Source of the DNA: a virus
DNA length: 44,095 nt
Strand: one strand, 5' to 3'
IMG/VR virus record: IMGVR_UViG_3300026521_000026
Coordinates: 1 to 44,095 of that record
This document shows, one piece after another, positions 1 through 44,095 of the stretch (position 1 is its first letter; every line of letters starts with the position of its first letter). A program made the translations under genes and the position numbers. The notes beneath the pieces were generated by a model. That model was given only the letters and a program-made list of their open reading frames with translations, was not told the origin of the DNA and did no database searches.

Positions 1-948
1 CTATTGTATCTGAGTCTAGTAAATTAATAATAGATGTAGCATAGAAGTTCCAAAGAACATCAGTCTCAGAGAATGTTAAAGCATCTCCAGACACAATACA
101 AATCCTCCCGTTAATGTAGAACAACTGCTGTATAGTTTTACCTACAAAATAAGGGTCTTTGTTATTATTATCGTTACCTACCAATGGAGGTCTAAGTTGG
201 TCACTTGTAGATAATAATCTAGCTTTAAAGTTTCCATCAGAGAGTCTTTCAATTACAATAGGCATATTAGTTAATAACGGTAAATACCTATGGCCATCTT
301 GGTAAGTCGCTCTTGTTGTAAATTCCTGCCAAGTACCTTCCCAACGTATAGCATAATAGTCAGTATTGTTGTAACCATCTGAGCTATTTATACGAACTAA
401 CGCCCCATCCCAAGGGAAACTTGAAGGTAAATCTTGTAGCTTAGGTACATCATACTTCCAACCAAAAGAGGCCATAGACCCCCAAGAGTCCCAAAAGTTA
501 AATGTAAAATCTTCAAACTCATCTTTCCAAATCTTCAAGATAGACCCTTGGAACTCTGAATTCCACCCATCAAGGTCATTGATTGTATTACTAAGAGCCT
601 CAGCAGCATCATCAGATTTATCACTATCTGCTGAATATTGTGTACCATCTAGTTCTACAACATAGCGATATGGATGGTCTGCATCATTACTACTACGTGA
701 TAACCAATAATAGGCTATATTAGTAGCTTCAGTTTCCACAGTACCAGCTGAGGTTCTATAGAGAGCATCAAGCTCTGGCATATCCTCCACAGCTTTCTGT
801 TCAGTAGTTACAACCTGCTCGCTATTTACAATATATGTTGTATCTCCTATTGTAATACCACTTAAGCTAGTACGTGATGTATGGGTTAAATACTCACTTA
901 CACCATCTTCAATATCTATAGTTTTAACACCTTCTCCAAGAGTTATAG
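1..948. repeat. Left copy of the terminal overlap (matches 43148-44095)
   Basis: These 948 bases align without gaps to the last 948 bases of the window. I count 24 substitutions (for example at 128, 155, 245, 278, 404, 461, 671, 788 and 821). All lie inside the gp12 reading frame and are synonymous: 23 at third codon positions and one CTA/TTA leucine change at 439. This marks the contig as a closed circle of about 43,147 bp rather than a linear segment. The divergence shows that the two ends were built from slightly different genomes. Confidence 0.93.
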
Positions 949-1201
949 GTGTAATATCTCCTGAGGTATTTATACATATAATATGAGACTCTGTATCATC
1001 CCTTTGGTAATCATAGATAAAACTAGAGTCACTAGGGATACTTAAAGATGTATCCTCTACATTAGGTCTCCTTGTAGTCCCTAGTACAAGACTAGGATTA
1101 CAGTTAACCATCTCAGCAACTTGATTATCCTTACGAAGACTCTCAGTCTGGTTACTAACACCTCCATAGACCCCTGGAAGTGTTTTAACAAATAAAGCCA
1201 T
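1..1201 (-). CDS. Tail tube protein B (T7 gp12-like), N-terminal part, cut by the window edge
   Basis: This holds the first 400 codons of the tubular tail (nozzle) protein gp12. Its ATG is at 1199-1201 and overlaps the end of gp11. The protein begins MALFVKTLPGVYGGVSNQ, the usual opening of podoviral gp12 proteins (a short stretch on a sequence-independent start followed by PGVxxGVSxQ). The frame runs open to base 1. The remaining C-terminal part is at 42237-44095, and joining the two at the overlap gives about 703 aa, somewhat shorter than T7 gp12 (794 aa). In T7, gp12 forms the distal tail below the gp11 gatekeeper ring. The identification rests on position after gp11, length and the N-terminal motif. 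Confidence 0.88.
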   Translation of the reverse strand, partial: MALFVKTLPGVYGGVSNQTESLRKDNQVAEMVNCNPSLVLGTTRRPNVEDTSLSIPSDSSFIYDYQRDDTESHIICINTSGDITPITLGEGVKTIDIEDGVSEYLTHTSRTSLSGITIGDTTYIVNSEQVVTTEQKAVEDMPELDALYRTSAGTVETEATNIAYYWLSRSSNDADHPYRYVVELDGTQYSADSDKSDDAAEALSNTINDLDGWNSEFQGSILKIWKDEFEDFTFNFWDSWGSMASFGWKYDVPKLQDLPSSFPWDGALVRINSSDGYNNTDYYAIRWEGTWQEFTTRATYQDGHRYLPLLTNMPIVIERLSDGNFKARLLSTSDQLRPPLVGNDNNNKDPYFVGKTIQQLFYINGRICIVSGDALTFSETDVLWNFYATSIINLLDSDTI

Positions 1202-1770
1202 TATGCAACTCCACTAGGGTTTGTATTACGTGATACTATTCTAGAACCTTTGATAAGATTAGCTTTTCTATGACGTGCCTGAGCTTTCTGAAGAGCTATT
1301 GAGGCTCTCTGAGCGTTTGTTTGTAGAATTCTAAGCTCTTGTGTATCCCCTAGTATATTGTTATAGAATACAGGAATTGCTTCTCTAACTACAGCATCTA
1401 CAGCTACGTGAGGTAAATCATCAAAAGGTATTAAGAAAGTTACATCAACCTTCTGAGTACCTTCAAAGATATATGAACGCTTCTGAGTATCATATAGTTT
1501 ATGGTCTTTTACAATAAGTATTGGACTATAGATATTTAGTATTGTATCCCCAATTGGAATATAACCATCTGTATTAGGGACTAAAGGATATTGTGTCTCT
1601 TTGTTAAACCAAAACCCTTGTTCTTGTATTGACTTACTCATATCAAGTAAGGTATCTCTAGCAATCCCAACATCACCTGTAGGGTCTGCCTCTAACGCTT
1701 GTGTATTATCCGTTATAGGTATTTCACCTATTGCTCCTAAAAGCATATTAATGCCCTCATAAATATTCAA
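1201..1770 (-). CDS. Tail tube protein A / gatekeeper (T7 gp11-like)
   Basis: The 189 aa protein (T7 gp11 is 196 aa) is the adaptor ring between portal and nozzle. It shows the family pattern: an N-terminal helix with LLGAIGEIPI, then a segment on DTLLDMSKSIQEQGFWFN, which matches the gp11 stretch ending in GWxFN, then a C-terminal helix of alternating Ala, Gln and Arg (LQTNAQRASIALQKAQAR). The first codon is TTG, supported by a TAAGGAG ribosome site about 6 bases upstream. An ATG at 1746, preceded by GAGGG, is an alternative, but the TTG start matches the family N-terminus better. The gene follows the capsid terminator and its stop abuts the gp12 start. Confidence 0.9.
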   Translation of the reverse strand: MNIYEGINMLLGAIGEIPITDNTQALEADPTGDVGIARDTLLDMSKSIQEQGFWFNKETQYPLVPNTDGYIPIGDTILNIYSPILIVKDHKLYDTQKRSYIFEGTQKVDVTFLIPFDDLPHVAVDAVVREAIPVFYNNILGDTQELRILQTNAQRASIALQKAQARHRKANLIKGSRIVSRNTNPSGVA

Positions 1771-1828
1771 GAAAACTCCTTATAACTATTTCCTCTATTT
1801 AATTCTATCTACTCCTAAAACTGAATAG

Positions 1829-1856
1829 AAAAAATAGAGCGGCACTAAGCCACTCT
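1829..1856 (-). terminator. Rho-independent terminator after the capsid gene
   Basis: On the minus strand an 8-bp stem (AGAGTGGC against GCCGCTCT, with one G-U pair and a 5-base loop) is followed after one base by six T residues. It begins about 10 bases beyond the capsid stop codon. T7 also has a terminator (T-phi) directly after gene 10. The likely role is partial termination, giving an excess of capsid over tail transcripts. Confidence 0.85.
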
Positions 1857-1866
1857 AAACTAATGC

Positions 1867-2811
1867 CTAAGCATCGCCACCAGTAATTGCCACTGAAGCC
1901 CCTGGATTTAAAACTCCCATACCCAAAGCGTAACTAGAAGTCATAAGAGTACCTAGTTTCTCTGGGATATAATTAGCTTCTGAAGAGATATCCATAAGTT
2001 TTACAACACCTACAACATCAGAAGTGAATAGTAGCCCTTGTAGTTTCTTATTTGTACCTGCAACGTCAACAGCTGTATCTTTACCAAAGTGGTTACTCAT
2101 AACAACTTTAATACCAGCAATTTCAATCACATTACCTTTAGCAATTGAACCATTATCACCACCATTGAAATCACGGTTAACTGCTTTAGCAGATTGAACT
2201 AGATTGTAATAGTTGATAGGGTCAGTTACAAAGATAGGTTCACCAGTAACATCGTTACTTTCAAGGTGTGCTTTAGCTGCAAAGATTGTGTCAATGATTG
2301 CATCACCTTTAGCCTCAGCATCTGCACCATTTACGATATCATCGTTATTGATTTCAAAGCCATCTGGCTGTGCTGCAACACCAGTAGCTTGTGTAGCTGC
2401 TAGAATAGTAGCAAATACTTGCTTATCAATTTTAGTAGCTAAGGCTTCACCAGCTCTCTTAGAGAGTTCCCCACGGATTTCAAAGTGAGCCATTTTTTCC
2501 TCATAGTTATCTACGAGAGTTGATACGTACTGTAAGTCCTCAATGAGAATTACACGTTCATTATCAGGCATATCAGTAGTTGATACATCCTCACCAGGTG
2601 CGTGTGTTGCCACAGAAGTATCTGAGATGTTTCCTGTCACCACGAACTGAGCAGACTTACCATTTGCAATTGTACGAACCTTAACTAAGTCAAGTCCAAT
2701 GTTTTTCTTATCAAAAGCGTTTAAAACCTCTCCTGAATAAACTTTAAGATTTAGTGCCTTACGGTCACCAGCGCCTTCAACGGCTGTAAAAGCAGTAGCA
2801 GTAATTGCCAT
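1867..2811 (-). CDS. Major capsid protein (T7 gp10A-like)
   Basis: The 314 aa HK97-fold capsid protein corresponds to T7 gp10A (345 aa). Recognisable stretches include RKALNLKVYSGEVLNAF (T7 DKLALFLKVFGGEVLTAF), NGKSAQFVVTG (T7 SGKSAQFPVLG) and HAPGED (T7 LAPGEN). Near the C-terminus is the VGVVKLMDISSEA strand. The ATG start has an AAGGA site about 8 bases upstream. The gene lies between scaffold and gp11, as in T7, with a hairpin in its 5' leader and a strong terminator after it. I see no clear slippery site for a gp10B-type frameshift, but I cannot exclude one. Confidence 0.95.
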   Translation of the reverse strand: MAITATAFTAVEGAGDRKALNLKVYSGEVLNAFDKKNIGLDLVKVRTIANGKSAQFVVTGNISDTSVATHAPGEDVSTTDMPDNERVILIEDLQYVSTLVDNYEEKMAHFEIRGELSKRAGEALATKIDKQVFATILAATQATGVAAQPDGFEINNDDIVNGADAEAKGDAIIDTIFAAKAHLESNDVTGEPIFVTDPINYYNLVQSAKAVNRDFNGGDNGSIAKGNVIEIAGIKVVMSNHFGKDTAVDVAGTNKKLQGLLFTSDVVGVVKLMDISSEANYIPEKLGTLMTSSYALGMGVLNPGASVAITGGDA

Positions 2812-2852
2812 ATGTTTTCCTTAATATAATTATACCCTCTTCCATTACGCTT

Positions 2853-2880
2853 AGGGAAGCACGAAGAGACAATCTTCCCT
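2853..2880 (-). other. Hairpin in the leader of the capsid gene
   Basis: A perfect 7-bp inverted repeat (AGGGAAG against CTTCCCT, loop of 14) lies 42-69 bases upstream of the capsid ATG, between scaffold and capsid. No T-run follows, so an RNA processing or stabilising structure is more likely than a terminator. A TATAAT-like hexamer follows it just before the ribosome site. Function is unknown. Confidence 0.5.
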
Positions 2881-2910
2881 GTAAGCACCTAAAGAACCTC
2901 TAGTAACCTG

Positions 2911-3720
2911 TTAGAAACTAGAGAGCTCAATCTTCCTAGCGACACTTTGAGTGTAACTAGCATCCTTACCATATAAAGGATTACGCATAGCTTGATACAT
3001 CTCACCTTTATTAGCGTAGCCTTTAGATGTACCTGGAGAAGCCTGAGTAGTTCCTTTAAGAGTTCTTGAAGGAATTGGGCTAGAACCTACAGATGCTTTG
3101 TACTGAGCAGCTAAGCTCTCAACACCAAACATAATCTGTGCTTCATTTCCACTCTGAACTTGAGAGTTAAACACATCAATCTGTTCTTTACTCCAAGACT
3201 CTCTAGCCCACGCAATCATCTCAGAGTAAGCTTCTTCTCCCCCAACTTTCTCAAAGACCTTAGCGTTCCTTGAAGCTGTTAGAGCTGCTTGACCTTCAAT
3301 GTAAGTATCTACAACAGCCTTAGATAAACCAAGCTTTTGTAATTCACTATAAGAGTCTTCAGATAGCTCACCCTTCTCAGAGAATTCTTTACTATACTTA
3401 GACATCTCTTCAGGAGTTAAGGTGGCTGCTTGTTCTTCTTCCGAGCCTTTAGACGCATCAGCTCCATCAGTTTTATCTTCAGGTACTTCAAGAGACCCTT
3501 CAGTCTCACTAGGAGCCTTAGTATCTTGTTCAGCAATAAGCTTTTCATACTCAGCCTTGTAATCAATCTCACCTTCAGGAGAGCGTGTAGGCTCTGCTTC
3601 AGGCTCTATATACTCTTGAGCTTGTTCTGGGTCAGCACTACCAAGAGCTGAAGCTTCCTTAGCATCTACTAATGCTACCATCTCTTGTTCGTGTTCTGTT
3701 AATGCCTCACTATTTTCCAT
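2911..3720 (-). CDS. Capsid assembly scaffolding protein (T7 gp9-like)
   Basis: The 269 aa protein is very rich in Glu, Asp, Ala and Ser over residues 1-110. It then becomes helical and ends in a basic segment (SVARKIELSSF). This acidic front with a small basic C-terminus is typical of T7-like scaffolds, whose C-terminus contacts the capsid shell. The position between portal and capsid fits. The start is the ATG at 3718-3720. The assignment depends on composition and synteny more than on a sharp motif. Confidence 0.85.
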   Translation of the reverse strand: MENSEALTEHEQEMVALVDAKEASALGSADPEQAQEYIEPEAEPTRSPEGEIDYKAEYEKLIAEQDTKAPSETEGSLEVPEDKTDGADASKGSEEEQAATLTPEEMSKYSKEFSEKGELSEDSYSELQKLGLSKAVVDTYIEGQAALTASRNAKVFEKVGGEEAYSEMIAWARESWSKEQIDVFNSQVQSGNEAQIMFGVESLAAQYKASVGSSPIPSRTLKGTTQASPGTSKGYANKGEMYQAMRNPLYGKDASYTQSVARKIELSSF

Positions 3721-3722
3721 AA

Positions 3723-3860
3723 TTACTTACCTTTTGGTGCTGTTTTCTTAGAGGTTAAATCACGGTAACCTGGGTTAGGTCTTTTACCAGCTTTAAAGTC
3801 AGCTGCTTCTTTCTTTTTATCGCGCACTTTGTAGCTCGCATCTGTTAGTAATTTTGCCAT
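3723..3860 (-). CDS. Small basic protein between portal and scaffold
   Basis: This is a 45 aa open frame, MAKLLTDASYKVR onward, with many Lys and Arg residues (ends KTAPKGK). Its ATG immediately follows the portal stop codon (TAAATG), and its own stop lies two bases before the scaffold ATG, so it fits exactly into the operon. This tight packing is the main reason to call it a gene. Small unassigned genes are common next to T7-like portals. No function is recognised; a minor head protein or assembly factor is possible. Confidence 0.72.
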   Translation of the reverse strand: MAKLLTDASYKVRDKKKEAADFKAGKRPNPGYRDLTSKKTAPKGK

Positions 3861-5387
3861 TTATTGTCCTTGTTCTTGTTGTACCCTATTAGGGTCTTGT
3901 ACATTAGGTACTTGAGCATCAGTCATACCTTGCTGCTCTTGTGCCACCTCTTCTTTACTTACAAACATAGCTTTAACATCTTTGATACCTAGAGCTGCTC
4001 CAATTCTTGTGAGATACTCTTCAACATTAAGATACTTCATTACATAATCAGGATTAACTTCAGCAATCAAACTATTCAACTGACGGAGTTTCTCAAGGTC
4101 CTGAGTTCTCCCTAAGGCACTTAAGCCTGTTGTAATCGTAGGTTCAACTGAATTACCTAAATCATACTTCATATCTTGGAGTAGAATATTTACAAGTGGT
4201 AATTGAAACTCTTGACTTATAATACTATAGATACCACCTAAAGCATCTTCAAGCTCCCTAGCGAGATATTGTATCTCTAGAGCTGTTGTACGTTCACTAT
4301 CACGTGTTGTAGCACTCTGTAATAGAAATGAACTACTAATACGTCTTGTAATCTCTTCAAGAAGCTTTAGAGGTATCTGTAGGTCTGCTTGTTTATCCAC
4401 AGCAAGCCTAGTAACTTCACGCTCTAGGTCCCCTACAATTACACCACCATTCTCAGCATCTTCAAGCTCATCTTGCTCAATTACAGAGCCTGGTCTTATA
4501 CCAAAGATTACTTTAGCAGCAATAGCTGAGTATTCTAACATCATCTGTGTTAGCCCTTCAAGGCTCCTAAAGTCTCCTAAAGTCTGCTCAACTAGTCCAC
4601 GTCCATAATGTTCACCATTAATCTTAGTCCATCTAAGGACCATTAGTGGTAAATGTTTATCTTTTATAGTCTGCTCGCTACCATCAACAATCTCTGTTTT
4701 AACTTCTTGGTAGGTTAGCCACTCATTACCTTGTCGTATGTAACGAGTATAGAGTTCAATATCAAGCTTACGTTCTTCCTCAGTAACCTCAATCTTATTT
4801 TGTAACTCTTCAGGTAGAGCGTCATATGCTATAGACTCTCTAAGAATTACATCAGTTAAGTTACCACTGAAGTCACGTAATACAACATAGTTATCAATCT
4901 TATAGAGATGCATAGTACCTTCATCGTAAAGCAACGCTGCATTACCAGTTACAATAAGATTTACAAAAGCTTGATGCACTATAGGCCTCATACCACTTGT
5001 TTCAATCTTACTCATAACCTTAGACTCTAGAGATGATAGCTTAGCTTCTAACTCAGCATCCTGAGAGTTCTCTTCAGCATCTAAAGAGTCTTGAAGCTCT
5101 TGGTCAAGCTTTAATCTAAAGAAGCTACTATTAGGAGGTAGTAATCCTAACAACAGCTTATTACTTAGATTATTAACAGCTCTAGCTCCTAATGAGTTAT
5201 AGGTATCCGGTAAGGTAGTCTGTTCAGTGAACGACTCCTCAGGCAATACACTAGGTATTGTAAGTTTACTACAGTCTCTTGCTTTATTGAGTGATGTAAT
5301 TCTATCACCATCTCGTTTATCAAAGAGACTCTTTAAGTTGTTCTCGGAGTTTAACTCCTGAGCTGTTTTTATTTCAACATTTGCCAT
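3861..5387 (-). CDS. Portal / head-to-tail connector protein (T7 gp8-like)
   Basis: The 508 aa protein is close to T7 gp8 (536 aa). It carries family stretches such as ARAVNNLSNKLLLGLLPPN, FFRLKLDQE and the LLQSATTRDSERTTALEIQ segment, with its E-L-E core, that belongs to the tunnel and clip region. It forms the dodecamer at the packaging vertex through which TerL moves DNA and to which gp11 binds. The last 30 residues are Gln-rich. The ATG at 5385-5387 directly follows the stop of the upstream gene. Confidence 0.95.
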   Translation of the reverse strand: MANVEIKTAQELNSENNLKSLFDKRDGDRITSLNKARDCSKLTIPSVLPEESFTEQTTLPDTYNSLGARAVNNLSNKLLLGLLPPNSSFFRLKLDQELQDSLDAEENSQDAELEAKLSSLESKVMSKIETSGMRPIVHQAFVNLIVTGNAALLYDEGTMHLYKIDNYVVLRDFSGNLTDVILRESIAYDALPEELQNKIEVTEEERKLDIELYTRYIRQGNEWLTYQEVKTEIVDGSEQTIKDKHLPLMVLRWTKINGEHYGRGLVEQTLGDFRSLEGLTQMMLEYSAIAAKVIFGIRPGSVIEQDELEDAENGGVIVGDLEREVTRLAVDKQADLQIPLKLLEEITRRISSSFLLQSATTRDSERTTALEIQYLARELEDALGGIYSIISQEFQLPLVNILLQDMKYDLGNSVEPTITTGLSALGRTQDLEKLRQLNSLIAEVNPDYVMKYLNVEEYLTRIGAALGIKDVKAMFVSKEEVAQEQQGMTDAQVPNVQDPNRVQQEQGQ

Positions 5388-5388
5388 A

Positions 5389-6045
5389 CTAGTAAATTCC
5401 TAACTCTTGTGAAGAGGAAGCAACACTCTTAGACTCATCAACGATACTTAAAGACCCAACAGAGCTCTCATCTTTCTTAGCTTTAGTTTTATCAGCTAAT
5501 GTGTAATCCACTTTACCTGAAGTACCTGTTAGGTCGTCAGGTGCAGACTTACGTCTTTCCTCTTTAGCTTCATACTCTTTAATCTCTTGTTGTTCCATAA
5601 GATAGTTATCCCAGTCCTTGAAAGCTGCTTCCATATCAACACCACTTCCCAAAGTCCACCTACGCCACATAGGGTCATACTTAGCGCCTTGAAGGCTCTG
5701 TGTGTATTCTTTATAGGCTTTTGAGTCAAGTTTTCTATATGAGATGCCATCACCACCTTTGACTTTCTCAAAGCCATTAGCAGTAAGCACAGCGTCATTC
5801 ATAAACATACTAGCAGCTTGAGGTGTTCCACCAGCTAACTCATTAGCAGCATCAACAACACTGTAGGTCTTATAGAAATCTCTTTGACCTTTAGCATTAC
5901 CTTTACCACCTTTGTATAGTGATTTAAAGTAGTCATATTGCTCTTGACTTTGTATCCCATCTTTAGCTACTTCACCATACCTACGTTTTGATACACCTTT
6001 TCTTTCTGGCTCATAGATAGTTGTCCCTGCACTTCCTCCGCCCAT
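5389..6045 (-). CDS. Unknown protein upstream of portal, Gly-rich start
   Basis: The 218 aa protein begins MGGGSAGTTIYEPER and is rich in Lys, Tyr and Asp, with a low-complexity tail ending SSSQELGIY. It is preceded by an AGGAG site, and its ATG overlaps the stop of the preceding gene (TAATG). It starts with the same 11 nt (ATGGGCGGAGG) as the next gene upstream, suggesting a shared origin of the N-termini. Position before the portal suggests a virion or tail assembly protein related to T7 gp6.7 or gp7.3, but I do not recognise a domain. Confidence 0.8.
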   Translation of the reverse strand: MGGGSAGTTIYEPERKGVSKRRYGEVAKDGIQSQEQYDYFKSLYKGGKGNAKGQRDFYKTYSVVDAANELAGGTPQAASMFMNDAVLTANGFEKVKGGDGISYRKLDSKAYKEYTQSLQGAKYDPMWRRWTLGSGVDMEAAFKDWDNYLMEQQEIKEYEAKEERRKSAPDDLTGTSGKVDYTLADKTKAKKDESSVGSLSIVDESKSVASSSQELGIY

Positions 6046-6302
6046 TATACAACTCCTGTAGGTTCTCTAGGCGGTGTATAGCCTCCTGAAGAAGCACTTT
6101 CTTCTAGAGGGATTACAAGCCTTGAAGAACCTTTAGTTTTCTTATCGCGTTCTTCAGCTGTTAAGCGAGACCCTGAAGAGAATAGAGGTTTATCTGCATT
6201 CTCTGGCATAGCTTCAGCTGATGTTCGTTGTGGTGCAACATTATCCATAACTTCAGGTGTTTGACTCCATACAATTGTATTTTGTCCTCCGCCTCCGCCC
6301 AT
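6045..6302 (-). CDS. Small virion/tail assembly protein, T7 gp7.3-like
   Basis: The 85 aa protein begins MGGGGGQNTIVW. Its C-terminal part, KGSSRLVIPLEESASSGGY, resembles the C-terminal pattern of T7 gp7.3 and its relatives (basic-small-Leu-x-Val, then Ser/Gly). T7 gp7.3 is a 99 aa tail-associated protein needed for assembly and infection. The start codon overlaps the stop of an eight-codon upstream frame (see 6302-6328), so translation is probably coupled to it. The homology call is moderate, based on a short motif and position. Confidence 0.62.
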   Translation of the reverse strand: MGGGGGQNTIVWSQTPEVMDNVAPQRTSAEAMPENADKPLFSSGSRLTAEERDKKTKGSSRLVIPLEESASSGGYTPPREPTGVV

Positions 6303-6328
6303 TATGCACCTACTGTAATTTTCTTCAC
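6302..6328 (-). CDS. Eight-codon leader peptide coupled to the gp7.3-like gene
   Basis: A GTG codon with an AAAGGAG ribosome site 5 bases upstream opens a frame of eight codons (MKKITVGA). Its TAA stop overlaps the ATG of the next gene as TAATG. The gp7.3-like gene has no good ribosome site of its own, so ribosomes finishing this peptide may restart on it. It could also be a remnant of a longer N-terminus. No function is assigned to the peptide itself. Confidence 0.45.
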   Translation of the reverse strand: MKKITVGA

Positions 6329-6341
6329 AGTATCTCCTTTG

Positions 6342-6503
6342 TTATAAATTTTGTTTTAGTTCTCGTAGTAATTCTACAACACCAGCAATCTTTCCGCGTT
6401 CAAAAGGTGATTTATCCTCAGATACATCAAGCTTATCTGGAAAACGTTTCTGTAGTTGTTCTATTAAATCAGAACTCTTTATTGGTATTACAACCTTTGC
6501 CAT
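6342..6503 (-). CDS. Small unknown protein, first gene of the late operon
   Basis: This is a 53 aa frame (MAKVVIPIKSSDLIEQL to RELKQNL) with an AGGAGAAAGG ribosome site just upstream of the ATG at 6501-6503. It predicts a short beta strand followed by amphipathic helices. It is the first frame after the phage-type promoter near 6610 and would head the late transcript. No family is recognised. Confidence 0.7.
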   Translation of the reverse strand: MAKVVIPIKSSDLIEQLQKRFPDKLDVSEDKSPFERGKIAGVVELLRELKQNL

Positions 6504-6589
6504 ACCTTTCTCCTAATGTAATTTTAGTAGTCAGTCCACAGTTCACCTGAGAGAGATTACAAACTCTTTACTTACTAAAGATACTCTTA

Positions 6590-6630
6590 AGACTCTTTAA
6601 GATACTATAGTAAATTACTATATAATTATT
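6590..6630 (-). promoter_or_regulatory. Phage RNA polymerase promoter P1 (late operon)
   Basis: On the minus strand TAGTAATTTACTATAG (6605-6620) is followed by TATCTTAAAGAG. The ACTATAG core equals that of T7-class promoters, where the G is the start site. The same core and downstream TATCTTAA, with a similar AT-rich TAATTATA upstream, recur at 25441-25480 (P2). Both copies lie in intergenic DNA at the head of gene blocks. The identification is by pattern and position; the core alone is palindromic, but the flanks give direction. Confidence 0.72.
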
Positions 6631-6639
6631 ATTAGTAAT

Positions 6640-6691
6640 TAATAGTAGTAATTAATAGTAGTAATTAATAGTAGTAATTAATAGTAGTAAT
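6640..6691 (-). repeat. Four perfect 13-bp tandem repeats upstream of P1
   Basis: The unit ATTACTACTATTA (minus strand) occurs four times without mismatch, followed by one degraded unit towards P1 (6627-6639). The unit resembles the AATTACTTACTAT stretch seen in the leader (near 27390 and 26900) and the TTACTAT part of P1. It may enhance binding or opening by the phage polymerase, or be a simple slippage array in AT-rich DNA. Confidence 0.85.
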
Positions 6692-6763
6692 TCTTTAAAG
6701 CTTCTTATAGACTCTTTAAGAGTAGCTCTTTCTAATAAGTCATTTATAATTCTCAGTGCCCTT

Positions 6764-6790
6764 AGAAACTCCCTAGTGCACGGGGTTTCT
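6764..6790 (-). terminator. Hairpin after the exonuclease gene
   Basis: The inverted repeat AGAAACTCCC against GGGGTTTCT (one bulge, loop of about 8) lies roughly 70-95 bases beyond the exonuclease stop. On the minus strand no T-run follows, whereas on the plus strand five T residues follow 5 bases later. It may be a processing site or a weak terminator that insulates the late promoter. Confidence 0.45.
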
Positions 6791-6857
6791 GAAGGTTTTT
6801 ATAAACCAAGTTATTTGGACTAATGTATTTGTTATAATAGCTATTCCAATCAGTGTT

Positions 6858-7640
6858 TCAAAATTGCAATGCATCAATCTTACACTCTCCTTTCTTAGGT
6901 GGTTCCCATAGTTTTACTTTAAGCTTTCCTTTAGCATCTCTGGTAAGCTGATGCATCTGTGCTAATCTCATAGTAGCTAAGGCTTCTTCTTTAGTTTGGT
7001 TACATTTTCTGTAAGTCCATAAAACTCTAGCCCATAGAGCTCTTTCATCATACTGTCCTGGAACACCAAGGATTTTCTTAGCTTTAACAGGTCCGATATT
7101 CTTAGCACCTTTGTAACCATCTGTAACATCCCCTGTAAGTGTTTGTAAATAAGCGTAATAAATAGCTTCTTCAAGAGTGACTTTAACAAATTCATCCTTT
7201 CCATAGTTATAGTGTGTACCTACTGTTTGATATAATACATCCTTATCAATAGCACATAGAATGTAATCTTTAGGTTTCTCTGTTTTCTTTGTGACGACTA
7301 CATCATCTACTTCACATCCTTTAGGTAGTTTAGCTTTATGATGCTTCACAAGATACTCAAACATCTCATCAAACTTATCAGGTTTTCTTGTAGCTTTCCT
7401 ATTGTGTTTGTAAGCGTCTTTAAGAACCTTAGAGACCTCATTACGGAAGTTACCCTCTCTCTGGCCTATCCATAGTTCGTAATCATCACAATCAGTGTTA
7501 AATACAATACCATCTATAGCTCCATCAAGGTAATCCATAGCATTCTGAAAATCAACATAGAATGTGCCATCATCTAACTCTTCTTCTATAGCAAAACCTG
7601 CTCTATATAAAAGAGAGTCTCCATCAATTAATGCTATCAT
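6858..7640 (-). CDS. 5'-3' exonuclease (T7 gp6-like, FEN family)
   Basis: The 260 aa protein starts MIALIDGDSLLYRAGF, the PIN/FEN N-terminus with the first metal-binding Asp. CEVDDVVV and CAIDKDVLY supply further acidic residues. A helix-three-turn-helix follows at TDGYKGAKNIGPVKAKKIL. T7 gp6 degrades 5' ends of duplex DNA and RNA primers, supports recombination and recycles host DNA into nucleotides. It ends the DNA metabolism operon, 3 bases after the DUF3310 gene, and precedes a hairpin. Confidence 0.93.
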   Translation of the reverse strand: MIALIDGDSLLYRAGFAIEEELDDGTFYVDFQNAMDYLDGAIDGIVFNTDCDDYELWIGQREGNFRNEVSKVLKDAYKHNRKATRKPDKFDEMFEYLVKHHKAKLPKGCEVDDVVVTKKTEKPKDYILCAIDKDVLYQTVGTHYNYGKDEFVKVTLEEAIYYAYLQTLTGDVTDGYKGAKNIGPVKAKKILGVPGQYDERALWARVLWTYRKCNQTKEEALATMRLAQMHQLTRDAKGKLKVKLWEPPKKGECKIDALQF

Positions 7641-7643
7641 AGC

Positions 7644-7868
7644 CTACTCCTCCAGGTTTTCTATAAGCCTCTCAAGGTACCACTTAGCTTTCTTAAGGTC
7701 CTCAACACCATTCTTATCTTTATAGCGTGTAATATACTTTACAACATTACCTTCGTGGAAACCTAGAGAGTTCTTTTCAATGTACTCTATAGGCTCTATA
7801 GGTTTATTGTAATGGGTACCCCCTACCTGAGGAGGTATATGTTTACTATCAAAAGCTTGAGCTAACAT
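7644..7868 (-). CDS. DUF3310 protein
   Basis: The 74 aa protein carries the DUF3310 signature: GGTHY near the start, the IEPIEYI helix, NVVKYITRYKDKNG, and DLKKAKWYLERLI. This family is common in T7-like and other lytic phages, usually among nucleotide-metabolism genes, and is sometimes annotated as a nucleotide kinase-like protein. Its biochemical role is not established. The ATG lies inside the last codons of the MazG-like gene, so translation is coupled. Confidence 0.9.
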   Translation of the reverse strand: MLAQAFDSKHIPPQVGGTHYNKPIEPIEYIEKNSLGFHEGNVVKYITRYKDKNGVEDLKKAKWYLERLIENLEE

Positions 7869-8296
7869 TGTAATAGCTCTCTAATGCTCTCTTTAGGGTC
7901 TTTCCAATATAGACCTTTCTGTACTTTACCATTGACTTTCTGAGAGGTCTTGTTATCATTTGCATCACATACTAACTTATAGGAAGTATCAAGCACATCC
8001 TCAGCTACCAGGTCTAATAAGAGACTTTTCATATAACTTAAGGTACTCTCTAGTAACCCTAGGTCTATTGTGCGTCCTAGAGCTTTATATTGTGTTCCTC
8101 TAGCTACGAATTTATAGTCACAATAAGCATCTACCATCTCCACTACAGCATCAAGCTCATCTTCACGTGTTGAGGAGCCAAAGAGGTCATTAAGACCATC
8201 TTTAAATTCTTGAGCTTCTTCAGCTAACATATTGAGTTCTAACTCCATATCAAAGTTTGTATTATCTCTAGTGTAATTCCATTGTGCTACTTGCAT
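7862..8296 (-). CDS. MazG-like / phosphoribosyl-ATP pyrophosphohydrolase-like protein
   Basis: The 144 aa protein has the all-alpha NTP-pyrophosphatase pattern: LNMLAEEAQEFKDGL supplies the ExxE half and DELDAVVEMVDAYCDYKF the ExxD half, in residues 25-65. Such enzymes split NTPs or dNTPs to monophosphates. In phages they may clean or rebalance the nucleotide pool, or affect ppGpp signalling. The C-terminal 80 residues are not recognised. It overlaps the end of nrdB by 10 bases and sits between RNR and DUF3310, which supports a nucleotide role. Confidence 0.8.
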   Translation of the reverse strand: MQVAQWNYTRDNTNFDMELELNMLAEEAQEFKDGLNDLFGSSTREDELDAVVEMVDAYCDYKFVARGTQYKALGRTIDLGLLESTLSYMKSLLLDLVAEDVLDTSYKLVCDANDNKTSQKVNGKVQKGLYWKDPKESIRELLQC

Positions 8297-9303
8297 TTAT
8301 TCTCCTTAAGTTCGTCCCAAGACCCTGTGAGGGCACCTTTAGCGTAATCAGTAACTCTTTGTTCAAAGAAGTTTACAAGACTTACACCAGATGTAACTTC
8401 ATCCATATAAGGTAGAGGATTAGTTACAATATTGTAATTAGCTTTCATACCTAAAAGTTTCAAAGCGTTGTCTGCTTGATATTTAATGTATTGTTTTACA
8501 TCCTCTTTATCCATATGAGGAGGGTTCAGAAAGTCTACAAGAGCTTCCTCATAAGCTACAATCTCTCTAATAGCCTCATAGATATCAAACTTAAGCTCAT
8601 CGTCCCATATATCACTATTCTCCTCTATGAATACTCTAAAGAGCTTAGAGTTCCCTTCCTGATGTTGTGCTTCATCTTTAATACTCCAGTCAACTATCTG
8701 ACAGGCGCCTTTGTATTTATTCTGAAACTGAAATTTCAACAACATTGCAAATTGAGCCATAAGACTGATACCTTCAGTAGCACCTGCATATACAGCTAAC
8801 ATACGGGCAACAGCTCTTCTAAATTGCTCATCAACCTCAGCATCAGTCATACCTGCTTGTTTGTATTCCTCATACTTCTTCACTTTAGCTTTATCAAGGT
8901 AATCAGTTTTACCCTCCATCACAGGTATCTCTAGGAACTCACTATAAATCTCATCACCAAAACCTAGTGTTTCAGTTAGTAACGCATAGGCACTGATGTG
9001 TGTGTTTTCCCTATTAGCGAATGTTCTAAGCATCATTTGAACCTCTGTAGGCTTAAAGATACGAAGCATTACATCGTAGCCTGCCCCGACGAGAATATCG
9101 TTTTGCGTGAATAATCGTAACACATTTGTAATAAACTCCCGTTCTTCTTTAGAAGCTTTGTTGAAGTCTTTAACATCATCTGCTAAAGGTACTTCCTCCT
9201 CAGTCCAATGTAGTTTCTCGTGGGTCTTCCAGTAGTTATAGGCCCATTCATATTTCATTGGTTTATACATTGGGTATTTAGTTGTTTGTTTTATTAAGCT
9301 CAT
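8287..9303 (-). CDS. nrdB: Ribonucleotide reductase class I, small (beta) subunit
   Basis: The 338 aa protein is the radical-generating subunit that partners with the NrdA at 10097-11872. The metal site is visible: Asp69 (QND), Glu99 and His102 in NRENTH, Glu177 in TEGISL, and Glu211 and His214 in KDEAQH. Tyr106, four residues after His102, matches the radical tyrosine of E. coli NrdB (Tyr122). The ferritin-like helices are intact and the length is slightly below the usual 350-375 aa. It is separated from nrdA by the PAPS-reductase-family gene. Metal choice (di-iron or Mn/Fe) cannot be read from the sequence. Confidence 0.94.
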   Translation of the reverse strand: MSLIKQTTKYPMYKPMKYEWAYNYWKTHEKLHWTEEEVPLADDVKDFNKASKEEREFITNVLRLFTQNDILVGAGYDVMLRIFKPTEVQMMLRTFANRENTHISAYALLTETLGFGDEIYSEFLEIPVMEGKTDYLDKAKVKKYEEYKQAGMTDAEVDEQFRRAVARMLAVYAGATEGISLMAQFAMLLKFQFQNKYKGACQIVDWSIKDEAQHQEGNSKLFRVFIEENSDIWDDELKFDIYEAIREIVAYEEALVDFLNPPHMDKEDVKQYIKYQADNALKLLGMKANYNIVTNPLPYMDEVTSGVSLVNFFEQRVTDYAKGALTGSWDELKENKCK

Positions 9304-9311
9304 TTGTTTCC

Positions 9312-10106
9312 TTATTTACACATACAACCTAAAGGCTGTTCTTCTTCTAGGTAATTAGTTGGTTTACCTTTATCTTCATAATCTTTAAATTTGGATACTA
9401 ATTCATCTATAGTGTATCCCTTAAATAAACTTACACCATACTCCCCAGCTATATACTTAGATTGGGTCTCTACTATATATGCCCACTGTTCTGGGTAATG
9501 CTTCCATAATTTATACAAACTAGATAATGATTGTTTAGGGCAATTAAAGCATCCTGTCCTATGGAAATGATTATATAGTGGATTATGTAACCCCATTTCT
9601 ACTAATCTAATAGCTATCTCGTCCTCTGTAATCTTCCACTCATCGTATAGTGGGTATAATTCACCTGTTTCTCTTATCCTATTAGGTTCATTATAAGCTA
9701 TACCTACATACTCTATAATCTCTGAGTCTTTGTATTTTTCTTTTAAATACTTCTTTAAAGGCTTAACCTTAACCTCCCTAGTACACCAACTCATTCCTAA
9801 ATGAAAAGGGAATCCTCTTTTCTTACCTTTATATTGACCTCTAGTATATGGTGTCTCTGCCCACTTATCCCATATCTCTTTACCTTTACCAAAGTTTAGA
9901 AGCGTTATAGTTATATCATATTTACTCTCCCAATATTCTTTTACTTTTAATATGTATTCATACATAATAGGAAACTCGTGACCTGTGTCACAAAATATAA
10001 CCTCATCTAAAGGATAGTTTAATTGTAATAATTTTTCAACCATATATGTACTATCTTTTCCACCTGACCAAGCAGCTATGTATACTTTTCTTTTCTCTAC
10101 TGACAC
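9312..10106 (-). CDS. PAPS reductase-family ATP pyrophosphatase
   Basis: The 264 aa protein has the PP-loop SGGKDSTYMVEKLL right at its N-terminus (residues about 14-27), IFCDTGHEFP after the second strand, WCTREVKVKPL in the middle, and paired cysteines (GCFNCP, GCMC) later. This fits the adenine-nucleotide alpha-hydrolase superfamily that includes CysH, CysD and DndC. A GTG start at 10106, with GAGGAG 8 bases upstream, is preferred over an earlier GTG that is too close to that site. It overlaps the nrdA stop by 10 bases. It may activate a substrate by adenylation in sulfur or nucleic-acid modification; no partner genes for DNA phosphorothioation are present. The substrate is unknown. Confidence 0.85.
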   Translation of the reverse strand: MSVEKRKVYIAAWSGGKDSTYMVEKLLQLNYPLDEVIFCDTGHEFPIMYEYILKVKEYWESKYDITITLLNFGKGKEIWDKWAETPYTRGQYKGKKRGFPFHLGMSWCTREVKVKPLKKYLKEKYKDSEIIEYVGIAYNEPNRIRETGELYPLYDEWKITEDEIAIRLVEMGLHNPLYNHFHRTGCFNCPKQSLSSLYKLWKHYPEQWAYIVETQSKYIAGEYGVSLFKGYTIDELVSKFKDYEDKGKPTNYLEEEQPLGCMCK

Positions 10107-11872
10107 GATAAACACTCCTCAACACCTATAATTTCTCTAGCTTTACTAGAACTATCAGCTCTTGTAGCAGCAGTGCTCCTACAATAATACAATGACTTCA
10201 AACCATTCTTCCAAGCTCTCATATGGATATTATATAAATTTCTAACATCCTCATCAGCTGGTAAAAACACATTAACACTCTGTGCTTGGTCTATACAAGG
10301 GGCCCTATCACAAGCTAAATCAATAGTTACAAACTGATTAATCTCAATTGCTGTTTTGAATACTTCCTTCTCATAGTCACTTAAGAAGTCCAAGTGTTGT
10401 ACTGAGCCTGCGTTCTTAATTATTGACTTCCAAATACCATCTAAGTAACTCTTACGAGACCTTAAACTTCTAGGATGTACTTCTTTAATATGCTTTTGTA
10501 GTAACTCTTCAAGATGCTTGTTCTTAATAGTATAACTGCCAATATTAGTTTTATGGATGTAACCATTAGCTAATCTAGGGTCTATCCCTTGACTTGTAGC
10601 TCCACAAAGAGTACTTATAGAAGCTGTAGGAGCAATACTTGTAATGTGTGTGTTTCTTTTGAATGTATTACAATCATAGCTTAAAGGGCACGGTTCAAAT
10701 AACTCTGCTGCTTTTTCATTAGCTTTATCTGTAGCTTCTTTAATGGCTTTAAATATCTGTAAGTTTAAACCTTTAGCCATAGGGCTTTCCCAAGATATCA
10801 TCTTACTTTGTAATAAACTATGGAAGCCCATCACACCAAGCCCTAAACTTCTCTCGTACATTGCAGACTTCCTAGCAGCCTCAAAGCCTGGCTTGTTTTC
10901 TGTAAGGTCTATGAAATCTTGTAGAACATTATCAAGAAAACGTGTTATATCATACACAATCTGTTCTAGGTTATCTTTGTACTCATCCCAGTATTCTAGA
11001 TTTAAACTCCCTAGACAACATACCCCAGTGTAATCAGGTGATGTATGGAGTGTAATTTCTGCACATAGGTTGCTTTGAGTTACTTCAAGACCTTTTAGTT
11101 TATATTCAGCAGGAGCTAAACGATTTACATTATCTTTAAATAACATAAAAGGCTCTCCAGTTTCCATCCGTGCTATTAAGATTTTCTTGAAGAGGTCAAA
11201 GGCATCTATTGTACTTACAACTTCTCCTGTTTTAGGACTTATAAGGTCCCAAGACTCTCTAGCTTCCACAGCTTCCATAAAACTATCAGGAATAACAACA
11301 CCGTGGTGCACGTTAAGGGAGCGTCTGTTCCCATCTCCAGTAGGTCTTCTAACATCTATAAACTCCTCAATCTCTGGGTGACTTACATCAAGATATACTG
11401 CCTGTGAGGCTCGTCGTAATCCTCCTTGACTGACGGCAAGTGTAGCACTATCACTAACCTTAATGAATGGGATAATACCTGAAGATTGTCCGTTAGAGCC
11501 AACCTGCTCTCCTATGGCTCTTACAGCACTCCAGGAAGTACCAATACCACCTCCTTCTGCTCCAAGCCAATTGTTCTCTGTAAATTTATCAAAGATGCCT
11601 TGTTTACTATCTTCAACTTGGTTCACATAGCAGCTTATAGGTAGTCCACGTTCTGAAGCTTTCCCGTTAGAAGCTACTGGCGTACTTGGGTGGAACCAAT
11701 AGTTGTTAATATAGTTTATAATACGCTCTGACATCTCGTCGTTATCTGAGAATTTACTCATACGTTTAACCCATTGTGAATAGGTTTCCCCTTCAAGGAA
11801 GTAACGTTCCTCATACATATCTTTTGAGAAGGCAGGTAAGCCTTCCCAACCTCTAGTGTGTTTCATTGACAT
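10097..11872 (-). CDS. nrdA: Ribonucleotide reductase class I, large (alpha) subunit
   Basis: The 591 aa protein converts ribonucleotides to deoxyribonucleotides. Active-site elements are present: Cys81 in ISCYVNQ, the catalytic NLCAE loop, GVCCLGS, the two radical-path tyrosines in LKSLYYCRS, and a C-terminal CLSC redox pair. It is far shorter than E. coli NrdA (761 aa) and starts in the catalytic region, so the N-terminal ATP-cone that senses dATP is missing. The ATG follows the stop of the HNH gene (TAAATG), with GAGGAG 10 bases upstream. Confidence 0.95.
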   Translation of the reverse strand: MSMKHTRGWEGLPAFSKDMYEERYFLEGETYSQWVKRMSKFSDNDEMSERIINYINNYWFHPSTPVASNGKASERGLPISCYVNQVEDSKQGIFDKFTENNWLGAEGGGIGTSWSAVRAIGEQVGSNGQSSGIIPFIKVSDSATLAVSQGGLRRASQAVYLDVSHPEIEEFIDVRRPTGDGNRRSLNVHHGVVIPDSFMEAVEARESWDLISPKTGEVVSTIDAFDLFKKILIARMETGEPFMLFKDNVNRLAPAEYKLKGLEVTQSNLCAEITLHTSPDYTGVCCLGSLNLEYWDEYKDNLEQIVYDITRFLDNVLQDFIDLTENKPGFEAARKSAMYERSLGLGVMGFHSLLQSKMISWESPMAKGLNLQIFKAIKEATDKANEKAAELFEPCPLSYDCNTFKRNTHITSIAPTASISTLCGATSQGIDPRLANGYIHKTNIGSYTIKNKHLEELLQKHIKEVHPRSLRSRKSYLDGIWKSIIKNAGSVQHLDFLSDYEKEVFKTAIEINQFVTIDLACDRAPCIDQAQSVNVFLPADEDVRNLYNIHMRAWKNGLKSLYYCRSTAATRADSSSKAREIIGVEECLSCQ

Positions 11873-12334
11873 TTAAGTATTCTCCTCAAAATCCTCTAAG
11901 TATTTGTAAGCTTTCTTCAAGCTCTCTGCTGTATCTCCTAATGATCCTATAGCTTGATTACATCTACGACATAAGACACCTCTAAACTTACCTGTGGTGT
12001 GACAGTGGTCGTAGCAGAACATAGAATTTGCATCTGTACCCTCTTTATTACCGCATATTTCACATACGTTACTTGAAGCCATAGCTATATCGTACTCTTC
12101 AGGTGTAATATCATATACCTTCTTAAGTCTTTTTCTCTTCGTTGATAATGCTACTTTTTCTCTATTATATTTTCTATAGTCTTTATCTTGTTTTCTTGTG
12201 CACACTTTACAGGCGCCTCTTAGTCCAGACTTAGTTAATTTACTTTTGTAAAACTCAGACTCTGGTAACTCAAAGCTACATTTCTTACACTTAATGAGTC
12301 TGGTACCAGTTAATTCCATCTTTTGCTTCTCCAT
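11873..12334 (-). CDS. HNH endonuclease, recombination endonuclease VII-like
   Basis: The 153 aa protein has a treble-clef/HNH core: CKKC and CKVC in the N-terminal half, then CEICGNKEG, FCYDHCHTTGKFRGVLC and CNQAIGSLGD, ending in the helix KKAYKYLEDFEE. This is the pattern of free-standing homing-type enzymes related to T4 endonuclease VII. It overlaps the 3' end of the DNA polymerase gene by 44 bases and stops just before nrdA, so it is wedged between two conserved replication genes. The likely role is to cut related phage genomes at this site and spread itself. It resembles the enzyme at 29912-30295. Confidence 0.9.
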   Translation of the reverse strand: MEKQKMELTGTRLIKCKKCSFELPESEFYKSKLTKSGLRGACKVCTRKQDKDYRKYNREKVALSTKRKRLKKVYDITPEEYDIAMASSNVCEICGNKEGTDANSMFCYDHCHTTGKFRGVLCRRCNQAIGSLGDTAESLKKAYKYLEDFEENT

Positions 12335-14132
12335 CTAATCTAATCCTAAAATTTAGTTTCTTTGTTATTATATGAAAGGCTTCTTCAGTAACCCTTTTAA
12401 ACTCTTCAACTATATCACCTCTGACTTCCCATTGGCACTCATCGTGGATTGAAAGTATCTGTTCGTAATCAACACCAGGTAGCCAACCTTTCTCTTCTTG
12501 AAATATTCTATCACACTCAACATTCCAATACTTGATAACAAGTGCCCCAGCCCCCTGGAGTAACACATTGAGTGCTGAGTGCTCGCTTCTAATGAAGTAA
12601 GGGTTTCCGTCAAGGGCTTTGAGAGTGCCTCGTGCTTTAACAGCTTTAACAACACTTTCTCCAAGTTTTGCGATTGCTGGGATTTTTCTAAGAAAGCGTT
12701 TCTTAAGCTTATCTCCCTCTTTAAAACCTCCTCCTACAATTTCTCCAAGCTTTGCTGCACCTGCTCCGTACAAAAACCCATATATAAATGTTTTAGCGTT
12801 ATCTCGCGTTGGTAATCCAGCAGCTTTTTGATTTGCTGAATGTATGTCTCCTTCAAGTATAGTTTTTCCATAAGCTCCTCCATCATATTTAGCCATATAG
12901 TGCGCTAATACACGAAGCTCCAAACCACTTGCGTCACACCCAACTATCTTGTAGCCTTCTTTAGCTTTAAATAAAGCCCTACACTCAGGACCCTTAAAAG
13001 CCCTTGGACTAGGCACTTGAGCCATATTAGGCCTACTATGAGTACATCTACGAGTTATAGCTCCCAATGTATCTACTTGCCCGTGGATACGTCCATCTGC
13101 TCTAACCTGCTTTAACCACGCCTGAGGGCCTAACGCCAATTGCCCTAATAATTTATTTACATTAAAGTAGTGAGCTAATACCTTAGCTTCAGGATACTCT
13201 AAGGAGTTTAAGACCCCTTCATTAACTATAGGGTTCCCTTTTTCTGTAAGCTCCTTAGGCTCCCATCCATAGAGTTCTCGTAACCAATATACAATATGTG
13301 CCCTAGAACTCGGATTAAACTCCGTAATTACATCAACTCCATAAACACCTTCTTTGTTATAGTAATAACCTTTGTCAATATGTTTCTGGTATGCAGCTGT
13401 AGGTGTTCCATCTTTCTTATATTTATTAAGAAGCTCATTCTTCTTTTGGAATATTGGAAGAGGCTTAAAGTTCTCGTGTACTAGAGTTGTAATTCGTTCT
13501 TTCTCTTCTTCAAGTTCTATGTGAAGCTTCTCAGCGGCTTTTACATCAAAGAGAACACCATATTGTTCTTGACGAGCTATGATGTGTGCAAAGTTCTGTT
13601 CAAGGTCTATAGCTTCCTTAGGGGGCAAACCTACTTCAAGAAATTTTTCATATATTGATTTCAAAACTTTAACATCTTGAAAACAATAATCAAACATCTC
13701 CTGATTAAGCTCTTCCCAGCCACCTGAATAATCATCTTTCATCGTTTTCAGTCTATAACCCCAAGCAGCTAATGAATGTCTTCCTTTAAGTTTAGGGGGC
13801 ATACTTCTTCGTCTACTATCTAGTTTAGTCGTATCAGGATATAACAACTTACTTATAATTAAAGTATCTAACGTAGCAATAGATGGAATATCTATGTTAT
13901 ATAGCTTTCGTAACACCATATTATCATATTTAATACCATTATGAGCTACTACTTTCGTAGCTGTTTGTAATAACTTTAACATATCTTCAATTGTACCATC
14001 AGTGCCTTTAAGAGGTTTTGAGCTGAAACCTAACCATTTATCTTCCTCTACTATATAACAAACCCCACAGTGTATTTTCGTAACATCTAACAGTAGATTA
14101 TCCGTTTCTAAATCATATAATATAGTCTTCAT
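12291..14132 (-). CDS. DNA polymerase, family A (T7 gp5-like)
   Basis: The 613 aa replicative polymerase combines a 3'-5' exonuclease (MKTILYDLETDNLL, with Asp and Glu metal ligands) and a polymerase domain. Motif A is GCDASGLELRVLAHYMA, motif B is LPTRDNAKTFIYGFLYGAG (nearly identical to T7) and motif C is SIHDECQWEV. T7 gp5 has 704 aa, so the loops are shorter here, including the thumb region where T7 binds thioredoxin; whether a host factor is used is open. The ATG overlaps the stop of the upstream HNH gene (ATGA). Confidence 0.97.
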   Translation of the reverse strand: MKTILYDLETDNLLLDVTKIHCGVCYIVEEDKWLGFSSKPLKGTDGTIEDMLKLLQTATKVVAHNGIKYDNMVLRKLYNIDIPSIATLDTLIISKLLYPDTTKLDSRRRSMPPKLKGRHSLAAWGYRLKTMKDDYSGGWEELNQEMFDYCFQDVKVLKSIYEKFLEVGLPPKEAIDLEQNFAHIIARQEQYGVLFDVKAAEKLHIELEEEKERITTLVHENFKPLPIFQKKNELLNKYKKDGTPTAAYQKHIDKGYYYNKEGVYGVDVITEFNPSSRAHIVYWLRELYGWEPKELTEKGNPIVNEGVLNSLEYPEAKVLAHYFNVNKLLGQLALGPQAWLKQVRADGRIHGQVDTLGAITRRCTHSRPNMAQVPSPRAFKGPECRALFKAKEGYKIVGCDASGLELRVLAHYMAKYDGGAYGKTILEGDIHSANQKAAGLPTRDNAKTFIYGFLYGAGAAKLGEIVGGGFKEGDKLKKRFLRKIPAIAKLGESVVKAVKARGTLKALDGNPYFIRSEHSALNVLLQGAGALVIKYWNVECDRIFQEEKGWLPGVDYEQILSIHDECQWEVRGDIVEEFKRVTEEAFHIITKKLNFRIRLDGEAKDGINWYQTH

Positions 14133-14506
14133 TTCTTATGATGCCCTTGTCTTTTAGTTTCTATAGCGTGACAGTTAGCGCATAAAATTCTACATTTAGC
14201 TATCTCAGCTATAACTCTGCGCTTAGCTACTTTCATATCTTGAGATATTACAAATTCCTTATCCGAAGGATTAATATGGTCAAATTGTAATGCTTCTGGT
14301 GCTTTATTATACCCACATATATTACATCCACTCTTCATTTTGATATTATCTAACCACCTCCTACGCTCTTGCATTTTAACTAACTGTTTTTCTTTCTCCT
14401 TAGACCCTATCCGTTGACACTTCCTACTACAATACTTATGACTGTAATTAGTCATTTTAAATTCTGAACTACATACAGGACATATTGATACTCTACCTGT
14501 ATCCAT
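14129..14506 (-). CDS. HNH endonuclease between primase-helicase and DNA polymerase
   Basis: The 125 aa protein begins MDTGRVSICPVC, chosen because GAGGAGG lies 9 bases upstream and the ATG then falls just after the helicase stop; longer frames would overlap that gene. It has CPVC and CSRKC zinc pairs, CNICG, then LQFDHINPSDKEF and CRILCANCHAIET, which form the HNH core. Its stop overlaps the polymerase ATG. It looks like a free-standing homing endonuclease that has landed precisely in a gene junction. Confidence 0.88.
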   Translation of the reverse strand: MDTGRVSICPVCSSEFKMTNYSHKYCSRKCQRIGSKEKEKQLVKMQERRRWLDNIKMKSGCNICGYNKAPEALQFDHINPSDKEFVISQDMKVAKRRVIAEIAKCRILCANCHAIETKRQGHHKK

Positions 14507-14507
14507 C

Positions 14508-16124
14508 TTAAAAATCCTCCTCTTCACTTTCATCAGGTAAAATACCATCTATCTCATCACTCTCAAGTAGTGTCCCAGTATCTACATCATATCTAAAACC
14601 TATAGTCTTACCAGTAGCTTGCCCACTGAACCTATCTTTGATAATCCTAATAAGTCCTTTTTGACGCTCTTCAATCTCTTCGTGGATTGTATTACGCTCT
14701 ACACCTAACATAAGAGCAGACCATCTCATAATAGCCCTTGAACCTGTGAATTGATTTTGTTCAACCTTACCGCCAGCTTCGTGGCTCGGGCCCTTCTTAG
14801 GGGGATTAAGGTGACTTACAAGTAATATCCATATATTTAGTTCCTGAGCTAAACCTGCGACCTCAGCCATAAGCTTATCAAGGTTTCTACGCTCATCCTC
14901 AGCAGCTGCATTAAGAGCCGTTAAGTTGTCTATATAGAAGTATTCAACTCCGTAGTTATGGTGTAAGAATTTAATCTTTGATTGTATTACCTCCCAATCT
15001 ATCATACCGAAGTTATCATAAATATAAAGGCCTTGCATACTATCTATAGTATCTCCAAGCTTCTTAGCGTCTGTTTGTTGGTTAGGTAAATGATAAAAAC
15101 ATCCATCAACTTTACCAGCAATCCTTAAGAGTGTTTCTCTTGTTGATTGTTCCAACATAAAACTAGCTACTTTGTAACCTTGCTTTAAATCATAGGCAAT
15201 TGATGTCATTACAACATCTGTTTTACCTACAGATACTCCAGCTCCTAAGGACACTACCTCACCTAAGCGTCTCCCATATGTAACTTCTGTAAGTCTCTCA
15301 AAGAACCACGGACGCCCTATCTCAACTGGCTTTAAAGCTTCTTCTTTAATCTCGCTAGGTAGTAATATACCATCAGGTTTATATGGTTCTGCATTATAAA
15401 ACGTATTGATTAGAGCTGATTTACCTTTATTTACTAAAAGCTCATTAGCATCCTTAAACTCTGAATGTCTTACTATTCTAACCTTGCCTATTGGTAGGAT
15501 ATTAATTACATCATCAATAGCCTTACGTCCTGGTTCATCATTATCAAACCATAGGTAAATTTCTTCAAAACTACTAATCCACTCAAGGTGTCTTGCAATT
15601 TCCTTTTTAGCGCTTTGTGCACCGGAAGATAGACTTACAACAGGATATTTACCATCAAAAGCTGTAGCAACTGAGAGAGCATCTAACTCCCCCTCAGTTA
15701 TTGTAAGTTTCTTACCGCCTGAGCTCCATAGTTGCTGGCCATACATCATAGCCTCTTTAGTATCTCCAAGAAACTTAAAGGTTTTATCTGCAAAACGAAT
15801 TTTCTGAGCAACTGGTTTCTTATCCTTGTCATAATAAGTAGCTACTTGACATACTTTACCACCTAGAGTACCTACACCATATTTGTATTGCTTTACAATA
15901 GCCTCAGGTATCTTACGTGACTTAAGGTCCTGAGTCTCATATGGAATCATACCCAACTTCTTAACATTTGTAGATTGTGTTGTAATTCCTTCACCTGTCG
16001 GAGGACTCCAGCTTTCACAAGCGAAGCAATAGGAGCTACCGTTACTATATAACGCACGCCCATCACTAGAACCACACTCACTGCAAGCAATATGTTTAAC
16101 AAACTCGCTCTCATTCTGTTCCAC
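14508..16124 (-). CDS. DNA primase-helicase (T7 gp4-like)
   Basis: The 538 aa protein joins three parts. The zinc finger is CSECGSSDGRALYSNGSSYC with FAC (residues about 14-40). The TOPRIM primase has LTITEGELDAL and YLWFDNDEPGRKA. The hexameric RecA-like helicase has GAGVSVGKTD (Walker A), EYFYIDNLTAL (Walker B) and ILLVSHLNPP. It unwinds the fork and makes primers for the gp5-like polymerase. The start is a GTG at 16124, with GAGGAGG 7 bases upstream, and it lies within the preceding small gene. T7 gp4A has 566 aa. Confidence 0.96.
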   Translation of the reverse strand: MEQNESEFVKHIACSECGSSDGRALYSNGSSYCFACESWSPPTGEGITTQSTNVKKLGMIPYETQDLKSRKIPEAIVKQYKYGVGTLGGKVCQVATYYDKDKKPVAQKIRFADKTFKFLGDTKEAMMYGQQLWSSGGKKLTITEGELDALSVATAFDGKYPVVSLSSGAQSAKKEIARHLEWISSFEEIYLWFDNDEPGRKAIDDVINILPIGKVRIVRHSEFKDANELLVNKGKSALINTFYNAEPYKPDGILLPSEIKEEALKPVEIGRPWFFERLTEVTYGRRLGEVVSLGAGVSVGKTDVVMTSIAYDLKQGYKVASFMLEQSTRETLLRIAGKVDGCFYHLPNQQTDAKKLGDTIDSMQGLYIYDNFGMIDWEVIQSKIKFLHHNYGVEYFYIDNLTALNAAAEDERRNLDKLMAEVAGLAQELNIWILLVSHLNPPKKGPSHEAGGKVEQNQFTGSRAIMRWSALMLGVERNTIHEEIEERQKGLIRIIKDRFSGQATGKTIGFRYDVDTGTLLESDEIDGILPDESEEEDF

Positions 16125-16278
16125 ATAATACCTCCTCCTCAGTATCTTCAGCGGCCTCAAGGTCCTTTAAGATACCTTCAGCAATCGTAAGAGCCTCGTA
16201 GTGCTCTAAGTACTCATCTTCATACATTAGTTCAGCTGCAATAGCTTCCCTAGTCATATTTTCAAATTCGTTCATCAT
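16111..16278 (-). CDS. Small acidic protein upstream of primase-helicase
   Basis: This is a 55 aa frame (MMNEFENMTREAIAAEL to VLCGTE) with many Glu and Asp residues, predicted as one or two helices. An AAAGGA ribosome site precedes two consecutive ATG codons; the second may be used. It fills the gap between the RusA-like gene and the helicase, and its 3' end carries the ribosome site and GTG start of the helicase gene, so the two are coupled. No family is recognised. Confidence 0.68.
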   Translation of the reverse strand: MMNEFENMTREAIAAELMYEDEYLEHYEALTIAEGILKDLEAAEDTEEEVLCGTE

Positions 16279-16288
16279 CAGTTTTCCT

Positions 16289-16684
16289 TTAAACTTCTTT
16301 TATCCTCATCTCTATGTGAGGGTCTTCTTTGTTAATCTCTCCAACTGTACCAGTAATCTGTACAATATGGTGATAATTATCGTCAGGTAATCTCCCTAAC
16401 TCTACTAAAGCGTCTTGAGCATACTTTGAGATTACACTCATTATGTTATCAATATCAAAAGACCTCTTATTCTCATAGTGTATTATATAGTGTATCTTAA
16501 CCTTATCCATTATAGGTAAGTCAAGCACATCATCCATAATCAACTCTTTGAATTCTTTTTTAAGAGCATTTGTAACTCTGTAATGGGCCTGGCGATATTG
16601 ATTTAGATTACAACTATGGCGCTTACGTCCTAGTGTAATAAAATAAGGAAGCTTCAGGGAGTGTATATCTCCCTTAGCCATCAT
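16289..16684 (-). CDS. RusA-like Holliday junction resolvase
   Basis: The 131 aa protein has the RusA arrangement: an N-terminal NQYRQAHYRVTNALKKEF helix, then a strand leading into SFDIDNIMSVISKYAQDAL (Asp77, Asp79, Lys87 and Asp91 as likely metal and catalytic residues), then GRLPDDNYHHI with the last acidic pair. RusA enzymes cut four-way junctions as dimers. T7 uses the unrelated gp3 endonuclease I at this genome position, so this looks like a functional replacement for resolving branched concatemers before packaging. The start has two ATG codons behind AAGGTGG. Confidence 0.85.
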   Translation of the reverse strand: MMAKGDIHSLKLPYFITLGRKRHSCNLNQYRQAHYRVTNALKKEFKELIMDDVLDLPIMDKVKIHYIIHYENKRSFDIDNIMSVISKYAQDALVELGRLPDDNYHHIVQITGTVGEINKEDPHIEMRIKEV

Positions 16685-16715
16685 ATACCACCTTCACCTA
16701 TTAGTATTAAACGCA

Positions 16716-16925
16716 TTATGCAGCCTCGCATACTTCAGGTTGTCTTATTTCATCTTCATACTTAACTAAAGCAGCCTCTATAACTTTTAAAAGTTTTCTA
16801 GTTACAACAGTATCAAAATAAGGGAGTATACTGTGTAAAGCATAAGCTTCATCTAATGACATATTTACTTGAATATCCTCAAGCACCTCTATTGTATTTG
16901 TATTTAAACCGGATTGCATACTCAT
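16716..16925 (-). CDS. Unknown 69 aa protein after SSB
   Basis: The protein is acidic and helical, with a central segment VNMSLDEAYALHSILPYF followed by VTRKLLKVIEAALVKYEDE. Its ATG overlaps the stop region of the SSB gene, so it is translated in the same block as SSB and the resolvase. No domain is recognised. Position suggests a replication or recombination accessory factor, but this is only inference. Confidence 0.75.
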   Translation of the reverse strand: MSMQSGLNTNTIEVLEDIQVNMSLDEAYALHSILPYFDTVVTRKLLKVIEAALVKYEDEIRQPEVCEAA

Positions 16926-17563
16926 TAAAAATCTCCATCTTCTTCATCATCTTCCCAAGGAGCTTCATCAGATAATCCATCATTAGGAAGATGTAATTCA
17001 CCATCTTCATCTTCAAGTTCATCGTCACCTCCAAAACTAACAAGGTCAATCAACTGTACTTTCTCAAGAATTAAAGACACCCCAATAGTCTTATCGGAAG
17101 CCATAGCGTAAGGATTGGCAAAAGCTACACAACGAATAATACTACCATTACCAACCTGAACCATCGGGATTTCACCTTCAGAAGCTTTAGGTCCCACAAG
17201 GATAACTCTGTTTTGCCCAGGGCGTCTATCATCAACATTGTTCATTTTAAACTTGAAAATGATGTTACCAGTCTCATTACCATCTTTATCATACTCATCT
17301 TTATAGACATCACGTGCTTTGAATTGCTTTGGTTTAGGTTTACCATCGTTTGCCTGCTCCATAGCAGTGTCTCTAAGCTTCTCTAGTTTCTCAATGAACT
17401 CTGGGACACCTGGAGCACCTGGGTCAACTACAAGGTCAACTGAATATTGCCCTTTAGCATTATACTCGCGGTCTGGTTTATCTAATTTAGCCCATAGAGC
17501 CTTACCTTTTGGTGATGTTACTTTTGTACCTTTAACTGTGAATGGTTTTTTTACTGCTGCCAT
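16925..17563 (-). CDS. Single-stranded DNA-binding protein (T7 gp2.5-like)
   Basis: The 212 aa protein has a basic OB-fold body (VTSPKGKALWAKLDKPD, YSVDLVVDP, VILVGPKASEG) and an acidic tail ending EDDEEDGDF. T7 gp2.5 (232 aa) also ends in an acidic tail with a terminal Phe, which contacts the polymerase and helicase. It coats ssDNA, coordinates the replisome and promotes annealing. The gene order SSB, resolvase, primase-helicase matches T7 genes 2.5, 3 and 4. Confidence 0.9.
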   Translation of the reverse strand: MAAVKKPFTVKGTKVTSPKGKALWAKLDKPDREYNAKGQYSVDLVVDPGAPGVPEFIEKLEKLRDTAMEQANDGKPKPKQFKARDVYKDEYDKDGNETGNIIFKFKMNNVDDRRPGQNRVILVGPKASEGEIPMVQVGNGSIIRCVAFANPYAMASDKTIGVSLILEKVQLIDLVSFGGDDELEDEDGELHLPNDGLSDEAPWEDDEEDGDF

Positions 17564-17564
17564 A

Positions 17565-17759
17565 CTATTTATCTCCTACTATTTTATTGATTTGTTCTAA
17601 AGCATTTGCTGCTACGCTTTGCTCACCTTTAGCTACATTTAAGTCTGCGTCTAACTTCTTAATTGTTTCTTCATTTATAGAGATAAATTCCTTTAACTCG
17701 TTCTTTGTCTTCATAAAAGTATCTAAGATACCATTTAATGTTTTAGAGTTTCTAAACAT
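17565..17759 (-). CDS. Small coiled-coil protein
   Basis: The 64 aa protein begins MFRNSKTLNGILDTF and is helical throughout with heptad-like spacing (IKKLDADLNVAKGEQSVAANAL). Small proteins of this shape occur near SSB or RNA polymerase in several T7-like phages, but I know of no assigned function. It lies 2 bases before the SSB frame and 2 bases after the next small gene. Confidence 0.72.
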   Translation of the reverse strand: MFRNSKTLNGILDTFMKTKNELKEFISINEETIKKLDADLNVAKGEQSVAANALEQINKIVGDK

Positions 17760-17761
17760 TA

Positions 17762-17953
17762 TTATTCCTTTGTTTTATTATTTTTAATTGCGTCAAGAGC
17801 TACTAACTCACCTATAAGTAACGATAAATCGTATTGTAATTCATCAACTACTTTACGTACTCCTATAAGAGCCTTAAGAGGCTCCTTATCATTTTTAAGT
17901 ATCCCATCAATAGCATTAGCTATTACAGAACGTACTTTATTTTTATGTGTCAT
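17762..17953 (-). CDS. Small unknown protein after RNA polymerase
   Basis: This is a 63 aa frame (MTHKNKVRSVIANAIDGIL to NNKTKE), basic at the ends and hydrophobic in the middle (YDLSLLIGELVALDAI). It starts 3 bases after the RNA polymerase stop and is tightly packed with the neighbouring small gene. T7 has several small genes at this place, such as gp2, which inhibits host RNA polymerase. Similarity to gp2 is not visible, so the function is open. Confidence 0.7.
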   Translation of the reverse strand: MTHKNKVRSVIANAIDGILKNDKEPLKALIGVRKVVDELQYDLSLLIGELVALDAIKNNKTKE

Positions 17954-17955
17954 TT

Positions 17956-20472
17956 TTAACTAAAGATATACTCACTATCTCGCACCTCATCTAAATTTAA
18001 GTCACCGATTACTAAATCTTTAACTTCTCCAGCTCTAAAAGGAGCTGTTTGTTCTACGAAGTCATACAGAGGGTCGTCTTTAAACAACTCTATATATGCC
18101 TCACGTACCTCCTCAGCTAACTTCTCTGTATCTGCTGCGTGAACACCATAACTATCGTGTATAAGAGCAAAGCTAGTTACACCCCGTGTTAATAGCCTTT
18201 CAACTGTTCTAAACATTAAAGTAGCATCTAAGCTATGGATGTAATTAGGAGCTATACCATTAACCATCTTCCTAGCGTCCAATTGGGTCGTAGGGGTTCT
18301 TATAGTAAGCTTTGCAAGAGCTGTTGTAATTCTCATAGTATCATACTTAACTATACGATGTACAACTGGGAACCCGAATATAGGTGTTCTGTAGAAGATG
18401 TGGGAGCCTTTCTCTATTACATCTTTTGTAAGGTCTTTGAGAAAATCTCTACATACTACAGCACCTTTTACAACCTCTCCAATACCTCTATAATTCAATT
18501 TAGATAGGAAAGTAGCGGCTACCCACTTCTCACCAGTCCAAAACTGCTTATCAGTACCTTCATACACATCAAGTATGTCCGATATCAATTGGTCTTTCAT
18601 CCCAAAAGTAGAAACATTATATGGAAAAGTCATTACATTTCTTTTAGTTACTTTTCTATCAATCTTACCACACATTGACTGCCCTAAGGCTACTGTTGGA
18701 ACACTTCTAGGCACTCCATCACTTGTAGTGTAATCAAGACTCTTAGGGTAATCTTGGGTCTCTAAATACCTATTAACACAGTTAGCAACATCCCCATAGA
18801 TGTCTGATATCTTTGTATTGTCATTATGATTTACAACATTTACTGCTTCCGCTCCTTTATTATCCTTCATAAGCCCTGAATATATCTGTATCCCACTGCA
18901 ACTAGCATCTAACGCAATTGGTAAGCGAGATACAAAACCACTAGGGTTACGAAGGTAATCTGCACGCTCAAAACACCAAGCCAAAAACAAGTATGGTTCG
19001 TCTGCTTCTGTCCACTTAAGGTATCGTAAGGGGTCCTTAGCAATCTGTATAATTTCTTCATCCATCTCCTCCATCAACTCCACTCTACGTGAAAATAGCT
19101 CTTTGTCGTAACCATATAGGTTAGCACCGTGCACCATAAACCATTTAACTGCTTCAGGTGTGTCAAGAGGTTTTCCTTCAGCAAACATAAGGAGGCTTTT
19201 AACAACCTTAGCTCCCTGAGGGTTCAAGTGAGGCTGTATAGGGTATAGACGGCCTCTGAAGTCCACTTGGTAACTAAAGTAAATCTCTTTGAATTTACTA
19301 TACTTACGCGCTGTACTCATTGCAAGTTTTACAACAAGACCTTTAGACTTAAGGGTATTGAATTTATCCTCAAGTTTCATTATGGCCTCTCTATATTCTG
19401 CATAAGGCTTATAGTCTTCACTATTGTATTCTACAGGTGGAACCACATCGTATGGGTTGGGAAGGTCATCACTTGGTAAACCGCCGATTAATGTATAATC
19501 AGTTGAATAATCCACTAGATGTTTATCATACACTTCTTCAAGAACCTTAAGTACCCTAGTGTTAATCCTCCAGGGCACCCTTTGTACTGCATTTACAATA
19601 TTAAAGTAACGCTTAGCGAACATAGGGTGACTATCAAAGAAACCTTTAACAATACGCCTATTAACTCTATCGTTATGCATCTTAACTAAATCAATATCTA
19701 AGAAGCCTTGGTAATAACCTCCAGTACCCGAAAACGCCGTCCATTCTTTAGGTTTTACAACAAATATAGGGTAACTATATGTAAAGAAAGGACTTAAGTC
19801 TCGCATAGAGTTTATAATGTGTTGTGCCGCCTCTGTAAGACATAATAAAGTACGTTTCTTCTTACCTTGTCGTATAGTTTTAGTCTCCACTATGCCTGCC
19901 CCTGATTTTACAACACAATCAATAAGATTTACACCTAATGTAAGTCCTTGAGCATTATCAGGGTTATTGAGAGCTAGTTTTTTCTTTCCTAACATAAGCT
20001 TTTTATTTGTCCTACGTCTTACACTAAGTTTCTTGTATTTTTCATCAACATACTTATTGAGCCTAGGTGCCTCTGTTCGGAATGTCTCCAGCTTATACTC
20101 TTGTTTTATGTAGCCCATAATAGTACGAGCTACAACCAATATAGGTACGCTATACAGAGGATACTTACCATTAATACTTGATAATGTTGTGTTCATAATA
20201 GAAGCTAACACCATATAAGCTAAAGTATCCTCATTGCCCTTATAGTCCATAATAGGCTCTCTAGTGGCAAAAGCTGTTCCTCTTAAACTCTTAGACGATA
20301 GATATTCGTGTATTTTTAAGGACACTTCAGGTATTGTACGCTTTATAAGTATAATACCTTCATTTGTCTCACTACCTCTAGAGCCTTCAATCGCCTTATA
20401 AAAGATATTCTTAGCTTTGATAGTTGATATATCGTAAGCTTCGTCTTCAAGACGTCGTTGAACTTCAAGCAT
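17956..20472 (-). CDS. Single-subunit DNA-directed RNA polymerase (T7 gp1-like)
   Basis: The 838 aa enzyme (T7: 883) transcribes phage genes from its own promoters. Signature stretches in order are YQVDFRGRLYP, the motif A region RLPIALDASCSGIQIYSG (first catalytic Asp), motif B RKVTKRNVMTFPYNVSTFG (with the Arg, Lys and Tyr that select rNTPs), and motif C ALIHDSYGVHA (second catalytic Asp). The ATG has GAGGAG 8 bases upstream. It lies about 6 kb into the early region, downstream of the phage-type promoter near 25460, so it may amplify its own expression. Confidence 0.97.
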   Translation of the reverse strand: MLEVQRRLEDEAYDISTIKAKNIFYKAIEGSRGSETNEGIILIKRTIPEVSLKIHEYLSSKSLRGTAFATREPIMDYKGNEDTLAYMVLASIMNTTLSSINGKYPLYSVPILVVARTIMGYIKQEYKLETFRTEAPRLNKYVDEKYKKLSVRRRTNKKLMLGKKKLALNNPDNAQGLTLGVNLIDCVVKSGAGIVETKTIRQGKKKRTLLCLTEAAQHIINSMRDLSPFFTYSYPIFVVKPKEWTAFSGTGGYYQGFLDIDLVKMHNDRVNRRIVKGFFDSHPMFAKRYFNIVNAVQRVPWRINTRVLKVLEEVYDKHLVDYSTDYTLIGGLPSDDLPNPYDVVPPVEYNSEDYKPYAEYREAIMKLEDKFNTLKSKGLVVKLAMSTARKYSKFKEIYFSYQVDFRGRLYPIQPHLNPQGAKVVKSLLMFAEGKPLDTPEAVKWFMVHGANLYGYDKELFSRRVELMEEMDEEIIQIAKDPLRYLKWTEADEPYLFLAWCFERADYLRNPSGFVSRLPIALDASCSGIQIYSGLMKDNKGAEAVNVVNHNDNTKISDIYGDVANCVNRYLETQDYPKSLDYTTSDGVPRSVPTVALGQSMCGKIDRKVTKRNVMTFPYNVSTFGMKDQLISDILDVYEGTDKQFWTGEKWVAATFLSKLNYRGIGEVVKGAVVCRDFLKDLTKDVIEKGSHIFYRTPIFGFPVVHRIVKYDTMRITTALAKLTIRTPTTQLDARKMVNGIAPNYIHSLDATLMFRTVERLLTRGVTSFALIHDSYGVHAADTEKLAEEVREAYIELFKDDPLYDFVEQTAPFRAGEVKDLVIGDLNLDEVRDSEYIFS

Positions 20473-20500
20473 CTAAATACTCCTCTAAATATGTCGTGGT

Positions 20501-20740
20501 TTAAGGTGATGCTAAGGTTATAATATCACCTTCAGCTCTTGTAATGCTATCTTCTATAAGTTTCTCAATGAAATTACTAAGTTGCTTAGAGGCTATGTTA
20601 AAGCCATCTTTAGTATCTTGAGATATATCCTGAGAGTAAGACTCTCTACCTGCCAGTATAGCTTGATTTACAAGATTACTGATAAGGATGTTAGCAACGT
20701 TAACTTTCTCTGCTATCTGCAGGGTACTTGATGCACTCAT
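20501..20740 (-). CDS. Unknown 79 aa early protein
   Basis: The protein is helical, opening MSASSTLQIAEKVNVANILI, and Ser- and Ile-rich, with a central LISNLVNQAILAGRESY and a C-terminal acidic helix (FIEKLIEDSITRAEGD). It ends 28 bases before the RNA polymerase start and shares its first base with the stop of the upstream gene. No family is recognised. Confidence 0.7.
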   Translation of the reverse strand: MSASSTLQIAEKVNVANILISNLVNQAILAGRESYSQDISQDTKDGFNIASKQLSNFIEKLIEDSITRAEGDIITLASP

Positions 20741-21363
20741 TACTCACTCCTAATTAACATTAAATCATCATACATCTCATCAATTAGTTGTTTTACCAAT
20801 TCTGAAGACTTAAGATATTGCCAGTTTGGGTACGTTTTTTTATTATACCAGTTATCAGGTATAATATATTCAACACCTAAAGCGAAAGTCCAATTACATT
20901 CCCCGAATCTAAACGCAATAAACTCACCACCATTTAATTCCCAGATACGCTTTTTAACTCTATATTTAACAGCACGTAATTCCGCTTCTTTTTCAGCTTC
21001 ATTCTTTGCTTTAAATACATTACCTTGTTCAATCATATTCTTATCAAGAGGTTTCGCACACCAACTTTTACTACTAATTATCAACCCGTCAATAGTGATA
21101 TAATAAGCTTCTTCACCATCTTCAAGTTCCAAAAATTTGGATTTAGGTTTTTCAGGTATCTCAAATTTAATCTCATCCCAAAATAAAGTCGGGTTAATAG
21201 CTATTTTTGTATATTTTCCGTCTAAATCAAAGGTAATAATTGAACTGTTTTTGTTAAACTTTACTATTAATGGATATGTTGAATTTTTAATAATATTTAT
21301 AATCTTACCCCAACCAAACTCAATACTCCAAACTTTATCAGCTATTTTCGCATTTTCAAACAT
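20740..21363 (-). CDS. Phage protein with KOW-like N-terminus, unknown function
   Basis: The 207 aa protein starts with ADKVWSIEFGWGKIINII and YPLIVKFN, followed by TFDLDGKY and PTLFWDEIKFEIP. I recognise this as a recurring N-terminal segment in phage and prophage proteins of unknown function, resembling a small beta-barrel that ends in a filament-like strand pair. The C-terminal half is helical with GNVFKAKNEAEKEAELRAV and then aromatic strands (GECNWTFALG). It sits directly before ThyX in the genome and after it in expression. Function is unknown. Confidence 0.78.
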   Translation of the reverse strand: MFENAKIADKVWSIEFGWGKIINIIKNSTYPLIVKFNKNSSIITFDLDGKYTKIAINPTLFWDEIKFEIPEKPKSKFLELEDGEEAYYITIDGLIISSKSWCAKPLDKNMIEQGNVFKAKNEAEKEAELRAVKYRVKKRIWELNGGEFIAFRFGECNWTFALGVEYIIPDNWYNKKTYPNWQYLKSSELVKQLIDEMYDDLMLIRSE

Positions 21364-22059
21364 TTATATCTCCTTATTTTCTCTATAAATACAATCTTCA
21401 AACAGAAACTTATGGTCTTCTGGTAGTTGCTTGAAAACCTCATAAGCTAACTCACGTATTTCCCAAAGAGCTGCTCTATTTGTACGAAGTTCTAAGAAGT
21501 TCTGTAGAGACCTTGCATTTATCGTCCATACTAAAGATGTTTTATAGGCCTCTGGTATACAGTATTTAGCTATATCATTAGATATACCTTGATTAAGTTT
21601 GTTTTGTAATAAACCTAATGTATGTATATTACTACCATCTACCCTACTATCTCCTGTCATTACTAGAAATCTCTTACCTGTAGCCCAGTCACAATCTTTT
21701 GGGGCATCATACCACATATTAGGAGCTTCCTTTAACTCTTTCAGAGTGTACCTTGTACTCTTAACACTTAAAGAAGCCATACGATGCCTTGCCAACTCTT
21801 GAAGGCAAGCCCTAGAGATACCTTCTATATCAAAGGTGTAGTTTAGATGCTCTATAGTTGAAGCGTGCTTGTTTTTGTTTGCTACTCTATCTATCCGCTC
21901 TGTATTACAACCTGGAATTGTGACTTTAATAGCGTCTTCATAGTAACACTCTCCGAAATCATCCAGAGCATCTACATCTGGTGTAGGTTTATCCCAGCAC
22001 TTTCCGATAGCTTTATCAGCTACCCAAAGTGGTGTGTGATGTAGTAGTTCTATTTGCAT
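21364..22059 (-). CDS. thyX: Flavin-dependent thymidylate synthase
   Basis: The 231 aa protein makes dTMP from dUMP with FAD, NADPH and methylene-tetrahydrofolate. The ThyX signature RHRMASLSVKSTRY is at residues 91-104. The C-terminal VWTINARSLQNFLELR and RAALWEIRELA match the substrate-binding helices. The start at 22059 (MQIELLHHTP) is chosen because AAGGAG lies 8 bases upstream and it reduces overlap with the preceding gene. Together with NrdAB and the MazG-like protein it supplies dNTPs. ThyX is frequent in marine podoviruses. Confidence 0.95.
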   Translation of the reverse strand: MQIELLHHTPLWVADKAIGKCWDKPTPDVDALDDFGECYYEDAIKVTIPGCNTERIDRVANKNKHASTIEHLNYTFDIEGISRACLQELARHRMASLSVKSTRYTLKELKEAPNMWYDAPKDCDWATGKRFLVMTGDSRVDGSNIHTLGLLQNKLNQGISNDIAKYCIPEAYKTSLVWTINARSLQNFLELRTNRAALWEIRELAYEVFKQLPEDHKFLFEDCIYRENKEI

Positions 22060-22535
22060 TGTGAAACTCCTTGATAACATTCTTCTGGTTTAACAGGCCT
22101 AGCAGTTTTAAAATTACCAGCTGCAGTAACAATAGGGTACTGACTCCCTTTAGAAAAACGTTTAAACAATGTAATATATTCTTCACTACTGTAATCATCA
22201 CTAACCCAAACAGGTTTATCTACCATTTCAGGGTCTTCATACCATTCTTTAGGCTTTACTCTAAATTTATGTTTAGGGTTCCACATAGGACACTCACATT
22301 CCCACCACTCTTCTTCAAACTCTCTCCAAATTTGAAATTTAGTATCTGGCTCATCTATCTGAAGTTTTCTTAACTCTGCTTGATGGTCTTCTACTATATA
22401 AATTTTATTTCTACTCCAGGCAGGGCATCTAACAGTATACCACTCTTCTCCTTGAGAAAAGTCTTTTACCAATACAGTAGGTCTTCCCGCTTCTAACCAT
22501 CGGTTAAACTCTTTTTTAATTTGTGTGTCATTCAT
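22050..22535 (-). CDS. Trp-rich repeat protein, unknown function
   Basis: The 161 aa protein contains two related Trp-rich blocks: GEEWYTVRCPAWSRNKIYIV and EEEWWECECPMWNPKHKFRV. Each has an acidic-aromatic lead, a CP motif and a basic strand. A third, weaker block is around KPVWVSDDYSSEEYITLF. Short modules ending in a basic-aromatic-Arg-Val/Lys-Pro strand are widespread in phage proteins with no known role. It overlaps the ThyX start by 10 bases. Confidence 0.78.
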   Translation of the reverse strand: MNDTQIKKEFNRWLEAGRPTVLVKDFSQGEEWYTVRCPAWSRNKIYIVEDHQAELRKLQIDEPDTKFQIWREFEEEWWECECPMWNPKHKFRVKPKEWYEDPEMVDKPVWVSDDYSSEEYITLFKRFSKGSQYPIVTAAGNFKTARPVKPEECYQGVSQCK

Positions 22536-22544
22536 CTTTACCCT

Positions 22545-22730
22545 TTAATTTTTTATTACTTCTAATAACTCATTACAAGTTATCTCCCATCCATAGTGAT
22601 TTATAGTGTTTAAAGCTTTCACAAACTCTCTCACAGTCATATCACAGGACACCTCCAGGTATTCTAAAAGAAACTCCCAGTCATTACGTAACCTAATTTC
22701 TAGTATGATATCTCTAGTATCAATACTCAT
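22545..22730 (-). CDS. Unknown 61 aa early protein
   Basis: This is an acidic helical protein (MSIDTRDIILEIRLRNDWEF to NELLEVIKN) with segments VREFVKALNTINHYGW and ITCNELLEVI. The ATG at 22730 overlaps the 3' end of the metallopeptidase gene by 11 bases and has a weak GAGAG site. An upstream ATG at 22754 would give 69 aa with more overlap. No family is recognised. Confidence 0.65.
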   Translation of the reverse strand: MSIDTRDIILEIRLRNDWEFLLEYLEVSCDMTVREFVKALNTINHYGWEITCNELLEVIKN

Positions 22731-23628
22731 AATAACTCTCGCTATAAATACCATATTCCTCTAACAAGGCAGTTACATCACAACCTAAAGAAGCTAGTTC
22801 ATCTTTTAAAACTCTGTTTTCAGCCTCAAGCTCTTGTAGATACCAAGCATCATTATCGTAACCATAATCAAAGCTGTTGTAGCTTACCTCTGGAGTATAT
22901 GGTTTATCAGGTAGCTCTAAGGCCTTCAAGACCTCTAAAGTATCCACCATACACTTAACATATATAACTTCATCTTTAGAGTGCTCTTTATCATAGCCTA
23001 CCGATAGAGTACAACAAGCAATACTATCATTCGCAAGCTCTGAGGCATCTGTAACAGACCCAAGAGTCTCAGAGTATCCTAGAGCTACAAAAGTATCTGT
23101 TAGCTCTCTGTTATCGTAACCATATAATGCAACCTCTTGAGCTCCTTTAGGGGAACGTCTATCAAGGCCAATATAACACGTTGTATTAATTACAACATTT
23201 AAAGCTTCACTTTCTAAGCTAAAACAATAAGAGCCGTGACACCCTATCTCCTCATCCTCAAAGAAACCTATATTGTATTTGAAATTGTTTGTAGCTTCCA
23301 TATGCTCTATAAGCTTCAAAGCAATCCAAACACCTGCTCTATCATCACCGCCTAAACAGCTTAAAGAACTGTTAGGATTTAGAGCAATTACACCAAGGTT
23401 TTCGTCGTACTCAAAATCTTCAAAAGTAGTTTTGAGCTCTTTAGTAACTGAATGTGTGTTTATAGTATCAAGATGAACACATAGCATAGGCTTTGGTTTA
23501 TCATCTTTAGCGTATATAAGGTACCTATCGCCCTTATATAGTGTTGGAAGTGAGGCCTCAATATCATCTTTTAAAGTTGCTTGAGAGGCTACAAGAACCT
23601 CCAATAGTTCATTTACAATAGTTTTCAT
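22720..23628 (-). CDS. M20/M28/M42-type zinc metallopeptidase
   Basis: The 302 aa protein shows the full co-catalytic metal set: His52 and Asp54 in CVHLDTI, Asp95 or Asp96 in LGGDDRAGVWIAL, the Glu126-Glu127 pair in FFEDEEIG, Asp156 in IGLDRRSP, and His216 in YDKEHSK. This is the clan MH arrangement of aminopeptidases and peptidase T-like enzymes. The C-terminal 80 residues (acidic, Tyr-rich, ending in a coiled coil) are not part of the fold. The start is the ATG at 23628, preceded by AAGGAAAG. The substrate is unknown; early expression suggests cleavage of host peptides or use of amino acids, not lysis. Confidence 0.82.
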   Translation of the reverse strand: MKTIVNELLEVLVASQATLKDDIEASLPTLYKGDRYLIYAKDDKPKPMLCVHLDTINTHSVTKELKTTFEDFEYDENLGVIALNPNSSLSCLGGDDRAGVWIALKLIEHMEATNNFKYNIGFFEDEEIGCHGSYCFSLESEALNVVINTTCYIGLDRRSPKGAQEVALYGYDNRELTDTFVALGYSETLGSVTDASELANDSIACCTLSVGYDKEHSKDEVIYVKCMVDTLEVLKALELPDKPYTPEVSYNSFDYGYDNDAWYLQELEAENRVLKDELASLGCDVTALLEEYGIYSESYYEY

Positions 23629-23638
23629 TCTGCTTTCC

Positions 23639-24919
23639 TTAATCTTCATTGTGTTCATAGTAAGCGTCTTCAGACGACCAATAAGTATCTGAAGAAGCGT
23701 CATAGTATATACCATCATCGTGATAATAGTAGCAATCTAAATCTTTAATATAATATACTGTAGTCTCTTTTGACACATCTATACTAATATCATCACACCA
23801 AACTACATTATCTGCATCTGAGTAATACACCCCTAGGTCTTCAACCCAATAAAGCTCGTCATTAGTTGCCCACCAAGTCTCTGTATCTTCAGTGAAGTAA
23901 CAACTATCTTTAAAACGATACTCATCAGCATCTTCAACATAACATATAGTATCATTATATTGAGAATAATACCCATTTTCACAAAACACAATATCGTCAT
24001 CATAGTAATGATACACCTCTAGGTCTTCAACCCAATAACAATCATCTTCGTCCCTATAGTCCTCAATATCACTACACCATACTTCATTTTCTCCGCAACT
24101 TCTTTCAGAGATACCACAGTTATCGTCGGAATTTCCTTTAGTAGATTGTAGAATATCAACCATAGAGAGATTGGTCTCCTCAACCCCATTGTAATTAGCT
24201 AGCTTGTAGCTATCACCACATACCTCTAAAACATAGTACATTGTATCTACGTAAGGGACCTCAGGAACGCTTCCAGTAGTCTGTAAGGTTTCTAAGGGAA
24301 GTTCATTAGCAATTTTAACATCTAAGTACCCATTCTCTTCCTCCCATTTTTGTAAAGTAATCTTATAGACCTCTCTCTCATAAAATATTCTATCCATAAA
24401 GGATATCTTCTCATTAGTAAGAGTATTTACAACATTATCAGGCCATAAGATAGCACGTGCTTTTAATAAACCATCGTCCCCTAATATGTAAGCTATTTTA
24501 CAACCTAAGTTCTCGTATATTTCCATACGATGTCCAAAATGAGCCATACAGCTACCACCACAGGAACTTATATCATAGACAGATTGTATATCGTCAGATA
24601 CTATAACTCTTGAAGTATCTGCGCTGTAAGCGGCTTTCCACTTATTTACAGCATCCTCTATCTCAAGAGGAGTAAGACTAGGACATAGCTGACCTAATAG
24701 TTTACCTAGTTTTAGCTTCTGGGCTCTGTTATGAAGCCAGAAGTCGCCAGAGGGACCGTTTTTAATATAATGGTCTACGGTGGAATTTAATGACTTATCT
24801 GTATTAATTTGGTAAATATCCCCATTATTATAAGCTAGCGTATCTAAATCACAATTTATACTGCAAATATCAAGTATTCTAAAATAAGTGCTAAAACTTA
24901 TAAACAAACTGCTTCCCAT
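23639..24919 (-). CDS. Large acidic, aromatic repeat protein of the early region
   Basis: The 426 aa protein has two parts. Residues about 90-210 contain SSCGGSCMAH, YENLGCKIAYILGDDGLL and a KARAILWP strand. A similar serine-cysteine-Met and Arg-Ala pattern occurs in phage proteins of unknown function. Residues about 265-426 are repeats of a roughly 20-residue unit in the style YWVEDLEVY, CYVEDADEY, CYFTEDTET, YWVEDLGVY and YYIKDLDCY, separated by DD-rich turns. This half is extremely rich in Asp, Tyr, Glu, Trp and Cys. The start has AAGGAGGTG 6 bases upstream. An acidic early protein could act as a nucleic-acid mimic or binding scaffold, but there is no direct evidence. Confidence 0.85.
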   Translation of the reverse strand: MGSSLFISFSTYFRILDICSINCDLDTLAYNNGDIYQINTDKSLNSTVDHYIKNGPSGDFWLHNRAQKLKLGKLLGQLCPSLTPLEIEDAVNKWKAAYSADTSRVIVSDDIQSVYDISSCGGSCMAHFGHRMEIYENLGCKIAYILGDDGLLKARAILWPDNVVNTLTNEKISFMDRIFYEREVYKITLQKWEEENGYLDVKIANELPLETLQTTGSVPEVPYVDTMYYVLEVCGDSYKLANYNGVEETNLSMVDILQSTKGNSDDNCGISERSCGENEVWCSDIEDYRDEDDCYWVEDLEVYHYYDDDIVFCENGYYSQYNDTICYVEDADEYRFKDSCYFTEDTETWWATNDELYWVEDLGVYYSDADNVVWCDDISIDVSKETTVYYIKDLDCYYYHDDGIYYDASSDTYWSSEDAYYEHNED

Positions 24920-24921
24920 AA

Positions 24922-25416
24922 TTACACCTCCTTAGAGTGGCGGAATGCCACTGCTTTATCCATAGAGATACCAAATTCTCTATCACATTTCTGCCAATAA
25001 TATACAGCCTCTTTAGTAACCCCATATAGCTCTGCAACTTCTTTAGGCGTCTTACCCATCTTTAGAAGTGTTAAGGCCTCTATGCGCTCTCTTAACGTTG
25101 AGCGTGGTGTAGGTTTGTTTTTATTACGCCCTACATCAGAGCGTAACTTACTAAAGTATGCTGGACTAATCCCTAGAAGCTTTGAGACTACGTTATCATT
25201 TAACGTGTAATCCTTACATATAGCGTCTAAATCATCTAATATCTCATTAGAGAGTAACCACTCATTTACAAATGGATTAGCTAATATAGCTTTTCTAGAA
25301 GCGTTAATAAATACTCTAAAAGCATTTAAGCGGTGTTTGAAGACCTTACGGTTTGTAAGGACTTGTTTCTTTGTTATCTTATCAATAGATAAGAGAGTAA
25401 TGTCTTTAGTTTTCAT
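24922..25416 (-). CDS. Early protein with two helix-turn-helix segments
   Basis: The 164 aa basic protein has a first HTH-like segment at residues 73-93 (NDNVVSKLLGISPAYFSKL) and a second at about 108-145 (ALTLLKMGKTPKEVAELYG, then VTKEAVYYWQK). The second is typical of resolvase or transposase-type DNA-binding helices. The N-terminal 60 residues are basic and helical. It is the first gene after promoter P2, so it is expressed when phage polymerase is active. A transcription regulator or a host take-over factor is plausible. No enzyme domain is seen. Confidence 0.8.
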   Translation of the reverse strand: MKTKDITLLSIDKITKKQVLTNRKVFKHRLNAFRVFINASRKAILANPFVNEWLLSNEILDDLDAICKDYTLNDNVVSKLLGISPAYFSKLRSDVGRNKNKPTPRSTLRERIEALTLLKMGKTPKEVAELYGVTKEAVYYWQKCDREFGISMDKAVAFRHSKEV

Positions 25417-25440
25417 TGTTTTTCCTTGTTTTCTTTAAGT

Positions 25441-25480
25441 ATCTTAAAGATACTATAGTTATTACTATCTATAATTATTG
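25441..25480 (-). promoter_or_regulatory. Phage RNA polymerase promoter P2 (early/middle operon)
   Basis: On the minus strand TAGTAATAACTATAG (25453-25467) is followed by TATCTTAAAGATAC and preceded by TAATTATAGA. It shares the ACTATAGTATCTTAA core and AT-rich upstream box with P1. It lies just upstream of the HTH gene and drives towards the phage RNA polymerase gene. The spacing between the TAGTAA box and the TATAG core is one base shorter than in P1. Confidence 0.7.
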
Positions 25481-25504
25481 TAATTAATTATAAGTAATTC
25501 TTTT

Positions 25505-25523
25505 AAGGCTCTTAAAGAGCTCC
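25505..25523 (-). other. Palindromic hairpin upstream of P2
   Basis: GGCTCTTAAAGAGCTCC contains a compact stem (GCTC against GAGC, extended by TT/AA). It sits between the end of the 105 aa gene and P2. A related CTCTTAAAGAG palindrome lies at the same place upstream of P1. It could end the preceding transcript or be an RNase III site, as T7 early transcripts have. There is no long T-run. Confidence 0.4.
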
Positions 25524-25559
25524 TTATCTACTATGGCCACTCTTAAGCAGCTTTTAAGA

Positions 25560-25877
25560 TTAGAACCATTTAACAGCAAGTTTTTGAAGTAACCTGCTCA
25601 TCTTAAAAGTAAGTGAGTTGTAATTACAAAAAGAGGTTACGTCCTTATTTTCATTAAGAATTTGCCAGAAGTGAGGGTGTGAGAACTTATAGTTCCGTTT
25701 TCTGTTTGGATTACTCTTTATTTGCTTTCCATTAGCGTCTAAATGCACACTAAAGCCCTCATTATTTACTAAAATGTAACCTTCATTGAGTAGCTGAGTA
25801 GCTAGCTCTTTACTATCTAACGGATATTGTTTGGGTACTAGCCATCGTGGCTTAGTTCTTTTGTGTTTAATTGACAT
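25560..25877 (-). CDS. Unknown basic early protein
   Basis: The 105 aa protein is strongly basic (MSIKHKRTKPRWLVPK to KLAVKWF). It has a middle segment ELATQLLNEGYILVNNEG, an aromatic-rich FSHPHFWQIL, and a basic helix at the end. The overall charge suggests nucleic acid or RNA polymerase binding. The ATG overlaps the end of a 21-codon hydrophobic frame with a much stronger ribosome site. T7-like early regions carry many unique host take-over genes, and this is a candidate. Confidence 0.68.
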   Translation of the reverse strand: MSIKHKRTKPRWLVPKQYPLDSKELATQLLNEGYILVNNEGFSVHLDANGKQIKSNPNRKRNYKFSHPHFWQILNENKDVTSFCNYNSLTFKMSRLLQKLAVKWF

Positions 25878-25932
25878 AATTTACCCCTATTGAGTAAATT
25901 ATTAGTGATTGTACAGTGATATACAACAACAT
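25867..25932 (-). CDS. Possible 21 aa membrane peptide
   Basis: The frame MLLYITVQSLIIYSIGVNYV plus Asn is preceded by AAGGAGG with 7 bases spacing, one of the best ribosome sites in the window. The peptide is almost entirely hydrophobic, like a single membrane span. Its stop overlaps the ATG of the 105 aa gene by 11 bases, so it may be a coupling leader, a real membrane micropeptide, or both. Confidence 0.4.
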   Translation of the reverse strand: MLLYITVQSLIIYSIGVNYVN

Positions 25933-26019
25933 AGCGTGCCTCCTTGTTTTTCTTTAATTTTCTCTAAGTGGCCTTAAGGTAACTAAGGACACTATGAAGA
26001 TAATTAGCCTTTTAAGCAC

Positions 26020-26045
26020 CCTAGAAGCCTTTAAAAGGCTTAGGG
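26020..26045 (-). terminator. Hairpin after the first early gene
   Basis: The inverted repeat CCCTAGAAGCCTT against AAGGCTTAGGG, with one bulged base and almost no loop, lies directly after the stop of the 194 aa gene. No clear T-run follows on the minus strand. It may be a processing site between early genes or a weak terminator. Confidence 0.45.
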
Positions 26046-26049
26046 TAGT

Positions 26050-26634
26050 CTATGATATCAGTTTAGAGCCTAGAGAGGCTTGTATCTTAGCTATGAGCTT
26101 TTGTTTAGCTTCATCACTCATTTTAGCTACTAAATTTTCTACTTTTACAAACATAGTAGCCTCGTCATCTTCTAATTTGTACTCTTTATATAACTCTGCT
26201 AACTTGCTAGCATACTCATCATTGTATTTTCTCTTCTGTTCGGTCGTAACTAGCTCGCTATCTTTAGGAAGTAGCTTGTTTAGTTTGTTTTTAACTTTAG
26301 TTACGTCAGAAGAGTAATGCTCTGCAAGATGTTCCATAAGCTTTAAAGCTCTCTCTATATTGTACCAAGAAAGTTTATCTACTCTCACGAATAACTTAGT
26401 GTTACAAGCGATAGCACTATATTTTACTATCTTTTTAAGACGTGTTAGATAGTGTTTCTCACTTTGAATACTATCTACTGTCTCATTAAGAGCTTTTATA
26501 CCCTCTTTGATGTTTGAGTAGCTTTTGAGGGTTGTAATACATTCAGAAAAGAGAGTTTTACTTGATGTATCGCTAGTTACCATTGTAGTTACAGTTGAAA
26601 TCATAAGGCTTCTTATTTCATTTAGAGTTTTCAT
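26050..26634 (-). CDS. First early gene, 194 aa, unknown function
   Basis: The protein is helical, Lys/Ser/Thr/Glu-rich (MKTLNEIRSLMISTVTTMV onward), with a basic mid-section (YLTRLKKIVKYSAIA) and a C-terminal coiled-coil-like region (KLAELYKEYKLEDDEAT). It is the first gene after the leader, where T7 has gene 0.3 (anti-restriction), but it is not acidic like Ocr. The ribosome site AAAGGA and the sequence around the start (AAAAACAATGAAAAC) are nearly the same as at the HTH gene, hinting at a duplicated translation leader. No domain is recognised. Confidence 0.75.
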   Translation of the reverse strand: MKTLNEIRSLMISTVTTMVTSDTSSKTLFSECITTLKSYSNIKEGIKALNETVDSIQSEKHYLTRLKKIVKYSAIACNTKLFVRVDKLSWYNIERALKLMEHLAEHYSSDVTKVKNKLNKLLPKDSELVTTEQKRKYNDEYASKLAELYKEYKLEDDEATMFVKVENLVAKMSDEAKQKLIAKIQASLGSKLIS

Positions 26635-26892
26635 TGTTTTTCCTTTGTTTTGTTTTTGAGTTATTTAGCTATTTAAAGCACCTAAAGACTATTTACAACC
26701 ATTAAAGGTACTAAAGTACCCTTAAGAATTACAAATAATTACTGTTACTATAATGAATTACATTATGCACTCCACCACACATTACAGCGTAACAACTAAA
26801 CTGTAAATCCTTGTTTTATTCAAGGTTCGCAGAGCGACTTTTGACAATAACACATTATCTATACAAAATAACTAAATAGTGCATATACTAGA

Positions 26893-26909
26893 TAGTAAGT
26901 AATTTATAG
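26893..26909 (+). promoter_or_regulatory. Motif related to phage promoter, orientation uncertain
   Basis: On the plus strand TAGTAAGTAATTTATAG matches the TAGTAA box and TATAG core of P1 and P2 with one or two extra bases between them, but the downstream TATCTTAA is missing. It lies between the host-type promoters and the first early gene. Reading it on the minus strand gives TTACTATCTAG, a weaker match. It may be a degenerate promoter or an origin element. Confidence 0.35.
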
Positions 26910-26993
26910 ACAATGATAACATCTCCTAAATTTAGCTTTAGGTAGCATAAAGAACTCAAAGAGTTTTAAGACATCTTTAGGTCGGTAACAACA

Positions 26994-27050
26994 CTTAATG
27001 TGTCGTTGAGTTGAAATTATAACAATTAAATGCTTAATCTATCCTTAAAG
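26994..27050 (-). promoter_or_regulatory. Candidate host RNA polymerase promoter, copy 1
   Basis: On the minus strand a TATAAT hexamer (27016-27021) is followed by TTCAACTCAACGACAC, which recurs almost unchanged at copy 2, 191 bases away. The -35 region is poorly defined. The tandem arrangement upstream of the first early gene parallels the T7 A1-A3 host promoters. The shared downstream box can fold with following sequence (ACAC against GTGT). Confidence 0.5.
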
Positions 27051-27089
27051 ATTGATGACTTTCAAAACTTAAACTCACTTGTTGATATT

Positions 27090-27117
27090 GTATAGCTACC
27101 CCATTTTAAAGCTATAC
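27090..27117 (-). other. Perfect 8-bp inverted repeat in the leader
   Basis: GTATAGCT and AGCTATAC form a perfect stem with a loop of 12 bases. It lies between the two candidate host promoters. It could be an operator for a dimeric regulator or an RNA hairpin. No T-run follows. Confidence 0.4.
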
Positions 27118-27184
27118 TTAACGGATACCTAAAGGTTGTTGTTTAGTAAGAATAGATTAACAATAAGTTATTAAGGAACTCAGC

Positions 27185-27245
27185 GACTAAGTGTCGTTGG
27201 ATTAAAATTATAAGCTAAGTAACCTTAGAGTAACTTTAAATTACA
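27185..27245 (-). promoter_or_regulatory. Candidate host RNA polymerase promoter, copy 2
   Basis: TATAAT (27207-27212, minus strand) is followed by TTTAATCCAACGACAC, the same box as copy 1 with three base changes. Upstream is TTACTC at a 15-base spacing, a weak -35. The conservation of the hexamer plus downstream box between two copies argues for function. Confidence 0.5.
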
Positions 27246-27387
27246 AAAGAATTACAAAGAATGTTTGAGAGTCTTTGAGAGGCTAAGGCTATATAATGTA
27301 TCCGCGAGTACCTTGAGAAGCTTAGAGGGACCTTAAAGTCGCTGGAGTGGCTTAGAGATTTCTAGAGAGTGTGTAGAATAGTAACAA

Positions 27388-27403
27388 TAGTAAGTAATTA
27401 TAG
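27388..27403 (+). promoter_or_regulatory. Motif closely related to phage promoter, reading on the plus strand
   Basis: TAGTAAGTAATTATAG followed by GATATTAAGAG aligns with P1 (TAGTAATTTACTATAG, then TATCTTAAAGAG), with the same number of bases between box and core. In this orientation it would read away from the early genes, towards the terminase end. The minus-strand reading (AATTACTTACTATTG) resembles the 13-bp array near 6660. Orientation needs transcript data. Confidence 0.42.
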
Positions 27404-27428
27404 GATATTAAGAGTGCTTAACGACACT

Positions 27429-27461
27429 TAAGAGACATTTAAGAGACATTTAAGAGACAAA
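27429..27461. repeat. Three copies of an 11-bp direct repeat
   Basis: The unit TTAAGAGACAT occurs three times in tandem, with the last copy altered at its end. It sits directly next to the large hairpin at 27461-27499. This is a local duplication in the leader; its role is unknown. Confidence 0.8.
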
Positions 27462-27499
27462 GGCAGACTAAAGAGACTGAATGTCCCTAAAGTCTGCCT
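27461..27499 (-). terminator. Long hairpin in the leader
   Basis: A perfect 9-bp stem (AGGCAGACT against AGTCTGCCT) encloses 21 bases that can pair further in part (GGAC with GTCT/C). On the minus strand it is followed by TTTGTCTCTT. It could terminate transcripts entering from the terminase side, or mark a packaging or processing site at the genome end. Confidence 0.5.
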
Positions 27500-27593
27500 A
27501 TTGATATTAAAGAGTTGAGCCTTAGTGGCTAAAGGTAACTTACAGTACTTAAAGACCTTTGAGGTATCTTTGAGTTACCTTAAGATACTTTGA

Positions 27594-27623
27594 GGGGGCT
27601 ATGGGGGTCTTGGGGACTTTGGG
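27594..27623 (+). other. G-quadruplex motif
   Basis: On the plus strand four G-runs of 5, 5, 4 and 3 residues are separated by CTAT, TCTT and ACTTT, meeting the usual G3+N1-7 pattern. The complementary strand is a matching C-rich run. G-tracts are otherwise rare in this AT-rich genome, so the site stands out. It lies in the probable genome-end region. Confidence 0.85.
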
Positions 27624-28032
27624 ATACTGATGATACCCATTGGAATTTCTAAGGTATTTTTGAGTTCCCTTAAGTCTCTTCAAGACCTCCAACAACCTTA
27701 AGTAAGAAGATAGTAGTAAGAGGAGGTGTTGGTTAGTAATTAACCATAGACACTTTAAGCTACGTTAGGTACCTCCAAGAAACCTAGAGGAACTATTAGA
27801 GATATCTTTACAATCCTAACAGAGCCCCAAGGACCTTGAGGAATCCTAACACATCTTAAAGAGTCTTTATAATGTATTCTTTATTTAGATTTTCATTGCT
27901 TTTGTTTTTCTAGCCCCCAACAAAATACCCAATACCTAGAGGTTACGAGGAGCCCATCCCTAACTACCCTGGTGGAGCTAATCCCATTATTCCAGAGCTG
28001 TAACATTGTGTATTGAGTATCCCAGCAAGATT

Positions 28033-28068
28033 ACAAAGAAACCTACGGAGGCAGGTAGGCTTCTTTGT
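28033..28068 (-). terminator. Strong hairpin after the terminase gene
   Basis: A 14-bp stem (ACAAAGAAGCCTAC against GTAGGTTTCTTTGT on the minus strand, one G-U pair) with an 8-base loop lies about 130-170 bases beyond the TerL stop. It is the most stable hairpin I see in the window. The T residues are inside the stem rather than after it. It probably ends the late transcript or takes part in packaging-site recognition. Similar sequences (GTAACATTGT and CAGCAAGATT) flank it on both sides. Confidence 0.6.
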
Positions 28069-28200
28069 GACCTCTATGGGTAACATTGTTGGCAGCAAGA
28101 TTTTAGTTAATAGTAAACTTTATTTGAGTTTCCATTCGCTATGTCTTCCTAATATGTCCACTATAATAACAAAACCCTTAGGAAACCTCGTGCTCTAAGG

Positions 28201-29925
28201 CTATCTAAAGGATTTTAACCCTTTAAGAGCCTTAGACCTAGAGGACCCAAAAGGAGCCTTAAAGTTCCCTGGGTTCTTCTTGTAGTTCAATCTAAACTGT
28301 TTTAATTGTTCATCTAATTGACGTTCTTTATAGCGTTGTAATGCTACATCTATGTTCTGGTCTAGTATATCACGTTCTAACCAATAACTAACTGCTAAAG
28401 CTAATACATCTAGTCTATCATCGTGACGTAGTGATTGTCTATCCCTTGTTATATGTGATAATTGAAATAACAAACTATACATCATATTGGTAGGCTCACG
28501 TAACCCATAGGCTACATCGTTACTACAAGAGCTGTAGTTAACTACAAGACGATGTTGGTTCATTATAGGTTCTAGTGTATCTATAATCCTAACTTCTTTT
28601 TGTATACTAACCTTAACCTCTTCAATATTACAAGGATACACTGAGTTCATTATAGGAGCTAATAATGATGAAAACATACCATCTCCAAAGTTAGCTTCCA
28701 CATAAACTTCATTGACTTTATACTTCTTAGCTATCCTAGAGAGTCTCATAAGATTAGCTTCGTTATATCCACCTTTTATACCACCAAAATCCAATACATA
28801 TAGACGTCCAAGTAAATGTGCTACAACACACCATCCCATTTCATCTGTACCTGTACCAGCAGGGTCAATTGCTAAAATCACACCCTCATAAGGTTTAGTA
28901 TCATCTGATTGTGTTCCTGGCCTATGGAGTTTATCCCCTCTAAACCCTACATTAGGTATCTCTTGTATTTCTTTAGAAGCCTCAGAGCTCCAGGTAATAC
29001 TTGCAGGACCGTTGAAATCATCAAGGTCTGTTACGATTAAATCTTTAAGTTTCAAAGGATACTTCTCGGCATCACTTAATGTTGTATCTAGCATAAATTG
29101 TAATTTAAAACCTGAGCGTCCATAACGGTTCTCACGCATTATAAGGTCTTCCTCAGTAAATCTAGGCTCTGTAGTAGTCCCTATTATATCAGGGTCCCTA
29201 TGCATCTTCTCAACCATATAAGGAGCTAAGCATCCTTCATAGATTGAAGTCTCTTCAGGGTACCTTGCAGGGAATATACGTGTTACATAACCATCTTCCC
29301 TGAAGCCATTGTAAATAGACTCAGCAGACTGTGGTGTACCTAATACAAGTATTTGAGCACCTTCAGTAGTCTGTAAGATAGCTTCAAATTCTGCTGTAGC
29401 ATTACGTAACTGTTCACGCCTCATCTCTGTAGCAGAGTTCTGTTGTCCTTCAACATCATCAGATATTAATAGTGATGCACGGTTACCTTGTAACTGACTT
29501 GTAATACCTAAGGCTCTTAGTGAAGGCTGTACAGATACCTCACAACCATTTACATCAAAGCTGGTAGTTGAGGTACGATGTCCTTTACTCATATCAGGCT
29601 TAAGGTGTTCTAAGATAGGCATAGACTCTATAAGACGTCTGATGAATATAGCAATATTATCAGAGTGCCCTCCTGATTGTGATACAATAAGTATCTTCTC
29701 GTTAGGGTCCCTTAAGAGTCTCCAAGCAGCATAAGCACCTGTAATCCACGTCTTACCTGCCCCACGTAATGCTTGTAGCACACTTCTAGAGTTATTCTCT
29801 TGCAGAAAATCTGCCATATGATATTGTAATTCACTAGGTTCAGGTAACCTTAAGTGACTCCAAGTTAGCTTTAAGAAAACCTTAAAGTCACTTAATGCTA
29901 ATAATTCTAATTTATTCTTTTCCAT
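28201..29925 (-). CDS. Terminase large subunit (T7 gp19-like)
   Basis: The 574 aa packaging motor (T7: 586) has an ATPase domain with Walker A QALRGAGKTWITGAYAAWR and Walker B ASLLISDDVEG, and a RNase H-like nuclease with ILAIDPAGTGTDEMGW and RHDDRLDVLALAVSYW. It moves DNA into the prohead through the portal and cuts concatemers at the ends. The ATG at 29925 with a GAAAGG site is preferred over a TTG five codons earlier. It overlaps the HNH gene by 14 bases and is the last gene of the late operon. Confidence 0.96.
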   Translation of the reverse strand: MEKNKLELLALSDFKVFLKLTWSHLRLPEPSELQYHMADFLQENNSRSVLQALRGAGKTWITGAYAAWRLLRDPNEKILIVSQSGGHSDNIAIFIRRLIESMPILEHLKPDMSKGHRTSTTSFDVNGCEVSVQPSLRALGITSQLQGNRASLLISDDVEGQQNSATEMRREQLRNATAEFEAILQTTEGAQILVLGTPQSAESIYNGFREDGYVTRIFPARYPEETSIYEGCLAPYMVEKMHRDPDIIGTTTEPRFTEEDLIMRENRYGRSGFKLQFMLDTTLSDAEKYPLKLKDLIVTDLDDFNGPASITWSSEASKEIQEIPNVGFRGDKLHRPGTQSDDTKPYEGVILAIDPAGTGTDEMGWCVVAHLLGRLYVLDFGGIKGGYNEANLMRLSRIAKKYKVNEVYVEANFGDGMFSSLLAPIMNSVYPCNIEEVKVSIQKEVRIIDTLEPIMNQHRLVVNYSSCSNDVAYGLREPTNMMYSLLFQLSHITRDRQSLRHDDRLDVLALAVSYWLERDILDQNIDVALQRYKERQLDEQLKQFRLNYKKNPGNFKAPFGSSRSKALKGLKSFR

Positions 29926-30295
29926 AATAACCTTTCTCAATTAAGTAACTATAGGCTTTCTTTAAGATACTCGGAGAGTCTCCAAGATGCCCTAATCCTA
30001 TATTACAACCTTGACATAATAAACCACGTACTTCACCATTACTATGATTATGGTCTGTGTGCATATCTTTAGCGTCTATGTGTTGACCACAACACCCACA
30101 CCTACCATTCTGTTCAACATACATCTGGTTCCATTCTTCTAATGTGATGTTGTATGTGTTTTGATAGTAGTTGTTTTTATTGTTATGGTATCTCTCTGTT
30201 TCTCTAGATGAGTAACAGCTCTTACAAACACCTCGGTTCTTATAGAACTCTAAGGTACTCTTATGTTCTTTACATATCCTACAAGTTTTCTTCAT
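29912..30295 (-). CDS. HNH endonuclease, endonuclease VII-like, between TerS and TerL
   Basis: The 127 aa protein has CRIC and CKSC in the first 30 residues, then CGCCGQHID, MHTDHNHSNGEVRGLLC and CNIGLGHLGD, finishing in a KKAYSYLIEKGY helix. The order and the DHxHxxGxxRGLLC core match the enzyme at 11873-12334, so the two are probably related. It sits between the two terminase genes and overlaps the TerL start. A homing-type enzyme is likely; nicking enzymes of this kind near terminases can also help packaging in some phages. GGAGG lies 14 bases upstream of the ATG, further than usual. Confidence 0.88.
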   Translation of the reverse strand: MKKTCRICKEHKSTLEFYKNRGVCKSCYSSRETERYHNNKNNYYQNTYNITLEEWNQMYVEQNGRCGCCGQHIDAKDMHTDHNHSNGEVRGLLCQGCNIGLGHLGDSPSILKKAYSYLIEKGYYGKE

Positions 30296-30400
30296 AGTAT
30301 TGTGTAATACCTCCGTTTATTATATACGTCATTAAACGCTCTTTAGAGCCTCTACAAGCCACGAACTCCTTTTAGGAATACCTTAGCTTACCTAGAGACT

Positions 30401-30416
30401 CTTAGAGCGCTCTAAG
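30401..30416. other. Perfect 16-bp palindrome at the TerS stop codon
   Basis: CTTAGAGCGCTCTAAG is a perfect palindrome that overlaps the TerS stop codon. It could be a transcript processing element or a protein-binding site next to the inserted HNH gene. No T-run is present. Confidence 0.5.
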
Positions 30417-30666
30417 CGCCTAATTCCATCATATCTACTACTGAGAGTTTTACCATAGTATCTCCAGTAGCTTCTAGATGTTGTTTAATAGTTGATTGTA
30501 AATCATTTACATCATTACTTTCAACTAAATCTGCTGTTATATCGTTATCTTTTAAGAACTTTATAGCGTTCGCTAGTACCTTAGGGTCGTCTAGGTTCTC
30601 CATAAGAGTTCTTGCAACTTTGTCGTGGAGAGCATTTAAGCTCTCTAGTGATGCTTTATTAGCCAT
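30412..30666 (-). CDS. Terminase small subunit (T7 gp18-like)
   Basis: The 84 aa helical protein has LNALHDKVARTLMENL and VLANAIKFLKDNDITADLV, the pattern of T7-like DNA packaging proteins A (T7 gp18 is 89 aa). TerS proteins form rings that regulate TerL and select DNA. The start shares one base with the stop of the gp16-like gene. It is separated from TerL by the HNH gene and about 115 non-coding bases. Confidence 0.85.
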   Translation of the reverse strand: MANKASLESLNALHDKVARTLMENLDDPKVLANAIKFLKDNDITADLVESNDVNDLQSTIKQHLEATGDTMVKLSVVDMMELGA

Positions 30667-33600
30667 CAGTCGTCCTTCAATATTGTCTTTAAGTAATTAC
30701 TAAATACTGGTAAGTGCCATAGTGGGTTCTGAAGTGTTGTGAAAGCATCCATTAACTCTCCATCCATAGCTTTACTTGTAGCTCTCTGAACACTTCCTAA
30801 AGTAGCATTAGAGACTCCAAGGAAACTTCCAGTGCCTTGAGAATATGCGCTATGTAATTGTTTACCAGAAATTACACTATACATACTATCTGCTGCAGTT
30901 ACTATACTCCCAGACATAAAGTTATTTGAGAACACATACATAATAGCATTAGTTCTACCTTCTTCAGTATTTAGGTTGTAACGTCTATCTATATCATCTT
31001 TACCTAAATCTTTAGCTTGAGCTACTAAGGTAAATAACATCAAGTTACTAATAAGCCCTATAGCTGTGTTAGCATCCGCTTCACTAAAGCCTCTCATAGC
31101 TAGTTGTTCGTGCATAGCCATAGGAAATCTCATAAACTGTAACATAATCTTAGCAATAGGACTATTAGGGTCACTGGCAAATAAAGGTAATGTAGCCCCA
31201 TTAGGATGTAACACTGTGCTTTCCATATGGTTGAATAAAGCTGCTTGTACTTCACGTTGTAACTCTAAGTCCCAACCATCAAAGCCAAATCTTTTGAGTT
31301 TATCGCCATCGTATTTAATCACACCAGTATCTACTAGATGTCTTATAGACTCTAATGCTTCTTGTGAGAGCCCTATACGAGCTAACCTAGCTTGCTCAAC
31401 TTCTGTGAGTGTAGTCTTCCTAGCTAATGATGTAATGTAATTAAAACCAGCACCTAATGCTACAGCCCTAGTAGCTTCAGTTACGTGGGCTAGCCCCATC
31501 TTATGCATTACAAAGTTTCTACCTAAGTCTAGATGCTTCTCTAGAAGCCCTGCACTTGATATATTATCTGCAGCGTCAAAGCGTTGTAAATGACGTCCTG
31601 CTACAATCTCCCCAATAAGACCAGAGGCTTGTAGCTCATTCACCCATTCAGCACTTACTTTATCTCCCCTAGCCATCTCAAAGGCACTCTTAATACTATC
31701 AAAATGAGTACCATTAAGAGCTTTAAACCCTGTGGTAGCAATCACATTGGCTATTTCTGATGTAGCTGTTAAGGCAAAACCTGGCCCATATATGATACTA
31801 TTAAGCTTTGTAAGTATTCTCATAGCTTTATTACCTAGAGCATCAGGGTTCTTCATAATCTCCCTAGTACCTAATATAGTATCTATAGTAGCTTTTACAT
31901 CATTAAGCTCGTCTTGTTTTAAGTTGTAATCAACTACAAGTTTATCATAGAAATCATTAATCTCTTTAGGTGTACTCATACCTAAATGACGTTGTAATGC
32001 TATACGTCCACTTATAGTATAACTATAGGAAGCTGTAATCTCTGCAATATCTGAATGTATTAACTCTATAATATCATCATCATATACTTTTAAAGTACGT
32101 GCTTTCTGATTAGATAGCATAGCCTGGTCACCACCTGCTCTATCAATCATCTGTGCTAATGTATTACGTTTACCTACCTTTTTAATGATACCTTCAGCAT
32201 ACTCCCTGATTTCACTAGGGTTATCAAGCATCCTCTGGTTCGCTGGGTGGTTAGCAATAGCTTGTGATAAAATATCAACAGCTCTCTTTGTGCCTAGTTG
32301 TTCAATAGCTTCAGCATCAAATGCTCTAGGTAAATAACCATTCATTACAACATCTTCAAAGCCTTTTACACCACTCTCTTTACCATATTTAGCTATAGTC
32401 TTATAGTAATCTGCTATATGCTGTGCTGCATTTCCAAGGTGTTCTTTACCTTCTATAGCATATGAGACACTTCCTTTATTTAGTAAATTATGTATCTCAG
32501 CTTCTAAAGCTTTCTCATCTATATGGTTTGTCCCTAAATTAGCTAGTTGCTTCCTAGCAAACTCTGAGTTTTTCTTTATATAGTGATTACGTATTTCAGA
32601 CATAAAGTCTTTCACTTTACCATTAAATTCACCTTTCTTAACAGCTTCATTAAACTCTTGAAGTAAGACTGCTTGTACTTTAGACCATTCATTTTCAACT
32701 ACAAACTTATCAAAAGAAGCATTAGGTCTTATAGGCATAATGTTCCCTGCAGAGTCTTTTAGGGCTTTGTAAGGAGCATAAAGTTTTGTAGCTATACCAC
32801 GTAGCATCTGATTATCACTACTATACATTCTACTGATAGGCGACCATATTAAATGCTCTTCTAACCACTTTAACTTTAATTTACCTTTACCAGCTTCTTC
32901 AATTCTCTCAAGAGCAGGTCCATTTTTAAACTCTTCAACTTCTCTAGCTATCTCAGATGTCTTTGTTTCTACTTTAGCTTTAAGGTTACCTATCTTCTCA
33001 TCTGTAGAGCCTACAAGACGCTTAGATATTTCAAGCTTTTTAGAGGTTTCTTTAAGCTTCTTATTTACATTTTTGAGAGCATCTTCTACAACCTTAGCTT
33101 CTTTATGAGCTTCTGGTTTACTAGGGGTTTCTAAAGTTTTCTTCATAGACTTAGTTGTAATCTTTGAACGTGCTTGTTTAGTTTCACGCTCTATATTTTT
33201 ATGCTGTTCTTTTACTTTAGAAACTTCAGTCTGTAACTCTTTATGTTTAGTTGTAAGGGTTTTTAAAGTATCTTCAAGTTTCTTAGCTTCTTTAATTGTC
33301 TTAGTTTCTATAGAAGCTTCAAGTTTCTTTTGTACCTTATCAATCTGTTTACTAACACTAGTAAGTTCTTTCTCTTTAGAGTTAAGTACTGTTTTAACTT
33401 CCTTAAGCTCTTGCTGTTTCTGCTTATAAGTAACAATAGCTTCTTTTTCTTTATGTACTTTTGCTTCTGAAGCTTTAGCTTTAAAGTGTGCTTCAAGCTC
33501 TTTCTTTTTAGTTGTAAGCTCTGCTATCTCTTTTTTAAAAGTATCCAGCTTAGTTACAACTTTACCACTTTCATCTTTAGTTGGGGCTAAAAGTTCTTCA

Positions 33601-34376
33601 CGCTTTGCTTTAAGAGCTTCAAGTTCTTTAAGGTCCCTATTAGTTTTAAGCTCAGAGTCTTTAACGTGTAATGCTTCTTTCTCAGCCATTGTAGGTTCTC
33701 TAGGGCCAAACACAGGGTCCTCTACAGTTAATTTAGAGTTAGCACTACCATCTAACAGATATTTAGCCATTATAGGAGATAATACACTACCCCCTACAAT
33801 ACTCATAAAAGCTTCTGTATCATCTGAAGTCCTCATAACGTGTTGATATACAGCATCAGATACATAAGCTTCAGCTCCACCTGACACAGCATATGCAGCT
33901 GCTCTTGTAGCTTTTGAAGATACCTCAGCTAAATCTAGGGCTTTCTTTGTTTTACCTATAAGCCCTACTGGTAATAGAGAGTCCCAGTCAGCAACTGCTC
34001 CAGGCACCATAGCAGCAAAAGTCCCTATAGTCCCTAGCTCTTTTGTAAGTCTAGCTATGCCTTCGTGAGCTTTAGTAGCTCTTGCTATTACAGCTTCAAA
34101 CTCTTGGTAAGAACTTGGAGTGCCTAGAGCATCTACAACACCTTGTGGCAATTGCTTAAGACGCTCTTGTACATCAGGGTTACTGAAAGAGAACGTGTGT
34201 CCATTAAGGACATCTTGACGTGCAGCTTGCTCGTCATAACGTAACCTTGGATTCTCTCCAAAGTTATTTACCCATCCAGCATATAATGTGTTACTATTAT
34301 AAAGAGCATCATCAACTAATGATGTGCGCTCCTCTTTAACTACTGGTTGTGTTCCAGGGTGTAATATATTACCCAT
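30666..34376 (-). CDS. Internal virion / ejectosome protein (T7 gp16 position)
   Basis: The 1236 aa protein is by size and position the gp16 analogue (T7: 1318 aa) that is ejected and forms a channel across the cell envelope. Residues about 115-145 are hydrophobic (TIGTFAAMVPGAVADW). Residues 230-485 form a very long Lys/Glu coiled coil with few breaks. The C-terminal 700 residues resemble a folded membrane-active domain (ATTGFKALNGTHFDSI, LMLFTLVAQAKDL). I see no N-terminal transglycosylase domain as in T7 gp16. Confidence 0.85.
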   Translation of the reverse strand: MGNILHPGTQPVVKEERTSLVDDALYNSNTLYAGWVNNFGENPRLRYDEQAARQDVLNGHTFSFSNPDVQERLKQLPQGVVDALGTPSSYQEFEAVIARATKAHEGIARLTKELGTIGTFAAMVPGAVADWDSLLPVGLIGKTKKALDLAEVSSKATRAAAYAVSGGAEAYVSDAVYQHVMRTSDDTEAFMSIVGGSVLSPIMAKYLLDGSANSKLTVEDPVFGPREPTMAEKEALHVKDSELKTNRDLKELEALKAKREELLAPTKDESGKVVTKLDTFKKEIAELTTKKKELEAHFKAKASEAKVHKEKEAIVTYKQKQQELKEVKTVLNSKEKELTSVSKQIDKVQKKLEASIETKTIKEAKKLEDTLKTLTTKHKELQTEVSKVKEQHKNIERETKQARSKITTKSMKKTLETPSKPEAHKEAKVVEDALKNVNKKLKETSKKLEISKRLVGSTDEKIGNLKAKVETKTSEIAREVEEFKNGPALERIEEAGKGKLKLKWLEEHLIWSPISRMYSSDNQMLRGIATKLYAPYKALKDSAGNIMPIRPNASFDKFVVENEWSKVQAVLLQEFNEAVKKGEFNGKVKDFMSEIRNHYIKKNSEFARKQLANLGTNHIDEKALEAEIHNLLNKGSVSYAIEGKEHLGNAAQHIADYYKTIAKYGKESGVKGFEDVVMNGYLPRAFDAEAIEQLGTKRAVDILSQAIANHPANQRMLDNPSEIREYAEGIIKKVGKRNTLAQMIDRAGGDQAMLSNQKARTLKVYDDDIIELIHSDIAEITASYSYTISGRIALQRHLGMSTPKEINDFYDKLVVDYNLKQDELNDVKATIDTILGTREIMKNPDALGNKAMRILTKLNSIIYGPGFALTATSEIANVIATTGFKALNGTHFDSIKSAFEMARGDKVSAEWVNELQASGLIGEIVAGRHLQRFDAADNISSAGLLEKHLDLGRNFVMHKMGLAHVTEATRAVALGAGFNYITSLARKTTLTEVEQARLARIGLSQEALESIRHLVDTGVIKYDGDKLKRFGFDGWDLELQREVQAALFNHMESTVLHPNGATLPLFASDPNSPIAKIMLQFMRFPMAMHEQLAMRGFSEADANTAIGLISNLMLFTLVAQAKDLGKDDIDRRYNLNTEEGRTNAIMYVFSNNFMSGSIVTAADSMYSVISGKQLHSAYSQGTGSFLGVSNATLGSVQRATSKAMDGELMDAFTTLQNPLWHLPVFSNYLKTILKDD
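32922..33689 (-). repeat. Coiled-coil segment of the gp16-like protein
   Basis: Residues 230-485 are an uninterrupted Lys/Glu/Leu/Thr-rich helical segment made of many variants of KKLExxxKELxxxxK. The DNA is correspondingly repetitive in short words. It separates the N-terminal domain from the C-terminal channel part and may be an elastic stalk. Confidence 0.8.
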
Positions 34377-34386
34377 TTATTATCTC

Positions 34387-36576
34387 CTATTGTTTTAGTC
34401 TTAGGAGTTGTGCTCTTTCCTCCTCAGCTTTAATCTTATCAGCTATCTGTTTAGCTTCTAACCATTGTTTGTAACGTACTCTACTATAAGCATTAGATTT
34501 CTTTACATCTCCTTCATACATATTAAATACACCTTTTTTAACATTATCAAAAGCACCATCAGCATTTAGCTTATGATACATAGCTGTTAATATATTTAAT
34601 ACACCAGTTCCCTCAGCTACCTGAAGTTTCTCAATATTCTCGGTAGCTTGTCGTGCTCTTACAAGAGTCTCAGTATTCTTATAGAGTTCTGCAAACTGTT
34701 GTTTACTTATATGAAGTAAAGGAGCACCTTCTTTAGACCTTACATCAATAAAACCATCAATCTCACGTAGAGTAGCTCCATTCTTACTATAGAGTCCGAA
34801 AGTATCTAAAGTCCTATTGAGAACTCGCTCATTACCAAAGTCTCGTGTAATACGTCTATCAGCTTTATATTCAAGCCCTGTAACTGTTTTACCAGATACT
34901 TGATAACCCTTCTCCACCTCTTTAACTATCTCAGACATTGTAAGGTCTTTAAATGTCCTTGAGTATGCTTTAATCATATTACTAGCTTCCTCACGGGTAC
35001 TAGGATTATCAAAGCCATCTAGGAAAGAGTTTACAACTTTCTTCTCATCTGATGTCAAAGGTGGCATACTAAGTTTAGAGTAATCTTTATCATTAGCATC
35101 CTTTACAATATCAAGTACAACCTCATAAGGATAGCGCTTAATTAGGTTTAATTGAAATCTCTGGTTTGCACCTAAAAGCTCTCTAGTTGTAGCGTCTCCT
35201 ATAGTTTCCATCTTCTCTATGAAAGTCCCTCTAGCAGACTCAAACTCCTCTTTAGAGTTAGCCCCTAGTACTTTAGTAATCTCTGTGCCTATAGGTTCTT
35301 CAAGATACTTCTTGTACTCTGGTGTATCCATAAGGACACCTACAATATTGTGCATATCTCCTTTATCCCAAGCATCTATCAGTTGAAGCTTGTATCTTGT
35401 ATTTACTTCATCAACTATACTAGAAGGTAAAGTTTCCTTGTGGAAGTAACTCACATATTCAGGAGTAGTATCTAAATAATCTTTAGCTTTAGTAGCCCAC
35501 GTTTGCCGCAGCCATTTCTTTTCTTCTTGCTCTACATAATGAGGCATACCAGGATACATAGTTACTAATGCCTGATGTAAATCTTTAGGTACAAACCTAG
35601 TATCTTCCATATCATATTTTATAGTTGCTATATTTACTTTATCAGGAATACCTCTAGCTTTTAACTCTTTTATGATGTTAGGAAGATTAGCTTTAGCGTT
35701 TGTTCTATTTGCTTTTTCTAAACTAGCTATTTTAGAGTCAATACCCCCTAGGAAATGTAGAAACTCTGGGTTATCAAGTAACAGAGGGTCTTTCTCGTTA
35801 CTATAGGCTCCTCTAAGCTTCTTAAGTTCCTCTATTGTATTTACACTAGCTAAGGCTTTGTAACTATGAGTATAGAATTCTGATACTACTTTGTTATCAT
35901 CATATCCTAAAGCTGCCCATTGTTCCTTAGTCTTAGTGTTAATAAGGTTCTTTACTTCCTTCTTAGCATTTAACTTATTGAATGTTGTTGAACCTGCTAA
36001 TGTTGATGTGGATTTCTGAACATCTAGTAATGCACGCTTCTTTAAGAACTGCTCACTACCTTTAGCTAGCATCTCATATGTATCAAGACCGTTAGAAATT
36101 AAAAATCTATAGGCATCTTCTCTGGTGTTGTCCCACATACCCTTAAAGACATCGTGGTCCTTATTAAGACCCATAGTACCATCAGAACCTACAGCTCCCC
36201 CAGACCCCTGATAAACAGCAAATAGTTTTTCATTATAAGGTGTAGGGTCAAACTCTTCACCTTTAGCTATAGCAGCTGCTTTATCAGCTACCATATTAGC
36301 TCTTAAGTTTGTTACTTTAGTTGCATAGTCTTCTTTAAATCTCTGGAGTTTCTGTGCTTGGTCTTGCTTCTCATAGGTAACTACATTAGTCATTAGTCTT
36401 ATACTATTACTGATTGTATTACCAATATCTTTCCATTTATTTACATCAGAATTACTAACTTGTTGTATAGCTACAGCAGAGCTTTTCTGCTTAGGAGCAT
36501 TTACAGTCATATCCTGAGTTATCTCTAGGGGCCTTAGGTTCGTTGAGTACCCTAGAGTTTGTTGTTGTTCTGCCAT
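34387..36576 (-). CDS. Internal virion / ejectosome protein (T7 gp15 position)
   Basis: The 729 aa protein (T7 gp15: 747 aa) starts MAEQQQTLGYSTNLRPLEI and shows the gp15-like layout: a helical N-terminus (WKDIGNTISNSIRL), a dimer of helical bundles in the middle, and a basic C-terminus (YKQWLEAKQIADKIKAEE). In T7, gp15 forms the periplasmic part of the DNA channel and binds gp16. It lies between the gp14-like and gp16-like genes. Assignment is by synteny, length and helical composition. Confidence 0.83.
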   Translation of the reverse strand: MAEQQQTLGYSTNLRPLEITQDMTVNAPKQKSSAVAIQQVSNSDVNKWKDIGNTISNSIRLMTNVVTYEKQDQAQKLQRFKEDYATKVTNLRANMVADKAAAIAKGEEFDPTPYNEKLFAVYQGSGGAVGSDGTMGLNKDHDVFKGMWDNTREDAYRFLISNGLDTYEMLAKGSEQFLKKRALLDVQKSTSTLAGSTTFNKLNAKKEVKNLINTKTKEQWAALGYDDNKVVSEFYTHSYKALASVNTIEELKKLRGAYSNEKDPLLLDNPEFLHFLGGIDSKIASLEKANRTNAKANLPNIIKELKARGIPDKVNIATIKYDMEDTRFVPKDLHQALVTMYPGMPHYVEQEEKKWLRQTWATKAKDYLDTTPEYVSYFHKETLPSSIVDEVNTRYKLQLIDAWDKGDMHNIVGVLMDTPEYKKYLEEPIGTEITKVLGANSKEEFESARGTFIEKMETIGDATTRELLGANQRFQLNLIKRYPYEVVLDIVKDANDKDYSKLSMPPLTSDEKKVVNSFLDGFDNPSTREEASNMIKAYSRTFKDLTMSEIVKEVEKGYQVSGKTVTGLEYKADRRITRDFGNERVLNRTLDTFGLYSKNGATLREIDGFIDVRSKEGAPLLHISKQQFAELYKNTETLVRARQATENIEKLQVAEGTGVLNILTAMYHKLNADGAFDNVKKGVFNMYEGDVKKSNAYSRVRYKQWLEAKQIADKIKAEEERAQLLRLKQ

Positions 36577-36594
36577 ATACTAATCCTTTCTTAG

Positions 36595-37266
36595 TTAGCC
36601 TGTAGTAGTAGCAGTAGAACTACTCCCACCTGTAGCGCTATTAATAGATGTACCTAAAGATACACCACTTGCTACACCACCTACTGTACTTGAAATAACA
36701 CCTGCAGACCCACTAGATGTACTATAAGCCCAATTACGTACTTCTTGGTTGTTAGCTGCATTAATGCTATTAGATAAATCAATACCTACATTCATCTGTT
36801 CAGACTCATAATCCATCCGCATCATTTCAAGATTATCACCTATCTTTCTATGAGTTGCTTCAGCTCTCTGAACAAGTGTATCTTTCTTCATCTCTGCTTG
36901 AATTGATTGTGCTATTTTCATACGCTCTGCTAGACGTCCTTCAAGATGCTTAGTAGCTAAAGCATTCTCTAACTTTCCTGAAGCAGCTGCAAGTTGCATT
37001 GTGAAATCTGTAAGCTCCACTGAGAGAGCTTGATTAACCTCTTGGTTTGTATCGTGTATCTTATCTGTTTTTATATTAAACCTACGTAATAACTCTGCTT
37101 TACGTGCTTCGTTATTCTTAGTGGCTAAATCACGACTCCTATTAGCTGCCATCATATTATTTGTATTTTGAGCACTAGCTCTTCTATCAGCTGCCTTGTT
37201 AGACTCACTTGCTGCATAGTAACTAGCACCTCCAATTACAACCGCTGCTGTTATCGCTGCCGACAT
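36595..37266 (-). CDS. Internal virion protein (T7 gp14-like)
   Basis: The 223 aa protein starts with a short hydrophobic stretch (AAITAAVVIGGASYYAA), then long helices rich in Ala, Arg and Gln, and a low-complexity Ser/Gly/Thr tail. T7 gp14 (196 aa) is similar in size and forms the outer-membrane pore of the ejectosome. The gene overlaps the end of the cupin-SET gene by 16 bases and precedes the gp15-like gene. Confidence 0.8.
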   Translation of the reverse strand: MSAAITAAVVIGGASYYAASESNKAADRRASAQNTNNMMAANRSRDLATKNNEARKAELLRRFNIKTDKIHDTNQEVNQALSVELTDFTMQLAAASGKLENALATKHLEGRLAERMKIAQSIQAEMKKDTLVQRAEATHRKIGDNLEMMRMDYESEQMNVGIDLSNSINAANNQEVRNWAYSTSSGSAGVISSTVGGVASGVSLGTSINSATGGSSSTATTTG

Positions 37267-37997
37267 ATATATCCTTTCAAACTATCTCTATAATCAAAGA
37301 GTATCTCTTGGCCCTCTTTAATATCTTTAATTGCTATTACATTATTACCTATAATCTGAGCATTCTTATTAGGTGAATGATTAACATAACGTCCTAAAGC
37401 TGTTCTATAATTACCTACAATAGCTTTATCAATAGAACACCCTTTACTATAAGACTTCTTTGTAAATACACCCATCTCTCCTGGGAGTATCTCAGACTCT
37501 TTTACAATATAATCAACACCTTCTAGCTCTGTTTGGATTACATTATCAATCTGAACATATTGCTGTACAATGTCCTCAGTTAAGTTATACTCTAATAACA
37601 TCTTATTGTAATCCATACGTGCCTTATAGGACTCTAAGTTTTCCGAAAAGAGCTCTTGCTCAGCCTCTTCAACTGTTGTAGCATCTGTTCTAAAAACATT
37701 AACCCATACAACATCTGTAATAGCCAAACCTACTTTCTGAACTCCAGGACCACTTACGAATACCTGAGGTGCTTTGAGCTCTACAGCTTCATCACCATTA
37801 CCAACAACTATTGTACCTTCTGTAAGAAGATTGAAACACGATGTTGTATGTGTAGCTCCTACCGCTAGAGTTCCTTCGTGTACAAACATCTCTCTACAAT
37901 ACATACCATCTAAGAAGTAATGTTTAGTAGGGGGCTCATAACTCGCCGGGTGTTTCACAAGCTCATCAACTATATTAGCTGTTGTAAGTTCTTTCAT
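37251..37997 (-). CDS. Cupin-like plus SET-domain fusion protein
   Basis: The 248 aa protein has two domains. Residues about 22-115 are a beta-barrel (YCREMFVHEGTLAVGATH, NLLTEGTIVVGNG, APQVFVSGPGVQKVG) resembling a phage cupin-like family. Residues about 162-240 are a short SET domain: GEMGVFTKKSYSKG, the GRYVNHSPNKNA signature (NHSPN at 206-210), and IKEGQEILFDYRDSL with the catalytic-type Tyr236. SET proteins transfer methyl groups from S-adenosylmethionine to lysine. The pre-SET part is minimal. The partner or target is unknown; a virion or host protein is possible. It lies between the lysis genes and internal virion genes. Confidence 0.8.
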   Translation of the reverse strand: MKELTTANIVDELVKHPASYEPPTKHYFLDGMYCREMFVHEGTLAVGATHTTSCFNLLTEGTIVVGNGDEAVELKAPQVFVSGPGVQKVGLAITDVVWVNVFRTDATTVEEAEQELFSENLESYKARMDYNKMLLEYNLTEDIVQQYVQIDNVIQTELEGVDYIVKESEILPGEMGVFTKKSYSKGCSIDKAIVGNYRTALGRYVNHSPNKNAQIIGNNVIAIKDIKEGQEILFDYRDSLKGYICRQR

Positions 37998-37999
37998 AT

Positions 38000-38293
38000 T
38001 TAACCTTTAAATCTATAAACAGGTTTACCATCTTCAAAGTAACCTACAAGTTCTCTATGGTTTCTCCATACACCTTCAAGACCCTCACAGAAATACATAT
38101 TGTATCCTTGTGATAATGCCCACTTAAACCATCTTAACATACCTCGTCTAGAAGCTTTTGAACGCTCCATATGAAGTATGAATATACCATAAGGGTCAGT
38201 CCCATTGAAATCAAAATCATACCAAACAACATAATCATCTCCATCTACCCAACTCTTTGTATTGATTATATTACAACTAATATTATCACTCAT
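38000..38293 (-). CDS. Unknown 97 aa protein, possible T7 gp13 counterpart
   Basis: The protein contains DYVVWYDFDFNGTDPYGIFI, then HMERSKASRRGMLRWFKWA and a C-terminal GYFEDGKPVYRFKG. It looks like a compact alpha/beta fold. It occupies the region before the internal virion proteins, where T7 has gp13 (138 aa, acetyltransferase-like), but it is shorter and I cannot prove kinship. GGAGG lies 9 bases upstream of the ATG. Confidence 0.7.
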   Translation of the reverse strand: MSDNISCNIINTKSWVDGDDYVVWYDFDFNGTDPYGIFILHMERSKASRRGMLRWFKWALSQGYNMYFCEGLEGVWRNHRELVGYFEDGKPVYRFKG

Positions 38294-38307
38294 AATCTAT
38301 TACCTCC

Positions 38308-38345
38308 GAATATTCTATAAACGCTAGAAGACTCCTAAGAGTCCT
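38308..38345 (-). other. Short hairpin between endopeptidase and the 97 aa gene
   Basis: GACTC-CTAA-GAGTC forms a 5-bp stem with a 4-base loop in the small gap after the lysis endopeptidase. It is too weak for a confident terminator call and has no T-run. Confidence 0.3.
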
Positions 38346-38352
38346 CCGACAC

Positions 38353-38748
38353 CTATAGGAGTTCTATATGAGGAAAGTCTTTAAAACTCCAGAACGCTCC
38401 AAACCTAATAGGAATGTTAAGCTTCTTAGAGGCTCTTGAGAATTCCCAGATAAGTCTCCAAAACATAAGCTCACTTTCATCAGAGCCATCAAATATGTTA
38501 TGTCCTTTTTTATAAGGCGCTACATCAATAGCTAGACTTGGAAAGTAGTTATGTTTCCCTTGTTGAGTTACACCATCAATCTGAGACTTACCAGTTTTAT
38601 AGAGCTCCTGCTGACGCTCTAAGGACCTATGGGCCTCTAACACACTAAAGTCAGTATGTTTAATTACCTCATCACATAAAGCTTTAAGTCTCTTATCAGC
38701 TGTTGCTAAACGTTCTTTAGATTTAGTTCCAAACTTAAATTCTGACAT
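38353..38748 (-). CDS. Endolysin, M15-type L-alanyl-D-glutamate peptidase
   Basis: The 131 aa protein has the M15C layout: HRSLERQQELYKTGKSQID near residues 40-57, GKHNYFPSLAIDVAPY with His66 and Asp75 as zinc ligands, and PHIEL near the end with His127. Such enzymes, like the T5 endolysin, cut peptidoglycan stem peptides. T7 uses a Zn amidase (gp3.5) instead. It has no signal peptide, so it needs the holin. It lies directly after the 3TM holin gene. Confidence 0.9.
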   Translation of the reverse strand: MSEFKFGTKSKERLATADKRLKALCDEVIKHTDFSVLEAHRSLERQQELYKTGKSQIDGVTQQGKHNYFPSLAIDVAPYKKGHNIFDGSDESELMFWRLIWEFSRASKKLNIPIRFGAFWSFKDFPHIELL

Positions 38749-38751
38749 AGT

Positions 38752-39117
38752 CTAAACTCCTTTCTTAGTGTTGATGTAATTTACACCAAACGATGCACTT
38801 ACAATAATACCAAATAACATTGTAATATCTGAGAAGAGCTCTGAAAGGTTCTTCAAGGCACTCGCAATACCTTCAACATCTCCGAGTGCAAATGATTGCA
38901 TCACAATCAATAATAACATCACCATAATGTAAATACTGTATAAAGCACTTACTGTGGTAGATATCTGGCGTCTCATAGAACCATTAGGGTCTAGAGTTTT
39001 AACCATAACAGCCTTAGCTTCTGCAGACTCCATATCTGTTGTAATCCATTCTTTAGCTATCTCACTTATAGCTGTTGTAGCTCCTCCAGTAAATATAGAG
39101 GCTATTGAACTCCACAT
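38752..39117 (-). CDS. Holin-like three-helix membrane protein (GTA 3TM type)
   Basis: The 121 aa protein begins MWSSIASIFTGG. It has hydrophobic segments at about 57-78 (SIYIMVMLLLIVMQSFA) and 98-115 (MLFGIIVSASFGVNY), ending in a short basic tail. The final LFGxxxxASFGxxxxxxKK pattern fits the 3TM holin family found in gene transfer agents and many phages. The start at 39117 with AAGGA 8 bases upstream is preferred over a TTG inside the preceding gene. Confidence 0.72.
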   Translation of the reverse strand: MWSSIASIFTGGATTAISEIAKEWITTDMESAEAKAVMVKTLDPNGSMRRQISTTVSALYSIYIMVMLLLIVMQSFALGDVEGIASALKNLSELFSDITMLFGIIVSASFGVNYINTKKGV

Positions 39118-39118
39118 C

Positions 39119-39460
39119 CTAAATATCCTTACGTATTGTGTTAAAGGTATCTTTAGCTCCAAGCTTCTCTGTTATGATTAGCTCAATCAGATAGAAACTT
39201 CTAGTACCCTGGTGGCCTATAAAGCCCCCTATAGCTACTGAAAGGACATCATTTATACCATAACCTATTAAACCTAAATACACCAATAATGTAATACCTA
39301 CATTGATAAACATATCTGTTATAAAGAAAGTTAGCTTTTTATACATAGAAAACTCCCTTAAGTCTCGCCTAAGAAACGAGAGTATCGCTCCCCAGGCCCC
39401 TGCGGTAACTGCTATAATAGTAGCAGCACCATCTACATCATTAAAATTGTTATGAGGCAT
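39119..39460 (-). CDS. LydA-like holin (or antiholin)
   Basis: The 113 aa protein starts MPHNNFNDVDGAATIIAV, chosen because AGGAGGG lies 5 bases upstream. Hydrophobic segments are at about 9-30 (AATIIAVTAGAWGAILSFL), 43-67 (FFITDMFINVGITLLVYLGL) and 72-87, with a KxF-type basic stretch between the first two. This matches the LydA/superfamily III holins. The partner holin at 38752-39117 suggests a holin/antiholin pair. Confidence 0.75.
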   Translation of the reverse strand: MPHNNFNDVDGAATIIAVTAGAWGAILSFLRRDLREFSMYKKLTFFITDMFINVGITLLVYLGLIGYGINDVLSVAIGGFIGHQGTRSFYLIELIITEKLGAKDTFNTIRKDI

Positions 39461-39665
39461 TAGCCCTCCTATAGAAATACCAACCAAACATTCTAACACC
39501 TAACCACATAATAGTTGCTATAAATCTACTATGTTTTCTAACAACACATCTATAGAGTAATTCGTCAGCTTGTTTTCTTGTAAGTCTTTTATTTTCATAG
39601 CGTCTATCGTGGAGCTTACAACAAGAACCCCAGTTTCCCTCAGGAAACATTGTGCAGTTGTTCAA
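39450..39665 (-). CDS. Phospholipase A2-like small lysis-associated protein
   Basis: The 71 aa protein contains FPEGNWGSCCKLHDRRYE, the PLA2 metal and active-site pattern CCxxHDxxY (Cys15, Cys16, His19, Asp20, Tyr23), followed by KQADELLYRC and a membrane-like helix at about 48-65 (RFIATIMWLGVRMFGWYF). I know this family as a small phage protein often near holin genes. The start is a TTG with GAGGAG 6 bases upstream; an ATG six codons in has no ribosome site. It may act on membranes during lysis, but activity of such short forms is unproven. Confidence 0.75.
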   Translation of the reverse strand: MNNCTMFPEGNWGSCCKLHDRRYENKRLTRKQADELLYRCVVRKHSRFIATIMWLGVRMFGWYFYRRANAS

Positions 39666-39668
39666 GGA

Positions 39669-40175
39669 TTACTCCTCAAATGTAGGTAACTCTTCAAGTA
39701 ACTCTTCAAGCACCTCTTCAACTGTAGGCATCTCACGGTCTCCATTAGCTACATCTTCTTCAATCTGCTCAGCAGCTTTAAATACTTCAGCTACCCAAGC
39801 CCCAAGCTTCTCAGCGATTTCTCTGTACTCATTGTCATAACCTGTGTAGTTACTAATAGCTCTAAATGGTTCTGTTTTATTGTCACCAAATTTATAAGCA
39901 CTACAAGTGTCATTTAAGTATTCATAGATAGCAGTATTAAACTCTTTACGTTTAGCTTCAATCTCTTTAGCTATTAACTCTTCATCTGTGTACTGAGGAG
40001 CTGGAGTATTTCCTTGTGCTATCCATTCTTGTATCTCTTTGAAGTGTCTGTTTGTTTGTTCATTAGGTACAGAAGTAGAGTTGTTTACTAGATAACTTAC
40101 TACTTCTTTATCAGTAGCTACAGTATCACTAATCAATCCTCGTTCATTCTCAATTATATCTCTTACTCTTCCCAT
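39669..40175 (-). CDS. Fibre-associated protein, unknown
   Basis: The 168 aa acidic protein has HFKEIQEWIAQGNTPAPQY, resembling the linker seen in tail fibre assembly chaperones, then a helical part and an acidic C-terminal repeat (VEEVLEELLEELPTFEE). It overlaps the upstream DUF4376-like gene by 13 bases and precedes the lysis genes. GGAGG lies upstream of the ATG. The most likely role is fibre assembly; no enzyme domain is visible. Confidence 0.65.
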   Translation of the reverse strand: MGRVRDIIENERGLISDTVATDKEVVSYLVNNSTSVPNEQTNRHFKEIQEWIAQGNTPAPQYTDEELIAKEIEAKRKEFNTAIYEYLNDTCSAYKFGDNKTEPFRAISNYTGYDNEYREIAEKLGAWVAEVFKAAEQIEEDVANGDREMPTVEEVLEELLEELPTFEE

Positions 40176-40684
40176 AAGATTTCCTCCAATTCTTCAACTG
40201 TTGTAGCTTCTTTAACTAAAGCTTTAAGCTCCTGAAGTTTCCCAAAGTTCATTAAACCTCTTGTTTGAATAGCAGATGCTAATCCTTGGAGGTCTTCATA
40301 ACTCATAGGTACTTTTTCATTGTCTATATCTTGCCAATAGAAACCATCTGGTACTGAACCAACAGATAGGTTAGAGGCTATAAGGTCTTGAGAGGCTTTA
40401 TCTGCTTGAAATACTGTATCTAAATAGTCTATGTTTTGTTGTGTAGAGTTATTGTAACTTGCTTCAAGTTTTCTTAGTTTACTAGCTTTTAATTGCTCTA
40501 AAGTTCTAAAATCTTTTTTAGACAATACTCCATTTTCATCAATAAAGTTAGCATTTATACTTATCGCTTGTTTCCAGTTCTTATCGCTTACTTCAGTATT
40601 TGGTGTAGGTATTGTTGAATGAATATTATCGTCGTACCAACCTAAGAGCTTCCCGTTTGTTTCATCATAATGTGCATATTTCAT
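40163..40684 (-). CDS. Tail fibre assembly-like protein (DUF4376 type)
   Basis: The 173 aa protein begins MKYAHYDETNGKLLGWYDD, followed by STIPTPNTEVSDKNWKQA, the typical opening of tail fibre assembly/DUF4376 proteins. The C-terminal half has FGKLQELKALVKEATTVEEL. It lies directly after the fibre gene, where a chaperone for fibre trimerisation is expected. DUF4376 proteins are known from many proteobacterial prophages. Confidence 0.7.
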   Translation of the reverse strand: MKYAHYDETNGKLLGWYDDNIHSTIPTPNTEVSDKNWKQAISINANFIDENGVLSKKDFRTLEQLKASKLRKLEASYNNSTQQNIDYLDTVFQADKASQDLIASNLSVGSVPDGFYWQDIDNEKVPMSYEDLQGLASAIQTRGLMNFGKLQELKALVKEATTVEELEEILWEE

Positions 40685-40685
40685 T

Positions 40686-42227
40686 TTAATTTCCTATAAC
40701 AAATATTGAAAAATCTCTATCATAAGATACATTATCGTCCCTATCAACAGAGAAACCTGTAGTGGTTAAAGCATCTACCCCAAAATCTGTACCTATATCT
40801 GCATTTCCATCATTATCTATGGTAGTCAAATGAGCTATTAGTGCATTATTAGGGAATGCTATAGGGAATGTAAAGTCCTCAGAGCTATCAGCAGTTGAGG
40901 TGAAAATACAATGTAAATGTATCAAGCCACTAGGAAACCTCTGTAACACATAGTTATCTCCAACTTCTAAATAAAAATCAGCAGGTAATCCTCTAAGTAA
41001 ATCAGCATCTAAGCCACTACCATCACCATCAACTTCTTTAATTTTTTCTAGTAAATCACTTGTTGTAAGTTTAGTATCTAATAAATCGTCAGCCTCTGTT
41101 TTATTATATACTTCAGCTTTACTATAAGTATCTGCAACACTAAAAGTACCATAGGCTACAACATCTATAACATCACCTTCAGAAGCTCCATCAGATAATA
41201 CAACCTTAGTCCCATCACTTACATCAACTTCGTCACCATTAACTAGTTTACACCCATTAAGAAATACATCAGCATAGCTAGCATCATAACCCCCTGTGAT
41301 TGTAAATTCTGTTTGGTCTGCTTCAGCTGTGAATGTTTCACGTTTACTAGTACCATTAACAGTAGAGCCAACAGATAACCATAGTTCATTATCAGCATCA
41401 TACTCTCTCATTTCAGCTTTGACATCTGTTAGTTCTGTTTGGAAATAAAGGTCACCTGCTTGTAGAGGGGTACCATCATTTCTAGTTGTAGGAGCCTCTG
41501 ATTTAGGTCCTTGATAAATGTCAGCAAAGTAAGTTACATCATCAACATTGTTTGCTATTGTATTTACATTGGCTATTGAAGTAGCTACAGTATCTACAGA
41601 ACTTATATGAGTTGCTGTAGTATCTATGTTAGTTATAGAAGCATAAAGTCTATCAAGAGTAGCTTTGTCATTATATAAGCTGTCAAGTGTAGTCTTATCA
41701 GCAAACAAACTATCAAGTGTAGCTTTATCAGTAAACAAACTATCAAGAGTAGCTTTATCATTGTATAGACTATCAAGAGTAGTTTTATCAGTAAATAAAC
41801 TATCAAGAGTAGTTTTATCAGCGAACAAGCTTTCTATAGCTTCTTTATCACCTGCAACAGTTATAATCTCATCTTTAATACTATTACATATAGTTACAGC
41901 ATCAAGGTTATTAGCTACAAATACAACCTCATCAAGTTTAGCTGCTACATTTGTAACAGCACTTGGTGGAACATCAAGACCTTCCCCATCACTTGATACA
42001 CTAACCTTAACAACTTGGCCTACAGCTGGTGGTGTTTTAAATACAATACTATTGTTAATAATATCCCACTCACTAGGAGGCACAAAGTGGTCTGTAGCAT
42101 CTGTAGCTCCTTCATCAACATAATAAAGGTCAACTCTAGCGTGACTCTCAGACAATATAGGAGATATTACAGTAAATATTCTACTTGTACCATCTCCATC
42201 AAAGTTCTCAACATATGGAACTGCCAT
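40686..42227 (-). CDS. Tail fibre protein
   Basis: The 513 aa protein starts VPYVENFDGDGTSRIFTV and ISPILSESHARVDLYYVDEG, the T7 gp17-type N-terminal domain that attaches to the tail. Residues 131-193 hold six 10-residue repeats of the form FADKTTLDSL, then a shaft (TFTAEADQTEFTITGG domain with FLNGCKL, about 300-360) and a C-terminal head with YVLQRFPSGLIHLH and FPIAFPNN, like the gp53-type receptor-binding tip. Fibre tips decide host range, so the last 130 residues are the most likely to vary between strains. Confidence 0.88.
   Translation of the reverse strand: MAVPYVENFDGDGTSRIFTVISPILSESHARVDLYYVDEGATDATDHFVPPSEWDIINNSIVFKTPPAVGQVVKVSVSSDGEGLDVPPSAVTNVAAKLDEVVFVANNLDAVTICNSIKDEIITVAGDKEAIESLFADKTTLDSLFTDKTTLDSLYNDKATLDSLFTDKATLDSLFADKTTLDSLYNDKATLDRLYASITNIDTTATHISSVDTVATSIANVNTIANNVDDVTYFADIYQGPKSEAPTTRNDGTPLQAGDLYFQTELTDVKAEMREYDADNELWLSVGSTVNGTSKRETFTAEADQTEFTITGGYDASYADVFLNGCKLVNGDEVDVSDGTKVVLSDGASEGDVIDVVAYGTFSVADTYSKAEVYNKTEADDLLDTKLTTSDLLEKIKEVDGDGSGLDADLLRGLPADFYLEVGDNYVLQRFPSGLIHLHCIFTSTADSSEDFTFPIAFPNNALIAHLTTIDNDGNADIGTDFGVDALTTTGFSVDRDDNVSYDRDFSIFVIGN
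41640..41837 (-). repeat. 30-bp tandem repeats in the tail fibre gene
   Basis: About six copies of a 30-bp unit encode the 10-residue repeat (F/Y)(A/T/N)DK(T/A)TLDSL. The copies are very similar to each other at DNA level, which suggests recent expansion. The units probably form a trimeric coiled-coil or triple-helical shaft, so copy number would change fibre length. Confidence 0.88.
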
Positions 42228-42236
42228 TTAATCTCC

Positions 42237-44095
42237 TTAAATTCTCTCAGTCCCTTTGTTCCTATAGGTGCCACTAAGTGCTATCCCACTGATTGTGAAA
42301 GGTGCTGAGTCTTTGTTTTTAATACTCAAAACAGTCCTATCGGTATTACTAAGGATGTTAATATTCCTATTGTTTCTTATAGGTTTTAATTGAGTATAAA
42401 CTCTATCTTCTTTAAATATTTCTAGTTCTGCCTCACCTTCTAAGGATATTGTAATTGTTCGTAATTGCATACGACCTCTAGGTGTCTGTACTTGAGCATT
42501 TGTTCTTTTAGGTCTCCATTTAGTGAGTTCAATTTTACTTTCAAACTCTGTAGTCCCTAAATCAAGATGTTGGTATCCACTAGGAAATACCTTAAGCCCT
42601 AGAGGTATCTTATAGATACCATCAATATTAACTAAATACAGATAACTATTAATAACACTAATATGGAGTATAGGGTTACTTAAGATATTACTAAAGTCCC
42701 ATTTATACCACGAACTCTGTACAAGCTGGTCTCCTGAGATTACTTCACGATACATAAAGAGTTCTTTAGAGTTCTCTGTTAATACTACAATAGTACCATC
42801 TTCAACAAAGTTATCAATCTGTATTACAGTACCATTTATATATGTTGGAACTTGAATAGTCAAATCAATAGCTTTATTCTCTGATGTAAGTCTAGCTACA
42901 CGGTATCTATAGAGTCTTGAAGTATCTCCAGTAGTCCCTGAGAATACAATACTATCTCCATCATATATTGTACCACCTTTAGAATTATAAGCATAATTAC
43001 TAAGCTTATTTACAACAATAGTTGCTGGCGAGATGCCATTCTCTGTATTGAATAGATATTGGCCCTCTGATGTCATTATCAAAAGACCACTTTGGAATAT
43101 AGCAACACTTAAGATTTCTAAAACTTTCTCTGATGCAATCTTAACTTCTATTGTATCTGAGTCTAGTAAATTAATAATAGATGTAGCATAGAAGTTCCAA
43201 AGAACATCAGTCTCAGAGAATGTTAAAGCATCTCCAGACACAATACAAATCCTCCCGTTAATGTAGAACAACTGTTGTATAGTTTTACCTACAAAATAAG
43301 GATCTTTGTTATTATTATCGTTACCTACCAATGGAGGTCTAAGTTGGTCACTTGTAGATAATAATCTAGCTTTAAAGTTTCCATCAGAGAGCCTTTCAAT
43401 TACAATAGGCATATTAGTTAATAATGGTAAATACCTATGGCCATCTTGATAAGTTGCTCTTGTTGTAAATTCCTGCCAAGTGCCTTCCCAACGTATAGCA
43501 TAATAGTCAGTATTGTTGTAACCATCTGAGCTATTTATACGAACTAATGCACCATCCCAAGGGAAACTTGAAGGTAAATCTTGTAACTTAGGTACATCAT
43601 ACTTCCATCCAAAAGAAGCCATAGACCCCCAAGAGTCCCAAAAGTTGAATGTAAAGTCTTCAAACTCATCTTTCCAAATCTTCAAGATAGACCCTTGGAA
43701 CTCTGAATTCCATCCATCAAGGTCATTGATTGTATTACTAAGAGCCTCAGCAGCATCATCAGATTTATCACTATCTGCTGAATACTGTGTACCATCTAGT
43801 TCTACAACATAACGATAAGGATGGTCTGCGTCATTACTACTACGTGATAACCAATAATAGGCTATGTTAGTAGCTTCAGTCTCCACAGTACCAGCTGAGG
43901 TTCTGTAGAGAGCATCAAGCTCTGGCATATCCTCAACAGCTTTCTGTTCAGTAGTTACAACCTGCTCACTATTTACAATATATGTTGTATCTCCTATTGT
44001 AATACCACTTAAGCTAGTACGTGATGTATGGGTTAAATACTCACTTACACCATCTTCAATATCTATAGTTTTAACACCTTCTCCAAGAGTTATAG
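42237..44095 (-). CDS. Tail tube protein B (T7 gp12-like), C-terminal part, cut by the window edge
   Basis: The frame is open from the right edge to a stop at 42237. It encodes the C-terminal ~619 residues of the same gp12 whose start is at 1201. Features include LLTNMPIVIERLSDGNFKA, repeated YLFNTENGIS-like strands and WRPKRTNAQVQTPRGRMQLR near the end, in keeping with the beta-propeller nozzle of gp12. The overlapping part agrees in protein sequence with 1-948. It ends 10 bases before the fibre ATG. Confidence 0.88.
   Translation of the reverse strand, partial: ITLGEGVKTIDIEDGVSEYLTHTSRTSLSGITIGDTTYIVNSEQVVTTEQKAVEDMPELDALYRTSAGTVETEATNIAYYWLSRSSNDADHPYRYVVELDGTQYSADSDKSDDAAEALSNTINDLDGWNSEFQGSILKIWKDEFEDFTFNFWDSWGSMASFGWKYDVPKLQDLPSSFPWDGALVRINSSDGYNNTDYYAIRWEGTWQEFTTRATYQDGHRYLPLLTNMPIVIERLSDGNFKARLLSTSDQLRPPLVGNDNNNKDPYFVGKTIQQLFYINGRICIVSGDALTFSETDVLWNFYATSIINLLDSDTIEVKIASEKVLEILSVAIFQSGLLIMTSEGQYLFNTENGISPATIVVNKLSNYAYNSKGGTIYDGDSIVFSGTTGDTSRLYRYRVARLTSENKAIDLTIQVPTYINGTVIQIDNFVEDGTIVVLTENSKELFMYREVISGDQLVQSSWYKWDFSNILSNPILHISVINSYLYLVNIDGIYKIPLGLKVFPSGYQHLDLGTTEFESKIELTKWRPKRTNAQVQTPRGRMQLRTITISLEGEAELEIFKEDRVYTQLKPIRNNRNINILSNTDRTVLSIKNKDSAPFTISGIALSGTYRNKGTERI
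43148..44095. repeat. Right copy of the terminal overlap (matches 1-948)
   Basis: This is the partner of bases 1-948. The frame and protein sequence are unchanged, but 24 silent substitutions separate the copies. It shows where the circular genome was opened by the assembler, inside gp12, which is not an expected physical end for a T7-like phage. Confidence 0.93.

Follow-up and report, generated by a model that had tools for sequence, protein, structure and literature searches.

What does the gene directly upstream of the peptidase gene in this phage do, and which part of its product is likely to carry the function? The window (the whole stretch of DNA that was analysed, a virus record of 44,095 bases) comes from a T7-like podovirus, with genes for a single-subunit RNA polymerase, a family A DNA polymerase, a head–tail adaptor, a major head protein and terminase. 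The original prediction centered on the acidic, repetitive C-terminal part of the encoded protein and offered as candidate roles a DNA mimic, an inhibitor of a host defense nuclease or a metal-binding protein. The repeat is of secondary importance. The conserved parts are a domain that precedes it, the SC domain, and the adjoining peptidase gene, which that first reading had not connected with it.

The 426 aa reading frame was confirmed over exactly the proposed interval (Table 1); it runs on the minus strand, which had not been mentioned. The ribosome site, described beforehand as very strong, is indeed a strong one. The gene order on the minus strand is helix-turn-helix gene, SC gene and, after the 10 nt gap, peptidase gene. 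The T7-type RNA polymerase gene lies downstream of the SC gene, whose description as early rests on this position. A promoter scan was uninformative in this respect, promoter-like sites being no commoner than in shuffled sequence. The matching gene position in the KP34/PhiM1-like phages is termed early (PMC6115819).

Table 1. Features of the SC gene, its product and its neighbors. Positions are those of the window.
Feature	Position	Strand	Extent in protein	Comment
Helix-turn-helix protein gene (P0006)	24922..25416	minus	164 aa	upstream; ends just before the SC start
Shine–Dalgarno AAGGAGG	24927..24933	minus		7 nt before the ATG; read from sequence
SC-domain protein gene (P0001)	23639..24919	minus (24919→23639)	426 aa	ATG start
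Conserved SC domain, GNAT-like by predicted fold	24185..24724	minus	residues ~66-245	
S123-C124-M125 signature	24545..24553	minus	residues 123-125	S and C invariant in 74/74 non-redundant members
Acidic/aromatic β-hairpin repeats	23642..24109	minus	residues 271-426	about ten, 15–16 aa each
M28/M42/M20-type metallopeptidase gene (P0005)	22720..23628	minus	302 aa	starts 10 nt after the SC stop codon; 5' end taken as the ATG at 23628

The SC protein family and its core

Direct searches with the window protein gave no Pfam or NCBIfam match, no significant PDB sequence match and one PHROG match at E 0.25, and a degenerate-pattern scan with this protein alone gave no match. Tblastn found remote relatives in phage genomes of 635 kb. 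Aligned with one another, 11 distant members proved too divergent to serve for scanning. IMG/VR yielded 162 candidate stretches, and the SCM profile collects 84 members that are non-redundant at 70% identity. Further members occur in crAss-like Cellulophaga phages, in Thermus phage TSP4 and in more megaphages, where a single genome can have up to 15 matching places; the genomes carrying the domain thus range over T7-like, crAss-like, Thermus and 635–735-kb phages. When the genomes of 84,980 bacterial and archaeal species were scanned, only three relatives appeared, so the family is essentially a phage family. No credible Pfam match was found in any of the 58 members scanned, and their PHROG matches were few, weak and unnamed. 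In keeping with the original prediction, no confident match to a virion or enzyme family appeared in the searches. As judged by sequence comparison, the window protein is a member of a previously undescribed phage protein family.

The conserved residues are concentrated in the core. Y115, S123, C124, R155 and W159 are found in all 74 aligned members, D176 in 73 and R177 in 71, and P222 and D225 are present in 73/73 of the aligned SC-domain members. The window copy has the marks of the SCM type, namely S-C with a Y before it, R on β3, W159, D-R-x-[YF] on β4 and P-x-x-D, together with a same-strand adjacent gene for an M28/M42-type peptidase. It deviates from the SCM-type family at R66, G108 and Y179 (F). 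In some large phages (loci L026, L031, L035, L039 and L083), three to four SCM paralogs without a tail (313-384 aa) stand in tandem, always directly after a protein of ~350 aa of unknown type.

The core is predicted to have the topology beta-alpha-alpha-beta-beta-beta-alpha, and the top PDB matches to the model of the window protein are GNAT-fold proteins (RimI-like, TacT3, KacT, AtaT and malonyl-CoA decarboxylase). These matches are weak, the best having E 0.015 and TM 0.36 to the target, and all have E above 0.001. The acetyl-CoA loop of GNAT motif A (Q/R-x-x-G-x-G/A) sits between β4 and α3. In the SC family consensus, that glycine-rich loop (R/QxxGxG/A) is absent after β4 (MDRIY...). The resemblance to the GNAT superfamily, as in RimI or TacT, is therefore one of core topology and of the proteins that dominate the PDB matches, whereas the SC core differs in lacking the loop, in its E values and in having an invariant Cys instead. 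Because the likeness is weak and the loop absent, the core could be something other than a transferase, and we take "GNAT-like", which comes from the model, as a lead and not as membership.

Two other groups of phage proteins resemble the SCM type. KP34 gp10, phrog_6980 and phrog_13313 are conserved hypothetical early proteins of T7-like phages of Klebsiella, Vibrio and Pectobacterium. They occupy the equal gene position beside the same peptidase family, carry the SCM signature, ARA...R-x-Y and PYLD in the same order, and have C-terminal tails of zinc knuckles and WSDYHGAYV-type hairpins. They differ in their length of 655-713 aa, with a long unrelated N-terminus, and are too diverged to be detected by the SCM profile. 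The SCH type (phrog_18912), found in Enterococcus phage H1 and metagenomic phages, likewise flanks the same peptidase and shares the SC motif, the Arg on β3, R-x-Y on β4, the predicted order of helices and strands and a tandem knuckle tail. It differs in reading SCH and not SCM, in keeping CxxC pairs in its tails, and in that pairwise homology of the cores is not significant. In hhalign comparisons of SCM with the KP34 or SCH types, the P values of 0.006 and 0.026 are suggestive but not significant alone, one reversed control giving 0.022. The types have in common the order of motifs and their placement on the predicted secondary structure: [G/P]xD before α1, SC before α2, R on β3 and R-x-Y ending β4. 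Foldseek matches the window model to BFVD models of uncharacterized phage proteins, for example of KpV48 and DE17, with lengths that fit the family. Motif order, secondary-structure register, Foldseek matches, tails and gene context together suggest that the SCM, SCH and KP34 types share an origin. A role in the virion is conceivable, since the KP34-like record fHeKpn01 bears the label "putative structural protein" at the match; in the CB5 paper, however, the matching gene is absent from the structural genes.

Linkage with the peptidase gene

The product of the adjoining gene matches Pfam M42 above cut-off and the PHROG peptidase phrog_4191 at 6e-26. All of its metal and catalytic residues are kept: H52 and D54 (HxD), D95/D96, E126-E127, D156 and H216. 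None of HxD, D, EE, D and H varies among nine divergent members. The partner is thus apparently an active di-metal aminopeptidase or amidase of the M28/M42 type, as far as its residues can tell. The likeness to the M28/M42/M20 peptidase families and the ligands belong to this partner gene, not to the SC protein. The peptidase has an otherwise variable C-terminal extension in which, in the same nine members, one Trp is invariant in a GY-x-N-x-W-like setting; the SC protein could dock at this motif. In the literature available to us, we found nothing on the function of phage-encoded M28/M42 peptidases. The KP34 and PhiM1 papers give the pair as a conserved early hypothetical protein and a putative peptidase, with no link drawn between them.

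Loci were gathered by two peptidase-seeded scans, and the genes neighboring the peptidase were then clustered. One neighbor cluster spans 86 loci and comprises the SCM family and a second variant of 61 members, the SCH type, which BLAST links to SCM proteins. An SC gene lies within 300 bp of the peptidase at 59 of 67 non-redundant loci of the window type and at 14 of 57 of the megaphage type. By our estimate, a single SC gene placed at random in a phage of ~60 genes would be adjacent in about 3% of cases. Neighboring SC and peptidase genes are on the same strand in 72/73 instances, and the SC gene is the upstream one in 45 and the downstream one in 28. The pair is carried by cultured phages such as KP34 (gp10-gp11), VP93 (gp6-gp7), PPWS2, AV102, Enterococcus H1, Cellulophaga phi40:1, Thermus TSP4, and Pseudomonas C171 and Ep4. 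Eight loci have SC genes on both sides of the peptidase (L005, L212, L215, L217, L222, L223, L233 and L269), and Enterococcus phage H1 (L101) also has an SC-peptidase-SC arrangement as judged by motif.

Comparison with relatives allows the descent of the pair to be set against that of the RNA polymerase. Both genes are present in relatives whose RNA polymerases are 83, 72 and 69% identical to that of the window. In a relative at 74%, neither SC nor peptidase is found anywhere in the 43.7-kb record; that phage keeps the helix-turn-helix gene, and other reading frames fill the space up to the ligase-like gene. In the 83% relative, the SC proteins are only 45% identical and the peptidases 54%, which is about what is seen in a 73-kb phage without such an RNA polymerase (48% and 55%). 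Since both genes are missing from a sister phage, and since the pair has diverged further than the RNA polymerase has, the two genes appear to have been exchanged as a unit. The case from sequence that the pair moves as a unit is strong, if not absolute because records may be incomplete. In large phages, both genes also occur alone, and many SC paralogs are solitary or in tandem arrays away from the peptidase. SC paralogs that are far from any peptidase imply that SC can act without it.

The acidic tail and its replacements

The two properties originally claimed for the tail, repetition and extreme acidity, both hold. Its 156 residues contain 30% D+E, 22% Y/W/F and 5% Cys, with a pI of 4.05 and a net charge of about -41; the remainder of the protein has an unremarkable composition. 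Self-similarity is maximal at lags of 16, 15, 31 and 8, and the observed maximum was reached by 0/2000 shuffles. Structure prediction had been proposed as a check on the repeat half, and AlphaFold2 (58 sequences) supports a regular repeat, with paired strands or β-hairpins at the repeat period over residues 279-351 (pLDDT about 85-93). The confidence is poor after residue 355, with pLDDT < 50 over 355-394.

Elsewhere in the family, the tail may consist of acidic hairpins, DnaJ-like CxxCxGxG arrays or LIM-like zinc knuckles, or it may be missing (28/73). At a single locus, a Cysteiniphilum member (L090) unites a core of the SCM type with a complete zinc-knuckle tail, and the peptidase gene overlaps it; CxxC/CxxH zinc ligands are present in the tails of this relative and of L086 and L224. 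AlphaFold2 models an SCH-type relative (pLDDT 88.8) with hairpin units in the same strand order as in the window tail, and the best PDB matches of the SCH-type zinc-knuckle relative are tandem LIM proteins. For the window tail, hairpins are modeled, the paired CxxC/CxxH zinc ligands of a LIM domain are absent, and the LIM matches in the PDB came only for the zinc-bearing relative. In an alignment made by eye, the window segment VWCSDIEDYRDEDD matches up with TWCESCQEYYANED of L224. On this by-eye basis, we infer that the window tail may be a LIM-like knuckle array stripped of most of its cysteines, with acidic and aromatic residues instead. The zinc-knuckle relatives could plausibly bind metal, as had been suggested for the window protein, but from the latter most CxxC pairs have disappeared.

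The suggestion of a DNA mimic fares worse, since homologs at the same locus carry zinc-knuckle, DnaJ-like or other tails, or none. Because the acidic tail is swapped or dropped in this way, acidity is not a conserved property. The conserved negative surface of a DNA mimic was not found, as the charge varies among homologs at the locus. The acidic tail looks like a cysteine-poor docking tail, not a DNA mimic.

Possible functions of the pair, and other genes in the window

From the family, the linkage and the intact peptidase site, all of which are observed, we infer that the SC protein and the peptidase act on the same class of substrate, probably jointly on some molecule of the host or of the phage. 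Our first-ranked reading, to which we give a probability of roughly 0.4, is that the SC gene is half of a two-gene accessory module of the early region, pairing a Cys-using GNAT-like transferase with a di-metal amidase. The SC core would use Cys124 to transfer or hold an acyl or aminoacyl group, or would position a peptide, and the peptidase would cleave an amide or an N-terminal residue. The variable SC tail, whether hairpin or zinc knuckle, would be the docking surface, with the acidic form binding either partner or target. Such a module might serve host takeover or counter-defense in the phase preceding DNA replication; no anti-phage defense model in PADLOC was matched by the pair. It is doubtful, if conceivable, that the pair amounts to an unrecognized and widespread phage system of covalent modification, in which a loop-less Cys-using enzyme of GNAT fold and a di-metal amidase would work with interchangeable target-choosing tails and be exchanged as a module among T7-like phages, crAss-like phages and megaphages.

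Ranked second is a substrate adaptor, in which the GNAT-like core would be a pseudo-enzyme and the tail would grip a host protein and present it to the peptidase for trimming. The CoA loop missing from the SC consensus fits such a role, as do the adjacency of the peptidase, the C-terminal extensions with an invariant Trp that the peptidases bear, and tails that resemble LIM protein-interaction modules and vary like host-interaction surfaces. However, the full conservation of a Cys, two Args and an Asp within the core points to a site of chemistry, and SC paralogs without a tail are common; we regard the adaptor as unlikely, though it is the closest competitor. The pair might instead recycle nutrients by degrading peptides or modified amino acids, with SC handling acylamino-acids or aminoacyl-tRNA. 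M28/M42 enzymes are general aminopeptidases, the GNAT fold includes aminoacyl transferases and tRNA-acetylating toxins, and such toxins are among the PDB matches. But tails of a protein-interaction kind would then be superfluous, and there is no link to genes of amino-acid metabolism, so this seems improbable. Less probable still is an inhibitor–enzyme or toxin–antitoxin-like pair, with SC, for example, shielding the cell from the peptidase. This would suit the close linkage of the genes, their shared gain and loss and their short or overlapping junctions, but early-region pairs in lytic phages rarely need an antitoxin, both gene orders and SC-peptidase-SC arrays occur, and each gene is found alone in large phages. 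The least probable is the DNA mimic or host-nuclease inhibitor, for which the charge of the tail is regularly spaced, but which has against it the replacement of that tail at the same locus and the position of the conserved residues outside it.

The pairing with the SC gene would explain why small lytic phages have an M28/M42 peptidase gene, which has been annotated for years without a role. Unknowns filed separately as phrog_6980, phrog_13313 and phrog_18912, and a family that had not been filed, become one recurring gene pair. Several hundred cultured phages with known sequences have it, among them the much-studied Klebsiella phage KP34, so its function is directly testable.

Several other genes in the window, all leftwards, are of some interest. 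A PAPS-reductase-like protein (9312-10115) is encoded between two ribonucleotide reductase-like genes. Three small reading frames (11873-12334, 14129-14548 and 29912-30295) are HNH-type endonuclease-like by motif, as seen by eye only, and adjoin polymerase, primase/helicase-like and terminase genes. A tail-fiber-like protein (40686-42227) has a tandem repeat of the "TTLDSLYNDKA" type and a gp53-like C-terminal domain. A 248-aa late-region protein (37251-37997) resembles phage tail-fiber PHROGs in its N-terminal half and has a C-terminal SET methyltransferase-like domain (PF00856, above cut-off), which is unusual in a phage.
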